Below are positions 1 to 64,000 of a stretch of 64,000 bases of DNA, piece after piece. The stretch spans positions 1-64,000 of the forward strand of contig MPMM01000001.1 in NCBI GenBank assembly GCA_002238505.1. The letters run 5' to 3'. This DNA comes from SAR202 cluster bacterium bin22. Its GTDB lineage: Bacteria; Chloroflexota; Dehalococcoidia; Lucifugimonadales; UBA3495. The translations under genes and the position numbers were made by a program. Below the pieces are notes generated by a model that had not been told where the DNA came from, made no database searches, and saw only the letters and a program-made list of their open reading frames with translations. Each line of letters begins with the position of its first letter. The stretch's first letter is position 1.

Positions 1-44
1 GTGCTAGACGTTGCCTGGTCCTTTTCCTCCCAATATAAATTAAT

Positions 45-64
45 CCCGCCCAAATTCGGGCGGG
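45..64 (-). terminator. intergenic hairpin, possible terminator
   Basis: cccgccc-aaattc-gggcggg; read on the minus strand it is followed by attaattt. Confidence 0.35.
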
Positions 65-307
65 GTTCGTGCTTGACCATTTGAGGGCGAACTTTCGCCC
101 ATACCATACTATTGATTGCATGTCAAAATTACCTGCCCCCAGAACGAAACGCGGCCAAACCCGCTTGTTATTTGACGCTTCGATTGAATAAGACTAAACT
201 GTAGCCAAGCTTACTCGGCGCAAGCCCCCGCCGACATGGACTGTGGTTATCCGAGGTTTCCGAGTGGGGCCGCATACCTCTAACTAGCGTGTCAGGAGGT
301 AAACCCT

Positions 308-1378
308 ATGGACTTTGGAATCTTTCTGGACTTCCCAACCGGCGGCGGCGCCCACGAGGACGCCTTCCGCGATTCCTTTGAATTGGTGGACCTGGCCGAC
401 GAGCTTGGTCTGGATACGGTCTGGCTCGGTGAAACCCACTTTACGCCGGAACGCGCCGTCCATTCGGCCCAGATGGTCATCGCCAGCGCGATAGCCTCCA
501 GGACTAAGCGGCTGCGGGTTGGTTCCGCCGTTCACGTCCTGCCCCTCGTGCACCCCCTGCGTATCGCCGAAGAGGCCGCCACGGTTGACCAGATTAGCCA
601 GGGCCGCTTCGAGTTTGGTGTCGGCCGCAGCGGCAACATGCGCGCCTACGACACCATGGGCATTGACTACATGGAGAGCAAGGACCGGTTCCAGGAAGCG
701 CTGGAGATTATCCTCCAGGCCTTTACCGGCGAGACTTTTTCCTATGAGGGCAAGTACAACAACATCACCAACGCCCGCCTGACACCCAGGCCCTTCACCA
801 AGCCGCACCCCAAGGTTCGCATCGCCTCCAGCGGCGAAGAAAGCTTTGAGCGGGTTGGACGCCTGGGATTCCCCATTTTCTTGTCCATGCGCGGCATGGA
901 TGTCAACGAGTTGGAAGTTAACCTGAAGCATTACCACGAGGCGTGGAAGAAAGCCGGTCACGAGGGCGAAAGCGGGGACATCTCTGTCCGCTTCCCCATG
1001 TATGTCGCGCCCACCGAGGAGGATGCCTTGGAAGAGCCCCGGGAGTCCATCGAAAGTTACTTCCGGCGCATGCGTGAGCGTTTCCAGCAGGGCCGCTTCG
1101 AGGAAGCCTTGGCGGATGTCACTGGCGGTCAGGACTTGATAGAAGTCCGCCGCGCGCGGCTGGAACGGCTGGAGTCCATTTCCTACCAGGAGATTCTGGA
1201 TACCAAGGTCATAGTCGGCAGCCCCGACCAGGTTATCGACAAGCTCCACCAGTACCGCGAAAGGCTGGGCATAACCGGGTTCACTGCTGAACTCAACCCC
1301 GGCAATCTTCTGCCCAAGGAAGCCGTTCAGCGCAGCCTGAAGCTGATAACCCAGGAAGTAATGCCCGCCTTCAAGTAA
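308..1378 (+). CDS. LLM class flavin-dependent oxidoreductase (luciferase-like)
   Basis: 356 aa; MDFGIFLDFPTGG start, LGLDTVWLGETHF and GRFEFGVGRSG motifs typical of bacterial luciferase-like fold; RBS aggaggt upstream. Confidence 0.9.
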   Translation: MDFGIFLDFPTGGGAHEDAFRDSFELVDLADELGLDTVWLGETHFTPERAVHSAQMVIASAIASRTKRLRVGSAVHVLPLVHPLRIAEEAATVDQISQGRFEFGVGRSGNMRAYDTMGIDYMESKDRFQEALEIILQAFTGETFSYEGKYNNITNARLTPRPFTKPHPKVRIASSGEESFERVGRLGFPIFLSMRGMDVNELEVNLKHYHEAWKKAGHEGESGDISVRFPMYVAPTEEDALEEPRESIESYFRRMRERFQQGRFEEALADVTGGQDLIEVRRARLERLESISYQEILDTKVIVGSPDQVIDKLHQYRERLGITGFTAELNPGNLLPKEAVQRSLKLITQEVMPAFK

Positions 1379-1409
1379 GGCTTCCCGCCTCAGCGCGCCT
1401 CAATAGAAC

Positions 1410-1440
1410 GGGGACGGGAGAAAATCCCGTCCCCTCTCTT
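1410..1440. terminator. hairpin between convergent genes
   Basis: ggggacggga-gaaaa-tcccgtcccc then tctctt. Confidence 0.5.
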
Positions 1441-1461
1441 GTCCGTTAGCAGGGTCCCTGT

Positions 1462-2367
1462 TTACACGTTCCGCAGCTTGGGGTCCAGCTTGTCGCGCAG
1501 CCAGTCTCCCAGCAGGTTCATTGACAGCACCGTCATCAGAATGGCCATCCCCGGGAAGAACGCCACCCACCAGGCGCGGACTATCAGGTCCCGCCCGTCG
1601 GCCACCATCAGCCCCCACGCCGGAGTGGGCCGGGGTATGCCCACTCCCAGGAAGCTCAACCCCGCTTCCAGCAGGATAACCTGCCCCACCTCCAGCGTAG
1701 CCAGTACTATGATGGTGTTGACCACGTTGGGGAATATATGGCGGACGATGATCCTTCCGCTGGACGCTCCAGCCACCCTGGCCTTGGCGACAAAGTCCTG
1801 GTTCTTCAAGGACAGGGTCTCCCCCCGCACCAGCCTGGCATACCTCACCCATAACACCAGGGCAATGACGATGATAACCGTATGGAACCCCGGGCCCAGT
1901 ACCCCCACCAGCACCAGGGCCAGCAGCACCGCCTGAATGGAGAGCTTGATGTCCACCAGCCTCATGATGATGTGATCGACCCACCCGCCGTAATAGCCGG
2001 CGATCAGGCCCAGGGTGGTTCCCACAAACCCGCCGGTAAGTATTGACACGCCAGCCACTATCAGCGATACCCTGGCTCCGTGAATCACCCGGCTGGCAAT
2101 GTCGTAGCCAACCTTGTCGGTCCCTAACGGATGGTCCCACGAACCGCCTTCCTGCCACACCGGGGGCATCAGACGCTCGGTTACACGCCCTTCCAGCGGG
2201 TCCTGCAGCCAGGTGTCGGTGATCACGGGCGCAAAGATCCCGGGCAGCGCCAGCACAAGAACCAGCACTGCCATCGGAAAGATGGGGTATCGTCGGGCGG
2301 TCGCCCAGATTCTGGACAGTCTTCCGCTCCGACGTACCGGAATGGCAATTTCATCAATTGCTGCCAT
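1462..2367 (-). CDS. peptide/nickel-type ABC transporter permease (DppC/OppC-like)
   Basis: [26 protein letters not shown] and [26 protein letters not shown] motifs; multiple TM segments. Confidence 0.9.
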
Positions 2368-2417
2368 TAGGCAATCTCCTTGGAACGTAAACCAACGGTC
2401 TTAAGGTCCATCGCCCG

Positions 2418-3353
2418 TTAAGTGAGCCTGATTCGGGGGTCAAGGTAGGCATAAAGAACGTCCACCAGCAGGGCCACGACCACGTAAATGAATGCGAAGA
2501 CAACGACGACGCTCTGTACCACCTGGAAGTCACGGGACCGAATGGCTTCGATGGCCAGCAACCCCACTCCAGGGTAGGCAAACACCGTCTCCGTAATGAC
2601 AGAGCCGGTGATAAGCCCCGCGAACTGTATGCCGAAATAGGTCAACGGGATCAGCGCCGCGTTGCGCAGGCAATGCTTCCAGATGATGATCCACTCCGGC
2701 AGTCCCTTTACCCGGGCCATCTTCACGTATTCCGAATCCAGAACGTCCAGCATGGCGGAACGGCTCAACCTCAGTCCTGCCGCCAGGTTGAAGGCCCCCA
2801 GCGCAAAGGCCGGCAATATCAGGTGGTGGATGCCGTCCCAACCACCATCTCCCTTCCCCGAGGTGGGGAATAAGTCCCAGTGAACGGCCAGAATCCAGAC
2901 CATCATGATGCCCAGCCAGAAGTTGGGCACCGCCTGGCCCAGCAGGGCAAAGATCTTCCCCCCCACATCCCACATCGTGTCCTTCTTGACGGCCGTCAGA
3001 ATCCCCAGGGGCAGCGCCAGCGAAACGCTGACGATCATTGCTACGACTGTCAGCTTGATGGTCGCCGGCATGCGCTGCAGAATCAGTTCTCCCGCTGTCT
3101 TGCCCGGCCACTTCACCGACTCTCCCAAGTTCCCTGTGAATACATTACCAATGTAGATCAGGTACTGGACATGAAGGGGGTCGTCCAGGCGCCAGTAGTC
3201 CCGCAGCCTCTCCACTTCATCAATGGTGGCTTCAGGCGGGAGCATCACATCGGTTGGGTCGCCGGTAGCCCTGGTGAGGGCAAAAATGATTATGCTGATG
3301 GCAAATAGCGTAATGAGTGCGTGAAATCCACGGACGATGATGTATCTCTGCAT
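2418..3353 (-). CDS. peptide/nickel-type ABC transporter permease (DppB/OppB-like)
   Basis: MQRYIIVRGFHALITLFAISIIIFAL; LDVLDSEYVKMARVKGLPEWIIIWKHCLRNA motif. Confidence 0.92.
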   Translation of the reverse strand: MQRYIIVRGFHALITLFAISIIIFALTRATGDPTDVMLPPEATIDEVERLRDYWRLDDPLHVQYLIYIGNVFTGNLGESVKWPGKTAGELILQRMPATIKLTVVAMIVSVSLALPLGILTAVKKDTMWDVGGKIFALLGQAVPNFWLGIMMVWILAVHWDLFPTSGKGDGGWDGIHHLILPAFALGAFNLAAGLRLSRSAMLDVLDSEYVKMARVKGLPEWIIIWKHCLRNAALIPLTYFGIQFAGLITGSVITETVFAYPGVGLLAIEAIRSRDFQVVQSVVVVFAFIYVVVALLVDVLYAYLDPRIRLT

Positions 3354-3496
3354 GCTGATCTTCCTTCCGGAAGCCCGTCATCGACCTGAGCTGGGTGTCC
3401 CGGCTAAAGTGTTAATTTAATCCCCCTCCTCATCCACAAGGGAGTGAGAAGGGGGAATCTGCCCGCAGAACAATGTTGCCAGTGATGCCTGTTGAG

Positions 3497-5242
3497 CTAA
3501 TTGGTAGCTGGCACCTGGTTATGCCAGTAGTAGCCCCGGTTCAGGTAAACCCAGTCTTCGAGCACTTCGGGATTAACAGTAAAGTTGAACTTGAACCAGA
3601 ACATGGGAATGGTCCAGTGCTGCTCAAACCAGAAGTTTGAAACTTCGCGCCCGATCGCGTCGATCTCTGGCTGGGTCGTCTTGTCCAGGGTTTCCTGGTA
3701 CTTCTCCTCGATGAAGGGGTGAGCGAAGTGGAATCCACTGGTATTGGAGGGAGCCTCCGTCCTTATGCGGTCGTGAATCTTGCGGAAGCTGAACACGTTG
3801 GCATAGACGTTGTGCTGCATCTGCTTTTCGCGTCGCTTCTTGGAGTAGGCCCCGGAGTCCATATCCAGGATGGTGGCTTCTATGCCCACCGGTCCCCAGT
3901 ACTGGGGCATCGCCTCTACAGCAATGGGGGATTCCGGTTCGCCGGAGGTTCGGTAGTTAACGATCTCGACCTTGATCGGATTATCAGGTCCGAAGCCAGC
4001 TTCGGCCAGCAATGCCTTTGCGGCTTCAGGATCGTAACCGTACTCTTCATCCCAGCTGGTATCCCACTCAGGGTTGTAAATGTTGCCGTCCAACACCGGG
4101 TGGCAGCAGGCGGTAACGTGCATCCGCTCGCCTTCTCCCTTGAATATGAACTCATTCAACTCGTCCCGGTTGATGGCCTTGTTCATGGCCTTGCGTACCC
4201 GCACGTCAGACCACGGAGTGGTGGGGTCGAAGTCCGTGTCGCCAGGCATCAGGTACATGCCGCCGAAAAACAGGCTAAGCTGGCTGAACGCCTGCTGGGC
4301 GGGTATGACCTTCATGCCGTTCTCAATGGCAGTCTCCTGCAGGTCGCGGGAGAGGGCGATGGCGTGAATCTCACCTGCCAGTAGTCCGGCCAGCCTGGTG
4401 GATTCCTCACCGATCCACCGGATTTCCATCTCTTCGAATGGTGATTGAATGCGCCAGTGGTCGAAGGGCACCCGCTCGTACACCACGCCCTCACCGAGGT
4501 TGCGCTCAAGGAACTGATAGTAGCTGGTGCTGGCGGGCTTCACCCCATCCAGGTTGTCGTACCCTACCTCGTCCACCTGCTGCTTGCTGAGGGAGAATAA
4601 CTCCAGGCCGGTGGGCAAGTTGGAAACAACGCTGATCATGGGCAGGGAAGCGTTGTTCATGGTGTACTGTACGGTGTAGTCGTCCACCGCCTCGGCCTGG
4701 GCCATTTCCTTCCAGAAACTGGTGGTGCTGGACTGGCAGTCGGTGTTGGATTTGGCAACGGCCATGTCGACGAAGTCTTGCGCCGTCATTTCGCCATAGC
4801 CGTGGTGGAATTCGACGCCTTGCCTCAACTTGAAGGTCCAGGTCTTTGCATCGGCAGTGGTTTCCCACGACTCGGCCAGCCACGGGTTGAACTCGGCCGT
4901 AACCGGGTCAGCCTCTACGAGGAATTCGACGTAGGGCAAGAACTGGGAGATGATAGGCCTGTTACCACCACAGTGTTGATTGGTCTCTACTTGTATTTCA
5001 CCCTGGGATTCCACGTACCGAACCACTGTAGGCTCTGCCATTTCCTGTTCCATACTGGTGTCGGCGGCAGCGGGTACAGCAGTGGGGGCAGGTTCTGCCT
5101 CTGCTACAGGTTGTTCCTGTGCGGGAGCGGGTTCCGCCGATTCCTCAGGAGCGGCAGCCCCGCAGGCCACAAGCAGGACAAGGACAAATAACATTGTTAC
5201 GAAAAGCAGAGGTCTATAGCTGTATATCCATCGGTTCCACAT
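3497..5242 (-). CDS. ABC transporter substrate-binding lipoprotein (SBP_bac_5-like)
   Basis: lipobox VLLVACG, WETTADAKTWTFKLRQGVEFHHG, VRKAMNKAINRDEL; head of operon with two permeases. Confidence 0.9.
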   Translation of the reverse strand: MWNRWIYSYRPLLFVTMLFVLVLLVACGAAAPEESAEPAPAQEQPVAEAEPAPTAVPAAADTSMEQEMAEPTVVRYVESQGEIQVETNQHCGGNRPIISQFLPYVEFLVEADPVTAEFNPWLAESWETTADAKTWTFKLRQGVEFHHGYGEMTAQDFVDMAVAKSNTDCQSSTTSFWKEMAQAEAVDDYTVQYTMNNASLPMISVVSNLPTGLELFSLSKQQVDEVGYDNLDGVKPASTSYYQFLERNLGEGVVYERVPFDHWRIQSPFEEMEIRWIGEESTRLAGLLAGEIHAIALSRDLQETAIENGMKVIPAQQAFSQLSLFFGGMYLMPGDTDFDPTTPWSDVRVRKAMNKAINRDELNEFIFKGEGERMHVTACCHPVLDGNIYNPEWDTSWDEEYGYDPEAAKALLAEAGFGPDNPIKVEIVNYRTSGEPESPIAVEAMPQYWGPVGIEATILDMDSGAYSKKRREKQMQHNVYANVFSFRKIHDRIRTEAPSNTSGFHFAHPFIEEKYQETLDKTTQPEIDAIGREVSNFWFEQHWTIPMFWFKFNFTVNPEVLEDWVYLNRGYYWHNQVPATN

Positions 5243-5594
5243 AGAGTATCCTCCTTTTATATAGAGGTAGTGGGTACCATATGACTCCTATTAATCGGAA
5301 TATACAACCGCTTTTAAATAGTGTCAACGTATTTTCTAATATTCTTTGCGAATAGTATCAAATCATTGTTTGCATGACGGTTTCAGAGCAAAAACAGTTT
5401 AAAGTTATTTGCAAACGGGAAAGAATCTGTCTTTGGAGTTCTTGGTGCCTCGCTAAGCTATGCTTGCTTCAGTCGTGAGGTTGAAATTGTTGCCCGGCCC
5501 GGGGTGACGGGTTAACATTGGGCCATTGAGGTTATATACCCTCGCGTCGGCTGTAGTCCTATGCCGGGGTTCCAAAGAGTAACAAGGAGAGGTT

Positions 5595-6434
5595 ATGCCA
5601 GAAATTCTCGACTCCAAAGCTTCGGGCGCCCGACGTTTTGAAGGACAGGTGGCAGTAATTACCGGCGCCGGTCAAGGTATAGGCGCGGCTACCGCCCGCA
5701 GGCTGGCCCAGGAAGGGGCTGCCGTCGTCATTGGTGACATGGTCGGTGAGTCTTCGCAACGGGTGTGCGACGAACTGAAGGACTTTGGCGCTGAGGCCGC
5801 AGTTTGCCTGGGGGAACTGTCCAAGTGGGAAAATGCCGAACGCCTGATGGCTTTTGCCCAGGAGCAGTTCGGCCAGATAGACGTGCTGGCCAATGTGGCC
5901 GGAGGAACCATCTGGTTCCAGTCCTACCAATACTACACGCCCGACCAGATACAGGCTGAAATAGACAAGAGCTTCTGGACAGCCATGTGGTGTTGCCGAG
6001 CTGTCCTGCCCTACATGATTGAGCAGAAGTCAGGTTCCATAGTCAATGTGGCTACCCACGCGGTGACCGGCGCGTTCCGGGTGCCCTACGCCGCGGCCAA
6101 GGCGGGTCAGATTGGCTTGACCACGTCTTTGTCTCGAGAGGTGGCCGGCTTGGGTATCAGGGTAAACTGCATGGCCCCCAGCGGTACCTTGGCCGAGGAC
6201 CGGGTCACCCCTCGCAACTACGGAATATCCGCCGTTCCCCCGGAATTGCCGCAGGAGGAACTTGACCTGCAGGAGACTTACCGGCAACAGACCCGCCTTT
6301 CCGAAATACCAATGGGCCGGCGTGGTGAAGCGGACGAACAAGCGGCGGCAATTGCTTTCCTTGCTTCCAATGATGCGTCCTATATAACTGGGCAAGTTCT
6401 TGCAGTAGGTGGAGGACAACCGTATCCCTTCTGA
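5595..6434 (+). CDS. SDR family oxidoreductase
   Basis: VAVITGAGQGIGAATARRLA, YAAAKAG, C-terminal ASNDASYITGQVLAVGGG. Confidence 0.9.
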   Translation: MPEILDSKASGARRFEGQVAVITGAGQGIGAATARRLAQEGAAVVIGDMVGESSQRVCDELKDFGAEAAVCLGELSKWENAERLMAFAQEQFGQIDVLANVAGGTIWFQSYQYYTPDQIQAEIDKSFWTAMWCCRAVLPYMIEQKSGSIVNVATHAVTGAFRVPYAAAKAGQIGLTTSLSREVAGLGIRVNCMAPSGTLAEDRVTPRNYGISAVPPELPQEELDLQETYRQQTRLSEIPMGRRGEADEQAAAIAFLASNDASYITGQVLAVGGGQPYPF

Positions 6435-6563
6435 CATCAACGCTGTCATTGGTGGCCGAATATCCGGCGGCCCCATGCTATAATCGGATTCAATATCGGG
6501 TTTGACGGTAACATATCGCAATGGTTCCCCTGAGCAAAGTCCGTTAGTTTCGGAGGAATTAGA

Positions 6564-8012
6564 ATGGGCCTGAAGCGACTGCTTTTGAAACCTCTCTCCG
6601 GCTACCCAGGCGGTTACAAAGATATGCGGCGTGGCACTCAGGGGTTTGATGAGACGCCGCCCTTCCGAAAACCCGCGGATCCGGACGACCGGCGCAGCCG
6701 CATGCCGACCACAGGATTCAGGGAATACTGGTATCCGGCCTTGCCTGACAAGGACGTCAAGAAGGGCAAGCCGGAAGTGCTGCGGATGCTGGGTACCGAC
6801 GTCGTCTTTTTCCGGGACAACAACGATGAAGTGCAGGCGTTGCTGGACTGGTGTCCCCATCGCTCGGTTTACCTGTCAATGGGCCGCTGTTATTTCCCTG
6901 GCTACGTTACCTGCCCTTACCACGGGGCTACATTTGACGGCGAAGGCAACTGTGTGGCATTCCTGACCGAGGGGCCTGAATCCAAGATGGTGGGCGCCCC
7001 GGGAATGAAGGCTCGCAAATTCCCCACTGCAACCATCAAGGGCCTGGTCTTCGTGTGGATGGGTGATGGCGAACCTGTGGACCCTCAGGAGGACATTCCG
7101 CCGGAAATGTTCGAGGAGCACAACATCCACCGTCCGGTTTTTTCCATGTTCGATTGCAACTGGGTGCTGGTGCTGGAGAATACCATGGATGCTCATAACG
7201 CATTCATGGTGCACCGCAACGCCATTCGAATCCTGAAGAGCCGGCTGGGCGGCCGTCCCAGGACCCCGCTGGGGTACAGAGTGAACCTGGTCAACAACAA
7301 GACCGTCCACTACCAGCCGGGACGGGGCAAGTCCAGCGTGGAACGCTATTACTACGACGAAGATGGCAACATACCCTATCAGATGTATTACCCCGGGGTG
7401 GGTGGCGTCTGGCCCAAGACTAAATGGCGGTTGATGTGGACCTGGATTTTCGACCGGAAGGCGCGAAAGTCGGGACAGGCCCCGGGACGGGTACGACCGC
7501 CGCAGGCCGATTCTCCAGGTGTCAACGAATGGAACGGTACCCGTTTGCCGGGGATGTCTCGCACCGGCGGCAATAACGCCTTCTTCCGCAGCACCCGCTG
7601 GGCCGTCCCTGTCGAAGACAATTTGACCCGCATGGTTTACCTGAACGTGGAACGCTATAGCAAAAAGCCTAACGCAGTCAGGCGGCTGTGGAGTTCGGTC
7701 TCCTGGCCCTACCGCAACTGGGAGTTGAACTTCAACTTCCGCAACCAGGACTATGATGCGGAAAAGTACGTTCAGTACGAACTTCCCGAATACCTGTCTT
7801 CTACCGATTCAGTGGTAGTGGCCATGCGCCGCCTTTTCGTGGAATACAACCGCGATGTGATAAGGCGAAGAGAGCATGAGGAAGAGCTGCCCGAAAAGCT
7901 GGAAGAAACCGTCGCCGAGCAAATGGTTCGCGAGGGCGACGCACGGGTAGCCGAAACATCGGGAGCCTTTGACGTGGACAAACTGCAGGAGGAACTGTTG
8001 CGACGGGTTTAG
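6564..8012 (+). CDS. Rieske 2Fe-2S oxygenase (aromatic ring-hydroxylating dioxygenase-like)
   Basis: CPHR...CPYHGATFD Rieske motif; ENTMDAHNAFMVH non-heme iron motif; RBS ggagga. Confidence 0.9.
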   Translation: MGLKRLLLKPLSGYPGGYKDMRRGTQGFDETPPFRKPADPDDRRSRMPTTGFREYWYPALPDKDVKKGKPEVLRMLGTDVVFFRDNNDEVQALLDWCPHRSVYLSMGRCYFPGYVTCPYHGATFDGEGNCVAFLTEGPESKMVGAPGMKARKFPTATIKGLVFVWMGDGEPVDPQEDIPPEMFEEHNIHRPVFSMFDCNWVLVLENTMDAHNAFMVHRNAIRILKSRLGGRPRTPLGYRVNLVNNKTVHYQPGRGKSSVERYYYDEDGNIPYQMYYPGVGGVWPKTKWRLMWTWIFDRKARKSGQAPGRVRPPQADSPGVNEWNGTRLPGMSRTGGNNAFFRSTRWAVPVEDNLTRMVYLNVERYSKKPNAVRRLWSSVSWPYRNWELNFNFRNQDYDAEKYVQYELPEYLSSTDSVVVAMRRLFVEYNRDVIRRREHEEELPEKLEETVAEQMVREGDARVAETSGAFDVDKLQEELLRRV

Positions 8013-8047
8013 CTATTTTGCAGGTAGTCTAACCACCCAAACGTCAG

Positions 8048-8091
8048 ACTTCCCCTTCCCCTTCGGCTTTGCGGTTGAAGGGGAAGTATTT
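8048..8091 (+). terminator. rho-independent terminator-like hairpin
   Basis: 11-bp perfect stem acttccccttc / gaaggggaagt followed by attttg. Confidence 0.7.
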
Positions 8092-8104
8092 TGAAGGTAT
8101 AAGC

Positions 8105-10141
8105 ATGCAGGATTTGTTTGGCAACATTGGGGGTGAAGGTAACCAGGAGCAGGTTCAGGCGGGCTTTGCCCTTGACGATGGGACGGGACTAAGGGTAGTC
8201 AAGGCCAGGTTCGTCGACGAGGCAAAGTTTGATTGGCAGTTATTCCAGGGCTTTGATTCAATCCGTGTCCTGACCTATTCCGCCAGCATTCCCGCCATTG
8301 TAAAGATGTTGGATGAGTTCGGGTTTGACTCCTTTGAATGCGTATTTGGTTGTGAAGCCACCCTTAGGGGTATCAAGGATGTACTGGCATTTCAAAGGGT
8401 GGCAGTTGGCGATGCTCGGGCCGCTATCATGGGCCTGACCGACCAGCGACACGCCCATATCCTTTCCCAGGTGCAGGTAGGAAAGGCCTCGTTCCGAGTG
8501 CTGCGCAACCAGGTTGCTCATGCCAAGCTATATCTCCTCGAGAACCGAAGCAATGGATCTAGGCGTGTGGTGGTTGGCTCTGCCAATCTCTCAGAAAGAG
8601 CGTTTTCAGGAAGGCAGCCGGAAACCCTGGTGACGTTTGACGACGACCCAGAGGCCTGGGAGCACTATTCTCAGATGTATCGGACTATCAGGGACTCGGC
8701 TTCGGACGAGATTCCTCTGCCGGCGGAAAGGATAATAAACGCAGAGATTGAAATTGAAGAGGTGCCAGCAGTCTCGGATCATACTTCTACACTGGTCATT
8801 GATCGTCCGGCTGATGGGGATGGGATATCAAGCTTTCCCATTCAAGTTGAAAGGATCGAAAGAGTGGCTGCCGCCATTAGTCCCCACGTAGCGGCCGCTG
8901 CTCCTCCCTTTCGCAATGGAAAGCAACAGATAACGCCCCAGATCAAGCGCGAGATTAGCCGCATAAAGCTGGTTAAGTCCGCTGAGGAATCAGACAATCG
9001 GTACTTTTCACTCAAACGCGCGGAAGAAAAGGCAATATTGTCCGGCGAAGAGTTTCTGCTCGATTGGGATCAGGATAAAGTATCAACCGATGCCAAACTG
9101 ATGCTGGAATACTTCAACAACTATGAAGGCGCCTTCGAAGGGGACGTGTCGCGTCTGCAGCGGGATTACTTTACCCTCTGGTCCTGGTTCTACTTTTCGC
9201 CGTTCATTTGCGACATGCGCTCCAGGGCTCTGCTGCTGGGGGAGGACGTAGTTCGGTATCCCTCCTTTGCCATAGTTTTTGGCAAGTCTAACTGTGGCAA
9301 GACGACCCTGGTCGATACGTTGATGACTTCGATGTTTGGCAAGTCCACTCCAGTGGATAAATCGAGCTTCACCAACAGGCAACTCAGGTCATTACAACAA
9401 GCGTACAGACGGTACCCGGTTGTCTTCGATGACATAGGCAGGAATGCATTTAGCAGGCATGGCAGAGACATAATCAAGGATGAGCTTCCCCCGCCCGTGG
9501 AGGAGTACCCCGGATTCGTCCTGTCCATGAATGCCGAGCCCACGGCCTTCCCCGATGAGATCGTCAAACGGAGTCTGATGATCTACACCACCACCGCATT
9601 ACCTCCTCACCAGGAGGAACTCAGGCAGCGATTGCACAGCCGCATCCAAGGTGTGCGGGAGGGTCTCACCGGGCATCTTTACCGCAGGTACCTTGCCGAA
9701 ACCATGGAATGCCTCAAAGAGGACAGCCTCCCCAAAGACTGGCTCTACTTGTCCTCTGGCGTATTGAGCGGAATTCTAAACGAATGCGGCGGGGAATCCA
9801 GCACGCCCCAGTGGTGCCAGGGCCAAACATGGCTCGGTTATGCGGAAAAGCGGTACGATCGGGTCAGGGCCCGCCTCGACGACCTGCTCCGGGCCTCAGC
9901 CTTGATGAAAAGGGAGGGTGAGACCCCCAACGGGTGGCTGATTGACGGGCAGCGGGTAATAGTATTGGAGCAGCGCGACGCATTTGGTCGCCGTGGCTTT
10001 GACTGGGAGGATGTGCCCTCCACCCTGATTGATGAGGATGCCAGTGGAGGGGCGAGAACTGTGTTGCATCGCGCAAGCCTCGAAGGGTTTCTGGGCAGAA
10101 GCCTGGCACCAAGGCGAAGGATGTTCTTCTGGAAGAAATAA
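8105..10141 (+). CDS. PLD/HKD-family nuclease domain fused to P-loop ATPase domain
   Basis: HAKLYLL...GSANLSERAF (one HKD-like motif), Walker A GKSNCGKTT, Walker B-like YPVVFDDIG; start moved from 8069 to ATG 8105 because the upstream part lies in a terminator hairpin. Confidence 0.85.
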   Translation: MQDLFGNIGGEGNQEQVQAGFALDDGTGLRVVKARFVDEAKFDWQLFQGFDSIRVLTYSASIPAIVKMLDEFGFDSFECVFGCEATLRGIKDVLAFQRVAVGDARAAIMGLTDQRHAHILSQVQVGKASFRVLRNQVAHAKLYLLENRSNGSRRVVVGSANLSERAFSGRQPETLVTFDDDPEAWEHYSQMYRTIRDSASDEIPLPAERIINAEIEIEEVPAVSDHTSTLVIDRPADGDGISSFPIQVERIERVAAAISPHVAAAAPPFRNGKQQITPQIKREISRIKLVKSAEESDNRYFSLKRAEEKAILSGEEFLLDWDQDKVSTDAKLMLEYFNNYEGAFEGDVSRLQRDYFTLWSWFYFSPFICDMRSRALLLGEDVVRYPSFAIVFGKSNCGKTTLVDTLMTSMFGKSTPVDKSSFTNRQLRSLQQAYRRYPVVFDDIGRNAFSRHGRDIIKDELPPPVEEYPGFVLSMNAEPTAFPDEIVKRSLMIYTTTALPPHQEELRQRLHSRIQGVREGLTGHLYRRYLAETMECLKEDSLPKDWLYLSSGVLSGILNECGGESSTPQWCQGQTWLGYAEKRYDRVRARLDDLLRASALMKREGETPNGWLIDGQRVIVLEQRDAFGRRGFDWEDVPSTLIDEDASGGARTVLHRASLEGFLGRSLAPRRRMFFWKK

Positions 10142-10318
10142 AGTCCAGTTTGAATAACGCCCAGTAAGTGGTGCTGGTTGCTCAATATCAGCCTCCCGTT
10201 CTCTTACCGGTTATTGACAACCTCAATGTGCCAGGTAGAGACTATTAACAGTAGTTACTCTCCTTAAAAGCACCAAGAACTTTCCTTTCTTCCCTTTTCC
10301 TTGAGGATCAACCACTCC

Positions 10319-11929
10319 ATGCCTGCCAATGCAATCTGGATTCTCTTTGTCTTCATCGCTTATTTCGCGGTCCTTATCGGTATTGCCGTAGTACGCTCCC
10401 GGCACATGGACGATATGTCCGACTACGTGCTGGGCGGCCGTAAAATGGGGTACGTTACATCCGCCCTCAGCGCCGCCTCTTCCGCCACCAGTGGCTGGAC
10501 CATGCTGGTACTGCCGGCCCTGGCCTTTGCCGCGGGCATGATGCATCTGTGGACCGTTGTCAGTATCATCCTGGGCCACTGGTTTGCCTGGACCATACTG
10601 GGCAAGCGAATCCGCCGGTACACTTTGGCGGCAGAAAACTCGTTGACTCTCCCCGAGTTCCTGGAAAAGCGCTTTGGAGATACCAGTGGGTTGCTGCGAT
10701 CGCTTTCGGGCTTGATTGGAATCTATTTCATTACCCTCTATGTTTGCTCCGGCCTTATTGCCGGGGCCAAGCTCCTGGAAGTGGTCTTCGGGCTGGACCA
10801 CATGGCGCATGGCCACAACATTGGTGTAGTGATTTCGCTGATTGCGGTAGTGTCTTATACCTTCATTGGTGGCTTCCTGGCAGTCTCTCGCACCGACGTT
10901 TTTCAATCCGTGATTATGCTGGCGGGTTTCATCATTATTCCGGTTACTTTGATTCTTACCATTAACAATCCTTTCCACGGCCTGGAGTCCACCGCTCCCG
11001 GATTCTGGAATCCCTTCACCGATCAGAACAACTCCCAGCTGGGGATCTTGTTCTTTTTCTCGTCCGTTGGTTGGGGCCTGGGCGCTCTCGGGGCCCATCG
11101 TATTATTTCCCGCTTCATGGCCGTGCAGCGGGAAGGAGACATGAAACGCAGTCGGAATGTGGGCTCGGTTTGGGTCGTGCTGATATTTCTCTTCGCTTTG
11201 TTGATGGGTCTGGTGGCGGCTCCGGCCTTGCTGGACCGTGGCATAGCGTTGCCGGACGCTGAGAAACTCTACCTGGTGGTGGCCGAGACCTTCTTTCACC
11301 CCATAGTTGCCGGTCTGCTTCTTACCGCGGTCATAGCCGCCGTAATGAGTACTGCAGACTCTCAGTTGTTGCTGGCCTCAGCCATAGCCACCGACGATCT
11401 TCCGATTATCAAGAGGATCGCCTATGCCATGCGGACCCAGTCTCGGGTATGGATGGGCCGGAGTATGTTGTTGCTGGTGGGCGTCATAGCTGCCCTGATT
11501 TCCATAGTCTCCCCCGAGTCGGTCTACGCACTGGTATCCTTGGCTTGGGGAGGAATGGGAGCCGCCTTTGGCCCTGCCCTGATTATGGGGCTCTACTGGC
11601 GCCGCTTTAATCGCTGGGGGGCGTTGGCCGCTGTGGTTACCGGTTCCGTAGTCTCCACCTGGTGGTGGCTGGCTGGCCTCGGTTACGAGAAATACTCCAC
11701 CCTGGCCGACCTGTTAGGCTTCGAAGCAACGGTGGACCAGATGGAGGCCCTGGGAGTATGGCAGATAAACCCCGGTGTACCCGGATTCGTGGCGGCCTTG
11801 ATTCTTGGTGTTGCGGTCACGCTGCTGACCGCGCCGCCGCCTGATGAGATTACGGACCTATATGACCGGGTGAATGGCCCTGACTGGGATGAAGAGAACG
11901 AGACTGCCAGCCAGCCACAGCAGGCTTAG
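10319..11929 (+). CDS. sodium:solute symporter family protein (PutP-like)
   Basis: [38 protein letters not shown] motifs; ATG 10319 or TTG 10301 start. Confidence 0.9.
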
Positions 11930-13257
11930 CCAGTCTTGTTTGACTTGGAGTACCGGTTTGCCGGGATAGTCAGCCCCAGGTTGCCGCGCAGGGTGTCGGC
12001 TTCGTACTCGGTGCGGAAAATGCCCCGTTCCTTGAGGATGGGCACTACCATTTCCAGGAAGTCGGTAAAGCCTACAGGCAGCACCGAATTATTCACCATA
12101 AACCCGTCGGCGCCTCCCTCTTCCAACCACTCCTGCATAGTATCGGCAACCTGGGATGCGGTTCCAATGAACTTGTGGCGGGATGTGGTTGCTCGCAGTG
12201 CCACCTGCCTCAGGGTCAGATTCTCGTCCCTGGCTGTCTTCTTGAGGCGGTCTGTAGTGCTTTCCCACCCGTTCCTGCCATAGTCTCCGAGGTCGGGAAA
12301 TGGCTCATCCAGCGGAAAGCGGGTGAAATCCAGGTCGTCAAAGTAGCGGCCCAGGTAATTGAGGGCTTGTTCAATATCTACCAGGTCGGCAATCTCCTGG
12401 TATTTCCGGGTCGCTTTTTCCTCGGTGTCTCCCACTATGGGAGCGCACCCGGGCAGAATCAGCAATTCCTCAGGGTCCCTGCCGAATTCAGCCGCTCTTC
12501 CCTTTACGTCGTTGTAGAACTCCCTTGCTGCCTCCAGGTTGGGCTGGCCGGTGAATATGACGTCGGCATGGCGGGCTGCAAAGCTGCGGCCTGCCTCCGA
12601 GGAACCGGCCTGGATCAGAATTGGCCTGCCCTGTGGGGAGCGGGATATGTTCAGTGGGCCTTGTACCGAATAGAACCGGCCCGTGTGGTTGAGTTGGTGC
12701 ATCTTCTCCGGGTCAAAGAAAACGTTTGCTTCCTTGTCGAAGACAAAGGCATCGTCCTCCCACGAGTCCCATAACCCTTTGGTAACTTCGAGGAATTCGT
12801 GGGCCATTTCGTAGCGGAGGTCGTGAGCTGGATGTTCCGGTTTGCTGTAATTGAGGGCGGAACCCTCCAGCGGGGACGTGACGATATTCCAGCCGGCCCT
12901 GCCGCCGCTGATGTGATCGATGGACATAAACTGACGCGCGACCGTGAAAGGCTCACTGTAAGTAGTGGACAAGGTGGCGGCCACGCCGATGTGGGTGGTG
13001 TCCATGGCCAGGGCAGCCAACAGGGTCAAGGGTTCGAACCGGTTCAAAAAGATGGGGTGAGACTTCTCACTGATGTAGAGTCCGTCGCCGAAAAACACGA
13101 AATCCAGTTTGGCATCCTCTGCCTTGCGAGTCAGGTTACGATAGTACTGTAGATTGATGGGTCCGTCTGGAATGGCCTGGGGGTGCCGCCATGAGGCCAT
13201 ATTGCTCCCCGTGCCGGAAAAGAAAGCCCCGAGCCTGAGCTTGCGTTGACTCTTCAT
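11926..13257 (-). CDS. LLM class flavin-dependent monooxygenase, NtaA/SnaA/DszA-type
   Basis: 443 aa; [48 protein letters not shown]. Confidence 0.88.
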
Positions 13258-14321
13258 GCCTGGCTCTCCTCAGTTTCTCGCGTGTCCTGCCCTTCGGATT
13301 TAGCACCCAGAAGGGACTGGGCCAGCAATTCGTAAGAGTGAAGGCGAGTTGCGAAACGGTCAATGGCGGTTACGATAAAGACCTCGTTTACCCCAAATTC
13401 CCGCTGTAACGCCAGCAGCCGGTGACTTACTACGTTCGCCGAACCATGAATCACGTTGGCCGGCTGAACGTCGTAGGTATATTCCTCGCCGGACTGTCGT
13501 CCGAATTCCCTGGCCGCCTCTTCCGAGAAAACGGTAAATGTGCGCCCGCTGGCCAGTCGGATTCTGACCACATGAATATCCCTGGCGTATGCCGCTGCTT
13601 CATCGTCAGCGTCTGCCACTATAACCGGCAAAGCCAGCATTGCTTCCGGCCGGAAGCCCGGCAATTCCGCGGACAGTTCAAAGTAAGTGTCGATGGATTG
13701 CCGCATCTCCTGCTCGTCACCATTCAGGAACATGGCGAAGACATAGGGAAGCCCTTGTGCCGCCGCCACTTCTGCGCTGCCTCTGGTTGTACCCAAAAGG
13801 TAAACATCTGCAGGCTGAACAGGTACCGGGGAGACCATTGGTCCGTTGACATCTCCAGCAGTGCCTGGGCGATTGGCAAGAAGCTGCCTCAGTTCGGCCA
13901 GTTTCTCCTCCAGCGGCTTAGGGTCGGAGCCGTTCCCTGGTTGTGGTCGGAGCGCTTTGGTAGTGCTTGGCATACCACCGGGCCCCCGCCCAATGCCCAG
14001 GTCAACACGGCCAGGGGCGAGGGAAGCAAGGACGTTGAAATTTTCTGCTACCTTGTAGGGACTGTAGTGCTGCAGCATCACGCCGCCTGAGCCAACTCGT
14101 ATGTGGCTCGTCCTGGCCAGAAGGTGGGAAACGAGTACCTCGGGGGAGGAGCCCATATTCCGGTTGGATCCGTGGTGCTCGGCAACCCAAAAGCGATGGT
14201 ATCCCCAATCTTCGGCCTTCTGCGCGAGTTCTATAGTATTCTGCAAGGCTTGCGTGGCCGACTCTCCGGTGGACGCAGGACTCTGGTCGAGAATGCTCAA
14301 TTTAAGCTGAGGAACTGTCAT
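13254..14321 (-). CDS. LLM class flavin-dependent oxidoreductase (MsnO8-like)
   Basis: [40 protein letters not shown] overlap with downstream gene. Confidence 0.9.
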
Positions 14322-14482
14322 CGTGCGGTACCGAAACGGGATTTAGACCAGGCGCAGGATCCACCAGGGGTATGGTGTCGCCGCCTGCAAGTCTGTGTGC
14401 ATATTGGTGGCAATTTTATCACAGGGGCTTGACGGGACCGTTGCGGGACCTTGTTTGGCTGAGAGGCACCGGGGACCTGGTG

Positions 14483-14806
14483 TCAGGGACTCCGGTCGCG
14501 GGCCAGAAATCCCATCTCGTGGACGTGGTCCGCGGCCTGCATTGCTTGACTGGAACCTTCACCTCGTACTCGCAGCGTCATAACGTGGGCCGTGTTATAC
14601 ACCGCTACGGGGTAGGCCAGGATAAAGGCTGTGGCTGGGCTATTGCCCATCAATGCATCGATGGGTTCCCTTACTATCCCGACCATGGCGCGCTCAAACT
14701 CTTGAAGGCTTCTTACGTTCCCAATAGGATACCGGTGTTCGGCAGTGAGACCATTGACCAATACCACAGTAACCACAAAGGTGTCGGGCTGGCGTTCGAT
14801 AGTCAT
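14483..14806 (-). CDS. hypothetical protein
   Basis: 107-aa ORF, non-overlapping with stronger ORFs, plausible composition. Confidence 0.45.
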   Translation of the reverse strand: MTIERQPDTFVVTVVLVNGLTAEHRYPIGNVRSLQEFERAMVGIVREPIDALMGNSPATAFILAYPVAVYNTAHVMTLRVRGEGSSQAMQAADHVHEMGFLARDRSP

Positions 14807-15202
14807 TTAGACGCTCCAGCGAGGTGTTTACGCGGTTCTAATATGGGGCACATTTGGGCCGGTTGGCAAGAGCAGACCGGCCGGAATATTATTTTGGAAT
14901 TCGAGGCTGCAGATTCAATCGAAATATCGCACAGAGACAACATTACAATTAACTCATTAACCAATTTTATGCTAGAATCTTTGTAGTGCCTTGAAACAAA
15001 CCGATAATTGCGCGCCCTGCAGGAATGTCATACTACGATAACATAATCGAAAAGTGCGTTTAAGTCCTGAATTCTCGCCAATAATCCGGGCCGAAATTGT
15101 GATCTGAGAGTGTAGTCGGGTCTCGACTGGACCCGTGGGAGGGGAAGTGTTCGCATTTGGGGCTCCATCCTGCACCCAATCTTGAAAGGAGGGAAGTAAA
15201 CG

Positions 15203-17242
15203 ATGGCAACCCAGCCAACCATGTCAGCGCAGCCACCAAGCCTTTCCTCCTTTGTTGTTGCTTCCCAGGAATGGCTGAGCGAAGATTATGCCCCCTCAGT
15301 TGTGAGGCAGGTGCTTGATGCCCGCGACCAGTTGCCTTCCGACGTAAGAAGAGGCCTGGATGCGGCCATCCGTAATAGTGGTGTTCGTGTGCCGGGAGCC
15401 CAGTTTCAGCTCAAGGACGTACAGGACGCGCCTACCCATCACCTGCAGTCCCCAGTACTGCGCAAGATGCAGTCTTCCGATGAACTGGCTGAAGCCATAT
15501 TGCGGGCCTGGTCAGGGATTCAAAATGAGCTCTACGAAAGCGTCGTCCAGCATCTGCAGTGGAACGACGAGCCTACCTATGGCCCTGACCGGAAAGAGTT
15601 GTGCTTCCGGGGTTATTGGGACGCTCGCGACTGGCAAACGAACTTCAACCAGTTCCTCGCCGACCGGACAGGCTTCGACAAGAACGACGCAGGGCTGATG
15701 ATCTGGTATGTGTCCGGGAAACTGCCTCCTCCTTACGACGAGGTGCAGGATCCTATGGACCGGGTTGATTTTGGGCGATGGAAGGAACTGTTGCTGGCCC
15801 TGCGAGCAGATGCCTCCCAGTGGGAAGAGGCGCTGGAGTTTGCGTCCGCCATCGGGGAGATTGTTGTAGAGAAGGAAAAGCAGCGGGCCAGAGAGGCAGT
15901 CAACCAGTTGAAGGCCAGAATCCAGGATATCTGGTTGGAATATTCCGAGGAACTGGTTTACCTGGAAAGAAGTATCAGCGAATGGAGCGCGGCGAGGAAC
16001 ATACAACCCGAGGTTGCCCTGGATACGCTGGCCCAGGTGAATTACCTGGACTCCCTTCTGGAGCAGTACCGGCCTATCAGGGATCAGGCCCAGAGCAGAA
16101 GCGTCGAATCGTCCAGGGCCGGAAGGCGGGCTGAACTGGAGGCCGATATCATTTCAACGGTCTCGGAACTTGAAACCATTTTTGCCTCGAATCCCCGGCG
16201 CACATTTCCCGAACCGGAACCTGTCCTCGGCGGCGGTTTGGGTACTGTCATCACGGAGCCGGAGGCAGTCCTTGAGGCTGGCTCAGACGTAATTGTTGTT
16301 GAACCAGAGCCTTCCCTGGACACGGATCACGATTCCGCTGTCGCCGAAACGGAGCATCGCCTTAACCTTGAGCCAGACTCAAGATTTGTCGGGCCCGAAC
16401 CCGAGTTAGTCTTGGAGAGCGACCCTGACAGTCCGGAATTGTCTCTTCCGGAATCATTGGAAGTGGAAGAAGTAGTTCCTGTGGACCTGGAGCTGGAGCA
16501 AGATATCGCCCCGTCAACCATTGCGATGGACCTGGATGCTGGCTCTGAATGTGATGAGCTGGAATCAGGTGGGCTGAGTTCCCTGGATCCTGACCTCGAT
16601 CTATCCGTTGCCGGGCACGACGACACCGGTAAGGAGAATGAAGTCAGCATTAACGGTGGCTTGCTGGCGGGGTTACAGTCGTTGCGAGAGGACCTCGAAC
16701 TCCTGAAGGCCCAACTTTCAAATACCAGCGGCACGGATGCAGTGGAGCAGAGGATTGCCGATCTGGAGTTTGGCTTGTTGGCGGAAACCCAGTCCCCTGT
16801 ACCTGCTCAAGGATTGGCCGACGTTGTAGGGCACGCCGAGGGAGCATTTTCCAGGCAATTGCAGTTCCGGCTCAATTCCGAATCACTGGTAAATGAAAAC
16901 CCCTTCGATGATCCCCAGGCTGTGTCAGATGCATTGGAATGGCTGGCTTCAACCTATTTCGCAGCGCGGCAGGGGGAACTGGACATTACTTACCTGAACG
17001 ATTCCCTCTACCGGGCCTGTCGGTGGCGGTATTCCAGCAACCAGCATGACCGGCAATTCTTCGAGAACGAGGGACAGTATAGAATGCTGGTGAATGGCCG
17101 CGCCTATTTCCTGAACGAAACAATTGGGAAGGGTACCGGTGGAGACCCGGTCAATACTATCCGCATTGCCTTTTATTGGGACCGCCAGAGAGAGAAGGTT
17201 GTCATCGGCTATATCGGCCAACACCGGACTGGCAATTCCTGA
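15203..17242 (+). CDS. hypothetical protein with acidic E/D/P-rich central linker
   Basis: 679-aa uninterrupted ORF with RBS aaaggaggg; central degenerate EPEP/LDxD repeats. Confidence 0.75.
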   Translation: MATQPTMSAQPPSLSSFVVASQEWLSEDYAPSVVRQVLDARDQLPSDVRRGLDAAIRNSGVRVPGAQFQLKDVQDAPTHHLQSPVLRKMQSSDELAEAILRAWSGIQNELYESVVQHLQWNDEPTYGPDRKELCFRGYWDARDWQTNFNQFLADRTGFDKNDAGLMIWYVSGKLPPPYDEVQDPMDRVDFGRWKELLLALRADASQWEEALEFASAIGEIVVEKEKQRAREAVNQLKARIQDIWLEYSEELVYLERSISEWSAARNIQPEVALDTLAQVNYLDSLLEQYRPIRDQAQSRSVESSRAGRRAELEADIISTVSELETIFASNPRRTFPEPEPVLGGGLGTVITEPEAVLEAGSDVIVVEPEPSLDTDHDSAVAETEHRLNLEPDSRFVGPEPELVLESDPDSPELSLPESLEVEEVVPVDLELEQDIAPSTIAMDLDAGSECDELESGGLSSLDPDLDLSVAGHDDTGKENEVSINGGLLAGLQSLREDLELLKAQLSNTSGTDAVEQRIADLEFGLLAETQSPVPAQGLADVVGHAEGAFSRQLQFRLNSESLVNENPFDDPQAVSDALEWLASTYFAARQGELDITYLNDSLYRACRWRYSSNQHDRQFFENEGQYRMLVNGRAYFLNETIGKGTGGDPVNTIRIAFYWDRQREKVVIGYIGQHRTGNS

Positions 17243-17247
17243 TCCGG

Positions 17248-17814
17248 CTACCACAGTTCTCCGCCACCCCGCCATTCAACTGAAAGAGGATGGTCCAGGT
17301 TTAGAGGCGGGGTATTAGGCAATCTCAAAATCATCACCCGCTCTTCCGGTGTCGGAATGAGAGCGGGTGTTTCCTTGTTCTCGGGTGCAGCGTTTGGTCT
17401 GATGGAAAGAGGTCCCCGCCAATATTCCCAGCCGAGGTGGCTGTAAAGGTTGGTATCTGCGGGACAAAGGGCTACGAGCTCATATGGATTCTCTGCTGCG
17501 TACCCGGCTAACTTCCGCATCATGAAGGTCCCAATCCCCTGATTTCGAAAACCCTCGGCCGTTGCCACTAGTTCAACGTAGGCAGTGCGCAAGAGGTCCC
17601 AGCCGTTAACCTGCAGCCAGCGGGTCACGATCATGCCATGTCCCACCAGGACACGCCCCGTTCTGGCCAGAACGTGAACGTCGGCCGTGTAAGCGGCGAA
17701 GAGATGGGAAACCTCCTCTCCGTAGGCCGCGTCACAGAGTCTGAGGATTTCCGCATGGTCTGCAGACTTGAATGATCTGGCTTCAACCAGTTCAATTTCC
17801 ACAATGTTAATCAT
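17248..17814 (-). CDS. GNAT family N-acetyltransferase
   Basis: ELVATAEGFRNQGIGTFMMRKLAGYA; start reset to MINIVEIELVEARS. Confidence 0.8.
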   Translation of the reverse strand: MINIVEIELVEARSFKSADHAEILRLCDAAYGEEVSHLFAAYTADVHVLARTGRVLVGHGMIVTRWLQVNGWDLLRTAYVELVATAEGFRNQGIGTFMMRKLAGYAAENPYELVALCPADTNLYSHLGWEYWRGPLSIRPNAAPENKETPALIPTPEERVMILRLPNTPPLNLDHPLSVEWRGGGELW

Positions 17815-17828
17815 GAAGGCATTGAAAA

Positions 17829-17855
17829 GCCCTCGCACCGGATAGGCGCGAGGGC
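17829..17855 (-). terminator. rho-independent terminator-like hairpin
   Basis: gccctcgc/gcgagggc stem; minus-strand tail ttttc. Confidence 0.6.
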
Positions 17856-17889
17856 GAATTTCTGATAACCAGATGGAAGTAGAGACAGC

Positions 17890-18942
17890 CTAAAGGCGGG
17901 CCCCGTCGTACATTCCCACAAAGTAAGGAGGAATCTTCCGGTATATCTGGATCCGGTTACGCTGGGAGTCAACGATGAACAGCCGGTCGTCTTCGTCGAT
18001 TTCGATGCCAATGGGGCCACGCAGGAACCTTTCTCGCTCCAGACCCTGGGCTATCTCTCGTTGCAGCTTCATATCCGGATTAGCGTCCAGCTTGGTGATA
18101 CCCCACTTGGACAGAGTGGCATCGCCCATAATGAAGGTGATGAAAAGGCCATTGCTGTCCAGAACCTGAACCCGGTCGTTGTCCCAGTCGGTGACGTAGA
18201 TGATACCGTCCTTGTCAACGGCCACGCCGGTGGGGCGCTTGAACTCACCCTCTCCATTGCCGGTACTCCCGGCCTTCATCAGGAAGTTGCCATAGGCATC
18301 AAACTTCTGGATGCGGTCGTTGCGCCAGTCGGCGATGTAAATGTTGCCTTCCTGGTCAATATCAATGCCCCAGGGCATGTTAAACTGGCCGTCGCCATCG
18401 CCGTAACTGCCGAAGGAGGAGATATACTGGCCATCCTTGGTGTATTTCTGGACCCGGTTGTTGCCCGTGTCCACCAGCACCACGTTTCCGTCGGCGTCGA
18501 AGTGTATGCCCGAAGGCTGGTTGAACTGACCTTCTCCATCGCCTGCAACGCCCCAGGAACCCAGCCAGTCTCCGTCCTTGGCAAATATGGCGACCCGGTT
18601 GAGCCACTCGTCGGTGATGTAGAGGTTCTCTTCACTGTCCAATGCGATGTCGGTGGGCCAAACCAGCGAACCGTCGGAAGCGTTCTCGCCGGTGTCCATC
18701 AGCTCACCGCCAAGACGCCCGCCGTTGCCGATTTCGCCAATATATTCCTCGTCAACAGTGCAGACGGTGATGCGCTTGGAGTCTGCCCGATAGTCGTAGG
18801 CGCGGTTAACCACATACAGAATGTTGTCTTCGCCACGAGCCACGGATACGGGATTCTTGAAGCCGGGACCGGCCTCCTCACCCCGTCCAATCGTGTGGGT
18901 GTAACGGTAAGTTACACCTTGAACTTGCGTAGTCATTTTCAC
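17890..18942 (-). CDS. NHL-repeat (6-bladed beta-propeller) protein
   Basis: repeated GxGQFNxPxGIxxDxxGNxxxxDxxNxRxQ units. Confidence 0.92.
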   Translation of the reverse strand: MKMTTQVQGVTYRYTHTIGRGEEAGPGFKNPVSVARGEDNILYVVNRAYDYRADSKRITVCTVDEEYIGEIGNGGRLGGELMDTGENASDGSLVWPTDIALDSEENLYITDEWLNRVAIFAKDGDWLGSWGVAGDGEGQFNQPSGIHFDADGNVVLVDTGNNRVQKYTKDGQYISSFGSYGDGDGQFNMPWGIDIDQEGNIYIADWRNDRIQKFDAYGNFLMKAGSTGNGEGEFKRPTGVAVDKDGIIYVTDWDNDRVQVLDSNGLFITFIMGDATLSKWGITKLDANPDMKLQREIAQGLERERFLRGPIGIEIDEDDRLFIVDSQRNRIQIYRKIPPYFVGMYDGARL

Positions 18943-18961
18943 CTCGGTGAATTAAGGTGAA

Positions 18962-18985
18962 GAGAGCGCCGGTTAAGGCGCTCTC
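18962..18985. terminator. intergenic hairpin
   Basis: gagagcgcc-ggttaa-ggcgctctc. Confidence 0.4.
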
Positions 18986-18999
18986 CCAATATCTCTGGG

Positions 19000-20139
19000 T
19001 TACTTTTTGATGAAGTCCAGCTTTTCGAAGCTGCCGTTGACGATGGGCTTGGCCTCAAGGTCGAACCAGTCTTCGAGGATGGTGGTGTAAAGGCCTCGGA
19101 AGTCATTGTTAAAGTGGAGGTCGCCGTCCAGCAGCTTGTCCTGTTCCAGGGACGGATACTCGCCGTAGAGGCCGCCCTTGACGCAATCGCCAATGATGTA
19201 AGCGGCGCCGCCGGAACCGTGGTCGGTACCGGAACCGTTGTCATGAACCCGCCGGCCGAACTCGGTGAATACCAGCAGCATTACGTTCTCGCCCTCGTTA
19301 TGCTCTTTCAGGTCCTGGTAGAAGTCGTTGACGGTGCGCGAAACTTCCCTGACCAGGTTAGCGTGGGCTGTTAACTGGGTTGCGTGGGTGTCAAAGCTGT
19401 TGTAGGGCGCAGTGGTGTAAAGCACCCGGGTGCCCAGTCCGGCACAGTGGACCTGCGCAATATTCCGCATGTACTGGCCGATGGAACTGTCACTGTATTC
19501 CACGGTGGAGGAATACTGAGCAGGGGCGGTGGCAAGGATATCGGCGCCTTTAAGGGCGTCCATTCCAGTTTGGGACAGATAGTCCACAACCGGGCCCTGA
19601 CCCATGGCCGGGGAGTACATGCGGGCAAAAATATCCAGGGCCTCAGACCGCTGTTCTTCGGCTTCGATAGTGGTCAGTACGCCGTAGGACTCCAGGTTGC
19701 CCACAGAGGCTATCGGTACACCAGGGGCTACCATGGCCCGGGGAAGCCCGCGACCAAAGTTGACGCCGGTAAGAACGTTGTCCTTATTGGGGTCAAGATC
19801 GCGGATCGCACGGCCCAGCCAGCCCTCGTCGGCGATCTTTTCGGGCTCGCAGGTGTGCCAGATGTCCATGGAGCGGAAGTGGGACCGGTTAGGTACGGGA
19901 TACCCCACGCCCTGGATTACTGCGACCTTACCCTCATCGTAAAGGGCTTTGAACTCGGGCATGTTGGGGTTGATGCCCAGCTCGTCATTGATTGGCATTA
20001 CCTGGTCCACGGGAATGTGGACGTTGGGCCGATTGTCCATGTACAGCGGGTTGGTGTACGGGACAAAAGTGTTCATGAAGTCATTGCCGCCGGATAGCTG
20101 AAGAACTACCAGGACCGGGTCTTTCTTGGTGCTGGTCAT
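19000..20139 (-). CDS. DUF1501 domain-containing protein
   Basis: VLVVLQLSGGNDFMNTFVPY; TEFGRRVHDNGSGTDHGSGGAAYIIGD; RBS at MTSTKK. Confidence 0.9.
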   Translation of the reverse strand: MTSTKKDPVLVVLQLSGGNDFMNTFVPYTNPLYMDNRPNVHIPVDQVMPINDELGINPNMPEFKALYDEGKVAVIQGVGYPVPNRSHFRSMDIWHTCEPEKIADEGWLGRAIRDLDPNKDNVLTGVNFGRGLPRAMVAPGVPIASVGNLESYGVLTTIEAEEQRSEALDIFARMYSPAMGQGPVVDYLSQTGMDALKGADILATAPAQYSSTVEYSDSSIGQYMRNIAQVHCAGLGTRVLYTTAPYNSFDTHATQLTAHANLVREVSRTVNDFYQDLKEHNEGENVMLLVFTEFGRRVHDNGSGTDHGSGGAAYIIGDCVKGGLYGEYPSLEQDKLLDGDLHFNNDFRGLYTTILEDWFDLEAKPIVNGSFEKLDFIKK

Positions 20140-20248
20140 ATCTCCTCCTGTAAATTGTTTCTTAATCCGTTTAGATGTCCGGCTTCCTGAATGAGCGGTC
20201 ACTTGTACCGAACTTCGGGAAGCTAGACTGAAATTCTGGAGTTCGCTG

Positions 20249-21658
20249 TTAGGAGAACTGGTACTCCTGGGTAGCCACAATCAACTGAAGCAACTGGCTT
20301 ACCTGCTCAGCGAACTCTTCGCTGCCGGTGTGAAGTTCGCTGGCTTTTACGGCCTGGGACAAGAACAGGTCACGAGTATCCTGCATCAGTTCATAGCCGC
20401 CCAGTAATTCCAGACAGCCATCCAGCAGGCCATCGGCGGAAATTACATCGCCGCGGGAAGCCAGCCTGGAAACTATGTCCTGGATGCCAGGGGCGTCCAT
20501 GCGTCCCATCTCGCCGGCGGCGAAGTTGACGCGCTCAACCAGCGTGCCGCTGTCGATCCATTCCTTGCCGGTGTGCCAGCCCTCAACGGTGGGCGGGTTC
20601 AAGAGGTCCTGACCCATGTAGCGGATCTGAAGGGCCGGATCGTAGAACCTGGGCTTGGGAGTCTGGAAATCGCCCACTATCCGCAGGGTGCCGCAAACGA
20701 CCTCAGAAGGATTCTTGACCTTGGCAAAGCGGGCGTTCTTGAAGCTGTCGGAATTGAACAGAACCCGCAGCATGGAAGTAATGTCATAACCGGAGTTGAA
20801 GTATTCGTCCTCCAGCGCCTTGATCAGTTCAGGGTCACGCGGCGGCGTGTGCTGCCAGGCGGGAACCTGGGGCTCGTCGGCGACGAAGAAATTGTAAAGG
20901 TGACGGGCAACGAAGCGAGCCGTAGCCGGCTGCTTGCAAATGATTCGAACTACGTCATCGCCGTTCCAGTTGCCGGTCTCACCCAGGAATGTCTTGTCAT
21001 CGTCGATGTGGTCGAACTTGTTGTAGAGGAACCGATTCGCATAGCTGCCGTATGGATAGCGGGGGATGGCATTGGCAATGGTCCAGCCAGTGAAGGCCTG
21101 GGCACAAGCCTTAACGTCGTCTTCACTGTAGTTAGCTTCACCATCCATGCCTACGCCCATGGAGAACAGCTCCAGTAGTTCCCGGCCCCAGTTCTCGTTG
21201 ACCGCTTCCTTGTGGCTCAGCTGATTGTCCAGGTAGTAAAGCATTGCGGGGTCTGTGGAAAGATACATGAGCAGGTTGTCAAACTTGCCCATTCCGTGAG
21301 CCCGGAAGTTGTTCAACTCCAGCAGTATCTGGCGGGCTCGCATGCACTTGGAGTCGCCCACGCAGAATATCCCGTGCCAGAAAAGGCAGATCTTTTCTTC
21401 CAGCTGTCGGGGAGAGTTGACCATGCGATAGGTCCAGTATCCCTGGTTGGCCATCAGGCCGTTCATGTCGCGCCAACCATGCATATAACGGTTCATAACA
21501 TCCATCTGCAGGTCGGGCTGCTCTTCCGGATGGAGCAATTCTTCCACGGTGGCCTCGTATCCCTTGGCCGCCCGCTGCTCCAACTCCTCATAGGACGCGC
21601 CGAAACCAGCGCGGCGCATGAGATGAGCCATCAACATAATGTCGTTATTGTCTGCCAT
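20249..21658 (-). CDS. DUF1800 domain-containing protein
   Basis: HLMRRAGFGASYEELE, NENWGRELLELFSMGVG, FTGWTI; start MADNND. Confidence 0.92.
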   Translation of the reverse strand: MADNNDIMLMAHLMRRAGFGASYEELEQRAAKGYEATVEELLHPEEQPDLQMDVMNRYMHGWRDMNGLMANQGYWTYRMVNSPRQLEEKICLFWHGIFCVGDSKCMRARQILLELNNFRAHGMGKFDNLLMYLSTDPAMLYYLDNQLSHKEAVNENWGRELLELFSMGVGMDGEANYSEDDVKACAQAFTGWTIANAIPRYPYGSYANRFLYNKFDHIDDDKTFLGETGNWNGDDVVRIICKQPATARFVARHLYNFFVADEPQVPAWQHTPPRDPELIKALEDEYFNSGYDITSMLRVLFNSDSFKNARFAKVKNPSEVVCGTLRIVGDFQTPKPRFYDPALQIRYMGQDLLNPPTVEGWHTGKEWIDSGTLVERVNFAAGEMGRMDAPGIQDIVSRLASRGDVISADGLLDGCLELLGGYELMQDTRDLFLSQAVKASELHTGSEEFAEQVSQLLQLIVATQEYQFS

Positions 21659-22384
21659 ACCTTTACTCCTTCTCTCAATTTCTTCCGGTGCACCAGCCCG
21701 TTCTGTCCTGAACGCAAGAATTCCGACAGTTACAGTCGGGCTAGTGCGAGAGCTTCGCCTAAGGTGGCAACTGCTTTCTGCCGGTATATGTGCAGTGAGA
21801 TTATAAGGGTTATAAGAAAAGTTGTCCAATACCGGGCCTGGTCTTTTCCAGGTCTCCTTTAAACGGTCCAGGAATGGATGCCATCAGATAAATGGTGTGT
21901 CACCTCGGGCTTATCCATGGTAATGTTACCGGCTCAGGCCCGGGGGTACCTCTGGGCAATCGCACTTCGACCATTGAGCCTTGGCTTCTCCATTTTCAGT
22001 ATGGGACTGCTGATATTCCCCTCTTCCAATTCTGCATTACCCTCGCCTACTATGGAATTAAGTGACTGGAGCAGACAAAAACTCTGCCAGTCCCGTCCAT
22101 CAACATTTCACGGGGAAGAAGCCACGGAGATCACCTTGCGGTAGCCATTGATTTGGTGCTTTGCGGCCCGTAAGGAAGAACGGTCCAAATACGAAGTGGG
22201 CTCAAATGAGTCGAAATTGCGGGGAAATTGTTCTTTGCCCCCATGTCTGCCTATACTCCATATGGTGCGATTGCGCCATGGTTACCTTTTACTTGGTTGA
22301 CACCTCAATCGTTTGCCCGTAGGCTGAATGCCGATTTGACCCACTTTTGGGTTCAGAATCCTATGATTGGAGAGCAATTGCCTA

Positions 22385-23353
22385 ATGCGCAGCATAGACA
22401 TTCACGCTCATATAACTCCGGAGAACTGCCTGAAAGCAATGCGGGAGGGCGCCGGCTTCTATGCGCTCAGCGCTGCCCAGGTGGCCGGGCGGTTTCAAGA
22501 CTACACACCTCGGGGTATGTGGACGCCTGAAGAAAGGATTAAGGATATGGACTCCCTGGGTGTGGATGTGCACATCCTTTCCACCCATTCCTTCCTTTAT
22601 TGTTATGACGGCGACCTTGACACCGTTGTTGCCATGGACCGGGAGTGCAATGATTACGTGGCAGGCTTAACCAGACAGTACCCCGAGCGCTTTTCGGGTC
22701 TGGCAAATCTCCCCATGCAGGATGTTGCCGCCTCCGTGGCGGAACTTGAACGCTCCGTAAACGACATGGGGCTGAAGGGCGCCATGATTGGGGACAACGT
22801 AAACGGCAAGACCTACGACAACCCCGAATTCTTCCCCCTGTGGGAGGCGGCGGAAAAGCTGGGCGCGGTGATGCTGATTCACCAGGATGGTCCCACGGTA
22901 GTGAGCCGGCGAAACAGCAAATACCATCTTTCAAACACTATCGGTAACCTGGCAGACCGGGCAGTTACCTTCGCGTCCTTCGTGTTTGGGGGAGTGATGG
23001 ACAAGTATCCCGATTTGCGCGTTTGCCTGTGTCATGGGGGCGGCTACGCCTGCTACGGCATTGGGCGAATGGACCGGGGCTGGCAGGTCCGCTCCGAGGC
23101 GCGGGTCAACATAAACCAGCAGCCCAGCGCCTACCTTCGCAGCTTCTATTACGATTGCCTGACCCAAAGTGAAGAAAGTCTGCGCTACCTTATCGACTGC
23201 GTGGGCGCTGATCGGGTTGTGTTTGGCACCGACTGGCCTGCTGACATGCAGATAGACTGGCCGGTTTCCTGGGTTCTGGGTCTGGAGAGTCTCACTGTTG
23301 AAGAGAAGGAAGCAATCCTCTGGAAGAACCTCGAGGAAATGCTTGGCATCTAG
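22385..23353 (+). CDS. amidohydrolase family protein (ACMSD-like)
   Basis: MRSIDIHAHITPE, VCLCHGGGYACYGIGRMDRGW, VVFGTDWPADM. Confidence 0.9.
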   Translation: MRSIDIHAHITPENCLKAMREGAGFYALSAAQVAGRFQDYTPRGMWTPEERIKDMDSLGVDVHILSTHSFLYCYDGDLDTVVAMDRECNDYVAGLTRQYPERFSGLANLPMQDVAASVAELERSVNDMGLKGAMIGDNVNGKTYDNPEFFPLWEAAEKLGAVMLIHQDGPTVVSRRNSKYHLSNTIGNLADRAVTFASFVFGGVMDKYPDLRVCLCHGGGYACYGIGRMDRGWQVRSEARVNINQQPSAYLRSFYYDCLTQSEESLRYLIDCVGADRVVFGTDWPADMQIDWPVSWVLGLESLTVEEKEAILWKNLEEMLGI

Positions 23354-23710
23354 AGCCGCCCTTGCTTTGGACCTCTTGCGGGAACCAAAAGGGGTTCTCT
23401 TGCGTCTATAGATCAGGGAACCTCAAGGCGTGCCATAGATTCCAGCTTGACCTCAGCCCCGGAAAATATGGCGCGGGGAGGGCGAGACTGGGCAGCGAGG
23501 GAACTCGAAGAGATGCCCCGGGTTATTTTCGGGGTCTCGTAAGTCACGGGAGCGGTAGTCACAACCCCAAACCTCTGGAGGAGGCGACGCGCTTTGGTGC
23601 GGATACTGCACTTTTGCAAAAATCCGCACGGAATGGGATTTGTCAGCCGGGAAATGCATAGTTACAATAGGTATTTGTAGATTACATAACAAAGGAGTAA
23701 CGGAGGAATC

Positions 23711-24718
23711 ATGGGTATTGGGAGAAGTGGTGGTGTGAAGGTAGGCAAGCTTCCCGCAGTCTTTATTTTTCTATTGGTTTGCAGCATGAGTGTGCTGATC
23801 CTGGCGGCGTGCGGCGATGAAGAACCAACCCCCGCGCCGGCGCCGGTAGCGGCTCCAATTACGATTCCGACTCTGGCGCCCCAGCCGACGTTGCCGCCCC
23901 TGCCAACTGCTGCTCCTGCTGTTGAGGAGACCCAGGGTCCCGTTCCCACCAGGGTTGTTATTGGTCCTGCCAGCTTTGGCCGAGATCGGGCAACGGAAAC
24001 TCCGACCCCGGAACCTACCGAAGAACCGACTCTGGAGCCGACAGCTACGCCCGAACCTACTGCTCTACCCAGGCCAACTGCAACGCCAGCGCCGGTGGTG
24101 ATAGTACCCAATCCGCCGACGGCTACTCCCGTGCCCCAGCGGAATCCCTTTATCAGCATTAGTCCCAGTAGTGGGAAGGTAGGCTCTAACGTAACTGTTT
24201 CAGGCAGCGACTTTGAGCCTGGAGCCATCGTAGGCAGCATTCGTTTTGGGGGAGCCAGCGCTTCTCCCTCGGGTACCGTAACTGTCAATGCGGGAGGAAG
24301 TTTCACCGCCAGCGTAGCGGTCCCCGATACGGGACCTGGCAACTATAATGTGTCACTGACCGTTGGCTCGGATTCAGCCACAGCCAGTTTTATCGTTGAG
24401 GCCAGGGGCCAGGGACCGGTGGTGCCGGCTGGGGCACAAATTATTACTACACTTGCACCCGTGGGCAGCAATTTGAAGTGGGTCGCTTATCTGGACAATG
24501 CCACCAAGCGGTGGGCATTGTATGACCCCACCAACACTTTCGAGGTGAAATTCTTGCCCAGCTTCGCGAGGCCACCTCAGGATCTCAGCGCATACTTGCC
24601 TCTGACCCAAATCGAAAGTGGAAAGGCCTACTATATCTATGTTGATTCGGACGCAACGCATGAAATAGGCGGCAAGGAATACTCGTTCAAGTCCGGCGTC
24701 AACGCAATAGGCTGGTAG
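23711..24718 (+). CDS. secreted lipoprotein with P/T-rich linker and IPT/TIG-like domain
   Basis: signal peptide and lipobox LILAACG; TPTPEPTEEPTLEPTATPEPT linker; ISPSSGKVGSNVTVSGSDFEPGA. Confidence 0.8.
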   Translation: MGIGRSGGVKVGKLPAVFIFLLVCSMSVLILAACGDEEPTPAPAPVAAPITIPTLAPQPTLPPLPTAAPAVEETQGPVPTRVVIGPASFGRDRATETPTPEPTEEPTLEPTATPEPTALPRPTATPAPVVIVPNPPTATPVPQRNPFISISPSSGKVGSNVTVSGSDFEPGAIVGSIRFGGASASPSGTVTVNAGGSFTASVAVPDTGPGNYNVSLTVGSDSATASFIVEARGQGPVVPAGAQIITTLAPVGSNLKWVAYLDNATKRWALYDPTNTFEVKFLPSFARPPQDLSAYLPLTQIESGKAYYIYVDSDATHEIGGKEYSFKSGVNAIGW

Positions 24719-24809
24719 ATGGTGAAATAAGGACGCGGCCGATCAGCTCGTCTTGAAGCGCTTGCCGGATATTCCGTAAGTCGGCCAACATACAGAGTGC
24801 AAATAGTGA

Positions 24810-24847
24810 GGGACCAGCCAAATCGTTTGGCTGGTCCCTTTCTTGTT
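24810..24847 (+). terminator. rho-independent terminator
   Basis: 13-bp perfect stem gggaccagccaaa-tcg-tttggctggtccc then tttcttgttt. Confidence 0.85.
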
Positions 24848-24905
24848 TGTCTTATGCCGACCAGTATGGGGTGGGAAATTCCCCGAGCCGCAAAAACCGG
24901 TTGTA

Positions 24906-25382
24906 TTAGCCGCCGATTACATTCTCCGATATGGCCCGGTCGCGCAGGTAGGCATTCTTCTCGATGTGATTGCGCAGGTTGATGAGGCCCGTCTCCAGCA
25001 GGTAGGACTCGACCTTCTGTGCAGCATCTTCCTGTTCAGACTGGGTGAGAAGTTCACCCACCTTGTCGCGCAGGTGCCTCAGTGACCAGGCTACCTGCTC
25101 CCCCACTGAGGTTATGCCCTCCGGAAAGTCCACGTGAGAATTTCCGGGCGTACCCAGGCGGTCGTATCCCCCGGTATGCCAGTGGCCAAGGTTGGCATGG
25201 CAGTCGAATCGCAGCACCTCTTCGTTCCCTACGTCCACGCCGATAGTGGGACCGCCGCAGCTCTCGCCCCGAATCGACAGGATGCGGAGGGGCCAAACGT
25301 AGGCTGTAACCTGGCCGTCCGCTGAAATCGGTACGTGCAGTTCTTCTCCCCAGTAGGCTTCTCCTGCGCGCTTGCTCGCCAT
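24906..25382 (-). CDS. conserved hypothetical protein
   Basis: 158 aa from MASKRAGEAYWG; RBS ggagg; compact fold with GHWH segment. Confidence 0.7.
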   Translation of the reverse strand: MASKRAGEAYWGEELHVPISADGQVTAYVWPLRILSIRGESCGGPTIGVDVGNEEVLRFDCHANLGHWHTGGYDRLGTPGNSHVDFPEGITSVGEQVAWSLRHLRDKVGELLTQSEQEDAAQKVESYLLETGLINLRNHIEKNAYLRDRAISENVIGG

Positions 25383-25426
25383 AAACCTTTCCTCCTGCCT
25401 TTGGTGTTGGATTATTTGGCGCCAGT

Positions 25427-25888
25427 TTACTCCCCTCGGGCTGCCGATTCCAGTGCGGCCAGGTCTATCTTCTCCATACTGAGCAGCGCTGTCATAACCG
25501 GCTCCGGGTTTGCTTCCATCAGGTCTCCTAACGCGGCTGGGACAATCTGCCACGAAACGCCAAATTTGTCCTTCAGCCAGCCGCATTGTTCACTGGTCCC
25601 ACCCTCGGACAGCCCTTGCCAGTAGTGGTCTATTTCCTCCTGGGTCTCGCAGTTGACCACGAAGGATATGGCCGGAGAGAACTGGAACATCGGCCCCCCG
25701 TCCAAAGCGGTGAACTCCTGTCCAGCCAGTACAAGCGACACGAGCGCAGCCCCCTCTGCGGGTCCCGCCTCTAACGGCGAGATGCTAACAACCCTGGAGT
25801 CGGGGAACAGCGATACATACAACGCCGCCGCCTCCTGCGCCCGCCCGTCAAACCAAAGGAATGGTGTGATCTTTTGAAACTCCGCCAT
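25427..25888 (-). CDS. VOC/PhnB-like protein
   Basis: ITPFLWFDGRAQEAAALYVSLFPDSRV; WQGLSEGG..CGWLKDKFGVSWQIVP. Confidence 0.88.
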   Translation of the reverse strand: MAEFQKITPFLWFDGRAQEAAALYVSLFPDSRVVSISPLEAGPAEGAALVSLVLAGQEFTALDGGPMFQFSPAISFVVNCETQEEIDHYWQGLSEGGTSEQCGWLKDKFGVSWQIVPAALGDLMEANPEPVMTALLSMEKIDLAALESAARGE

Positions 25889-25893
25889 GGCGT

Positions 25894-26328
25894 TTAACTC
25901 CCTTTCTCCTTCATCTCCGCGGGTAACAGACTTTCGTCGATCGCCATCGCCTCCCATATATGGTCGTCCAAATCCTGGAAGGCCCGGTAATACGCCCACC
26001 CGTGGTCGGCGGTCTCTCGGTACTCGCTGCCACCAGCAGCGATGGCGTCCGCAATCATGGTATCAACTGCCTCCCTGCTGGGTGTAGACACCGCCACCAG
26101 CACTTCCGATGTGACCGCAGCGTCGGCAATGCTCTTGCCTGGGATGAAGCCGCCATAAATGGAGGGAGGTAGCAGCATAACGTAGGACTTCTCGCCTATG
26201 ATCAGGCAGGCGCATTTGTCGTCCGTGAAGTCTTCGTTGAACTCAAAGCCCAGTGCTTTAAAGAAGGTTATGGACCTGTCCAGATCGGCCACCGGCAAGT
26301 TGACGTAGATCTCGCGGTTATACTGCAT
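25894..26328 (-). CDS. VOC family (glyoxalase-like) protein
   Basis: EIYVNLPVADLDRSITFFKALGFEFN; FQDLDDHIWEAMAID. Confidence 0.88.
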   Translation of the reverse strand: MQYNREIYVNLPVADLDRSITFFKALGFEFNEDFTDDKCACLIIGEKSYVMLLPPSIYGGFIPGKSIADAAVTSEVLVAVSTPSREAVDTMIADAIAAGGSEYRETADHGWAYYRAFQDLDDHIWEAMAIDESLLPAEMKEKGS

Positions 26329-26615
26329 AACTGTGCCTCCGTAGGTTTGACAGCAATATATCCTACCCATAAAGTCGTGTCTATCGTATTACCAAGTGCG
26401 GACTGGGTCATGGGAAAGTGGTTTTGCTATAGCGCTCCAATGTAGGTTGTTTAGGCCGGAAAGAGTACTTGCCTTGCATCGAGGGTGGGTTTCAAAGCCG
26501 CTCCTAATCGCTGTAAACCATCTACACCGGAAGTCTGCCTGATTTTGCCCAACTTGTCCTAAGGCCTTACAATGCTGCCCCAGAGGTTCCCATACCTGTG
26601 GCAAGGAGGGTCGAA

Positions 26616-28193
26616 ATGACTTCAATAGCTGCCGCAAAGGCAACAGCCCTGGCGTGGATTGAAGGTCACCAACAATGGCTTTCCGACCTTCACCAGGAGA
26701 TCTGGGAGTACGCCGAACCTGCTTACCGGGAATACCGGTCGGCCCGGGCCTACGTTGACCTTTTGCGTCAGCAGGGGTTCACCGTGGAGGAAGGTTCGGG
26801 AGACATGCCCACCGCCTTTTCCGCAACCTGGGGTCAGGGCGGTCCCGTGCTGGCAACCTTTGCGGAGTACGATGCAGTGCCGGGCAATTCACAGCAGGCC
26901 GTACCATTTCAGGCCCCTCGCGTGGGGCTACATCCCTGGGCCGCTGGACATACCGACCCCCACTCATCCCTGGGGGTGGCTGCGCTTATGGGAATCCTGG
27001 GGGCCAAGGCGGCCATGGAGGCCCATGGACTCACGGGAACGTTGCGCCTTTTCGGCGAACCCGCCGAAAAGATTTGCGGTTCCAAGCCCGTACACGCTGC
27101 CAAGGGCTACTACGATGACCTGGATGCGGCCGTGGTCTATCACCCGCATACCACCAACACCGTGGCGTGGGAGACTCATTGCGGATCGTACTGGAGTGTC
27201 GTATTCACTTTCGAGTGCCTGGAGCCTGAAAAGTGGATGGACGCCAGCCTTCTGTCGGCTCCGGACCGGCCCCACACCGTGGCCCGCTGCCCGGGCGCAC
27301 TGGACGCGGTGTGCCTGATGTACACCAACACCAAGTACACCAAAGAGGCCATGTTCCCCCACACGGGCACCTGGACCCTTAACGAATACATCATGGCCGG
27401 CGGGCAATGCACGTCGGACAACCTGCCGCCACGTTTCAGCCAAATTCAGTATGCCTGGCGGTCGCCCACGCTCGACATCCAGGAACGTATCTACCAGGTG
27501 CTGGAACGCAATGCACGGCATGCGGCCGAGGTCACTGGCTGCGTGGTAACGCCACGCTGGGTGACCAAGACTCGAGTCGGATTGCCGAACCTGGCATTGT
27601 CCGAATTGACCTACCGCAACCTGGAATCTATGGGCCCGCCGGTAATGAGTGACCGGGGGCGCGACTTTGCCCGTTCAATCCAGGAGAATTTGGGTCTGGC
27701 TCCCATGCCCGAACCCTTTACCGACGACAACCTGCGATTGCAGACCCCCCGGGACTATGAAGCGTCGCAACAGCGGAGCCTGCCGCCGTGGCAGCACAAC
27801 TTCACCTCGGATGACTATGTGGACTATACCTGGCATGCGCCAACGGCCCGCCTGCACACATCCAGACCCCGGTTGCGGGTTCCGGAACCGGGCTACACGT
27901 ACCCGATGTGGACACTAAACGCTATGGGCGGCTTGCGGGATTGCATCGACCCCGGTATGTTCCTGGCCGGCAAGACCATTGCCGCCACTCTGACTGACTT
28001 GCTCACCATCCCGGAGGAACTGGAAAAAGCACGGGCCGAGTTTCGGGAACGCACCGGCGGAGGGATTGGCGGGGAAAAGTGGGTTGCGCCGCTGCTGCCG
28101 ACGGACTTTGTTCCCCCGGTTGACCTGCGCTGGCCGGAATACATAGATACTCCTCGTGGCAGGGAGTGGTGGATACCGACGCCAACAGCATAA
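26616..28193 (+). CDS. M20 family amidohydrolase/peptidase (AbgB-like)
   Basis: LHQEIWEYAEPAYREYRSA; TFAEYDAVPGNSQQA; RLFGEPAEKICGSKPVHAAKG; RBS aaggagg. Confidence 0.88.
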   Translation: MTSIAAAKATALAWIEGHQQWLSDLHQEIWEYAEPAYREYRSARAYVDLLRQQGFTVEEGSGDMPTAFSATWGQGGPVLATFAEYDAVPGNSQQAVPFQAPRVGLHPWAAGHTDPHSSLGVAALMGILGAKAAMEAHGLTGTLRLFGEPAEKICGSKPVHAAKGYYDDLDAAVVYHPHTTNTVAWETHCGSYWSVVFTFECLEPEKWMDASLLSAPDRPHTVARCPGALDAVCLMYTNTKYTKEAMFPHTGTWTLNEYIMAGGQCTSDNLPPRFSQIQYAWRSPTLDIQERIYQVLERNARHAAEVTGCVVTPRWVTKTRVGLPNLALSELTYRNLESMGPPVMSDRGRDFARSIQENLGLAPMPEPFTDDNLRLQTPRDYEASQQRSLPPWQHNFTSDDYVDYTWHAPTARLHTSRPRLRVPEPGYTYPMWTLNAMGGLRDCIDPGMFLAGKTIAATLTDLLTIPEELEKARAEFRERTGGGIGGEKWVAPLLPTDFVPPVDLRWPEYIDTPRGREWWIPTPTA

Positions 28194-28293
28194 CTCTGCG
28201 GAAGGAAGCAGTCAGGCCTGTCAGCCACCCCCTGGCTAATACGGTGGCCTGGCCAATCACTTGAATCACACAAAATAAGAGGAAGGGCAACCA

Positions 28294-29358
28294 ATGCCAT
28301 CAATGGAAATCGGAGTTCAGTTTCACCTGCCGACCTACGCCCACGTGCCCCTGCCACAACTGGTAGAACTGGCCAGAGAAGGGGAAATCAGGGGCGTATC
28401 CCAGCTTTGGGTTACCGACAACCTGCGTAGCCGCCAGTCTTACGTCACCCTGGCGGCCATGGCCTGTAACCTTAATATCAAGCTGGGCACGGCAGTAACC
28501 GTTCAATATTTCCGTAACCCGGTGGATCTGGCCGATTCCGTGGCCACGTTGAGCGAACTTATGGATGGTCGGGAACTAACAATAGGCTTGGGAAGAGGCA
28601 ACCCCAGAACTCCCAGGCTTATCCGTACTCCTCGACCTGTTAGCGTGCTGCGTGAGACTGCCCAAAGCCTGCGCCGACTGCTGGATGGTGAAGGCGTCTG
28701 CTTTGCTGACTATCCTGCATTGCTGGAATACTACCATTTTAATCCCGGAGCTACCTTCCAGTTGAATTTCAACCCCGCATCGCCCGTGACTATTTACTGC
28801 GGCAGCAACGGACCCAGGGGCCTGGCGGTGGGCGGCAAGCACATGGATGGACTGATTTTCGGCGGTCACTACTTGGCTGCGCTCCGCACAGGACGAGTAC
28901 CCGAGTTGCTGGAAATTTTCGACAGCTCGTTACCCGGGGACAAGGACCAGGACCAGGTTTCAAGGGTGGCGGAAATAAAGATTTCCCTGTCTCGTGACGG
29001 CGAAAAGGCGCGGGAATTTGTCCGGGAGAGTTCAGGGCACCGAGTGTTGAACATGTACCGCCAGGGCTATAGCCACCAGGATATCGAACGGCTGGGAGTG
29101 GCCATTCCCGATGTGGAACGACTGGATTTGGCCGAGAGCAACGGTGCAGTAGGGGCTGAGTTTGATGCCCTGGTAACCGACTCGATGGTGGATGCCATTT
29201 TCATTGCCGGCGAACCCGGAGAATGCGCCGAACGCATGATTGAGGTCAGAGATACGGCCAGGTCACAAGGATTCAACCAGTTGATGTTTTCTGAACTGGG
29301 TCCCGACGTGGGTGAGGCCATGCTGTTACTGTGCGACGAGATTTTGCCGGTGCTGTAG
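28294..29358 (+). CDS. LLM class flavin-dependent oxidoreductase
   Basis: MEIGVQFHLPTYAHVPLPQLVELAREGE; LMDGRELTIGLGRGNP. Confidence 0.88.
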   Translation: MPSMEIGVQFHLPTYAHVPLPQLVELAREGEIRGVSQLWVTDNLRSRQSYVTLAAMACNLNIKLGTAVTVQYFRNPVDLADSVATLSELMDGRELTIGLGRGNPRTPRLIRTPRPVSVLRETAQSLRRLLDGEGVCFADYPALLEYYHFNPGATFQLNFNPASPVTIYCGSNGPRGLAVGGKHMDGLIFGGHYLAALRTGRVPELLEIFDSSLPGDKDQDQVSRVAEIKISLSRDGEKAREFVRESSGHRVLNMYRQGYSHQDIERLGVAIPDVERLDLAESNGAVGAEFDALVTDSMVDAIFIAGEPGECAERMIEVRDTARSQGFNQLMFSELGPDVGEAMLLLCDEILPVL

Positions 29359-29403
29359 GAAAGACAAAGAGCTTTGTCTCGTTCGCCCAAGCGCAAAACA
29401 AAG

Positions 29404-29435
29404 GGAGCGAGTAGACTGACCACTCGCTCCTTTTT
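29404..29435 (+). terminator. rho-independent terminator
   Basis: ggagcgagt...actcgctcc followed by ttttt. Confidence 0.8.
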
Positions 29436-29458
29436 CTTGCCTCACTGTTTTCGGCCTG

Positions 29459-30574
29459 CTACCGATAGTCGGACGAAGTAGGGAATAGGGACAGGAGGGG
29501 GGAGACCGTAGCAATGGAATCCCGGTCAATGCTTTCGGCCGTGGTCTTGCCGCACATGCCCATAGTAGCTTCAAGTTCATCGCGCAGGATATCAAGGACC
29601 GACTTGACACCCTCTTCGCCGTCCACCGCCAGACCCCAGAACAAGGGGCGGCCAATGAGCACAGCCCGCGCTCCCAGCGCCAACGCCTTGAAAACGTCTG
29701 ACCCGCGGCGTATGCCACCGTCCATGTAGACTTCAGCCCGACCTTCAACCGCATCCGCTACCTCGGGGAGGACTTCGATGGTGGCAAATGTCGTGTCCAG
29801 GTAGCGCGTTCCGTGGTTGGACACTATTACTGCCCTGGCGCCATGCTCGGCAGACTGGTAGCCGTCTTCGGCCACCATTATGCCTTTGACCACCAGGGGC
29901 AAATTAGTGTTGGAGGCCAGCCAGTCCAGGTCGTCAAAGGTAGCCGCCGGATCGCGAATGTCGTTGGCGCCGCTGGGCGCATCCAGTCCGAAGCTCCACG
30001 TGCTCCCACCCACGTTCAGGGCCGGGTCGTAGTTGGGAGAAGCCGGACCCTGGTAATTGTTGCGGATGTTGCGCTCTCGCTTGGGCTTTACCTTGGCGTC
30101 CACCGTTAGGCAAAGCGCCGAATAGCCTGCCTCTTCGGCGCGGCGGGCCATTTCCAGGGTTAGGCCCCGATCCTTGAAGAAGTACTGCTGATACCAGATG
30201 GGACCGGAGGAGGCTCCTGCTACTTCCTCCAGCGTTCGCGACGCCTGGGCGCTAAGTACCATCACCGTCCCGGAGGCGCCGGCTGCCCGAACTGTAGCCA
30301 GTTCTGCCTCTGGGTGCGCCGAACTGTGGTTGCCGGCGGGGTCCAGCATCACGGGAAAACTGATTTCCCGGCCCAGTACCGTAGTGCTCATATCCCGGTC
30401 GCTGATATCTACCAGCATTCTGGGTTTCATTAGTATGGAATCGAGTACTGCCCGGGTGCGGCGCAGGGTAATCTCGTCTGTGGCTGCCCCGGCGATGAAA
30501 TCGTACTCCCCCTTGCCCAGCTTGCTGCGGGCAATTTCCTCATACTCGTAAATGTTGACGGGTTTTGCGTCCAT
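29459..30574 (-). CDS. FMN-dependent alpha-hydroxy-acid oxidizing protein
   Basis: YDFIAGAATDEITLRRTR; LPLVVKGIMVAEDGYQSAEHGARAVIVSNHGTRYLD; YMDGGIRRGSDVFKALALGARAVLIGRP. Confidence 0.93.
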   Translation of the reverse strand: MDAKPVNIYEYEEIARSKLGKGEYDFIAGAATDEITLRRTRAVLDSILMKPRMLVDISDRDMSTTVLGREISFPVMLDPAGNHSSAHPEAELATVRAAGASGTVMVLSAQASRTLEEVAGASSGPIWYQQYFFKDRGLTLEMARRAEEAGYSALCLTVDAKVKPKRERNIRNNYQGPASPNYDPALNVGGSTWSFGLDAPSGANDIRDPAATFDDLDWLASNTNLPLVVKGIMVAEDGYQSAEHGARAVIVSNHGTRYLDTTFATIEVLPEVADAVEGRAEVYMDGGIRRGSDVFKALALGARAVLIGRPLFWGLAVDGEEGVKSVLDILRDELEATMGMCGKTTAESIDRDSIATVSPLLSLFPTSSDYR

Positions 30575-30841
30575 TTGTGTCGCCCCTTTAATCTGATTAA
30601 CCTCGGTGTTGGCTAATACTATTACACTCGCCTGCGGTTAAACAAGGACGGGGACTCTTGGGACTCCACCACTGAAGAAGCAGGAATTGCTATGCCCATG
30701 CCATTGGGTAAATGCAGGAAACGCGGACCTGCCGGGGCCTGACCCATTAAAGTTACGAAATACGGCATGGTAACTATCTGAATGCCGATAATAAGCCTAA
30801 ATTATAATCTATAGTTACGATAACATTAGTGAAATGCAGCA

Positions 30842-30859
30842 CAATGTTGACTAACATTG
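30842..30859. repeat. short palindromic site (candidate operator)
   Basis: caatgtt-gact-aacattg perfect inverted repeat in an AT-rich intergenic region. Confidence 0.4.
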
Positions 30860-30949
30860 CAAATTATGGATAAATGAACACGAACAACGAAATTACTGAA
30901 CAGGATGCTCCCTAGCCGGTTACTTAATATCGCTCTATTGGAGGGTATT

Positions 30950-31318
30950 ATGGTGACACAAGCCAAGCCCAGGGCACTGGTTATTGGCAATTATCGCGGA
31001 AGAGCCGGCGTTATAGACGCGCTGCGGGGCTCGGCCTTCCAGGTTATTGAAGCTACCGAGGGCCGACGCGGCATCAAGCATGTGTTGGAAGATGCTCCCA
31101 GTGTTGTCATTATCAGTGGTACTGCCAACGATGCAGGACACGTCAACCTTCTCCGCGCCATTCGCTGTCTCACCTCTGCGCCCATTCTGGTTATTGGCTC
31201 AGGTCGCGAGACTTGTGCTAACCAGTTTCTTCTCAATGGGGCCGATGGCTTTGTGCCCTTGTCCCGTTACCATGAAATGACCTCTGTTTACGTTACCACG
31301 CTATTGAGCCGTAACTAA
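30950..31318 (+). CDS. degenerate response-regulator receiver-like protein
   Basis: ALVIGNYRGRAGVIDALRGSAFQVIEA...VVIISG...LNGADGFVPLS; receiver-like pattern lacking the phospho-acceptor Asp; RBS ggaggg. Confidence 0.75.
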   Translation: MVTQAKPRALVIGNYRGRAGVIDALRGSAFQVIEATEGRRGIKHVLEDAPSVVIISGTANDAGHVNLLRAIRCLTSAPILVIGSGRETCANQFLLNGADGFVPLSRYHEMTSVYVTTLLSRN

Positions 31319-31442
31319 TTCTCCCAGGGTTCCATTCAGCCAGGGGACCGGTCCCAGACCGGGCTTTACCCCATAGTGGCTGATACCCTGCGCCGGAATT
31401 ACAGGCTCAGTAGAGAACGCAGAGCACTATTTAAGGAGGAGG

Positions 31443-31865
31443 ATGGAGATGGAGCTAAGAATCGAATGCCGTAATTTCAACCTTGGCAGAAGACTGGATA
31501 CCCTCGTGACCCGCAAGGTGGAGCAACTACTCCGCCACCTGCCGGATGTGGATGATGTGCGAGTGGAAATCACCCATGAGCCGACCAGGTCACGGCAGGA
31601 ACGCTACCAGGCCAAGCTTATAGTGAATGTCAGGGGCAGAGTGATACGCGCTGAGCGGAGAGGACCCTCGGCTTTGTCGGCAGTTCATAGCGCTGGGTCA
31701 ACCCTGGACAAATTGGCGGCGCGCTTCAAGGGCCAGGTTTACCGCAGCCTTCGGGCCCGTGATCAGGTTTCCATTGGGCAGCTTCAAGCCGATGAGGCTC
31801 TGGAACTGGACCGGGAATTGGCCCAAGAGTTTCTGGCGGAAGAAGACCCCGCGATAGTCTTCTAG
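31443..31865 (+). CDS. ribosome hibernation promoting factor (HPF/RaiA-like)
   Basis: MELRIECRNFNLGRRLDTLVTRKVEQLLRHLPDVDDVRVEITHE; RBS aaggagga. Confidence 0.8.
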   Translation: MEMELRIECRNFNLGRRLDTLVTRKVEQLLRHLPDVDDVRVEITHEPTRSRQERYQAKLIVNVRGRVIRAERRGPSALSAVHSAGSTLDKLAARFKGQVYRSLRARDQVSIGQLQADEALELDRELAQEFLAEEDPAIVF

Positions 31866-32016
31866 ACTCAACCCGAACTCTGTCAAGTGCGCCTTCAAAC
31901 ACTCGAGAGCCACACGTTTTAAGACCCGTTTGACATGGTCGATGTAGCGGCAATTGAATCGCCAGCCAGCAGAGTCCGGAAATTGGGTAAAGGTTGCGAT
32001 TCACAAAGGAGGCCAC

Positions 32017-32967
32017 ATGTACCAGAAGGTATTGATACCCCTGGACGGATCTAAGGAAGCTGAGGAAGTGTTTCCCCTGGTTAGAAACGAACTTGTAACC
32101 GACGGGGAGGTGATATTGCTCCAGGTAATTCCGCCTACACGGACCCAGATGGTGGGTGGCCATATCATCCTGGGCAGCCAACAGGAAGAGGCTGACAGGT
32201 TTGAAGCCATCGGGTACCTCAGGGCTCTGGTAAGGCAGCAGGCCTGGGACGCCGGTCAATGGCGGTTTGAAGTGGAGGTGGACAATTCGGTGTCCGAAGG
32301 TATCGTCCGTTTGGCCGACAGGGAACAGGTGGACCTGATTGCCATGTACACCCATGACCGCAAGCTTCTTGCCCGCCACATCAAGCGGAGCATCGCAAGG
32401 GAAGTCCAGCGTAAGGCAGCCGGCGAAGTCCGGGTATTTGGCACCCGGGAATTAGGTGAGCGTTCTGCGGAGGAGAGCGAAGCAGGTCAATCTCCGGATG
32501 TGGACTTCGGCATATATCGCCAGGTGGACGTATTCAGCGACTTGAACACCCAACAAATCGAGCGGGTAGTGGCCCTGGGAGAGCGGCAAAGTGTGCAATC
32601 CGGGGATCTGCTGGGCACCGGTGGCCAACTGGGCGAGCACATGTTTGTGATTCTGGAAGGAGAGGCCCATTTGAGTACCCATTCGGAAGTGGGAGAAATT
32701 TCCGTCAGAATCGCTCGCCCCGGCGAAGCCTTTCCACTGGCTGCCTTGTTGGGGTCAGGTACTCTGATTACTTCTGGAGAGGCCTTGACCGAAATGGAGG
32801 TCCTGGCCATACCCAGATCGGAACTGCTAATGCTGTGCTCTCGAGAACCGGAAATTGGTATGAGACTCTATGCGTCGGTGGGCAGACTATTTTCCAACAG
32901 GTACGCGGAGACCCTGACTCACCTTACTATCAGCGCCGCCCGCGAACTGCAGCGAGGCGACTCCTAG
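32017..32967 (+). CDS. universal stress protein domain fused to cyclic-nucleotide-binding-like domain
   Basis: MYQKVLIPLDGSKEAEEVFP (UspA start); C-terminal IYRQVDVFSDLNTQQIERVVALGERQSVQSGDLLGTGG (CAP_ED-like); RBS aaaggagg. Confidence 0.85.
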   Translation: MYQKVLIPLDGSKEAEEVFPLVRNELVTDGEVILLQVIPPTRTQMVGGHIILGSQQEEADRFEAIGYLRALVRQQAWDAGQWRFEVEVDNSVSEGIVRLADREQVDLIAMYTHDRKLLARHIKRSIAREVQRKAAGEVRVFGTRELGERSAEESEAGQSPDVDFGIYRQVDVFSDLNTQQIERVVALGERQSVQSGDLLGTGGQLGEHMFVILEGEAHLSTHSEVGEISVRIARPGEAFPLAALLGSGTLITSGEALTEMEVLAIPRSELLMLCSREPEIGMRLYASVGRLFSNRYAETLTHLTISAARELQRGDS

Positions 32968-33078
32968 GTCATACCCATGGCCTCCTGATGATATACTGTT
33001 GCGCGGTCTTGCGTTCGCAGGCCGGAAAAAGAACAGTCGAGAGCATTAGGGTCTCGAGAAACTACGGGGGCGGAAACT

Positions 33079-33306
33079 TTGAGTGTACACGCATACATAC
33101 TGTTGAATCTGGAGCCGTCTAAGACCCAGTCGGCCATTGAAAGGCTGAAAAGCTTGCCCGGCGCCGTGGTGCAAGAAGTTCTGGGCCCTTACGATGCGGT
33201 GATGGAGATCGAAGCTGATACCCAGGAGGACATTACCGGCATGCTTCGCAACCGCATCAGGCCAGTGGATGGCGTTTCTAATACCGTAACCTGCATCTGG
33301 CTTTAG
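33079..33306 (+). CDS. Lrp/AsnC ligand-binding (RAM) domain protein
   Basis: VHAYILLNLEPSKTQSAIERLKSLPGAVVQEVLGPYDAVMEIEADT; TTG start. Confidence 0.8.
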   Translation: MSVHAYILLNLEPSKTQSAIERLKSLPGAVVQEVLGPYDAVMEIEADTQEDITGMLRNRIRPVDGVSNTVTCIWL

Positions 33307-33388
33307 GTTCCTTATCGAGCAGGTCGGTATTCTTCAAATGAGCTTTGGCGTTCAACTGCGACCTAAATTCCATAGAGGAGCCAACTGG

Positions 33389-33715
33389 ATGTACGCGAGG
33401 ATGGTTTGGGGCCATCTGCGACCCGGCAGATGGGAAGACTACGAAAGCTACTACTACGAAAAGGTCTTTCCATTGAACGACAAAGTTGGCGGTCTGATGA
33501 GCCGGTCCATCCTCAGGGGCATTGATGGGGAAGATGAAGCGGTATCCCTCAGCATTTGGGATACGATGGACGACTTGCAACGTTATGAAGTGAGTAACCT
33601 CCGAAAGCAATTTGCGGACGACATCCAAACCAATTACACGTCCAGTTGGAGCTACATTACCGGCGAATACTGGGTGAAAACCTTTCAAATAGTGGACATC
33701 ACCCGTATTCAATAA
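33389..33715 (+). CDS. small ABM-like (dimeric alpha/beta barrel) protein
   Basis: MYARMVWGHLRPGRWEDYESYYYEKVFP...LSIWDTMDDLQRYE. Confidence 0.65.
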   Translation: MYARMVWGHLRPGRWEDYESYYYEKVFPLNDKVGGLMSRSILRGIDGEDEAVSLSIWDTMDDLQRYEVSNLRKQFADDIQTNYTSSWSYITGEYWVKTFQIVDITRIQ

Positions 33716-33739
33716 AGCCTGCCCGATATTTTCTTGGCC

Positions 33740-33775
33740 TTGGGCCCCGCACACAAGGTGCGGGGCCCAATTTTT
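33740..33775 (+). terminator. rho-independent terminator
   Basis: 13-bp stem ttgggccccgcac/gtgcggggcccaa then ttttt. Confidence 0.88.
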
Positions 33776-34013
33776 GGGCTACCCAAGTCAGGTAACTTAC
33801 TGATTGTCTTCTTGCAAAGTCTGAATCAGTGCACAATATGCCTTTCTATTACGAAACCTTTATAACAATTTGGTAATCTCTCTGAGTGGAGGTGAGTTCC
33901 TTCAAAAAATTGCAGCTAAACCAGCGAGTTGTGGTAATATACCGCCAAGTTTGGAGCGGCTCAAATTCAGGAAGGATGTCTGCTTTATGCGACCCTTTAC
34001 AGGAGGTACTTTT

Positions 34014-35837
34014 ATGGTTTCCAGTTGGTCACGTTTGTATAAGTTCATGGCCGCTTTTGGCATTATGGCTATGTTGTTCATAGTCGCCTGCGGTTCCGCC
34101 GCGCCAGAAACGGTGGAAGTGGTCAGAGAGGTTCCTGTGGAAAGAGAGGTAATTCGCGAAGTCCAGGTGGAAGTACCCGTAGAGAAGGAAGTTATCAGGG
34201 AAGTCGAAGTAGAGAAAACGGTCGTCGAAGAACGTGTGAAGGAAATCCAGGTGGACAAGATTCTGGTGGCCACGCCGACGCCGGCGCCGGCGCCGGAAGC
34301 TGCGGCTCAGTCTGAAGGTCACCTGCGGATCACCTACACGTCCATGGGCAGCGACGGCGTTTACCCCAAGGCGAGTAACGTCAATGCCGGCGGCAAAGAC
34401 GTAAACTCGTCCATGTATGACGTGGTAATTGGCTCCAACGCTCAGGGCGCATTCAGCAAGGACACCGGTATTGCCAATGACTGGTCTGTTTCCCCTGACG
34501 GCAAGGTGCACACTATCAACCTGCGTCAGGGCGTGATGTTCCACAACAACACCGAGGTTACTTCGGAAGATGTGATGTTCAGTGCGCTGGAAGTGATGGA
34601 AGAAGACGCGCAGAATGCTTTCATCAACGAGTTGACGCCTTTGTGGGACAGTTATGAGACACCGGATGCCAATACCTTCTTAATCAACTGTCATACTCCC
34701 TGCCTTTATGCTCCGTGGATTTTCTCGGGCGTACGCGGTACTGAGGGGATGGTAGTTCCCAAGGCCCACTACGAGGCAGTTGGTGAGGAAGAATTCGCCA
34801 AGGCTCCCATCGGCAGCGGTCCCTACAAGTTTGTGGACCAGGTCCTCGGCGCTTCAGTGGCGGTAGAGGCCATTGATGGCCCCCACTTCCGAGGCGGGGC
34901 CGGCGGCAGTGTACCCAAGTACGCTCAGATTACCTTCCTGGGTGTGTCTGAAGAGACCACCCGAATCGCCATGTTGAAGTCCGGCCAGACCGACGTAATC
35001 GACGTCAGCCGCGAGCGGATAGCCCCGCTGGCCGACGATGGTTTTAACATTTTCTACAAGGAACGGGCCCTGCTTTCCGGAATGTACTTCTTCCAGCAAT
35101 GGGAGGAAGGCAATCCCTTTGGAGACATCCGGGTGCGGGAGGCTTTGAACAAGGCCATCAACCGGGATGCAATCCTGGAGCATATCTTCCTGGGCCGAGG
35201 CAGCACCACGCTGTACCCCATGGGCAGCTATGCTTCCGAGAGTGGATATGATCCCGCCCAGAGTGGCTACCCGCATGACCCCGACCGGGCCCGGCAGTTG
35301 CTGACTGAAGCCGGTTACAATGACAGCAACCCGCTGGAGATCAAGCTGGCCATTTACTCCTTCGGAGGCATTGCCGAATTCCCTCGCATGATTGAGGCCA
35401 TTGGCGCCGACTTTGAAGCAGTTGGGGTGAAGGTCAACTTCCAGCCTACCGAATATGGAACCCTGCGAAGCATGCGGCGAGCATGGAGCCTCGGTGGCGG
35501 CTGGGTTGGTCCCTGGGGTACTCACAATCGGGCAGCCCCGGCTGAGATCCTGAGCATTGTGAAGGTGCTGAAGCACTCTGAAGCGCCTTACACCACTTAC
35601 AAGAATCCCGAGTTCGATGCAATCATGAACCAGGCCTTTGCCTCCACGGACCCGGATGAGGTTAAGGCGCTCATCAGCCAAATGCAGGAGCATCTGCTGG
35701 CCAACTACGACGGAATACCCCTGTTCGAGGTGGACTCGGCTTTTGCCGCCATCCCGGAAATCACTTATTGGAACACCGGGAAAGATTCTTACGACAATAA
35801 CGTCGACAGTCTCTTCTTCCCCGAACTCAGGTGGTAG
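34014..35837 (+). CDS. ABC transporter substrate-binding lipoprotein (SBP_bac_5-like)
   Basis: lipobox LFIVACG; WSVSPDGKVHTINLRQGVMFHNN; VREALNKAINRDAIL; RBS aggaggt. Confidence 0.92.
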   Translation: MVSSWSRLYKFMAAFGIMAMLFIVACGSAAPETVEVVREVPVEREVIREVQVEVPVEKEVIREVEVEKTVVEERVKEIQVDKILVATPTPAPAPEAAAQSEGHLRITYTSMGSDGVYPKASNVNAGGKDVNSSMYDVVIGSNAQGAFSKDTGIANDWSVSPDGKVHTINLRQGVMFHNNTEVTSEDVMFSALEVMEEDAQNAFINELTPLWDSYETPDANTFLINCHTPCLYAPWIFSGVRGTEGMVVPKAHYEAVGEEEFAKAPIGSGPYKFVDQVLGASVAVEAIDGPHFRGGAGGSVPKYAQITFLGVSEETTRIAMLKSGQTDVIDVSRERIAPLADDGFNIFYKERALLSGMYFFQQWEEGNPFGDIRVREALNKAINRDAILEHIFLGRGSTTLYPMGSYASESGYDPAQSGYPHDPDRARQLLTEAGYNDSNPLEIKLAIYSFGGIAEFPRMIEAIGADFEAVGVKVNFQPTEYGTLRSMRRAWSLGGGWVGPWGTHNRAAPAEILSIVKVLKHSEAPYTTYKNPEFDAIMNQAFASTDPDEVKALISQMQEHLLANYDGIPLFEVDSAFAAIPEITYWNTGKDSYDNNVDSLFFPELRW

Positions 35838-35870
35838 GATTCGTCATTGCCACTGCTACGTAGCAGATCA

Positions 35871-35893
35871 GGGGCGGGTCATAGACCCGCCCC
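35871..35893 (+). terminator. intergenic hairpin (possible attenuator between SBP and permease)
   Basis: ggggcgggtc-ata-gacccgcccc; no strong T tract. Confidence 0.5.
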
Positions 35894-35955
35894 AACAAAC
35901 CTGACCGGTTGATTCCATTGGAAATCTGGCAGCCGTCTACAGTAAAGGACGGATT

Positions 35956-36873
35956 ATGCAACGTTACATTGTAATGAGGGCAGGGCAATCGATAATTGCC
36001 CTCCTCATCCTGTCGATGATCATATTTGCCCTGGGCCGCTTCACGGGAGACCCGATAATTCTTCTGTTGCCACAGGAGGCCAGCCAGGAAACGGAAGACG
36101 CAATCCGTGCCCACTATGGCCTGGACCAGCCCTGGCCGGTCCAATACTGGAAGTTCATCAGCAACGCGGCGCGGTTTGAATTCGGTGTCTCAATAAAGTC
36201 CAAGCGTCCGGTTATGGACCTGATCGGTCCCAAGGTAATGAACTCGCTCAGGCTGGGCCTGGCGGGAATGGTTATCACCCTGGTAATAGGAATACCGTTA
36301 GGTGTGCTGGCCGCGGTTAAACGTGACACCTTTTTTGATGGCGGGGCAAAGCTGATTGCCATTTTAGGGCAGTCGCTGCCCCAGTTCTGGGTCGGAATAA
36401 TGTTGATCCAGTTCTTCACCGTACAGTTAGATCTGTTACCAGCAGCGGGAACCGGAGGAATTACCCACTACATCATGCCTGCCTTTACGCTGGGGTGGTG
36501 GGTGGCAGCGGCGGTGATGCGTTTGCTGCGCTCCAGTATGCTGGATGCGCTGGATGGCGAGTACATCAAGATGGCCCGGATTAAAGGCCTTCCGGAATAC
36601 AGGATCGTCTGGAAGCATACCTTCAAGAACGCCCTGATTCCGGTTTTGACCTTTGCCGGCACCTACCTGGCGACTTTCATAACCGGCGCGATCCTGGTAG
36701 AAACAGTCTTTGCCTGGCCGGGGCTTGGGCGCCTGGTTTATGACTCGATCATCTGGCGTGACTTCCCCGTCTTGCAGACGCTGGTGATGATGATTGCGGC
36801 CGTGGTCATCACAGTAAATCTGGCGGTGGACATAGCCTACGCATATATAGACCCCCGAATCCGATACAACTAG
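35956..36873 (+). CDS. peptide-type ABC transporter permease (DppB-like)
   Basis: MQRYIVMRAGQSIIALLILSMIIFALGRFTGDP; LDALDGEYIKMARIKGLPEYRIVWKHTFKNALIP. Confidence 0.93.
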   Translation: MQRYIVMRAGQSIIALLILSMIIFALGRFTGDPIILLLPQEASQETEDAIRAHYGLDQPWPVQYWKFISNAARFEFGVSIKSKRPVMDLIGPKVMNSLRLGLAGMVITLVIGIPLGVLAAVKRDTFFDGGAKLIAILGQSLPQFWVGIMLIQFFTVQLDLLPAAGTGGITHYIMPAFTLGWWVAAAVMRLLRSSMLDALDGEYIKMARIKGLPEYRIVWKHTFKNALIPVLTFAGTYLATFITGAILVETVFAWPGLGRLVYDSIIWRDFPVLQTLVMMIAAVVITVNLAVDIAYAYIDPRIRYN

Positions 36874-36889
36874 AAAGGAGGGCGAAACT

Positions 36890-37786
36890 TTGGCTACAAC
36901 AAGCACAGCGCTAGCCGGAAGAACTGCCTTCCGCGAACGGGGAAGGCAAGCGGCGGAGACCCTGAAGCGAGCGCCGTTGATACCGATGGCGATAATCATA
37001 ATTGTGGTGTTCACTGCTACCTTTGCACCCCTGCTGACACCCCACAGCACCACGCAGCCTTCACTGGCAGACCGACTTACCCCGCCTGTCTGGCAGGAAG
37101 GTGGGAGCTGGGAGAATCCTTTGGGCACCGATGCCCTGGGCCGAGACCTGGCAACTCGGCTGATGTATGGGGGGCGGGTGTCCATGCTGGTAGCCCTCTT
37201 CACCCTGGCTATTGGGGGAGGAATTGGGACGGCCATTGGCCTGGTGTCGGGCTACTTTGGCGGGAAGGTGGATGCGATATGTATGCGCAGCGCCGATAGC
37301 ACCCTGGCATTCCCCATAATTCTGTTTGCGATTCTCCTGGTAGTGGCGGTGGGGCCCAACCTGGCCAACGTGGTTGTGGCCATTGCACTGGTTCTGTGGG
37401 CCAGATATGCCAGGGTAGTTCGTGGAGAGGTCCTGGCCCTGAAGGAGAGGGACTTCATCGCACGGGCCAGGGTTGCAGGTTGTTCCCACTTACGCATATT
37501 GCTGTTCCACCTGTTCCCTAACACGGTGAACACCCTGCTGGTTCTGCTCACGTTGCAGGTAGGTTGGGTGATCATAGTTGAGGCTTCATTGAGCTTCCTG
37601 GGAGCGGGAATTCCACCCCCGACTCCGGCCTGGGGCAGCATGGTCTCAGACGGCCGGGAATACGTGGATACGGCCTGGTGGGTTTCGGCAATTCCTGGGC
37701 TGGCGATTATGCTGACGGTGGTGGCCTTTAACCTGTTTGGTGACTGGCTGCGGGACACACTGGACCCGAAGCTGCGGCAGGTGTAA
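36890..37786 (+). CDS. peptide-type ABC transporter permease (DppC-like)
   Basis: ENPLGTDALGRDLATRLMYGGRVSM; ARYARVVRGEVLALKERDFIARARVAGCS; TTG start after aaaggagg. Confidence 0.92.
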   Translation: MATTSTALAGRTAFRERGRQAAETLKRAPLIPMAIIIIVVFTATFAPLLTPHSTTQPSLADRLTPPVWQEGGSWENPLGTDALGRDLATRLMYGGRVSMLVALFTLAIGGGIGTAIGLVSGYFGGKVDAICMRSADSTLAFPIILFAILLVVAVGPNLANVVVAIALVLWARYARVVRGEVLALKERDFIARARVAGCSHLRILLFHLFPNTVNTLLVLLTLQVGWVIIVEASLSFLGAGIPPPTPAWGSMVSDGREYVDTAWWVSAIPGLAIMLTVVAFNLFGDWLRDTLDPKLRQV

Positions 37787-37793
37787 CACCAGC

Positions 37794-37827
37794 TATTCCA
37801 ACATGGATGGACAGGATTAACAGGATG
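37794..37827 (+). repeat. dispersed intergenic repeat, copy A
   Basis: tattccaacatggatggacaggattaacaggatg, near-identical to copy at 40925. Confidence 0.75.
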
Positions 37828-37851
37828 GGGCGGGTCATTGTGACCCGCCCC
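37827..37851 (+). terminator. terminator-like hairpin
   Basis: ggggcgggtca-ttg-tgacccgcccc then tcttcctatt. Confidence 0.65.
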
Positions 37852-37935
37852 TCTTCCTATTCTGTGGCATCACCGCCAGCCTGACTTCCCTCAGTGGAGG
37901 GCGACTGACTGGACGTTGAGGTGTCCCTTTAGTCT

Positions 37936-39636
37936 TTAGTCGTAGCGCACTCGCTCGGAACTGCTGGGGCCCCAGGGTGGGGGCGCGACTACATCCCAGT
38001 CGGAGACTACGTCCACCACGGCCGGGCGATTGGAGGCCAGGGCTTCGTCGATGGCGCTGGAGATGTTGGCCGGGTCGGTGACGCGGATGCCGAAGCAGCC
38101 CATGGACTCGGCAACCTTGGCGAGGTCCACATCGGTGAACTGCCACATGGCGTCAGCGTTCATGCCGGGATAATTGGCATTGACCACGCGCTCGTCGCCC
38201 ACGCGGCACTGGTTCAGGGAGCGGTTATCGTTGACCACGATGACAGCGTTTATGCCATAGCGGGCGGCCGTCTCAAGCTCGGAAACGTGGTACCAGAACC
38301 CGCCGTCTCCGGTATATGCCACCACCGGACGGTCGGGCAGGGCGCACTTGGCTCCCAACGCTGCGGGCAGGGCCCAGCCCAGGGAACCGGCGGCGCGAAT
38401 ATATTCCTGCTCTGCGTGGTGCAGTTCGATGTAAGCGCCGGTCCAGATTCCTGCGTGGCCGGTATCGGAGACCAGCATGGCGTCTGAAGGCAGATTGTCA
38501 GTGAATTCCTGGCAAAGGCGTTCCGGCCGGATGGGCTGGGCGTCGGAATGCCAGTCCGGCGAGACTTCATCACGGAACTCCTGCACAAGCTGCTGGATCC
38601 GCTCCACCCATTCCACGCGGGAAACAGGTTCCAGAGCTTCCACCAGGCGGGAAACGGTGGCCTTGGCATCGCCCTGTATGGCAACGGTAGTCGGGAAGCT
38701 GCGACCCAACTCTGAAGCGTCGATATCAATCTGGATGATCTTGGCCCCTGGCAGGGGAATGCGCCAGTCCAGGGTTACCTGGCTGCCCGTCTGGCTCCCG
38801 ATGAAAATCGCCAGGTCGGCCTCAGCGACCACGCGGTTGGCGCACCAGCGGGAGTAGGCGCCGCAGACTCCGACCGACAGGGGATGATTCTCGGGGATCG
38901 TGCCCTTGGCGTTGAGGGAAGTGGCCACCGGAATGTTTAGCATTTCAGCCAGCTTTACGACCTCTTCCTGGGCGCCGGAGGATGTGACGCCGCCACCGGC
39001 TACTATTACCGGTCTGCGAGATTCGGCCAGAACCTGGACTGTGCGCCGGATCAGATCGGGGCTGGGTTCCGGACGCAAAGTAGAACGCTTCATGAAGTCC
39101 TCTTCTATGATGACTTCCATGTCTGCCTCGCCGTTTTCGATAACCTCGCCCTGGATGCCCATGAAGTCCATATGTACCGGACCCGGGGTGCCGGAAGTGG
39201 ATTCACGGAAGGCCTGCCGCAACAGGTGTGGCAACTGCTCAACGGTGTCCACCGCTACGGAATACTTGGTGGTGGAGCTGAAGGGGCGGAAGTGATCAAT
39301 TTCCTGGTACGAGTTGCGGTACTGGTGGGAAAGAGGCCGGTGACCGGTGATGGCTATCACGGGAGAAAGGCCCAGGAAAGGGTCCTGCAGTCCGGCAGCC
39401 AGGTTGGCCGCGCCCACAGACTGGGCCATGCAAATGGCGGGGCCGTTGGAGGCGCGGGCGTATCCATCTGCCATGTAGGCAGCCGCCTTCTCGCCGTGGC
39501 ATACGATTCTCTCGATTCCGGCTATTTCCAGCTCCGCCAGTGTGCGGCGGGCTATGGAAGGGACGTAAAAAACATGAGTCAGGCCATACCCCTTAAAAGT
39601 TTCCGCCACAAACCTGGCGCCGCTCATTGTTGGCAT
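37936..39636 (-). CDS. thiamine-pyrophosphate-binding protein (acetolactate synthase-like)
   Basis: HGEKAAAYMADGYAR, GSLGWALPAALGAKCALPDRPVVAYTGDGGFWY, VIVVNDNRSLN. Confidence 0.92.
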   Translation of the reverse strand: MPTMSGARFVAETFKGYGLTHVFYVPSIARRTLAELEIAGIERIVCHGEKAAAYMADGYARASNGPAICMAQSVGAANLAAGLQDPFLGLSPVIAITGHRPLSHQYRNSYQEIDHFRPFSSTTKYSVAVDTVEQLPHLLRQAFRESTSGTPGPVHMDFMGIQGEVIENGEADMEVIIEEDFMKRSTLRPEPSPDLIRRTVQVLAESRRPVIVAGGGVTSSGAQEEVVKLAEMLNIPVATSLNAKGTIPENHPLSVGVCGAYSRWCANRVVAEADLAIFIGSQTGSQVTLDWRIPLPGAKIIQIDIDASELGRSFPTTVAIQGDAKATVSRLVEALEPVSRVEWVERIQQLVQEFRDEVSPDWHSDAQPIRPERLCQEFTDNLPSDAMLVSDTGHAGIWTGAYIELHHAEQEYIRAAGSLGWALPAALGAKCALPDRPVVAYTGDGGFWYHVSELETAARYGINAVIVVNDNRSLNQCRVGDERVVNANYPGMNADAMWQFTDVDLAKVAESMGCFGIRVTDPANISSAIDEALASNRPAVVDVVSDWDVVAPPPWGPSSSERVRYD

Positions 39637-40147
39637 GTTTGGACCTCCAATTTATTCCTGTGGTTAGTCGGCTGAACATTAGCACCATACCTAGCTACAG
39701 TCAACCAAAGGAAACCAGGCGCGGCAAGCGAAATTATTGCCTCTAAAGCTCTTGCCAATGTCTTGGGAGAAAAAAGTTTTCTTCCTGTTATTTCCTGTCA
39801 TTTCCACCTGTTTCGTATCTGAAAGTAAGCTAACAATGAAAGGGAGTGACAGGCAGATGAAAGCATTTCCGTGCTCCTGGACCCACCCCTCCTTCGCAGG
39901 AGAACTGGGAGCAGTTGGACCCGACCGGGGTAAGTTGACCCCTTCATGACACTTTTAATGATAGTAAATGCTTGCACGCTGAGGAAAGGGGGGAATGTCA
40001 GTAGTGCAAGTCCAGGCTTTGATAAAAGAGGCGACAAGAGCAATGCTGGAACTGGTCTGGGAAACTACGAGAGTAAGTTTGACTTCCAATACCCGTTACC
40101 ATACACTCTAGCGCGCCAATCAAACGGGATAACATAAGGAGACAGGA

Positions 40148-40921
40148 ATGCCAGAGCTTAGCGTACTTTTGCAGGGAAGCCCATTGCGAACCGACGTGGG
40201 TGTAGTGGGATTCTGTTCGGTAGTATTGATTGAAGGGGAAAAGCGCATCCTGGTGGACGTTGGTCACGTCGGGCGGCGCACGGCCCTGGAGAATGCGCTA
40301 GCGGCGCGGGGGCTTACGCCAGAGGATATTGACCTTACGATCATGAGCCACGCCCACTGGGACCATAGCCAAAACTACGATCTGTTCCAGCACGCACCGA
40401 TGTTGGTCCACCCCCTGGAGCGAAAATACGCCCACAAGCCACACCGAAATGACTGGGCTACGCCGGCCTGGTCGGGTGCGATGATCGAGTTTCAGCCCAA
40501 GGTTGAGGAAGTAGAGGAGGGGCATGTGGTGGAGCCCGGGGTCACGATAATGCACACCCCCGGACATTCGCCGGGAAGCATTTCAGTTATGGTGGATACC
40601 CCGCAGGGAATGAGCATAGTTTCTGGCGACGTCCTGCACTATTCCGCCGTGGCCTTAACCCGCAAGAATCCGCTGGTGTTCTGGGACGAGAAGGACGCAA
40701 CGCAAAGCATCGACCGAATTGTGGAGCAGGCGGACATTATCTATCCCGGGCACGACCGCGCTTTTCACGTGGTGAACGGGGAGATTGAATACCTGGAAGA
40801 AACGAAGATGACGGTTGCGGGGCTGGACCCTGAAGACCCCAATATCACCTTCGACTTTGCCCCTCGGCCTATCTGGATAATGCCCGGGATTGAGGACCAG
40901 ACGCTGGAGCGGCTGGGATAG
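40148..40921 (+). CDS. MBL-fold metallo-hydrolase
   Basis: SHAHWDHSQN metal-binding motif; HTPGHSPGSISV; GDVLHYS; YPGHDR. Confidence 0.93.
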   Translation: MPELSVLLQGSPLRTDVGVVGFCSVVLIEGEKRILVDVGHVGRRTALENALAARGLTPEDIDLTIMSHAHWDHSQNYDLFQHAPMLVHPLERKYAHKPHRNDWATPAWSGAMIEFQPKVEEVEEGHVVEPGVTIMHTPGHSPGSISVMVDTPQGMSIVSGDVLHYSAVALTRKNPLVFWDEKDATQSIDRIVEQADIIYPGHDRAFHVVNGEIEYLEETKMTVAGLDPEDPNITFDFAPRPIWIMPGIEDQTLERLG

Positions 40922-40924
40922 CCA

Positions 40925-40958
40925 TATTCAAACATGGATGGACAGGATAGACAGGATG
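40925..40958 (+). repeat. dispersed intergenic repeat, copy B
   Basis: tattcaaacatggatggacaggatagacaggatg. Confidence 0.75.
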
Positions 40959-40964
40959 TTTTGT

Positions 40965-40992
40965 GGGGCGGAACCTGGTTCCGCCCCGTTTT
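40965..40992 (+). terminator. rho-independent terminator
   Basis: ggggcggaacc-t-ggttccgcccc then gtttt. Confidence 0.7.
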
Positions 40993-41069
40993 AGTTTTGG
41001 CGATTCAATAGTTCAGGCAGGTGGAGTTCAACCGAAAGTCGGGTTTAGCCGTTTCCTTGAAGGTTCTGC

Positions 41070-41414
41070 TTACCGCCGAAGTCTGCGCTGGCGGGCCAAA
41101 TGAGGGTTCCGGGAAGTAAGATGCCAATTGCCGCATTGGGCTTTGTAAGGCCACTGTTGACTGAATTTTCGGCTGAGACGCACTGCCTCTGACTCGGCAA
41201 CCTGCCTGCTCGGGTAGATGACCTTGTGCCTGGTCCTGGTACTGTCCAGGCACATATAGCAACGGGGTTTGCCTCTCAGGTAATAGTTTTCGGGTGGGAC
41301 AACCCTTCGGGCCCACAGAGCCAGGGCCACAATGATGGCAAGAACCAACACAATGGACCAGGGATTGGCCCACATCCAGCCCAGTGTGCGAACGACCAAT
41401 TCCGTGGTGTTCAT
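41070..41414 (-). CDS. small membrane-anchored Cys/His protein
   Basis: 114 aa; one TM helix (WSIVLVLAIIVALALWA) then CYMC...YKAQCGNWHLTS. Confidence 0.6.
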   Translation of the reverse strand: MNTTELVVRTLGWMWANPWSIVLVLAIIVALALWARRVVPPENYYLRGKPRCYMCLDSTRTRHKVIYPSRQVAESEAVRLSRKFSQQWPYKAQCGNWHLTSRNPHLARQRRLRR

Positions 41415-41486
41415 GGTTCCTGGTCTCGCGCCATCAGCGGCGACCGGACTCCCGTAAACGGTGACTCACTTGCGTCAGACTCCCTG

Positions 41487-42566
41487 CTACCGCCCCGACA
41501 GTTTCACAGCCTGCCCACTCCGCGCCGCCTCTTCAATTGCCAGGGTTACCTCTACCGTGCGCCTGCCTTCCCTCGCCGTAGTGTGGGAGCAGGGGGTGCC
41601 GGCTGCCAGGTGGTCCAGCCAGGAGCGGGTCTCGTTGGCGATGGGGCCCCAGTATTCGCCCATGGCCCAGTCGCCTGAGGAGTTGCTCTGCATGAACAGG
41701 GCGTCCACGTAGTGGTCGGGTACATAGGCGTGAGGGACGCCCTTGTCGGTGAAGAGGAAGCTGTCCTTGTTGTCCATGTCCAGGATGATAACGCCATCCT
41801 CACCCAGCACCTCAAAGCGGGCGCTTTGGCCGTAGGTGGGATAGCGGGCCGGCAGGGCGTAGCAGATGCCCAGGTTGACCAGGCAGCCATTCTCGAAGGT
41901 GATGATGGCCCAGGTTACATCGTGGATGTCGTGGCCCATGTCCTTGTACAGGCCGTAGTTGCCCCGGGCGATGACTTCCACAGGACGGACGTCGTTGAGG
42001 TACCAGCAGGCCATGTCCACGTAATAGGTCAGGGCGTCAAGGACTGGCGTTGCCTCGGGTGAGCGTTTGAGGATTTCCATCATGTGGGCGCGGGAGTTAT
42101 ACACGCGGGACTGGATGCCGATAATTCCGCCCAGCCTTCCCTGGGCCACCTGTTCCCGGGCCAGCATCCAGCGTCGGTCGTGACGGCGGGAGTAGCCGAT
42201 TCGGAGTTCAACACCGGTACGGTCCACGGCCTCAACAATCTTGTCGGTGTCGTCCAGGGTAAGGGCCAGGGGTTTTTCGACGAACACGGGCTTGCCCAGT
42301 TCCAGGGCCTGGAGGATGGGTTCCACATGCTCGTGCTCGGGGGTGGAAATTACGACAGTGTTGACCTGGGGATCGGATATGATGCGGTAGTTGTCACTGG
42401 AGGTCAGGTCGGCGTTGACCTGCTCTCCCAGCATTCCGGCTTTCTCGGCGTCGATATCGGATACGGCGAGGAAACGCACGGAAGGATGGCGGGAAGCCAT
42501 ATTGGCGCGGAGTGTGCCGATGCGACCGGAACCAACTACGGCGACGCCAAGGTCTTGCTTCTGCAT
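41487..42566 (-). CDS. Gfo/Idh/MocA family oxidoreductase
   Basis: LGVAVVGSGRIGTLRANM; GKPVFVEKPLALTLDD. Confidence 0.93.
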   Translation of the reverse strand: MQKQDLGVAVVGSGRIGTLRANMASRHPSVRFLAVSDIDAEKAGMLGEQVNADLTSSDNYRIISDPQVNTVVISTPEHEHVEPILQALELGKPVFVEKPLALTLDDTDKIVEAVDRTGVELRIGYSRRHDRRWMLAREQVAQGRLGGIIGIQSRVYNSRAHMMEILKRSPEATPVLDALTYYVDMACWYLNDVRPVEVIARGNYGLYKDMGHDIHDVTWAIITFENGCLVNLGICYALPARYPTYGQSARFEVLGEDGVIILDMDNKDSFLFTDKGVPHAYVPDHYVDALFMQSNSSGDWAMGEYWGPIANETRSWLDHLAAGTPCSHTTAREGRRTVEVTLAIEEAARSGQAVKLSGR

Positions 42567-42604
42567 GGGTTTAGCTCCTGGATGTTATTGATCCACAAAT
42601 AAAA

Positions 42605-42648
42605 ACGAAGAATCACGAAGATTATACTCTTTCTTCGTGATTCTTCGT
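42605..42648. repeat. intergenic perfect inverted repeat
   Basis: 17-bp arms acgaagaatcacgaaga / tcttcgtgattcttcgt with 10-nt loop. Confidence 0.8.
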
Positions 42649-42704
42649 GCGATGTTGCTCAGCATTTTCCGCTGTTCAACTGGCGCCTTGAGGCCGCCTC
42701 ACTA

Positions 42705-44543
<1,839 letters not shown>

Positions 44544-46043
44544 TTAATCGTCGGCCATGGAAGGGTCGTCGATGAGGCTGACACTGGAGTCCAGGGCCCC
44601 GAAGTCAAACTGCTGGTCGGCGCTGGTGGCCCGGCGGACCAGGATAATTGCAATGGTGAGAAGGGATGAAATTACCAGGGCTGAGCCGAAAGCCCAGAAC
44701 ATCTGCTCCCCGTTGGGAGCGGTCAGAGCCCAGGGTGTCAACAGGTCTGGCTTGGGATAGTAGAGAGCGCCAATAATGATTCCCACACCGCCTGCTATCA
44801 GGACCCCCCAACCGGGCATATTTCTCGAATAGAGCCCCACCAGCACCGGAGTCACGAGGGCCGCGCCAAGGAGGTCTGCAATGAGGAAAACGTACAGGAC
44901 GCTGTGACCCTGGGAGGCCACGATAATGGCCGGAATGGCAACAATGACGGTAACACCACGGGCCAAATTCATTAGTGATCGGCGCTGGATCCCGAAGCCG
45001 GCGAGGTCGGCCGCGATGCCGCTGGCAATGCCGTTCATGAGGGTATCCAGTGTACTCATGGCCAGCATAAGGGCGCAGATCAGCATCAGGAAGAGCATCC
45101 ACACGTGGAAGACGTCGGCGGCCAGGGCGAACAGGGCGGCGGCTACCCCCGGATAGCCAAAAGGTTCCACCGACCCATTTCCGACGGCGGCGATGCCCGA
45201 CATGCCCATCAGGAATGTGAGCGGTATGGCGATGGCCACGGCCCCCCACAGGCTGCGGTTCAGCGCTCGCTGGTCCTGCACGGTGTACACCCGCTGCCAC
45301 ATGCCGGGATGGAATGCATTGGAAGCGACTATGCCAATGATCAGCACAATGCCGAAGAAGTAACTTCCCGAGTTGTTGGCGGAAAGGAGGCCGGCATCGC
45401 TGGCGCTGGACCAGGCGTCGGTCCTGCCCACCAGCACGGCGGCGACCACCACGAGCAGCAAAAGGACGGGAATCAGGATCCAGAACTGGATTCGGTCGGT
45501 GAAGATAGAGGTGCGCAGTCCTCCGTAGGCGGTGTAGGCAATGACGACAAGGCCCACCGCGACGGCAGTAGCCCACAGGGGCGAGTCGGTGAGGTTGCTT
45601 ACCGCGGCGGTAATGGCGGTTAACTCGGCGGTAATGAATATGCCCATTATGAAGATGATGGACAGCAAAATGGTCACGAAGGGGACCATACCGAAACGGT
45701 AGCGAACGTACTCCGTAAGAGTGTGTCCGTTGGGCATAACCTGGCGTATGCGGGGGCCCACGAACATGTAAAGTACGGGTATGCCAGCCATGCCGATGGC
45801 GTATCCTACCAGGGAAATGATGCCGAAATTGGCGCCGGACTCGCCGGGACTGAGGAGGACCCAGGTGCCGAACATGGAGGCGACGATGGTGGCAATACCG
45901 ACGTTGACGGGGGCGTGGTTGCGCGAGACGGTGTAGTCCTCCACGCTCTGGCCTCGCCGTTTCCAGGAATAGGCGACGCCAAGTACCAGGAAGAGACCGC
46001 ATACGACTATCAGCGTAATGACGCCAAAGCTCGTATCCAGCAT
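44544..46043 (-). CDS. sodium:solute symporter family protein, candidate thiamine/pyrimidine transporter (ThiV-like)
   Basis: SSS-type TM protein; start MLDTSFGVITL after aaggaggga; directly downstream of TPP riboswitch and upstream of thiC. Confidence 0.85.
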   Translation of the reverse strand: MLDTSFGVITLIVVCGLFLVLGVAYSWKRRGQSVEDYTVSRNHAPVNVGIATIVASMFGTWVLLSPGESGANFGIISLVGYAIGMAGIPVLYMFVGPRIRQVMPNGHTLTEYVRYRFGMVPFVTILLSIIFIMGIFITAELTAITAAVSNLTDSPLWATAVAVGLVVIAYTAYGGLRTSIFTDRIQFWILIPVLLLLVVVAAVLVGRTDAWSSASDAGLLSANNSGSYFFGIVLIIGIVASNAFHPGMWQRVYTVQDQRALNRSLWGAVAIAIPLTFLMGMSGIAAVGNGSVEPFGYPGVAAALFALAADVFHVWMLFLMLICALMLAMSTLDTLMNGIASGIAADLAGFGIQRRSLMNLARGVTVIVAIPAIIVASQGHSVLYVFLIADLLGAALVTPVLVGLYSRNMPGWGVLIAGGVGIIIGALYYPKPDLLTPWALTAPNGEQMFWAFGSALVISSLLTIAIILVRRATSADQQFDFGALDSSVSLIDDPSMADD

Positions 46044-46095
46044 TACCAGCCTCCCTCCTTTTCCGGCCCAGGGATTCAAGATTGTGCGCAAACAC

Positions 46096-46127
46096 AAAAA
46101 AGCCGCCAGGTCGGTGACTTCTGGCGG
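46096..46127 (-). terminator. riboswitch-associated rho-independent terminator
   Basis: minus strand ccgccag-aagtcaccgac-ctggcgg-cttttttg. Confidence 0.85.
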
Positions 46128-46135
46128 ATAAAGAG

Positions 46136-46237
46136 AGGAGATCCTAGTTCCTACGCCGGCATTACCCGGATCAGGTGCTACGGTCGGCGGCTTCGGGGCC
46201 GCCCTCTCAGCCTGGCATAACCAAGCTCCCGCCAGAA
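46136..46237 (-). ncRNA. TPP riboswitch (Thi-box)
   Basis: minus strand contains GCCAGGCTGAGAGG, GGCGGC/GCCGCC stem, and CACCTGATCCGGGTAATGCCGGCGTAGGAA, matching the Thi-box consensus. Confidence 0.95.
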
Positions 46238-46514
46238 TGTTATTGAATTGTGGCGTGAAGGTAACACAGGAAGCAGGGTCGGTCAAGGGGAGACCTGGTG
46301 CAGGCAGCGTTCCACTGCAGGTGGCAGTGGTATCCGCAGGGGATGGTTCCCGGAACGCCCCGCCCCTGGCCGGGATCGCTCACCCGCCACAAAACCCCAC
46401 GGACAGTCCACCTGAATTGAACGCCGCCGTTCTTCCCTTTCCTTGACAACCCGGCCTGCCAAGCTACAATTCCAGACAAGTACCCCAGCCCAATCTCAGG
46501 AAGGAGTAACCGAT

Positions 46515-47273
46515 ATGCCGTTCTATGAAAGAGGCGATGTACGCATTTATTATGAAGAGCAGGGTTCCGGATTTCCGTTGTTGTTGACCCCCGGTGGGGG
46601 CTTGAACTCTATTGCCGCCGGCTGGCCCAGGCAGGTCTTTGACGGTTTTGATACATTCAAGAATGATTTCCGCTGCATAACTATGGACCAGCGCAACGCC
46701 AATGGGGGCCAGTCCACCGGACCGGTGCAGGTGGAGGATCCCTGGGGAGCATTCGCCGATGACCAACTGGGCCTGATGGACCACCTGGGCATTAACGAGT
46801 TCCTTTTCATTGGTTACTGCATTGGCGGCCCCTTTGCGATGAAGTTAATCGAGCGCGCGCCGGAGCGGGTCCAGGCTGCAGTACTGTGTCAGCCGGTGGG
46901 GCACTCGGACAAGACGCCGGACTCCATGTACGACTCGGGGGTGGATGTCTGGGCGCCAGAGCTGATGAAGAACCGGCCCGACGTTACAATGGAAATCGTG
47001 GAGCAGTACCTGCACAACCTGTACCGGGTGCAGCCTGACTTTTTCTACTGCGTATCTAGAGATTTCGCTCGGCAGTGCCAGACGCCGTTGCTGGTCATGC
47101 CGGACGACACTCCCTCCCATTCCTACGTAGCGGCCATGGCCATGGCGGAGCTTGCCCCCAAGGCACAGGTCACGGTGTATCCCTGGAAGGAGGACGCTGA
47201 CATAAAGGCCAATACCGTCGAGCAGGTTCGGGAATTCCTCAAGGCGCATCAGCCGGTGAAGGCTACCGCCTAG
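46515..47273 (+). CDS. alpha/beta hydrolase
   Basis: FLFIGYCIGGPFAMKLIERAP nucleophile-elbow region; RBS aaggag. Confidence 0.85.
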   Translation: MPFYERGDVRIYYEEQGSGFPLLLTPGGGLNSIAAGWPRQVFDGFDTFKNDFRCITMDQRNANGGQSTGPVQVEDPWGAFADDQLGLMDHLGINEFLFIGYCIGGPFAMKLIERAPERVQAAVLCQPVGHSDKTPDSMYDSGVDVWAPELMKNRPDVTMEIVEQYLHNLYRVQPDFFYCVSRDFARQCQTPLLVMPDDTPSHSYVAAMAMAELAPKAQVTVYPWKEDADIKANTVEQVREFLKAHQPVKATA

Positions 47274-47303
47274 AATCTGATATTTGGTCAGGAAACAAAA
47301 CAG

Positions 47304-47338
47304 GCCCCGGCGATCTCCAGATCGCCGGGGCTTTTCTT
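47304..47338 (+). terminator. rho-independent terminator
   Basis: gccccggcgat/atcgccggggc then ttttctt. Confidence 0.88.
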
Positions 47339-47451
47339 GGTCGTAAAGCCGTTTTGAGAATCCCCGAGTCAAATGTGCGGCGTCAAATGAAGGCTGTCAC
47401 CCGCTATATTCGCCTGCTCCATTAAAGGAGAGGGACCGGTCTGGGGGACGG

Positions 47452-48303
47452 TTATCTGATCAACCGCTCAGCCATGCTTTCAAGCTGCTCAGCCATTTGG
47501 GTCTCTGAGTCGCAGTGCTGAGGCCAGACGGAAACTCGCAACGCACCAGCGTTGAGGAAGTCGTCAACCTGCTGCCTGGTGGTTTCCGGGGGCTGGCCGA
47601 AGACGGAAATGGTGAGGGATTCTGGAGTGCGGCCATATTCGCCGGCCAGGGCGTCCAGCTGTTTGCGCCCGTCTTCTATCATTTGGGGATTGGCGCGGTT
47701 GGGGAGCCACCCGTCGGCCCAGCGTGCAACCCGGCGCAGAACGTTGGGGGCGTTGCCGCCCAGCAACACGGGCGGGTGGGGTTTCTGATAGGGCTTGGGG
47801 TTCATATAGACGGGCGGGAAATCGTAATACTCCCCATGAAACTCTGCCTCGTCCCTGGTCCACAGTTCCTTGAGGGCAAGGACTGCTTCGCGCGCCTGGG
47901 ACCAGCGATGGTCGAAATCGCCACCCATCATGGTGGTCTCCTCGCGGTTCCAGCCGGCGCCGACGCCAAATACAAACCGGCCCTGGCTGTGCAGGTCCAG
48001 GACTGATATCTGCTTGGCCAGGATGAGGGGATTGCGTTCCGGGAGCAGAGTGATGCCGGTGCACAGCTTGATGCGTTCCGTCACTGCCGCGGCCATGGCC
48101 AAGGCAATGTAGGGTTCAGTGAAATGGGCGTAGGTCCAGGGGATTTCCCCACCAGTGGCGGGGAAGGGACTATCGCTGTTTACCGGCAGTATGGGATGCT
48201 CGTGGTACCACAGGGACTCGAAACCAAGTTCTTCGGCTTTGCGGGCGTAAAAGACCGGATCCAGAGTGTAGGCGGGGAGGGGTACTACCAATCCTACGGA
48301 CAT
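47452..48303 (-). CDS. LLM class flavin/F420-dependent oxidoreductase
   Basis: ELGFESLWYHEHPILP; GRFVFGVGAGWNREE; PHPPVLLGGNAPNVLRRVARWADGWLP. Confidence 0.93.
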   Translation of the reverse strand: MSVGLVVPLPAYTLDPVFYARKAEELGFESLWYHEHPILPVNSDSPFPATGGEIPWTYAHFTEPYIALAMAAAVTERIKLCTGITLLPERNPLILAKQISVLDLHSQGRFVFGVGAGWNREETTMMGGDFDHRWSQAREAVLALKELWTRDEAEFHGEYYDFPPVYMNPKPYQKPHPPVLLGGNAPNVLRRVARWADGWLPNRANPQMIEDGRKQLDALAGEYGRTPESLTISVFGQPPETTRQQVDDFLNAGALRVSVWPQHCDSETQMAEQLESMAERLIR

Positions 48304-48331
48304 TTCATACCTCCGTCGCTTGTATAAGACG

Positions 48332-49096
48332 CTAAGGGTTTATGACGCTGCTGTGGCGATTGACCACGAAGGTTTCCCGATTCTCGATGAAATCTGTAAC
48401 CACACTGGCTACCGCTTCCGGACGCTCAGCGGAGGCGAGGTGCGCTGTGTCGTAAACGAGAGAGACGTGGCAGTTGGGAATGCTGCCGCGATAGGTAGAT
48501 GGAGCCTCCCGCGAAACCAGGCGATCCCTGGTGCCAAATACCGCCAGGGTGGGGCATCTGACCTGGGGAAGCAAGGACTCCAGATCAGTGTCCGAATCCC
48601 CTGGCGAAAATATAGACGCCAGTTCCGAGTGTCCCGGCAATTCGGCAAGATTGGCGTGCCGTTCCGGGTAGGCCAGGAGAGGAGAGGTCCATTGCCGCTG
48701 GTCCAGTTCGGTCAGAGCGTTGGAGGGGCGAACGGCGGTGGGGGATAGAAGGACCAGGGACTCTGCAGGTTCAGAGTCCAGGACCGCCTTCAAAACGGTA
48801 CGCAGCGCAACGTTGGCTCCCAGGGAGGCGCCAACCAGATTGTAGGCGTTTCCGGCAAGCATACTTGCGGCTTCGCGAATGACCTGCTCAATGCCCTCTG
48901 TATCGCCGGATGGCAGTTCAAGGATGAAGAGATGGAAGGTCCGGGCCAATGAATCGTAGAGGCTTTGGTTTCCCCATCTCAGGGACTCCAGGAAAATTAC
49001 CGGCAAGCCTGCTCCTGCCTCCCTGCAGTTCAGCGCAAGGCCGTTGGCGTTCACCGGGTATTCCTTGAAGGTTGCATTTGGCTGGTTAGTGGTCAT
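48332..49096 (-). CDS. alpha/beta hydrolase-like protein
   Basis: YNLVGASLGANVALRTVL; CPTLAVFGTRDRLV. Confidence 0.8.
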   Translation of the reverse strand: MTTNQPNATFKEYPVNANGLALNCREAGAGLPVIFLESLRWGNQSLYDSLARTFHLFILELPSGDTEGIEQVIREAASMLAGNAYNLVGASLGANVALRTVLKAVLDSEPAESLVLLSPTAVRPSNALTELDQRQWTSPLLAYPERHANLAELPGHSELASIFSPGDSDTDLESLLPQVRCPTLAVFGTRDRLVSREAPSTYRGSIPNCHVSLVYDTAHLASAERPEAVASVVTDFIENRETFVVNRHSSVINP

Positions 49097-49136
49097 GCTG
49101 TGTTGGCGGCGAACCCTTCTCGGGTTGGGGCGCTGC

Positions 49137-50240
49137 CTAGAACTCCTTAATCTGCGGAAGCGCTTCCTTGCCGAACAGTTCGATTTCCTGCATTACTTCG
49201 CCGTGGGTCAGGCCCGGTTGCTGGAAAAAGAGGTCCATAACGCCGACACCGCAGCGGTCATGGTATTCCTTCATTTTGCTGGCGATGGTATCGGGGCTGC
49301 CCAGGAAATTTAGACCCAGGGAACGGCCTACAACGTCGCCCTGAGGACTGCCGGCCAGGATGCGGCGCAGGTCAAACTCCTCGCCTGACCGGGCGGCCTG
49401 TACGACCTGGGCAACTGACCTCTGGAGTTGAATGGCTGGCCGGAGCTGGCCGCCTGGCAATGTATGCAGCCAGTCCTGGGCGGCCTGGTCCGTTTCTGCG
49501 ATGTAGATGTTGCCCCGGAATACTACCTGGTCGGGAGTTGGCTGCCAGCCGACTTCATTGCACCAGTTGAAGTATTTCTCAGCGATGGGTTCCATTATCT
49601 CAACGGGGATGAAGGAGACTCCCAGGCCCATGCCGTTTTCGGCGGCGTACCTTACCGAGTCATCGCTGCGGGTGGCCATGATGCTGGGCGGCAGTGGCTG
49701 CTGCACTGGTCGCGGCCAGACGGACACAGTCCGGAAATTGTAGTAGCGGCCTTCCCACGAGAAGGGTTGCTCTTCGGTCAGGGCTTTACGGATCAGATCC
49801 ATCCCTTCGAAGAGCATCTCGCGGCCCTCGGAGGGGTTGACGCCATAGACCTGGTCTTCGTTGGGAGTGCCCCGCAGAAAGCCCATTATGAGACGTCCGT
49901 CGGAAATATTGTCCAGCATGCCCATTTCTTCGGCAATGCGGACTGGGTTGTTCAGGGGAAGCAGCGGGCCCAGCATGGCCAGCTTGACCTTTTTGCACCG
50001 TTCGGCCACAGCCGCCGCCATGACCGCCGGATTGCTGGTGGCGATGCGGCCCGAGTAATGGTGCTCGGAGAAGCTGACCCACTCGAATCCCATCTCCTCG
50101 GCAAATTCGCACTCCTCCATACCTTCCTGGTAGCTTTGCACAGAAAGACGAGGGTCGTGATAGGCCGGCGGGATGGGCCAGGCTTCAGGGAAGAGGTGAC
50201 GTTCCGAGTATCCCATTGCGCCCAAGTAGGATGCCTTCAT
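49137..50240 (-). CDS. LLM class flavin-dependent oxidoreductase
   Basis: MGFEWVSFSEHHYSGR; ISDGRLIMGFLRGTPNE; start MKASYLGAMGYSERH. Confidence 0.92.
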   Translation of the reverse strand: MKASYLGAMGYSERHLFPEAWPIPPAYHDPRLSVQSYQEGMEECEFAEEMGFEWVSFSEHHYSGRIATSNPAVMAAAVAERCKKVKLAMLGPLLPLNNPVRIAEEMGMLDNISDGRLIMGFLRGTPNEDQVYGVNPSEGREMLFEGMDLIRKALTEEQPFSWEGRYYNFRTVSVWPRPVQQPLPPSIMATRSDDSVRYAAENGMGLGVSFIPVEIMEPIAEKYFNWCNEVGWQPTPDQVVFRGNIYIAETDQAAQDWLHTLPGGQLRPAIQLQRSVAQVVQAARSGEEFDLRRILAGSPQGDVVGRSLGLNFLGSPDTIASKMKEYHDRCGVGVMDLFFQQPGLTHGEVMQEIELFGKEALPQIKEF

Positions 50241-50468
50241 ACTTCTCCTTGCTGGGTCGCCGACGGAAATCTTCAGGAATGTTACAGGGGGAATCAATGA
50301 GGCCGTTGCCGTAAGTTTAGGTTTGGGTAGCAGGCCTGTCAATGTAGGAATTAGCGAGACGATGCCCGACTGAAGTGGTCTTGCCTTGACGGGGTGGGGT
50401 CGTGAAACTACATTAGGCTGACACGTGCCTGGATGGAGCACGATATCTTCCGGCCCACGGAGACGAGA

Positions 50469-52010
50469 ATGAAATACGACGTAATAATCATTGGCGCCGG
50501 CTCAGCCGGCAGTGTGCTGGCGACCCGCCTGTCGGAAGATCCGAACCGGTCAGTGCTGTTGCTGGAGGCAGGGCCAGACTATCCCAGTTTTGAGCAGATA
50601 CCTGATGATGTGAAGTATGGCTATAACACGGCCAAGGCTATTGCCGGCCCGCACATGTGGGGCTATCGGGCAAAGGCCAGGCCTGACCACGAGAATACGT
50701 TCCACCTGCCCCGGGGAAGGGTGGTGGGCGGCAGCAGCGCCGTCAACGGGCAGGTTTGGCTGAGGGCAGTGCCTGAGGACTTTGACAACTGGGTTGAGTG
50801 GGGCAATGAGGAGTGGTCTTACCAGGAGATTATGCCTTACTTGAACCGGATAGAAACTGACCTGGACTTCGGTGGGGATTTTCACGGCTCGGAAGGGCCC
50901 ATTCCCGTACGGCGGCACAAGCGGGAAGAATGGCTGCCTACGCAGGAAGCCTTTTACCGCGCCTGTATAGAGGCTGGACTGCCCAATTGCGAAGACATGA
51001 ACGACCCGGACTCCACTGGCGTGGGACCCCGCCCAATGAATAACGTGGACGGCGTAAGGATGAGCGCCGCAATTACCTACCTGGACCTGGCCCGCCATCG
51101 CCTCAACTTGACCGTGCGTGCCGGGGTAACGGTGCGAAGAATCCTGTTTGAAGGCACCAGGGCTGTGGGAGTAGAGGTGGACAGCGGGGAGGACCGTTTT
51201 GTCATCGAGGGCGAACGTGTAATACTGAGCGGCGGCGCCATAGCTTCGCCCCAACTGTTAATGCTGTCAGGAGTGGGGCCCAGAGAGCACCTGGAGTCCC
51301 TGGGCATCCCGGTGGTCCACGACCTGCCCGGGGTGGGGCAAAACCTGCGGGACCATCCCCTGGTGGCGTTGCAGTTTGCCGTGGCCCGGGAATACCTGGA
51401 CGACCCCGATACCCCGTGGAGCCAGGTCGCCCTGCGTTATACGTCGGAAGGTTCGGCAACCCGGAACGATATGCAGGTACTGCCGGGCTGGTTTGCCGAT
51501 GCCCGGGGCGGCGCACCGGATGCTGCCGCCGGAATGAGGATGGCGCCAGCGCTGGAGAATGCCAGTACCGCTGGAGAATTGCGACTGACCGCCAATGATC
51601 CCCATGTTCAGCCCGAACTTAGTTACAACTACCTGGACGACGCCAAGGACCGGGCCAGAATGCGGGAGGCGGTACGCCTGTGCGTGCGCCTGTCCCAGTC
51701 TCCAGCCTTCGAAGGCGTTATTACCCAGCGTGTGTCGCCTACGGACGAGGACCTGGAATCCGATGAGGCGCTGGATGCCTGGATGCTGCATAACGTCTCG
51801 ACCCAGCAGCACTCCTCTGGCACCTGCAAGATGGGGCCATCTGACGATACCCTGGCGGTGGTGGACCAGTACTGCCGTGTGTACGGCGTAACCAACTTGA
51901 ACGTAATTGACGCATCAGTTATGCCGGACGTTGTCCGCGCCAATACCAACGTAACTACGCTGATGATTGCAGAGAGGCTTTCCGACTGGATAAGAGACGG
52001 TAAGGCGTAA
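50469..52010 (+). CDS. GMC family oxidoreductase (choline dehydrogenase-like)
   Basis: YDVIIIGAGSAGSVLATRLSEDP; GRVVGGSSAVNGQVWLR; C-terminal ASVMPDVVRANTNVTTLMIAERLSD. Confidence 0.95.
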   Translation: MKYDVIIIGAGSAGSVLATRLSEDPNRSVLLLEAGPDYPSFEQIPDDVKYGYNTAKAIAGPHMWGYRAKARPDHENTFHLPRGRVVGGSSAVNGQVWLRAVPEDFDNWVEWGNEEWSYQEIMPYLNRIETDLDFGGDFHGSEGPIPVRRHKREEWLPTQEAFYRACIEAGLPNCEDMNDPDSTGVGPRPMNNVDGVRMSAAITYLDLARHRLNLTVRAGVTVRRILFEGTRAVGVEVDSGEDRFVIEGERVILSGGAIASPQLLMLSGVGPREHLESLGIPVVHDLPGVGQNLRDHPLVALQFAVAREYLDDPDTPWSQVALRYTSEGSATRNDMQVLPGWFADARGGAPDAAAGMRMAPALENASTAGELRLTANDPHVQPELSYNYLDDAKDRARMREAVRLCVRLSQSPAFEGVITQRVSPTDEDLESDEALDAWMLHNVSTQQHSSGTCKMGPSDDTLAVVDQYCRVYGVTNLNVIDASVMPDVVRANTNVTTLMIAERLSDWIRDGKA

Positions 52011-52050
52011 GTCTATCTGCCACCAACAAGTACTCTTGCCACTACGCCAT

Positions 52051-52078
52051 GTGGGCCACCTTACTCAGGGTGGCCCAC
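52051..52078 (+). terminator. terminator-like hairpin
   Basis: gtgggccacc-ttactcag-ggtggcccac. Confidence 0.55.
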
Positions 52079-52196
52079 TTCCTTGGGATAGTGGCCTTTG
52101 GATGGTGGCGCCATGCCTGGTGAGCAGGGCGAGTTACCCAGCCCGTTTCCAGTTGCTCAGGTTCACCAACTCCGATTGGAACGAACCCGCTGTCCA

Positions 52197-52228
52197 TTGC
52201 ATTTCATGTAATGAGTCATAAAATGCAA
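52197..52228. promoter_or_regulatory. inverted repeat upstream of Fur-family gene
   Basis: ttgcattt ... aaatgcaa, perfect 8-bp arms separated by 16 nt. Confidence 0.4.
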
Positions 52229-52238
52229 ACAGAAAATA

Positions 52239-52267
52239 TTGACAGCGATTGGTTTACTCCATAAACT
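52239..52267 (+). promoter_or_regulatory. predicted sigma70-type promoter
   Basis: ttgaca-N17-taaact ahead of Fur-family gene. Confidence 0.55.
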
Positions 52268-52273
52268 GTAGTC

Positions 52274-52285
52274 GCAAACGTTTGC
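52274..52285. promoter_or_regulatory. 12-bp perfect palindrome, candidate operator
   Basis: gcaaacgtttgc at the predicted transcription start, 17 bp before ATG 52302. Confidence 0.5.
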
Positions 52286-52301
52286 AACAACTGGGAATGT
52301 T

Positions 52302-52784
52302 ATGACCAGCTATGAGCATCTCCTCCAGGTCTTAAGAGACCAAGGTCACCGGCTGACTCCTCAGCGGCTAATCGTTCTGAGGGTTGTTGCCGAGGGACAC
52401 CAGCACATGGGTGTGGACGAAGTGTTCCGGGAAGCTCAGGCTGCGTATCCTTTTATGGACCTGGCAACCGTTTACCGTACCCTGCGGCTATTCAAGCAAG
52501 TGGGGTTGGTGACCGAGGTCGCCATCGGTGACCGGCTGCACTATGAGCTGATCCAACCGGATGACCGACATCACCACATGGTTTGTCGGGTATGTCATGG
52601 GGCCTTCAACCTTAGTCCGCACTACCTGGAAGAGTTCAACAGCACCCTTGTGAACGAGTTCGGATTTGTGCCCGACCTGGACCATTTTACGATTACCGGC
52701 GTCTGTGTAAACTGCCGATCTGAAGGCCGAAAGCCTTCAGACCAGATTCCGAAAGAAGTCTTGACACATGAGGACCACTCTTAA
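52302..52784 (+). CDS. Fur family transcriptional regulator (Zur-like by context)
   Basis: HRLTPQRLIVLRVVAEGHQHMGVDEVF; DLATVYRTLRLFKQVGLV; HHHMVCRVC and CVNC motifs. Confidence 0.93.
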   Translation: MTSYEHLLQVLRDQGHRLTPQRLIVLRVVAEGHQHMGVDEVFREAQAAYPFMDLATVYRTLRLFKQVGLVTEVAIGDRLHYELIQPDDRHHHMVCRVCHGAFNLSPHYLEEFNSTLVNEFGFVPDLDHFTITGVCVNCRSEGRKPSDQIPKEVLTHEDHS

Positions 52785-53829
52785 ATCCATTCTACGTCTG
52801 CAGAGACTCTCAATTCTGGCTGTTCTGGCAACTGTTCTCACGGCAACGGTGGGGTGTGCCACCCAGGGAGAGTCCGGCTCTCCAGCGAACGTTGAGACCG
52901 GGGATTCATCCCGGGCTGCCCTAAAGGTGGCCAGCACCGTCTCTCCCATTACCAGCCTGGCGGAGAATATCGGTGGAGACCGAATCAGGCTGACCGGGAT
53001 AGTGCCGGAAGGCACCAATTCCCATACCTTCGAGCCAGCCCCGTCGGTGGCCGCCATCCTGGCCGAAGCCGACCTCTTTATTGCCAACGGTTTGTTCCTG
53101 GAAGAACCCACCATCAGGATGGCGGAAGCCAACCAGAAGGAAGGGGCCGTTCACCTGATCCTGGGCCCCAAAACCATCACTGAAGAGGAATGGGTCTTTG
53201 ACTTTTCCTTCCCCCAGGACGAGGGACATCCCAACCCCCACCTGTGGACCGCGCCTCACCTGGCTCTGAGATATGCCCAACACATCCGGGATGAACTTGT
53301 GCGGCTGGACGCAGATAACGCAGCCTACTACGAAGAAAACTTTGATGCCCTGGCGGCCAGCATCAACGATCTGGACCGGCGGGTAATGGCGGCTACGGAA
53401 ACCATTCCCCCGGTAAACCGCAAGCTGCTCACCTACCACGACTCTTTCCCATACTTTGGTCCCAGATACGGCTTTGAAATTATTGGGGCCATCCAGCCCT
53501 CCGACTTTACTGAACCTTCCGCCCGCGAGGTTGCTTCTCTGATCGACCAGGTCAGGGAGAGTGAGGTGCCAGCGATTTTCGGGTCGGAAGTTTTTCCCAG
53601 TCCTGTGATGCAGCAGATTGCCCGGGAGGGCGGAGCTGAATTTGTGGACGAACTCAGGGACGACGATCTGCCGGGTGGCCCTGGAGACCCTGAGCATACT
53701 TATATGGGGTTGATCCTGGAGGACGTGAGAATAATAGTTAATGCCCTGGAGGGCGATCCGTCGCCACTTGAGGGGTATGACCCCGGCCATGTTTTTGAGG
53801 GGGAAAGCGGAGCAGTTTACCCCCAGTAA
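52768..53829 (+). CDS. metal ABC transporter substrate-binding protein (ZnuA/TroA-like)
   Basis: KVASTVSPITSLAENIGGDRIRLTGIVPEGTNSHTFEPAPS; HPNPHLWTAP; YHDSFPYFGPRYG. Confidence 0.93.
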   Translation: MRTTLKSILRLQRLSILAVLATVLTATVGCATQGESGSPANVETGDSSRAALKVASTVSPITSLAENIGGDRIRLTGIVPEGTNSHTFEPAPSVAAILAEADLFIANGLFLEEPTIRMAEANQKEGAVHLILGPKTITEEEWVFDFSFPQDEGHPNPHLWTAPHLALRYAQHIRDELVRLDADNAAYYEENFDALAASINDLDRRVMAATETIPPVNRKLLTYHDSFPYFGPRYGFEIIGAIQPSDFTEPSAREVASLIDQVRESEVPAIFGSEVFPSPVMQQIAREGGAEFVDELRDDDLPGGPGDPEHTYMGLILEDVRIIVNALEGDPSPLEGYDPGHVFEGESGAVYPQ

Positions 53830-53863
53830 CTGAAGCGAGAAAAAGCGGAACCAAGGATTACCA

Positions 53864-54799
53864 ATGCTACATCCATTTCCCCACCAGCGTGGGGCGGGCG
53901 AACCGATAGTAGAGCTTGAAGGGGTCACCGCCGGGTACGAAGGCCATGTGGTCCTCTCCGACGTGGACCTCCGCATAATGCCGGGGGACTTTGTTGGGTT
54001 TCTGGGGCCCAGCGGTTCTGGGAAAACAACCCTCCTGCGCACAATTCTCGGGGCATCCAGGGTGTTTGGAGGACAGGCCAGGGTTAATGGGCAGGCGGTC
54101 AATCGGCGTGGCTCCCAGGCAGGGTATGTTCCGCAGCTGGAGACCATAGACTGGAACTTTCCAGTGACAGTTGAGGAAGTGGTGATGATGGGGTACACCC
54201 GGGGTAACCCCTTCTTTCCCTGGCACCGGAAGAGTGACTGGAGAGTTGCGCGGGAAATGATGGAGCGGCTGGGCATCGCCCACTTGGAGGGACGGCATAT
54301 TCGCCAGCTTTCCGGAGGTCAGCAGCAGCGCGTGTTCCTGGCCCGGGCCCTGGTCAGCAACCCCTCCCTGCTATTGCTGGATGAACCCACCAGCGGCGTG
54401 GACATCAAGACCCGAGACGAGGTTATGCACCTGCTGCACGAACTTAATCACCAGGGCATTACGATCGCGATGACCACCCACGAGATTAACGCCGTGGCAG
54501 CGCACCTGCCCTGGCTGGTATGTATCAACGGACATGTGCTGGCCGAGGGGCCTCCTTCCCAGGTAATCTCGCCGGAAATCCTGCATCTCACCTATGGCGC
54601 CAATATGCCTGTCATAGAGTATGAGGGCATGACTCTGGTGGCGGAAAGCCCTCACCACTTCGGCAGAAACGGAAGCGTCAAAGCGGCGACCAACGGTGCC
54701 GGCAAGGGAAATGATATTGCCCTCCTCCAGGAGGCCGAGAGCAAAGAAGGAGACCACAAGCACCCGGTGGGCGCCCATGGGCCTGCGGGACAGGACTAG
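53864..54799 (+). CDS. metal ABC transporter ATP-binding protein (ZnuC-like)
   Basis: GPSGSGKTT Walker A; LSGGQQQRVFLARALVSNPSLLLLDEPTSGVD. Confidence 0.95.
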   Translation: MLHPFPHQRGAGEPIVELEGVTAGYEGHVVLSDVDLRIMPGDFVGFLGPSGSGKTTLLRTILGASRVFGGQARVNGQAVNRRGSQAGYVPQLETIDWNFPVTVEEVVMMGYTRGNPFFPWHRKSDWRVAREMMERLGIAHLEGRHIRQLSGGQQQRVFLARALVSNPSLLLLDEPTSGVDIKTRDEVMHLLHELNHQGITIAMTTHEINAVAAHLPWLVCINGHVLAEGPPSQVISPEILHLTYGANMPVIEYEGMTLVAESPHHFGRNGSVKAATNGAGKGNDIALLQEAESKEGDHKHPVGAHGPAGQD

Positions 54800-54804
54800 G
54801 GGAA

Positions 54805-55746
54805 TTGGACACGGTATTTGCACCTTTTGGGTACGAGTTTTTTGTTAATGGCGTAATCGCTGCCACCATGGCGGGGGGCCTGTGCGGGCTGGTGGGAGTT
54901 TACGTCGTGTTGCGGCACATGGCCTACATTGGTCATGGGCTGGCTCACTCGGTTTTCGGCGGGGCAGTGATAAGCCACTTTGTGGTATTCAACGTTATAT
55001 TTGCCGGGGCAGTGGGCGGTTCTATTGGTTATGACGGCCCCCGAGAATCGTACCTGTTTCTGGGTGCGATCATATGGGGATTCCTCTCCGCCCTCTTGAT
55101 AACCCTTATAACCCGAATGAGAATCATCGGCGCCGATGCAGCCATTGGCATTATTACGACCGCCAGCTTCGCGCTGGGCATAGCCTTGATCAGTTATACG
55201 AGGTCTTTTCGGGACTTTGAGGCCCAACTGTTCGGTAACATTCTCGGTGTTACGTATGGGGACCTGGTTACCCTTTTCGCTGTTACGGTGGTTACTTCCG
55301 TAGTCTTTCTGGTGGGTTACAAACAGTTCCTCTTCTCGGCCTTCGAGCCCGAGGTGGCAGGATTCTATGGTGTGCCCACATGGCTGACGGATACGATATT
55401 CTCGCTGGTGCTGGCGGCTACAATTGTTGCCTCCCTGGACGTGCTAGGAGTAACCATGATTGCCGCGGCCATAGTGATCCCGCCCATTATTGCCCGCCTG
55501 CTGACCAACCGGTTCCGCACGATGATGATTCTTTCCACTGTCACCGGCGCCTTCTGTGGATTCGGAGGCGTGTATGTGAGCTGGGTGCTGGACATTTCTA
55601 CAGGCGCCAGCGTGGTTATCTTCTCTTCCGCCCTGTTCGTGTTGACCCTGATTTTCAACAACGTGAAAGGATTTCGGGCCTTCGGGTCCGGCGCCCGTAC
55701 CAACAGGACAGGCAACTCAAGAGGCCAGGCCGCTGTCTTTGACTAG
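54805..55746 (+). CDS. metal ABC transporter permease (ZnuB-like)
   Basis: GLCGLVGVYVVLRHMAYIGHGLAHSVFGGAVIS; ADAAIGIITTASFALGIALIS; TTG start. Confidence 0.93.
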   Translation: MDTVFAPFGYEFFVNGVIAATMAGGLCGLVGVYVVLRHMAYIGHGLAHSVFGGAVISHFVVFNVIFAGAVGGSIGYDGPRESYLFLGAIIWGFLSALLITLITRMRIIGADAAIGIITTASFALGIALISYTRSFRDFEAQLFGNILGVTYGDLVTLFAVTVVTSVVFLVGYKQFLFSAFEPEVAGFYGVPTWLTDTIFSLVLAATIVASLDVLGVTMIAAAIVIPPIIARLLTNRFRTMMILSTVTGAFCGFGGVYVSWVLDISTGASVVIFSSALFVLTLIFNNVKGFRAFGSGARTNRTGNSRGQAAVFD

Positions 55747-55888
55747 GTTGCTCCTCCAGGCAGACCTTCCTTAGCCAGGGTAGCTTACTCTTGTCCCAAC
55801 CTCGTGTTAAACTTGGCCCAATTTCCCGAAGGTCTCGCCAGATGGCGGGAGAATCGTTGCAAATAACCCAACCGAAGGAGGGACCAAA

Positions 55889-57364
55889 ATGGCGCATGCC
55901 CATCACCACCAATCCCCTCTACAGGTAAACGAAGAGCACCGCGGTTTTCGACGCGGTGCCGCGTTCATTATTGGCGGCCTTACCAGCGGGCACGGGGTAT
56001 TCCACTGGCTCACCCAGAGCTTCATAGTCGTGTTGCCGGAAGTGCGGGACCTGCTACTGGGGGGGAGCGTAATCGCCGCCACTAGCATCCAGACGACCAG
56101 GGAGATCGCATCGGGAGTGGTTTCCCTGCCTGGCGGCGTGCTTACGGATGCACTACGCAGGCACTGGGGCTGGGTGATGGCCGTGTGCATGGCCATGTTT
56201 GGAGTCGGATGGATACTGATGGCTGCCGGAGGCTGGACGGTTCCGGGCAGCGCCTGGTTGACTTCGGAGCAGTCAATGGCTGCCGGGGAGGCGTCCGGGG
56301 AGTTGAATGTCCTGGGCTATTTGCTGCTGCTGTTTGGCATGGCGGTGGTGGGCATGGCGGCGTCCTTCTGGCACCTGCCGGCGGTGGCGGCGCTGTCTGC
56401 GCAGTTCAGCCACCGGCGGGCTTCTGTGCTGTCCTTCCACGGTGTGGGCGGCAATGTGGGCGACGTTATCGGGCCGGTGCTTACTGGGTTACTGCTGTCC
56501 GTCCTTACCTGGCAGGGCATTATAACCATTTATGGCGCGGTGCCGGTGTTCCTGGCCTTCCTGGTCTTCTGGGCCTTCCGCGATATTGGGCAGCAGCGGC
56601 ACGGCGAGGAGCAGCAACGTCCCGCCAGCACCATGCGGCACCAGATAGACGAGACCAAAATCCTGATGCACAACGGTCGCATGTGGGGCATTACTGCGGT
56701 GGCAGGGCTACGCGGAATGGCCTACATTGGCTTTATTACAGTGCTGCCCCTGTACCTGGCGGACGAACTGAACCTGAAACTACAGGACGGTGAAGGCGGG
56801 TTTGAGAACCTGTTCATTCGGGGGTCATTGATCGGGCTGCTGGTGCTGGTGGGTATTTTTGCCAGCCCAATTATGGGTTACCTGTCCGATCGCTTTGGCC
56901 GTAAGCTGGTGCTGATACCCGGGATGGCCGTGCTGGCCGTATTAACTTTCCTGATGGCATCTTTCGGCGATACCCTCGCCGGCATGACCATACTACTGGC
57001 TGGTCTTGGGCTATTCCTCTACAGTGACCAACCCATCCTGACGGCCACCGCCATGGACATTGTTCGGGAGGGAACAGCAGCCACTACCCTGGGGCTGATG
57101 TCCACATCACGCTTCATATTCAGTGCGGTTTCTCCCCTGATTGCCGGGGCCTTGTACACGATAAATCCCGACAACCTGTTCTATTACACAACGGGTCTTT
57201 ACGTGGCGGCCATCGTGATACTTTTCTTCATACGGCTGCCCAGGCCGGCGCAGGCGCCGACCGGTGACGGCCATCATGACCACGGACACGGACACGATCA
57301 CGCCGCCCACGAGGCGCCCGTCGAAGAGGAAGGGCACGGTCATGACCATGGGCATCGCCACTGA
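55889..57364 (+). CDS. MFS transporter with His-rich termini
   Basis: 12-TM-like MFS sequence, SDRFGRK loop; N-term MAHAHHH and C-term DGHHDHGHGHDHAAHEAPVEEEGHGHDHGHRH; RBS aaggaggg. Confidence 0.92.
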   Translation: MAHAHHHQSPLQVNEEHRGFRRGAAFIIGGLTSGHGVFHWLTQSFIVVLPEVRDLLLGGSVIAATSIQTTREIASGVVSLPGGVLTDALRRHWGWVMAVCMAMFGVGWILMAAGGWTVPGSAWLTSEQSMAAGEASGELNVLGYLLLLFGMAVVGMAASFWHLPAVAALSAQFSHRRASVLSFHGVGGNVGDVIGPVLTGLLLSVLTWQGIITIYGAVPVFLAFLVFWAFRDIGQQRHGEEQQRPASTMRHQIDETKILMHNGRMWGITAVAGLRGMAYIGFITVLPLYLADELNLKLQDGEGGFENLFIRGSLIGLLVLVGIFASPIMGYLSDRFGRKLVLIPGMAVLAVLTFLMASFGDTLAGMTILLAGLGLFLYSDQPILTATAMDIVREGTAATTLGLMSTSRFIFSAVSPLIAGALYTINPDNLFYYTTGLYVAAIVILFFIRLPRPAQAPTGDGHHDHGHGHDHAAHEAPVEEEGHGHDHGHRH

Positions 57365-57414
57365 AGCCTGTCGCAGACCGGACAAAGGGCGGTCCCAACC
57401 CAAGTAAGCTTCAT

Positions 57415-57445
57415 TTCCCGCACCCATTTCGGGTGCGGGAATTCT
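57415..57445 (+). terminator. rho-independent terminator
   Basis: ttcccgcaccc-atttc-gggtgcgggaa then ttcttt. Confidence 0.75.
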
Positions 57446-57492
57446 TTGGCCGGTGCTATACTGAAACCCAGAGATCGGGGAGGTGGCGGAAG

Positions 57493-60459
57493 GTGGTATG
57501 CACAAATTGTGGCGGGGAAATGGCCGAGTCGGCCAACTTCTGCTGGCATTGCGGGGCTGCGCGACCGGTTGCCATGCCCGACCCGGCCAGTGAAAGTAGT
57601 CCTAATCCTGAAATAGAAGACTCCAATGTTGATTCCGGGGTAGAACTGCGGGCCGCCCTCACGTCGCTGCAAACCCAGGTAGGTCTTCTTACCAACCGGA
57701 TCGCCTTCCTGGAAAGTCGATTAGGAGCGGTTGACCAGAGGCCCGTTCCGACACCCCAACAGACAGCGGCGCCGGTATCCGATGCGCCCGCCCTCACCCC
57801 GGCACCGCAATCTCCCACTGTCAGACCAGCTACACCTTCATCCCCAGCCCCGGCTACTGTTTGGCGCCCCAGCCTTGAAGTGGAAAGTCCTGCCACGGTT
57901 GAGGAAGCTTCAGAGCCAGGTGGGGGAGAAGGTGTCACTACCGGCAAGGCCTCGGCTTTCAGTTCGTTTAACTGGGAGTGGTTGCTGGGAGGCAACTGGC
58001 TGGCCCGGATCGGCGTTTTGGCGCTGATAATCGGCGTGGGCTTTTTCCTGAAACTGGCCTTCGACAATCAGTGGATCGGGGAAACCGGAAGGGTATTGTT
58101 GGGGCTGGCAGCCGGAGTAGCCCTGCTTGCGGCTGGCGAGTTCTGGCGGCGAAAGTATTCCGTGTGGGCCCAGGCAGTTACTGGTGGGGGTATAGCAATT
58201 CTATACCTCTCTATCTTTGCAGCTTTTGGACTGTACCAGCTGATTGGGGGACTTACCGCGCTGGGCCTGGCTTTCCTGGTGACAGCGGCCGCAGCGGGAT
58301 TGGCCTTGAGGTACGAGGCGCTGGCCATCGCCATTCTGGGCATACTGGGTGGTTTTGCCACACCGGTTTTTCTTTCCCAGGATGTGGAACAGCAATGGGC
58401 CCTGCTTGGATACGTGCTGGTGCTGGACTTGGGAGTTCTATTCCTTGCAGCCTTCCGGAACTGGCGCTGGTTCACCCTCCTGGCCCTCGCCGGTTCGCTG
58501 GTTCTCTATCAATTCTGGGTGCAGAACGAACCATCTCCCTCGTTATTGCTGTCCCAAATGGGCATAACGCTCATATTCCTGATTTTTGTGGGCGCAACAA
58601 CCCTTTATCACCTGATTTGGCGCCGTCCGTTACAGGCACTGGACCAGTCTATGATGGTGATCAATGCCATGGCTTACCTGGCCATCAGCTATAGCCAGCT
58701 GTTTGACGAATACCGGGAGTGGATGGGAGCGTTCACCGTTCTGCTCTCCGCTTTCTATGGGCTGCTTGGTTACGGCATCCTTCGTCGTAATCGAGACCAG
58801 GTGCACCTCAGCATGTTCGCAGTAGGGATTGCGCTGGTATTGCTGGCCATTGCCGTTCCGGTGCAGTTCAGCGGCCCTTCCGTCGTAGTGGCATGGGCCG
58901 CGCAAGGGGCGGCGTTGACCTGGCTGTCCTTTGCTACTGGACTTCATCAAATGCGCTGGTTCGGGTTGGCCTTCTTTGCGGTCGTCCTGGGTTGGCTGGT
59001 GATAACCGATTTGCCCCTGGACCTCGGGATAATTGACTCGCCCTGGAATCCCTATGCAGCAGATGAGGGCTTGCCGTTCTTTAATCTACGGATTCTTGGC
59101 TACCTCATGGTTATAGGGGCAGGGTATTTGACAGCCTTCCTTTGGCGGCGGAGCAGGGAAGCCATTGCCTTCGAGTGGGAAGGGTTCATGCCGGCGGCGT
59201 TCCTCGCAGGTGCGAATGTTCTAACGATCTGGATTCTCAGTATTCAGATGGTGGATCTGGTCAAGCTGGCAGTGGGAGAAGGACTGCTTGCCCAACATCT
59301 GGAGGCCAGCGCCATAAGCCTGACGCTGGGCGGATGCTGGGGATTATACGCCCTGGCAGCGCTGGTGGTAGGTCAGGCGATAAACCGGCCACTGGTGCGC
59401 CTGGCAGGAGTTGCTGTTCTGGCGCTGGCCCTTGCCAGGTGGGTATTACTGGACCTCTGGCTGGATTTCAACCTGGTAATTGTCAACTGGGGGAGCTACG
59501 AGCAAGACACTTACTGGTTGCTCTTTGATGTCCGAATTGCGGTGTACGTGATTTTGACCGGAGTGGCATATTACGCCGCGTACTTGTTCAAGCGAAATCC
59601 CCTGCAGGGCTTCTTCGGTTGGGAGTCCAGGCTGCCCAGCCTTCTGGTGGCGGCTGCCAATGTGCTGACGTTGTGGGTGCTTAGCGTGATGGTCGTGGAT
59701 GCGGTTAACCTGGCCTCTCGCCACGACCTGGTTTCGGACGGCCAATTCCCCTATATATTGAGCTTGAGCCTGGGGACAGTATGGGCTGGTTATGCGGGAG
59801 GGCTGACTTTCCTCGGCACGAGGCATAGATTACCGTTATTGCGGACAGGGGGGATTGCGTTACTTGCCTTTTGCGCCGCCAAGTGGCTGATGGTAGATGT
59901 CATCGCAGACCTTGCGCTGTTGCAGCAAGACAACTATCACATTAATCCTTTCTGGTTCCTGTATGACGTTCGGCTGTTGTCCTATGTGGTACTAATCGGC
60001 GTTTCCTATGCCTCGGTCATGTGGTGGAAGCGGTCGGGGGATGACAATAGCTACGGCTGGGAACCTTACGTTCCTTTGGCGCTTCTTGTTGCCGCGAACC
60101 TGTTTACGTTGTGGAGCCTTAGCGTGATGGTGGCCGATGCCGTCGGACTCGCTTCGCGTAATGGGCTTGTGGGCGTGACATACACAGGCAATGCAACCAG
60201 TCTTTCCTTAAGTGCCCTGTGGGCGGTATACGCCACCGTGCTGATCGCATTGGGCATAGTGAAGCAGGAACGCTGGCTTCGCACGGGTGGACTGGCATTG
60301 CTGGCAATTCCGGTGCTAAAGCTGTTCTCGTACGATGCCTTCCAACTGGAGGCGGGATACCGCGTGGGAGCGTTCATGGGTCTGGGCGCCATGCTGGTCC
60401 TCGGTGGTTTTCTCTACCAGAGATACAGCAGGGTCATCAGGGGGTTCCTGCTGGAATAG
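57493..60459 (+). CDS. DUF2339-type multi-TM protein with N-terminal zinc ribbon
   Basis: CTNCGGEMAESANFCWHCG; WLLGGNWLARIGVLALIIGVGFFLKLAFDNQWIGETGRVLLGL; start moved downstream of terminator hairpin to GTG 57493. Confidence 0.88.
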   Translation: MVCTNCGGEMAESANFCWHCGAARPVAMPDPASESSPNPEIEDSNVDSGVELRAALTSLQTQVGLLTNRIAFLESRLGAVDQRPVPTPQQTAAPVSDAPALTPAPQSPTVRPATPSSPAPATVWRPSLEVESPATVEEASEPGGGEGVTTGKASAFSSFNWEWLLGGNWLARIGVLALIIGVGFFLKLAFDNQWIGETGRVLLGLAAGVALLAAGEFWRRKYSVWAQAVTGGGIAILYLSIFAAFGLYQLIGGLTALGLAFLVTAAAAGLALRYEALAIAILGILGGFATPVFLSQDVEQQWALLGYVLVLDLGVLFLAAFRNWRWFTLLALAGSLVLYQFWVQNEPSPSLLLSQMGITLIFLIFVGATTLYHLIWRRPLQALDQSMMVINAMAYLAISYSQLFDEYREWMGAFTVLLSAFYGLLGYGILRRNRDQVHLSMFAVGIALVLLAIAVPVQFSGPSVVVAWAAQGAALTWLSFATGLHQMRWFGLAFFAVVLGWLVITDLPLDLGIIDSPWNPYAADEGLPFFNLRILGYLMVIGAGYLTAFLWRRSREAIAFEWEGFMPAAFLAGANVLTIWILSIQMVDLVKLAVGEGLLAQHLEASAISLTLGGCWGLYALAALVVGQAINRPLVRLAGVAVLALALARWVLLDLWLDFNLVIVNWGSYEQDTYWLLFDVRIAVYVILTGVAYYAAYLFKRNPLQGFFGWESRLPSLLVAAANVLTLWVLSVMVVDAVNLASRHDLVSDGQFPYILSLSLGTVWAGYAGGLTFLGTRHRLPLLRTGGIALLAFCAAKWLMVDVIADLALLQQDNYHINPFWFLYDVRLLSYVVLIGVSYASVMWWKRSGDDNSYGWEPYVPLALLVAANLFTLWSLSVMVADAVGLASRNGLVGVTYTGNATSLSLSALWAVYATVLIALGIVKQERWLRTGGLALLAIPVLKLFSYDAFQLEAGYRVGAFMGLGAMLVLGGFLYQRYSRVIRGFLLE

Positions 60460-60511
60460 GTCTCCAGGTGGCGGGTCCGATATTGGGTTTGGGCCAGATT
60501 GGCTGCTATTG

Positions 60512-60546
60512 AAAGGGGCCCCTCCGTAGATACGGAGGGGCCCTTT
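60512..60546. terminator. bidirectional terminator-like hairpin between convergent genes
   Basis: gggcccctccgta-ga-tacggaggggccc with aaa/ttt flanks. Confidence 0.75.
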
Positions 60547-60592
60547 GAAGTGCCTGCAACTGTGGTGCGCGGACGGTTTTGGTGAGCTTTTC

Positions 60593-61411
60593 CTAATAAA
60601 AGACCGCTGAGCCCACGCCCCCTCCGGCAGCAATTACTTCGCCGGTAACGGCCCAGGCTTTGTCGGAGGCCAGGAATGCGGTAACGAAGCCTATTTCCTC
60701 GGCGTCCACCATGCGGCAGATGGCGTTGCCCCTTCCGGAGCCGGGCGAAAAGTCCTGCTGCTCTACCTCGGCTGCGGTGACGCCCTGCTGGGCGGCGCGG
60801 CCTTCCAGCATTCCCGCGGTGCGCTCGGTGCGGGTGGTGCCCGGGTGGATGCAGTTTACGGTGATGCCGTAGCGGCCCAGGTCGTTGGACAAAGTCTTGG
60901 TCATGTGGACCATTGAGACGTTCCTCGCGCCGCCGCTCAGGTTTCCGGCATTGCGGGCGTTGCCGCCGCTGATGTTGATGATGCGGCCGTAGCCCTGCTC
61001 CTTAAGGTGGGGAATTGCGGCTTTGGAGCATCGCAGGGCGCCCACGAACTTGACGTCGAAGTCTGCCATCAGCGACTCTTCGTTAACCGTTTCCACGTAG
61101 CCGACGGCGTCATCGGAGCCACCTGGGAGGGACGCGCTGTTGACCATAATGTGCAGGCCTCCCAGCCGTTGGACAGCCTCGTTGACCACCTCATTGACCT
61201 GGTCGGTCTGGGTGGCGTCCATCTGCATGGGAATGACATTGCGGCCGGTGGCGTCGGAGATTTCCCTGGCCGCGGCCTCAAGCTGGTCCAGGGAGCGGGA
61301 GGCGATTACTACGTCGCAGCCCTCCTCGGCCAGAACCCGTGCGATTGCCTTGCCGATGCCCCGTCCGCCGCCGGCGACGAAGGCCTTCTTGCCCTGAAGT
61401 CCAAAATCCAT
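60593..61411 (-). CDS. SDR family oxidoreductase
   Basis: KKAFVAGGGRGIGKAIARVLAEEG; ASDKAWAVTGEVIAAGGG; start MDFGLQG. Confidence 0.92.
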   Translation of the reverse strand: MDFGLQGKKAFVAGGGRGIGKAIARVLAEEGCDVVIASRSLDQLEAAAREISDATGRNVIPMQMDATQTDQVNEVVNEAVQRLGGLHIMVNSASLPGGSDDAVGYVETVNEESLMADFDVKFVGALRCSKAAIPHLKEQGYGRIINISGGNARNAGNLSGGARNVSMVHMTKTLSNDLGRYGITVNCIHPGTTRTERTAGMLEGRAAQQGVTAAEVEQQDFSPGSGRGNAICRMVDAEEIGFVTAFLASDKAWAVTGEVIAAGGGVGSAVFY

Positions 61412-61772
61412 ATCCTCTCCTTCTGGCGGGCCCCTCTTTTCGGATGGAGGCCCTAGGTCTGCTACTGAGTTTCTGGATTCTACACAAAGGCAGGTTAGGG
61501 GGCAATATGCTGGGTTCAAGGTCCCGCATCCCACTAACACAACCCCACAACCTTCCGACCTCCCATCTACCTCACTGAATCTTGTCCTGCTTAAGCCTGC
61601 CCTTAAATCACGATTGTCCCGGAATCCGGGGAAGGATTCAGGCAAATTGCCAACGAATGCTGTTAATATAGTTCCTGGTTACTTGCAGAAAACAACTTGC
61701 GACTGACAGGAAAGTGATGGAGGGGCCCAGGCATCAGTACGGACGCCCTCCGTAAAGGAATAGAAGAGCAGA

Positions 61773-63620
61773 ATGGAAAACGGCGCCAACCACAACATTC
61801 GTAACCTGGCAATAATCGCCCACGTGGACCATGGGAAGACTACCCTGGTGGATGCATTGCTGAAGCAGGGGAGGGTCTTCCGGGAACACCAGGAAGTAGG
61901 CGAACTGATAATGGACAGCGACCCGCTGGAACGAGAGCGGGGCATCACCATCCTGGCAAAGAACACGGCGGTGGAGTACCGGGGCGTCAAGATCAACATC
62001 ATCGACACGCCGGGCCACGCCGACTTCAGCGGGGAAGTGGAGCGGGTGATGAACATGGCCGACGGGTGCCTGCTGCTGGTGGACGCAGTGGACGGTCCAA
62101 TGCCCCAGACCCGCTACGTTCTGCAGCAGGCCCTGCAGCGCAACGTAACGCCCATGGTGGTAATCAACAAGATTGACCGGCCAGAAGCACGGATTGCGGA
62201 AGTGGAGGTAATGGTCCAGGACCTGTTCCTGGAACTGGCAACCCTGCCGGAACAACTGGACTACCCGGTGCTGTACGCCTCGGCCAAGCAGGGGTTCGCC
62301 GCCACGGGTCCGGACGCCAAGGACGGGGACATGCAGCCCCTGTTCGACGCCATCCTGGAGGTTATCCCGCCGCCGTCTGGTGACCCTGAGGGGCGGCTGC
62401 AAATGCTGGTGGCGGCGCTGGACTACGACAATTACCTGGGCCAGATTGCTATTGGACGGGTTTTCCAGGGGACTATCCACTTCCGGGATCCCGTGGCCGT
62501 CCTGGGACGGGACGGAGAACCCAGGGCTGAGAGCCTGGAGAACGTGTTTGTATTTCGTGGCCTGGAACGGCTTCAGACCCAGGAAGCGGTTGCCGGAGAT
62601 ATTGTGGCAGTATCGGGCATTGCCAGCATATCCATAGGGGACACCATTGCCGCACCGGAAAGTCGCGAGGCCCTGCCCGTCATCGATATCGAGGAACCGA
62701 CGGTGATGATGACCTTCGGTGTCAACACATCTCCCTTTATGGGGAAGGAAGGCTCCCGGTGTACCTCGCGCATGCTGAGGGAGCGCCTGAACCGGGAACT
62801 GCGCACCAACGTCAGCCTGCGAGTGGAAGAAACGGCCAGCGCCGACGAGTTCCTGGTTTCCGGTCGGGGCGAACTGCACCTGGCCATCCTGGTGGAAAAC
62901 ATGCGCCGGGAGGACTACGAGTTCCAGGTGTCGCGTCCAGTGCCTGTGACCAGGGTCGTGGACGGAAAAGTCCATGAACCCTACGAACAACTGACCGTTC
63001 ACACCCGGGAGGAGTTCATCGGTCCCCTGTCGGAAAGCCTGGCCAACCGCCTGGCCCAGATGACCGACATGGACAACGACGGGGCGGGCAACGTAAGGAT
63101 GGAATTCCTGGCGCCTACCAGGGGCCTGATCGGATTCCGGTCCTTTTTCCTGCGGACCACCAGGGGCAACGGGGTGACCAACAGTCGCTTTGTTGAATAC
63201 CGGCCAATGACAGGGGAGATGAAGAACGCCAACAGCCAGTCCCTGGTTGCGTCGGAGCCGGGTGTGGCCGTTACCTACGGCCTGCTCAACGCCCAGGGAC
63301 GGGGTTCCACATTTGTCGAGCCGGGAACGCAGGTGTACGAGGGAATGATCGTAGGCATGCACCCCAAGGAAGACGACATAGCCATCAACGTCTGCCGGGA
63401 AAAGAAGCTTACCAACATGCGGTCCTCAACCGCAGATGTGGCCAAGCGGCTGAGTCCGCCGGTGAAAATGAGCCTGGAGGAAGCCTTGGAGTTCATCGCC
63501 AATGATGAACTGGTTGAAGTTACGCCGCAGAACTACCGGCTCAGGAAGAAGATACTGGACTCGGGGGAGCGGCAGAAGCAGCGGAACCGGAAGAGGGAGG
63601 TGGTGGGAACAGCGGGCTAG
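61773..63620 (+). CDS. typA: translational GTPase TypA/BipA
   Basis: IIAHVDHGKTTLVDALLKQ; DSDPLERERGITILAKNTAV; DTPGHADFSGEVERV; NKIDRP; C-terminal RGLIGFRSFFLRTTRGNG. Confidence 0.98.
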   Translation: MENGANHNIRNLAIIAHVDHGKTTLVDALLKQGRVFREHQEVGELIMDSDPLERERGITILAKNTAVEYRGVKINIIDTPGHADFSGEVERVMNMADGCLLLVDAVDGPMPQTRYVLQQALQRNVTPMVVINKIDRPEARIAEVEVMVQDLFLELATLPEQLDYPVLYASAKQGFAATGPDAKDGDMQPLFDAILEVIPPPSGDPEGRLQMLVAALDYDNYLGQIAIGRVFQGTIHFRDPVAVLGRDGEPRAESLENVFVFRGLERLQTQEAVAGDIVAVSGIASISIGDTIAAPESREALPVIDIEEPTVMMTFGVNTSPFMGKEGSRCTSRMLRERLNRELRTNVSLRVEETASADEFLVSGRGELHLAILVENMRREDYEFQVSRPVPVTRVVDGKVHEPYEQLTVHTREEFIGPLSESLANRLAQMTDMDNDGAGNVRMEFLAPTRGLIGFRSFFLRTTRGNGVTNSRFVEYRPMTGEMKNANSQSLVASEPGVAVTYGLLNAQGRGSTFVEPGTQVYEGMIVGMHPKEDDIAINVCREKKLTNMRSSTADVAKRLSPPVKMSLEEALEFIANDELVEVTPQNYRLRKKILDSGERQKQRNRKREVVGTAG

Positions 63621-63841
63621 TTGGGTTTCTTCTTGACCCTGAATTCAGCGGGCGTTGCTTGTGCAGGGTTTCCCATTCAACCCGTGATTCAGAGGCCCGA
63701 AGCGCATTCGATGTTCGGCCGTTTTTCTCCTTGTGACCAGCTACTAACCTGATTATACATTCACCGGCACTTTTGTTACGATATACTACTACACGATATC
63801 GCTTATTGGTCTCGTTCTTTCCATGATTCGGATGGAATGAT

Positions 63842-64000
63842 ATGAAAAGGCAATATGTTGCAGGTAGAGTGGTCGGTGCCACGGTCACATCCTTGCTTGC
63901 GTTTGCTCTGATATTTGGAACCAGCATTGCGGCATTCAGCAGCATTCACTTTCCCGCATCTGAGGGTGTGCTGGCGCCTCGAAGCGCTCATGCCGAGTAT
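63842..64000 (+). CDS. N-terminal fragment of secreted protein (truncated by window end)
   Basis: ATG MKRQYVAGRVVGATVTSLLAFALIFGTSIAAFSS signal-peptide-like; open to the window edge. Confidence 0.6.
   Translation, partial: MKRQYVAGRVVGATVTSLLAFALIFGTSIAAFSSIHFPASEGVLAPRSAHAEY

Follow-up and report, generated by a model that had tools for sequence, protein, structure and literature searches.

The open reading frame (ORF) at 8105-10141 of the window, the whole 64,000-nucleotide stretch of DNA analysed here, encodes a predicted PLD nuclease of the BfiI/NgoAVII/SauUSI type joined to a predicted SF3-like AAA+ ATPase, with conserved catalytic residues, on one polypeptide. The gene moves as a single unit, and its copies often lie at a tRNA, on a plasmid or next to defence genes. 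Comparison with its relatives suggests that the product is probably an unnamed one-protein defence system, and we consider it reasonably likely that it acts as a self-contained nuclease-helicase against invaders (phage and/or plasmid).

Domains of the fusion protein

Both the ATG start and the stop of the ORF were confirmed. The frame is not a chance one, since it is open over 678 aa, has near-full-length relatives at 39-67% identity and carries catalytic residues that are invariant in bacteria and archaea. The features of the gene and its flanks are collected in Table 1. No Rfam match to a structured RNA was obtained near the gene. Elsewhere in the window, a 679-aa ORF (15203-17242) has acidic Pro/Glu-rich repeats in mid-protein and matches no Pfam model significantly (best E 0.13).

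Table 1. Positions in the window of the PLD-SF3 gene, its predicted domains and motifs, and its flanks.
Feature	Position	Strand	Basis
Rieske-type ring hydroxylase, upstream flank	6564..8012	+	Pfam
Terminator-like hairpin of the upstream Rieske gene, outside the PLD-SF3 gene unit	8055..8086	+	
PLD nuclease - SF3-type ATPase fusion, 678 aa, stand-alone gene	8105..10141	+	ORF, Pfam, relatives
PLD nuclease domain, NgoAVII/SauUSI type	8183..8704	+	Pfam, PDB profile search, AF2 domain model
Catalytic motif HAKLYLLE...GSANLS (H139, K141, E146, S159, N161)	8519..8593	+	Alignment of 21 diverse members
Poorly conserved linker, residues 201-317	8705..9055	+	Alignments
SF3-like AAA+ ATPase domain, residues 318-500	9056..9604	+	PF00910, hhalign
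Walker A GKSNCGKT (G393-T400)	9281..9304	+	K399 in 21/21
Walker B-like PVVFDD	9416..9433	+	D442 in 20/21
Motif C / sensor 1 FVLSMN, ending in N476 (TSN in distant members)	9515..9532	+	N476 in 21/21
Candidate arginine finger R489	9569..9571	+	21/21
Conserved C-terminal domain, residues 540-663, invariant P638	9722..10093	+	Alignments
Membrane protein, putatively sodium/solute-symporter-like (named from its sequence), downstream flank	10319..11929	+	

The HKD-like motif that a first-pass annotation had placed in the N-terminal third is present, spelled H139-A-K141-x4-E146 ... G158-S159-A-N161, and is thus of the form HxKx4E and not HxKx4D. The HxKx4E...GSxN form has been described for SauUSI (PMC7913695). 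In Pfam searches the window protein matched RE_NgoFVII at 27.4 bits (cut-off 23.8) and PLDc_2 at 26.2 bits, and the domain was present in 16 of 16 close relatives. When a PLD profile of 20 diverse members was compared with the PDB, the matches were mostly to the PLD superfamily and included SauUSI, Zucchini/MitoPLD, NucT, Tdp1, R.NgoAVII, BfiI and Nuc. An AlphaFold (AF2) model of residues 27-200, of moderate confidence (pLDDT 67.9, pTM 0.68), gave R.NgoAVII (4rct) as the best Foldseek match (E 3.2e-5, prob 1.00) and Zucchini as the second; a full-length model from two sequences (pLDDT 33.7) was discarded. Profile and predicted structure both lead to R.NgoAVII, which bears out the PLD fold proposed earlier. 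By catalytic motif and predicted fold, the N-terminal domain belongs to the PLD superfamily, in the BfiI/NgoAVII/SauUSI branch. In BfiI and NgoAVII each chain has one motif and two chains build one active site (PMC4267653). The window protein likewise has a single HxK motif per chain, which suggests that its PLD domains dimerise.

The central P-loop ATPase was compared with helicase families. It scored over the cut-off of the SF3-type RNA_helicase model PF00910 (22.8 against 21.5), and with hhalign the ATPase profile aligned with the D5/P4-type SF3 family at 96.3% probability over 110 columns. In the controls RuvB aligned over the 28-column P-loop only and a reversed decoy reached 0.2%. Walker A, the Walker B-like region, the sensor-like segment (motif C) and the candidate arginine finger, all picked out in the first-pass annotation, fall in register with those of SF3 helicases. 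The fusion to an ATPase thus stood, while its class was refined from a generic P-loop ATPase to a D5/P4-like, SF3-type AAA+ domain, an assignment that is good but not overwhelming since the SF3 set had only 6 sequences. Across the 21 diverse members, H139, S159, N161, G398-K399, N476 and R489 are invariant, and K141 and D442 are kept in 20. No relatives of the C-terminal domain were identified.

Distribution, mobility and decay of the gene

The family keeps one architecture of about 640-780 aa and occurs in Chloroflexota, Acetobacteraceae, Arcobacter, Thermotogota, lactobacilli, Thermus (where it is split by an IS) and haloarchaea. Plasmid copies were found in Acetobacter, Komagataeibacter, Thermus, Arcobacter, Halobaculum, Athalassotoga, lactobacilli and many haloarchaea; none of the 50,697 phage records searched held a relative. 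Of 39 nearby genomes, 8 contain the gene or a close, nearly full-length relative, the window's genome being one of them. At class level 16 of 393 genomes match, several through distant members only, and in a phylum sample 22 of 301; within one genus 7 of 13 genomes have the gene, a broken copy counted. Most genomes with the gene carry it once; where a second copy exists, it is of another subfamily. The link from the window protein to the most distant members is transitive: intermediates such as L018 match it weakly but over both halves of one ORF, and L018 in turn matches haloarchaeal members across at least 95% of its length. The family has no name in Pfam, NCBIfam or PADLOC 2023 as searched, and no description of the fusion was found in the open-access literature searched, although a newer one may exist. 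Its solitary occurrence in many genomes, and domains that resemble nothing more specific than generic PLD and P-loop models, may explain its absence from current catalogues.

The genes on either side change from locus to locus, with few exceptions. At L095 and L096, two loci of the same genus with different contexts, DNA similarity extends from -64 to +40 around the gene at 82% identity and then stops. Other locus pairs resemble this one, the shared stretch being roughly the gene with about 60 bp upstream and 40 bp downstream. The unit that moves is the gene alone, as the first-pass annotation had supposed. Just upstream of the gene, the genus that offered the best material has a conserved TATACTAT-like element, which suggests that the gene brings its own promoter. 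The hairpin between the Rieske gene and the PLD-SF3 gene had been read as the latter's own terminator; it belongs to the Rieske gene, since the same hairpin follows that gene in congener G001 and its sequence can also be aligned in congeners G002 and G003, both of which lack the PLD-SF3 gene.

At L034 the gene lies between two copies of a tRNA-Ala 3' end (2348-2380 and 4777-4805), with nothing else notable in the 2.4 kb. A tRNA was present within 350 bp in 3 of 16 Dehalococcoidia loci, with a rough Poisson P of about 0.0015 for which the distance cut-off was picked after the data were seen and the tRNA density was assumed. No terminal inverted repeats bracket the gene; their lack, together with the mostly single copy per genome, excluded a self-mobile transposon-like element. 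Immediately upstream of the tRNA-bounded gene of L034, two tRNA-Ala copies enclose a small ORF (1823-2310) that is GIY-YIG-like by eye, as though this tRNA were a place where small cargo genes collect. In one Chloroflexota genus, tRNA-Val(gac) lies near or bounds variable defence content (L095, 887-1011 and 4067-4191, duplicated; L096, 343-418; L099, 9828-9903) and has the look of an integration site for defence islands.

Purifying selection acts on intact copies, dN/dS between intact pairs being 0.08-0.19. None of the 4 congeners of the window species has an intact gene. In G001, with the same gene order, a decayed remnant of residues 2-77 (E 1.2e-5) occupies the same site, so that the insertion is older than the split of the window species and G001. 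This remnant rules out a recent insertion at the window site, and with it the fresh cargo insertion envisaged in the first-pass annotation. Decay is seen elsewhere too: the G489 copy has four in-frame stops, and in Thermus transposase genes part the PLD half from the ATPase half. Such patchy presence and decay give the pattern of an accessory gene, unlike that of a housekeeping gene. At L098 an intact copy is followed after some 0.5 kb by a duplicated C-terminal fragment of the gene (227-905), which has an antitoxin-like ORF next to it. In congener G004 the Rieske gene is followed by an 803-aa ORF (L068, 149-2558, minus strand), GHKL-like by eye and with no Pfam or PADLOC match, which takes the place occupied in the window by the PLD-SF3 gene; the Rieske-adjacent site is a possible hotspot.

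Genes found beside PLD-SF3 members

Neither the 45 other ORFs of the window, where the sole match was to an oxidoreductase model, nor 84 flanking ORFs in Dehalococcoidia contained a convincing defence gene; the matches in the latter were to a Fic protein, ABC/UvrA-type ATPases and cysteine-desulfurase-type models. The link to defence therefore comes from relatives, some of them only about 20-27% identical. Outside the window's clade, defence genes are common beside the gene. At L096 the neighbours are an HKD-SNF2 helicase (2e-104), a Type IIG enzyme (9e-142) and a DpdF/UvrD-like helicase, and HKD-SNF2 and Type IIG neighbours were also assigned at L109 by gene order and DNA similarity. BrxD-like ATPases adjoin the gene at L095, a BrxHI-like helicase (4e-72) at L107, GmrSD (1e-90) at L100, and a methyltransferase-like protein with a toxin-antitoxin-like pair at L099. 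Plasmid copies lie near recombinase and toxin-antitoxin genes, and several copies adjoin plasmid rep/par genes. The expected proximity of homologs to defence or mobile genes thus holds in several lineages outside the window's clade and, as regards defence genes, fails within it.

On haloarchaeal plasmids a Piwi gene lies directly upstream of the PLD-SF3 relative in 4 of 11 examined, with one overlap of 8 bp, and in a fifth with one gene between. The direct cases are from Natrarchaeobaculum, Natrinema zhouii, Salinigranum and Halomontanus and the fifth from Salinirubellus (loci L120, L122, L168, L169 and L171). PLD proteins in pAgo operons have been reported earlier (PMC6299218). In haloarchaea the PLD-SF3 protein, operonic with pAgo, would probably be the effector nuclease of a guide-based system. 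Other haloarchaeal copies adjoin a ThiF-adenylyltransferase cluster (ThiF loci L119, L122, L166 and L170) and UvrD, PD-(D/E)XK and helicase genes.

Proposed function and known systems

Genomic association suggests a defence function. In the mechanism we propose, PLD domains would pair into an active site, as in BfiI, NgoAVII and SauUSI, and SF3 domains would assemble as a ring on DNA, the probable target being foreign DNA in single-stranded form or under replication. ATP-driven translocation, with activation on abnormal or replicating DNA, would switch on an otherwise silent nuclease, and DNA would be cut independently of metal through a phosphohistidine intermediate. Gating of the nuclease by an ATP-driven motor is favoured, with precedents in NgoAVII, SauUSI and Hachiman, a helicase-gated nuclease able to destroy all cellular DNA (PMC12278908). 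Several points speak against a defence role: the flanks in the window's clade are without convincing defence genes; replicons are the typical home of SF3 helicases, and plasmid rep/par genes adjoin several of the copies; there is no target-recognition or DNA-modification partner to account for the sparing of self; and the phage records searched gave no relative.

The main rival, because SF3 helicases and plasmid locations fit it too, is a protein that serves small mobile elements in their replication, transfer or maintenance, and in which the PLD domain would nick via a covalent intermediate and an SF3 ring would unwind, as in an HUH-SF3 Rep. Lone chromosomal copies would then be what is left of integrated elements, or such elements in minimal form. 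The usual role of SF3 helicases in replicons, the plasmid copies beside rep/par genes, the single-gene units, one of them bounded by tRNA-Ala 3' repeats, and the closeness of tRNAs at some loci all agree with this. However, in the loci read no rep, par or integrase gene accompanies the chromosomal copies, which are solitary, and no terminal inverted repeats bracket the gene; genomes mostly have one copy, second copies being of other subfamilies; and lone copies keep their catalytic residues under purifying selection. The company of restriction and pAgo genes is also better explained by defence, and we regard a Rep-like protein as unlikely.

An abortive-infection or RNA-targeting effector, by which infection would trigger unselective cutting of RNA, or of the DNA of host and phage alike, and the cell would die, is quite improbable: the possible non-specificity of PLD nucleases, the many copies next to toxin-antitoxin genes and the example of Hachiman, which shows how destructive a helicase-gated nuclease can be, speak for it, but the RE_NgoFVII/SauUSI-type domain and the SF3 ring point to DNA. 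A role in host DNA repair or DNA-end processing, with a Tdp1-like PLD domain and a helicase, seems highly improbable. Tdp1 carries two HKD motifs, whereas the window protein has one, and its closest fold is R.NgoAVII. Some haloarchaeal members are annotated 'tyrosyl-DNA phosphodiesterase' and some copies adjoin UvrA or MutL/MutS2 genes, or SMC/NurA genes; yet presence is patchy within one taxonomic family and even within a genus, copies decay, and neighbours differ in nearly every genome.

If the anti-invader reading is true, the family would add to the defences of bacteria and archaea a compact nuclease-helicase made of one protein and absent from current catalogues, a replication-type helicase would have been reused against replicating invaders, and the protein would offer a small setting in which to study the control of a metal-independent nuclease by a motor. 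A wider proposal can be put forward only tentatively: an unnamed, pan-prokaryotic family of one-protein defences that has recruited an SF3 helicase, from a class typical of viral and plasmid replication, as the motor by which a PLD nuclease engages DNA, and that spreads as a bare gene between tRNA and intergenic sites, acting alone in bacteria and as a guide-directed pAgo effector in haloarchaea. The haloarchaeal pAgo operons make the guide-plus-effector hypothesis directly testable.

Among known systems, the Type IV restriction enzyme SauUSI (PMC7913695), which protects against foreign DNA, resembles the window protein in the order of domains on its one chain, a PLD domain (HxKx4E) at the N-terminus and an ATPase after it. 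Its ATPase is, however, of SF2 type, whereas that of the window protein is SF3-like, and its C-terminal target-recognition domain for methylated DNA has no counterpart found in the window protein. A SauUSI-type Type IV enzyme was rejected, as no SF2 or target-recognition model matched. The ATP-dependent restriction enzymes NgoAVII/CglI (PMC4267653) have the closest PLD domain by Pfam model and predicted fold (4rct), and their nuclease requires the ATPase to cut, a trait that the window protein would share; they differ in having separate R and N subunits, an SF2 ATPase, a B3 DNA-binding domain and a cognate methyltransferase. In the BrxL-HKD variants of Type 1 BREX (PMC12839542) an ATPase is likewise fused to an HKD DNase in a defence setting, but there the nuclease is C-terminal, with an HRD motif, in a BREX operon, while in the window protein it is N-terminal and the gene is alone. 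PbeA, C3a139 (HKD with SF2 helicases) and Mokosh type II share the logic of a PLD nuclease plus a helicase; the helicase is SF2 in PbeA and C3a139 and of another type in Mokosh, and these systems have partners or larger proteins. Mokosh type II was rejected for want of such a helicase match in Pfam or PADLOC, the presence of a Mokosh model in PADLOC being unconfirmed.

DISARM DrmC matched at E 0.025 only, with no drm genes in the flanks, and was also rejected. So was a link to MADS: mad8 matched the window protein at E 2.8e-5, but the mad8 model matches UvrA at 1e-37, which marks the similarity as generic to the P-loop. The PADLOC models mad3 (PDLC04135) and mad8 (PDLC04140), noted at L045 (5944-8847), match UvrA at 5e-91 and 1e-37, and an ordinary ABC ATPase as well; such matches need care. 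The D5/P4-type SF3 helicases (DUF5906 and relatives), whose Walker A, Walker B, motif C and arginine finger are in register with those of the window protein, are fused to primases or replication domains and not to a PLD nuclease. The og_136 PLD proteins of pAgo operons (PMC6299218) resemble, in operon position, the haloarchaeal members directly behind Piwi, whereas the bacterial members seen, the window's included, have no pAgo neighbour. In G531 a C3a139-type gene is a neighbour of the PLD-SF3 gene and not a homologue of its ATPase.
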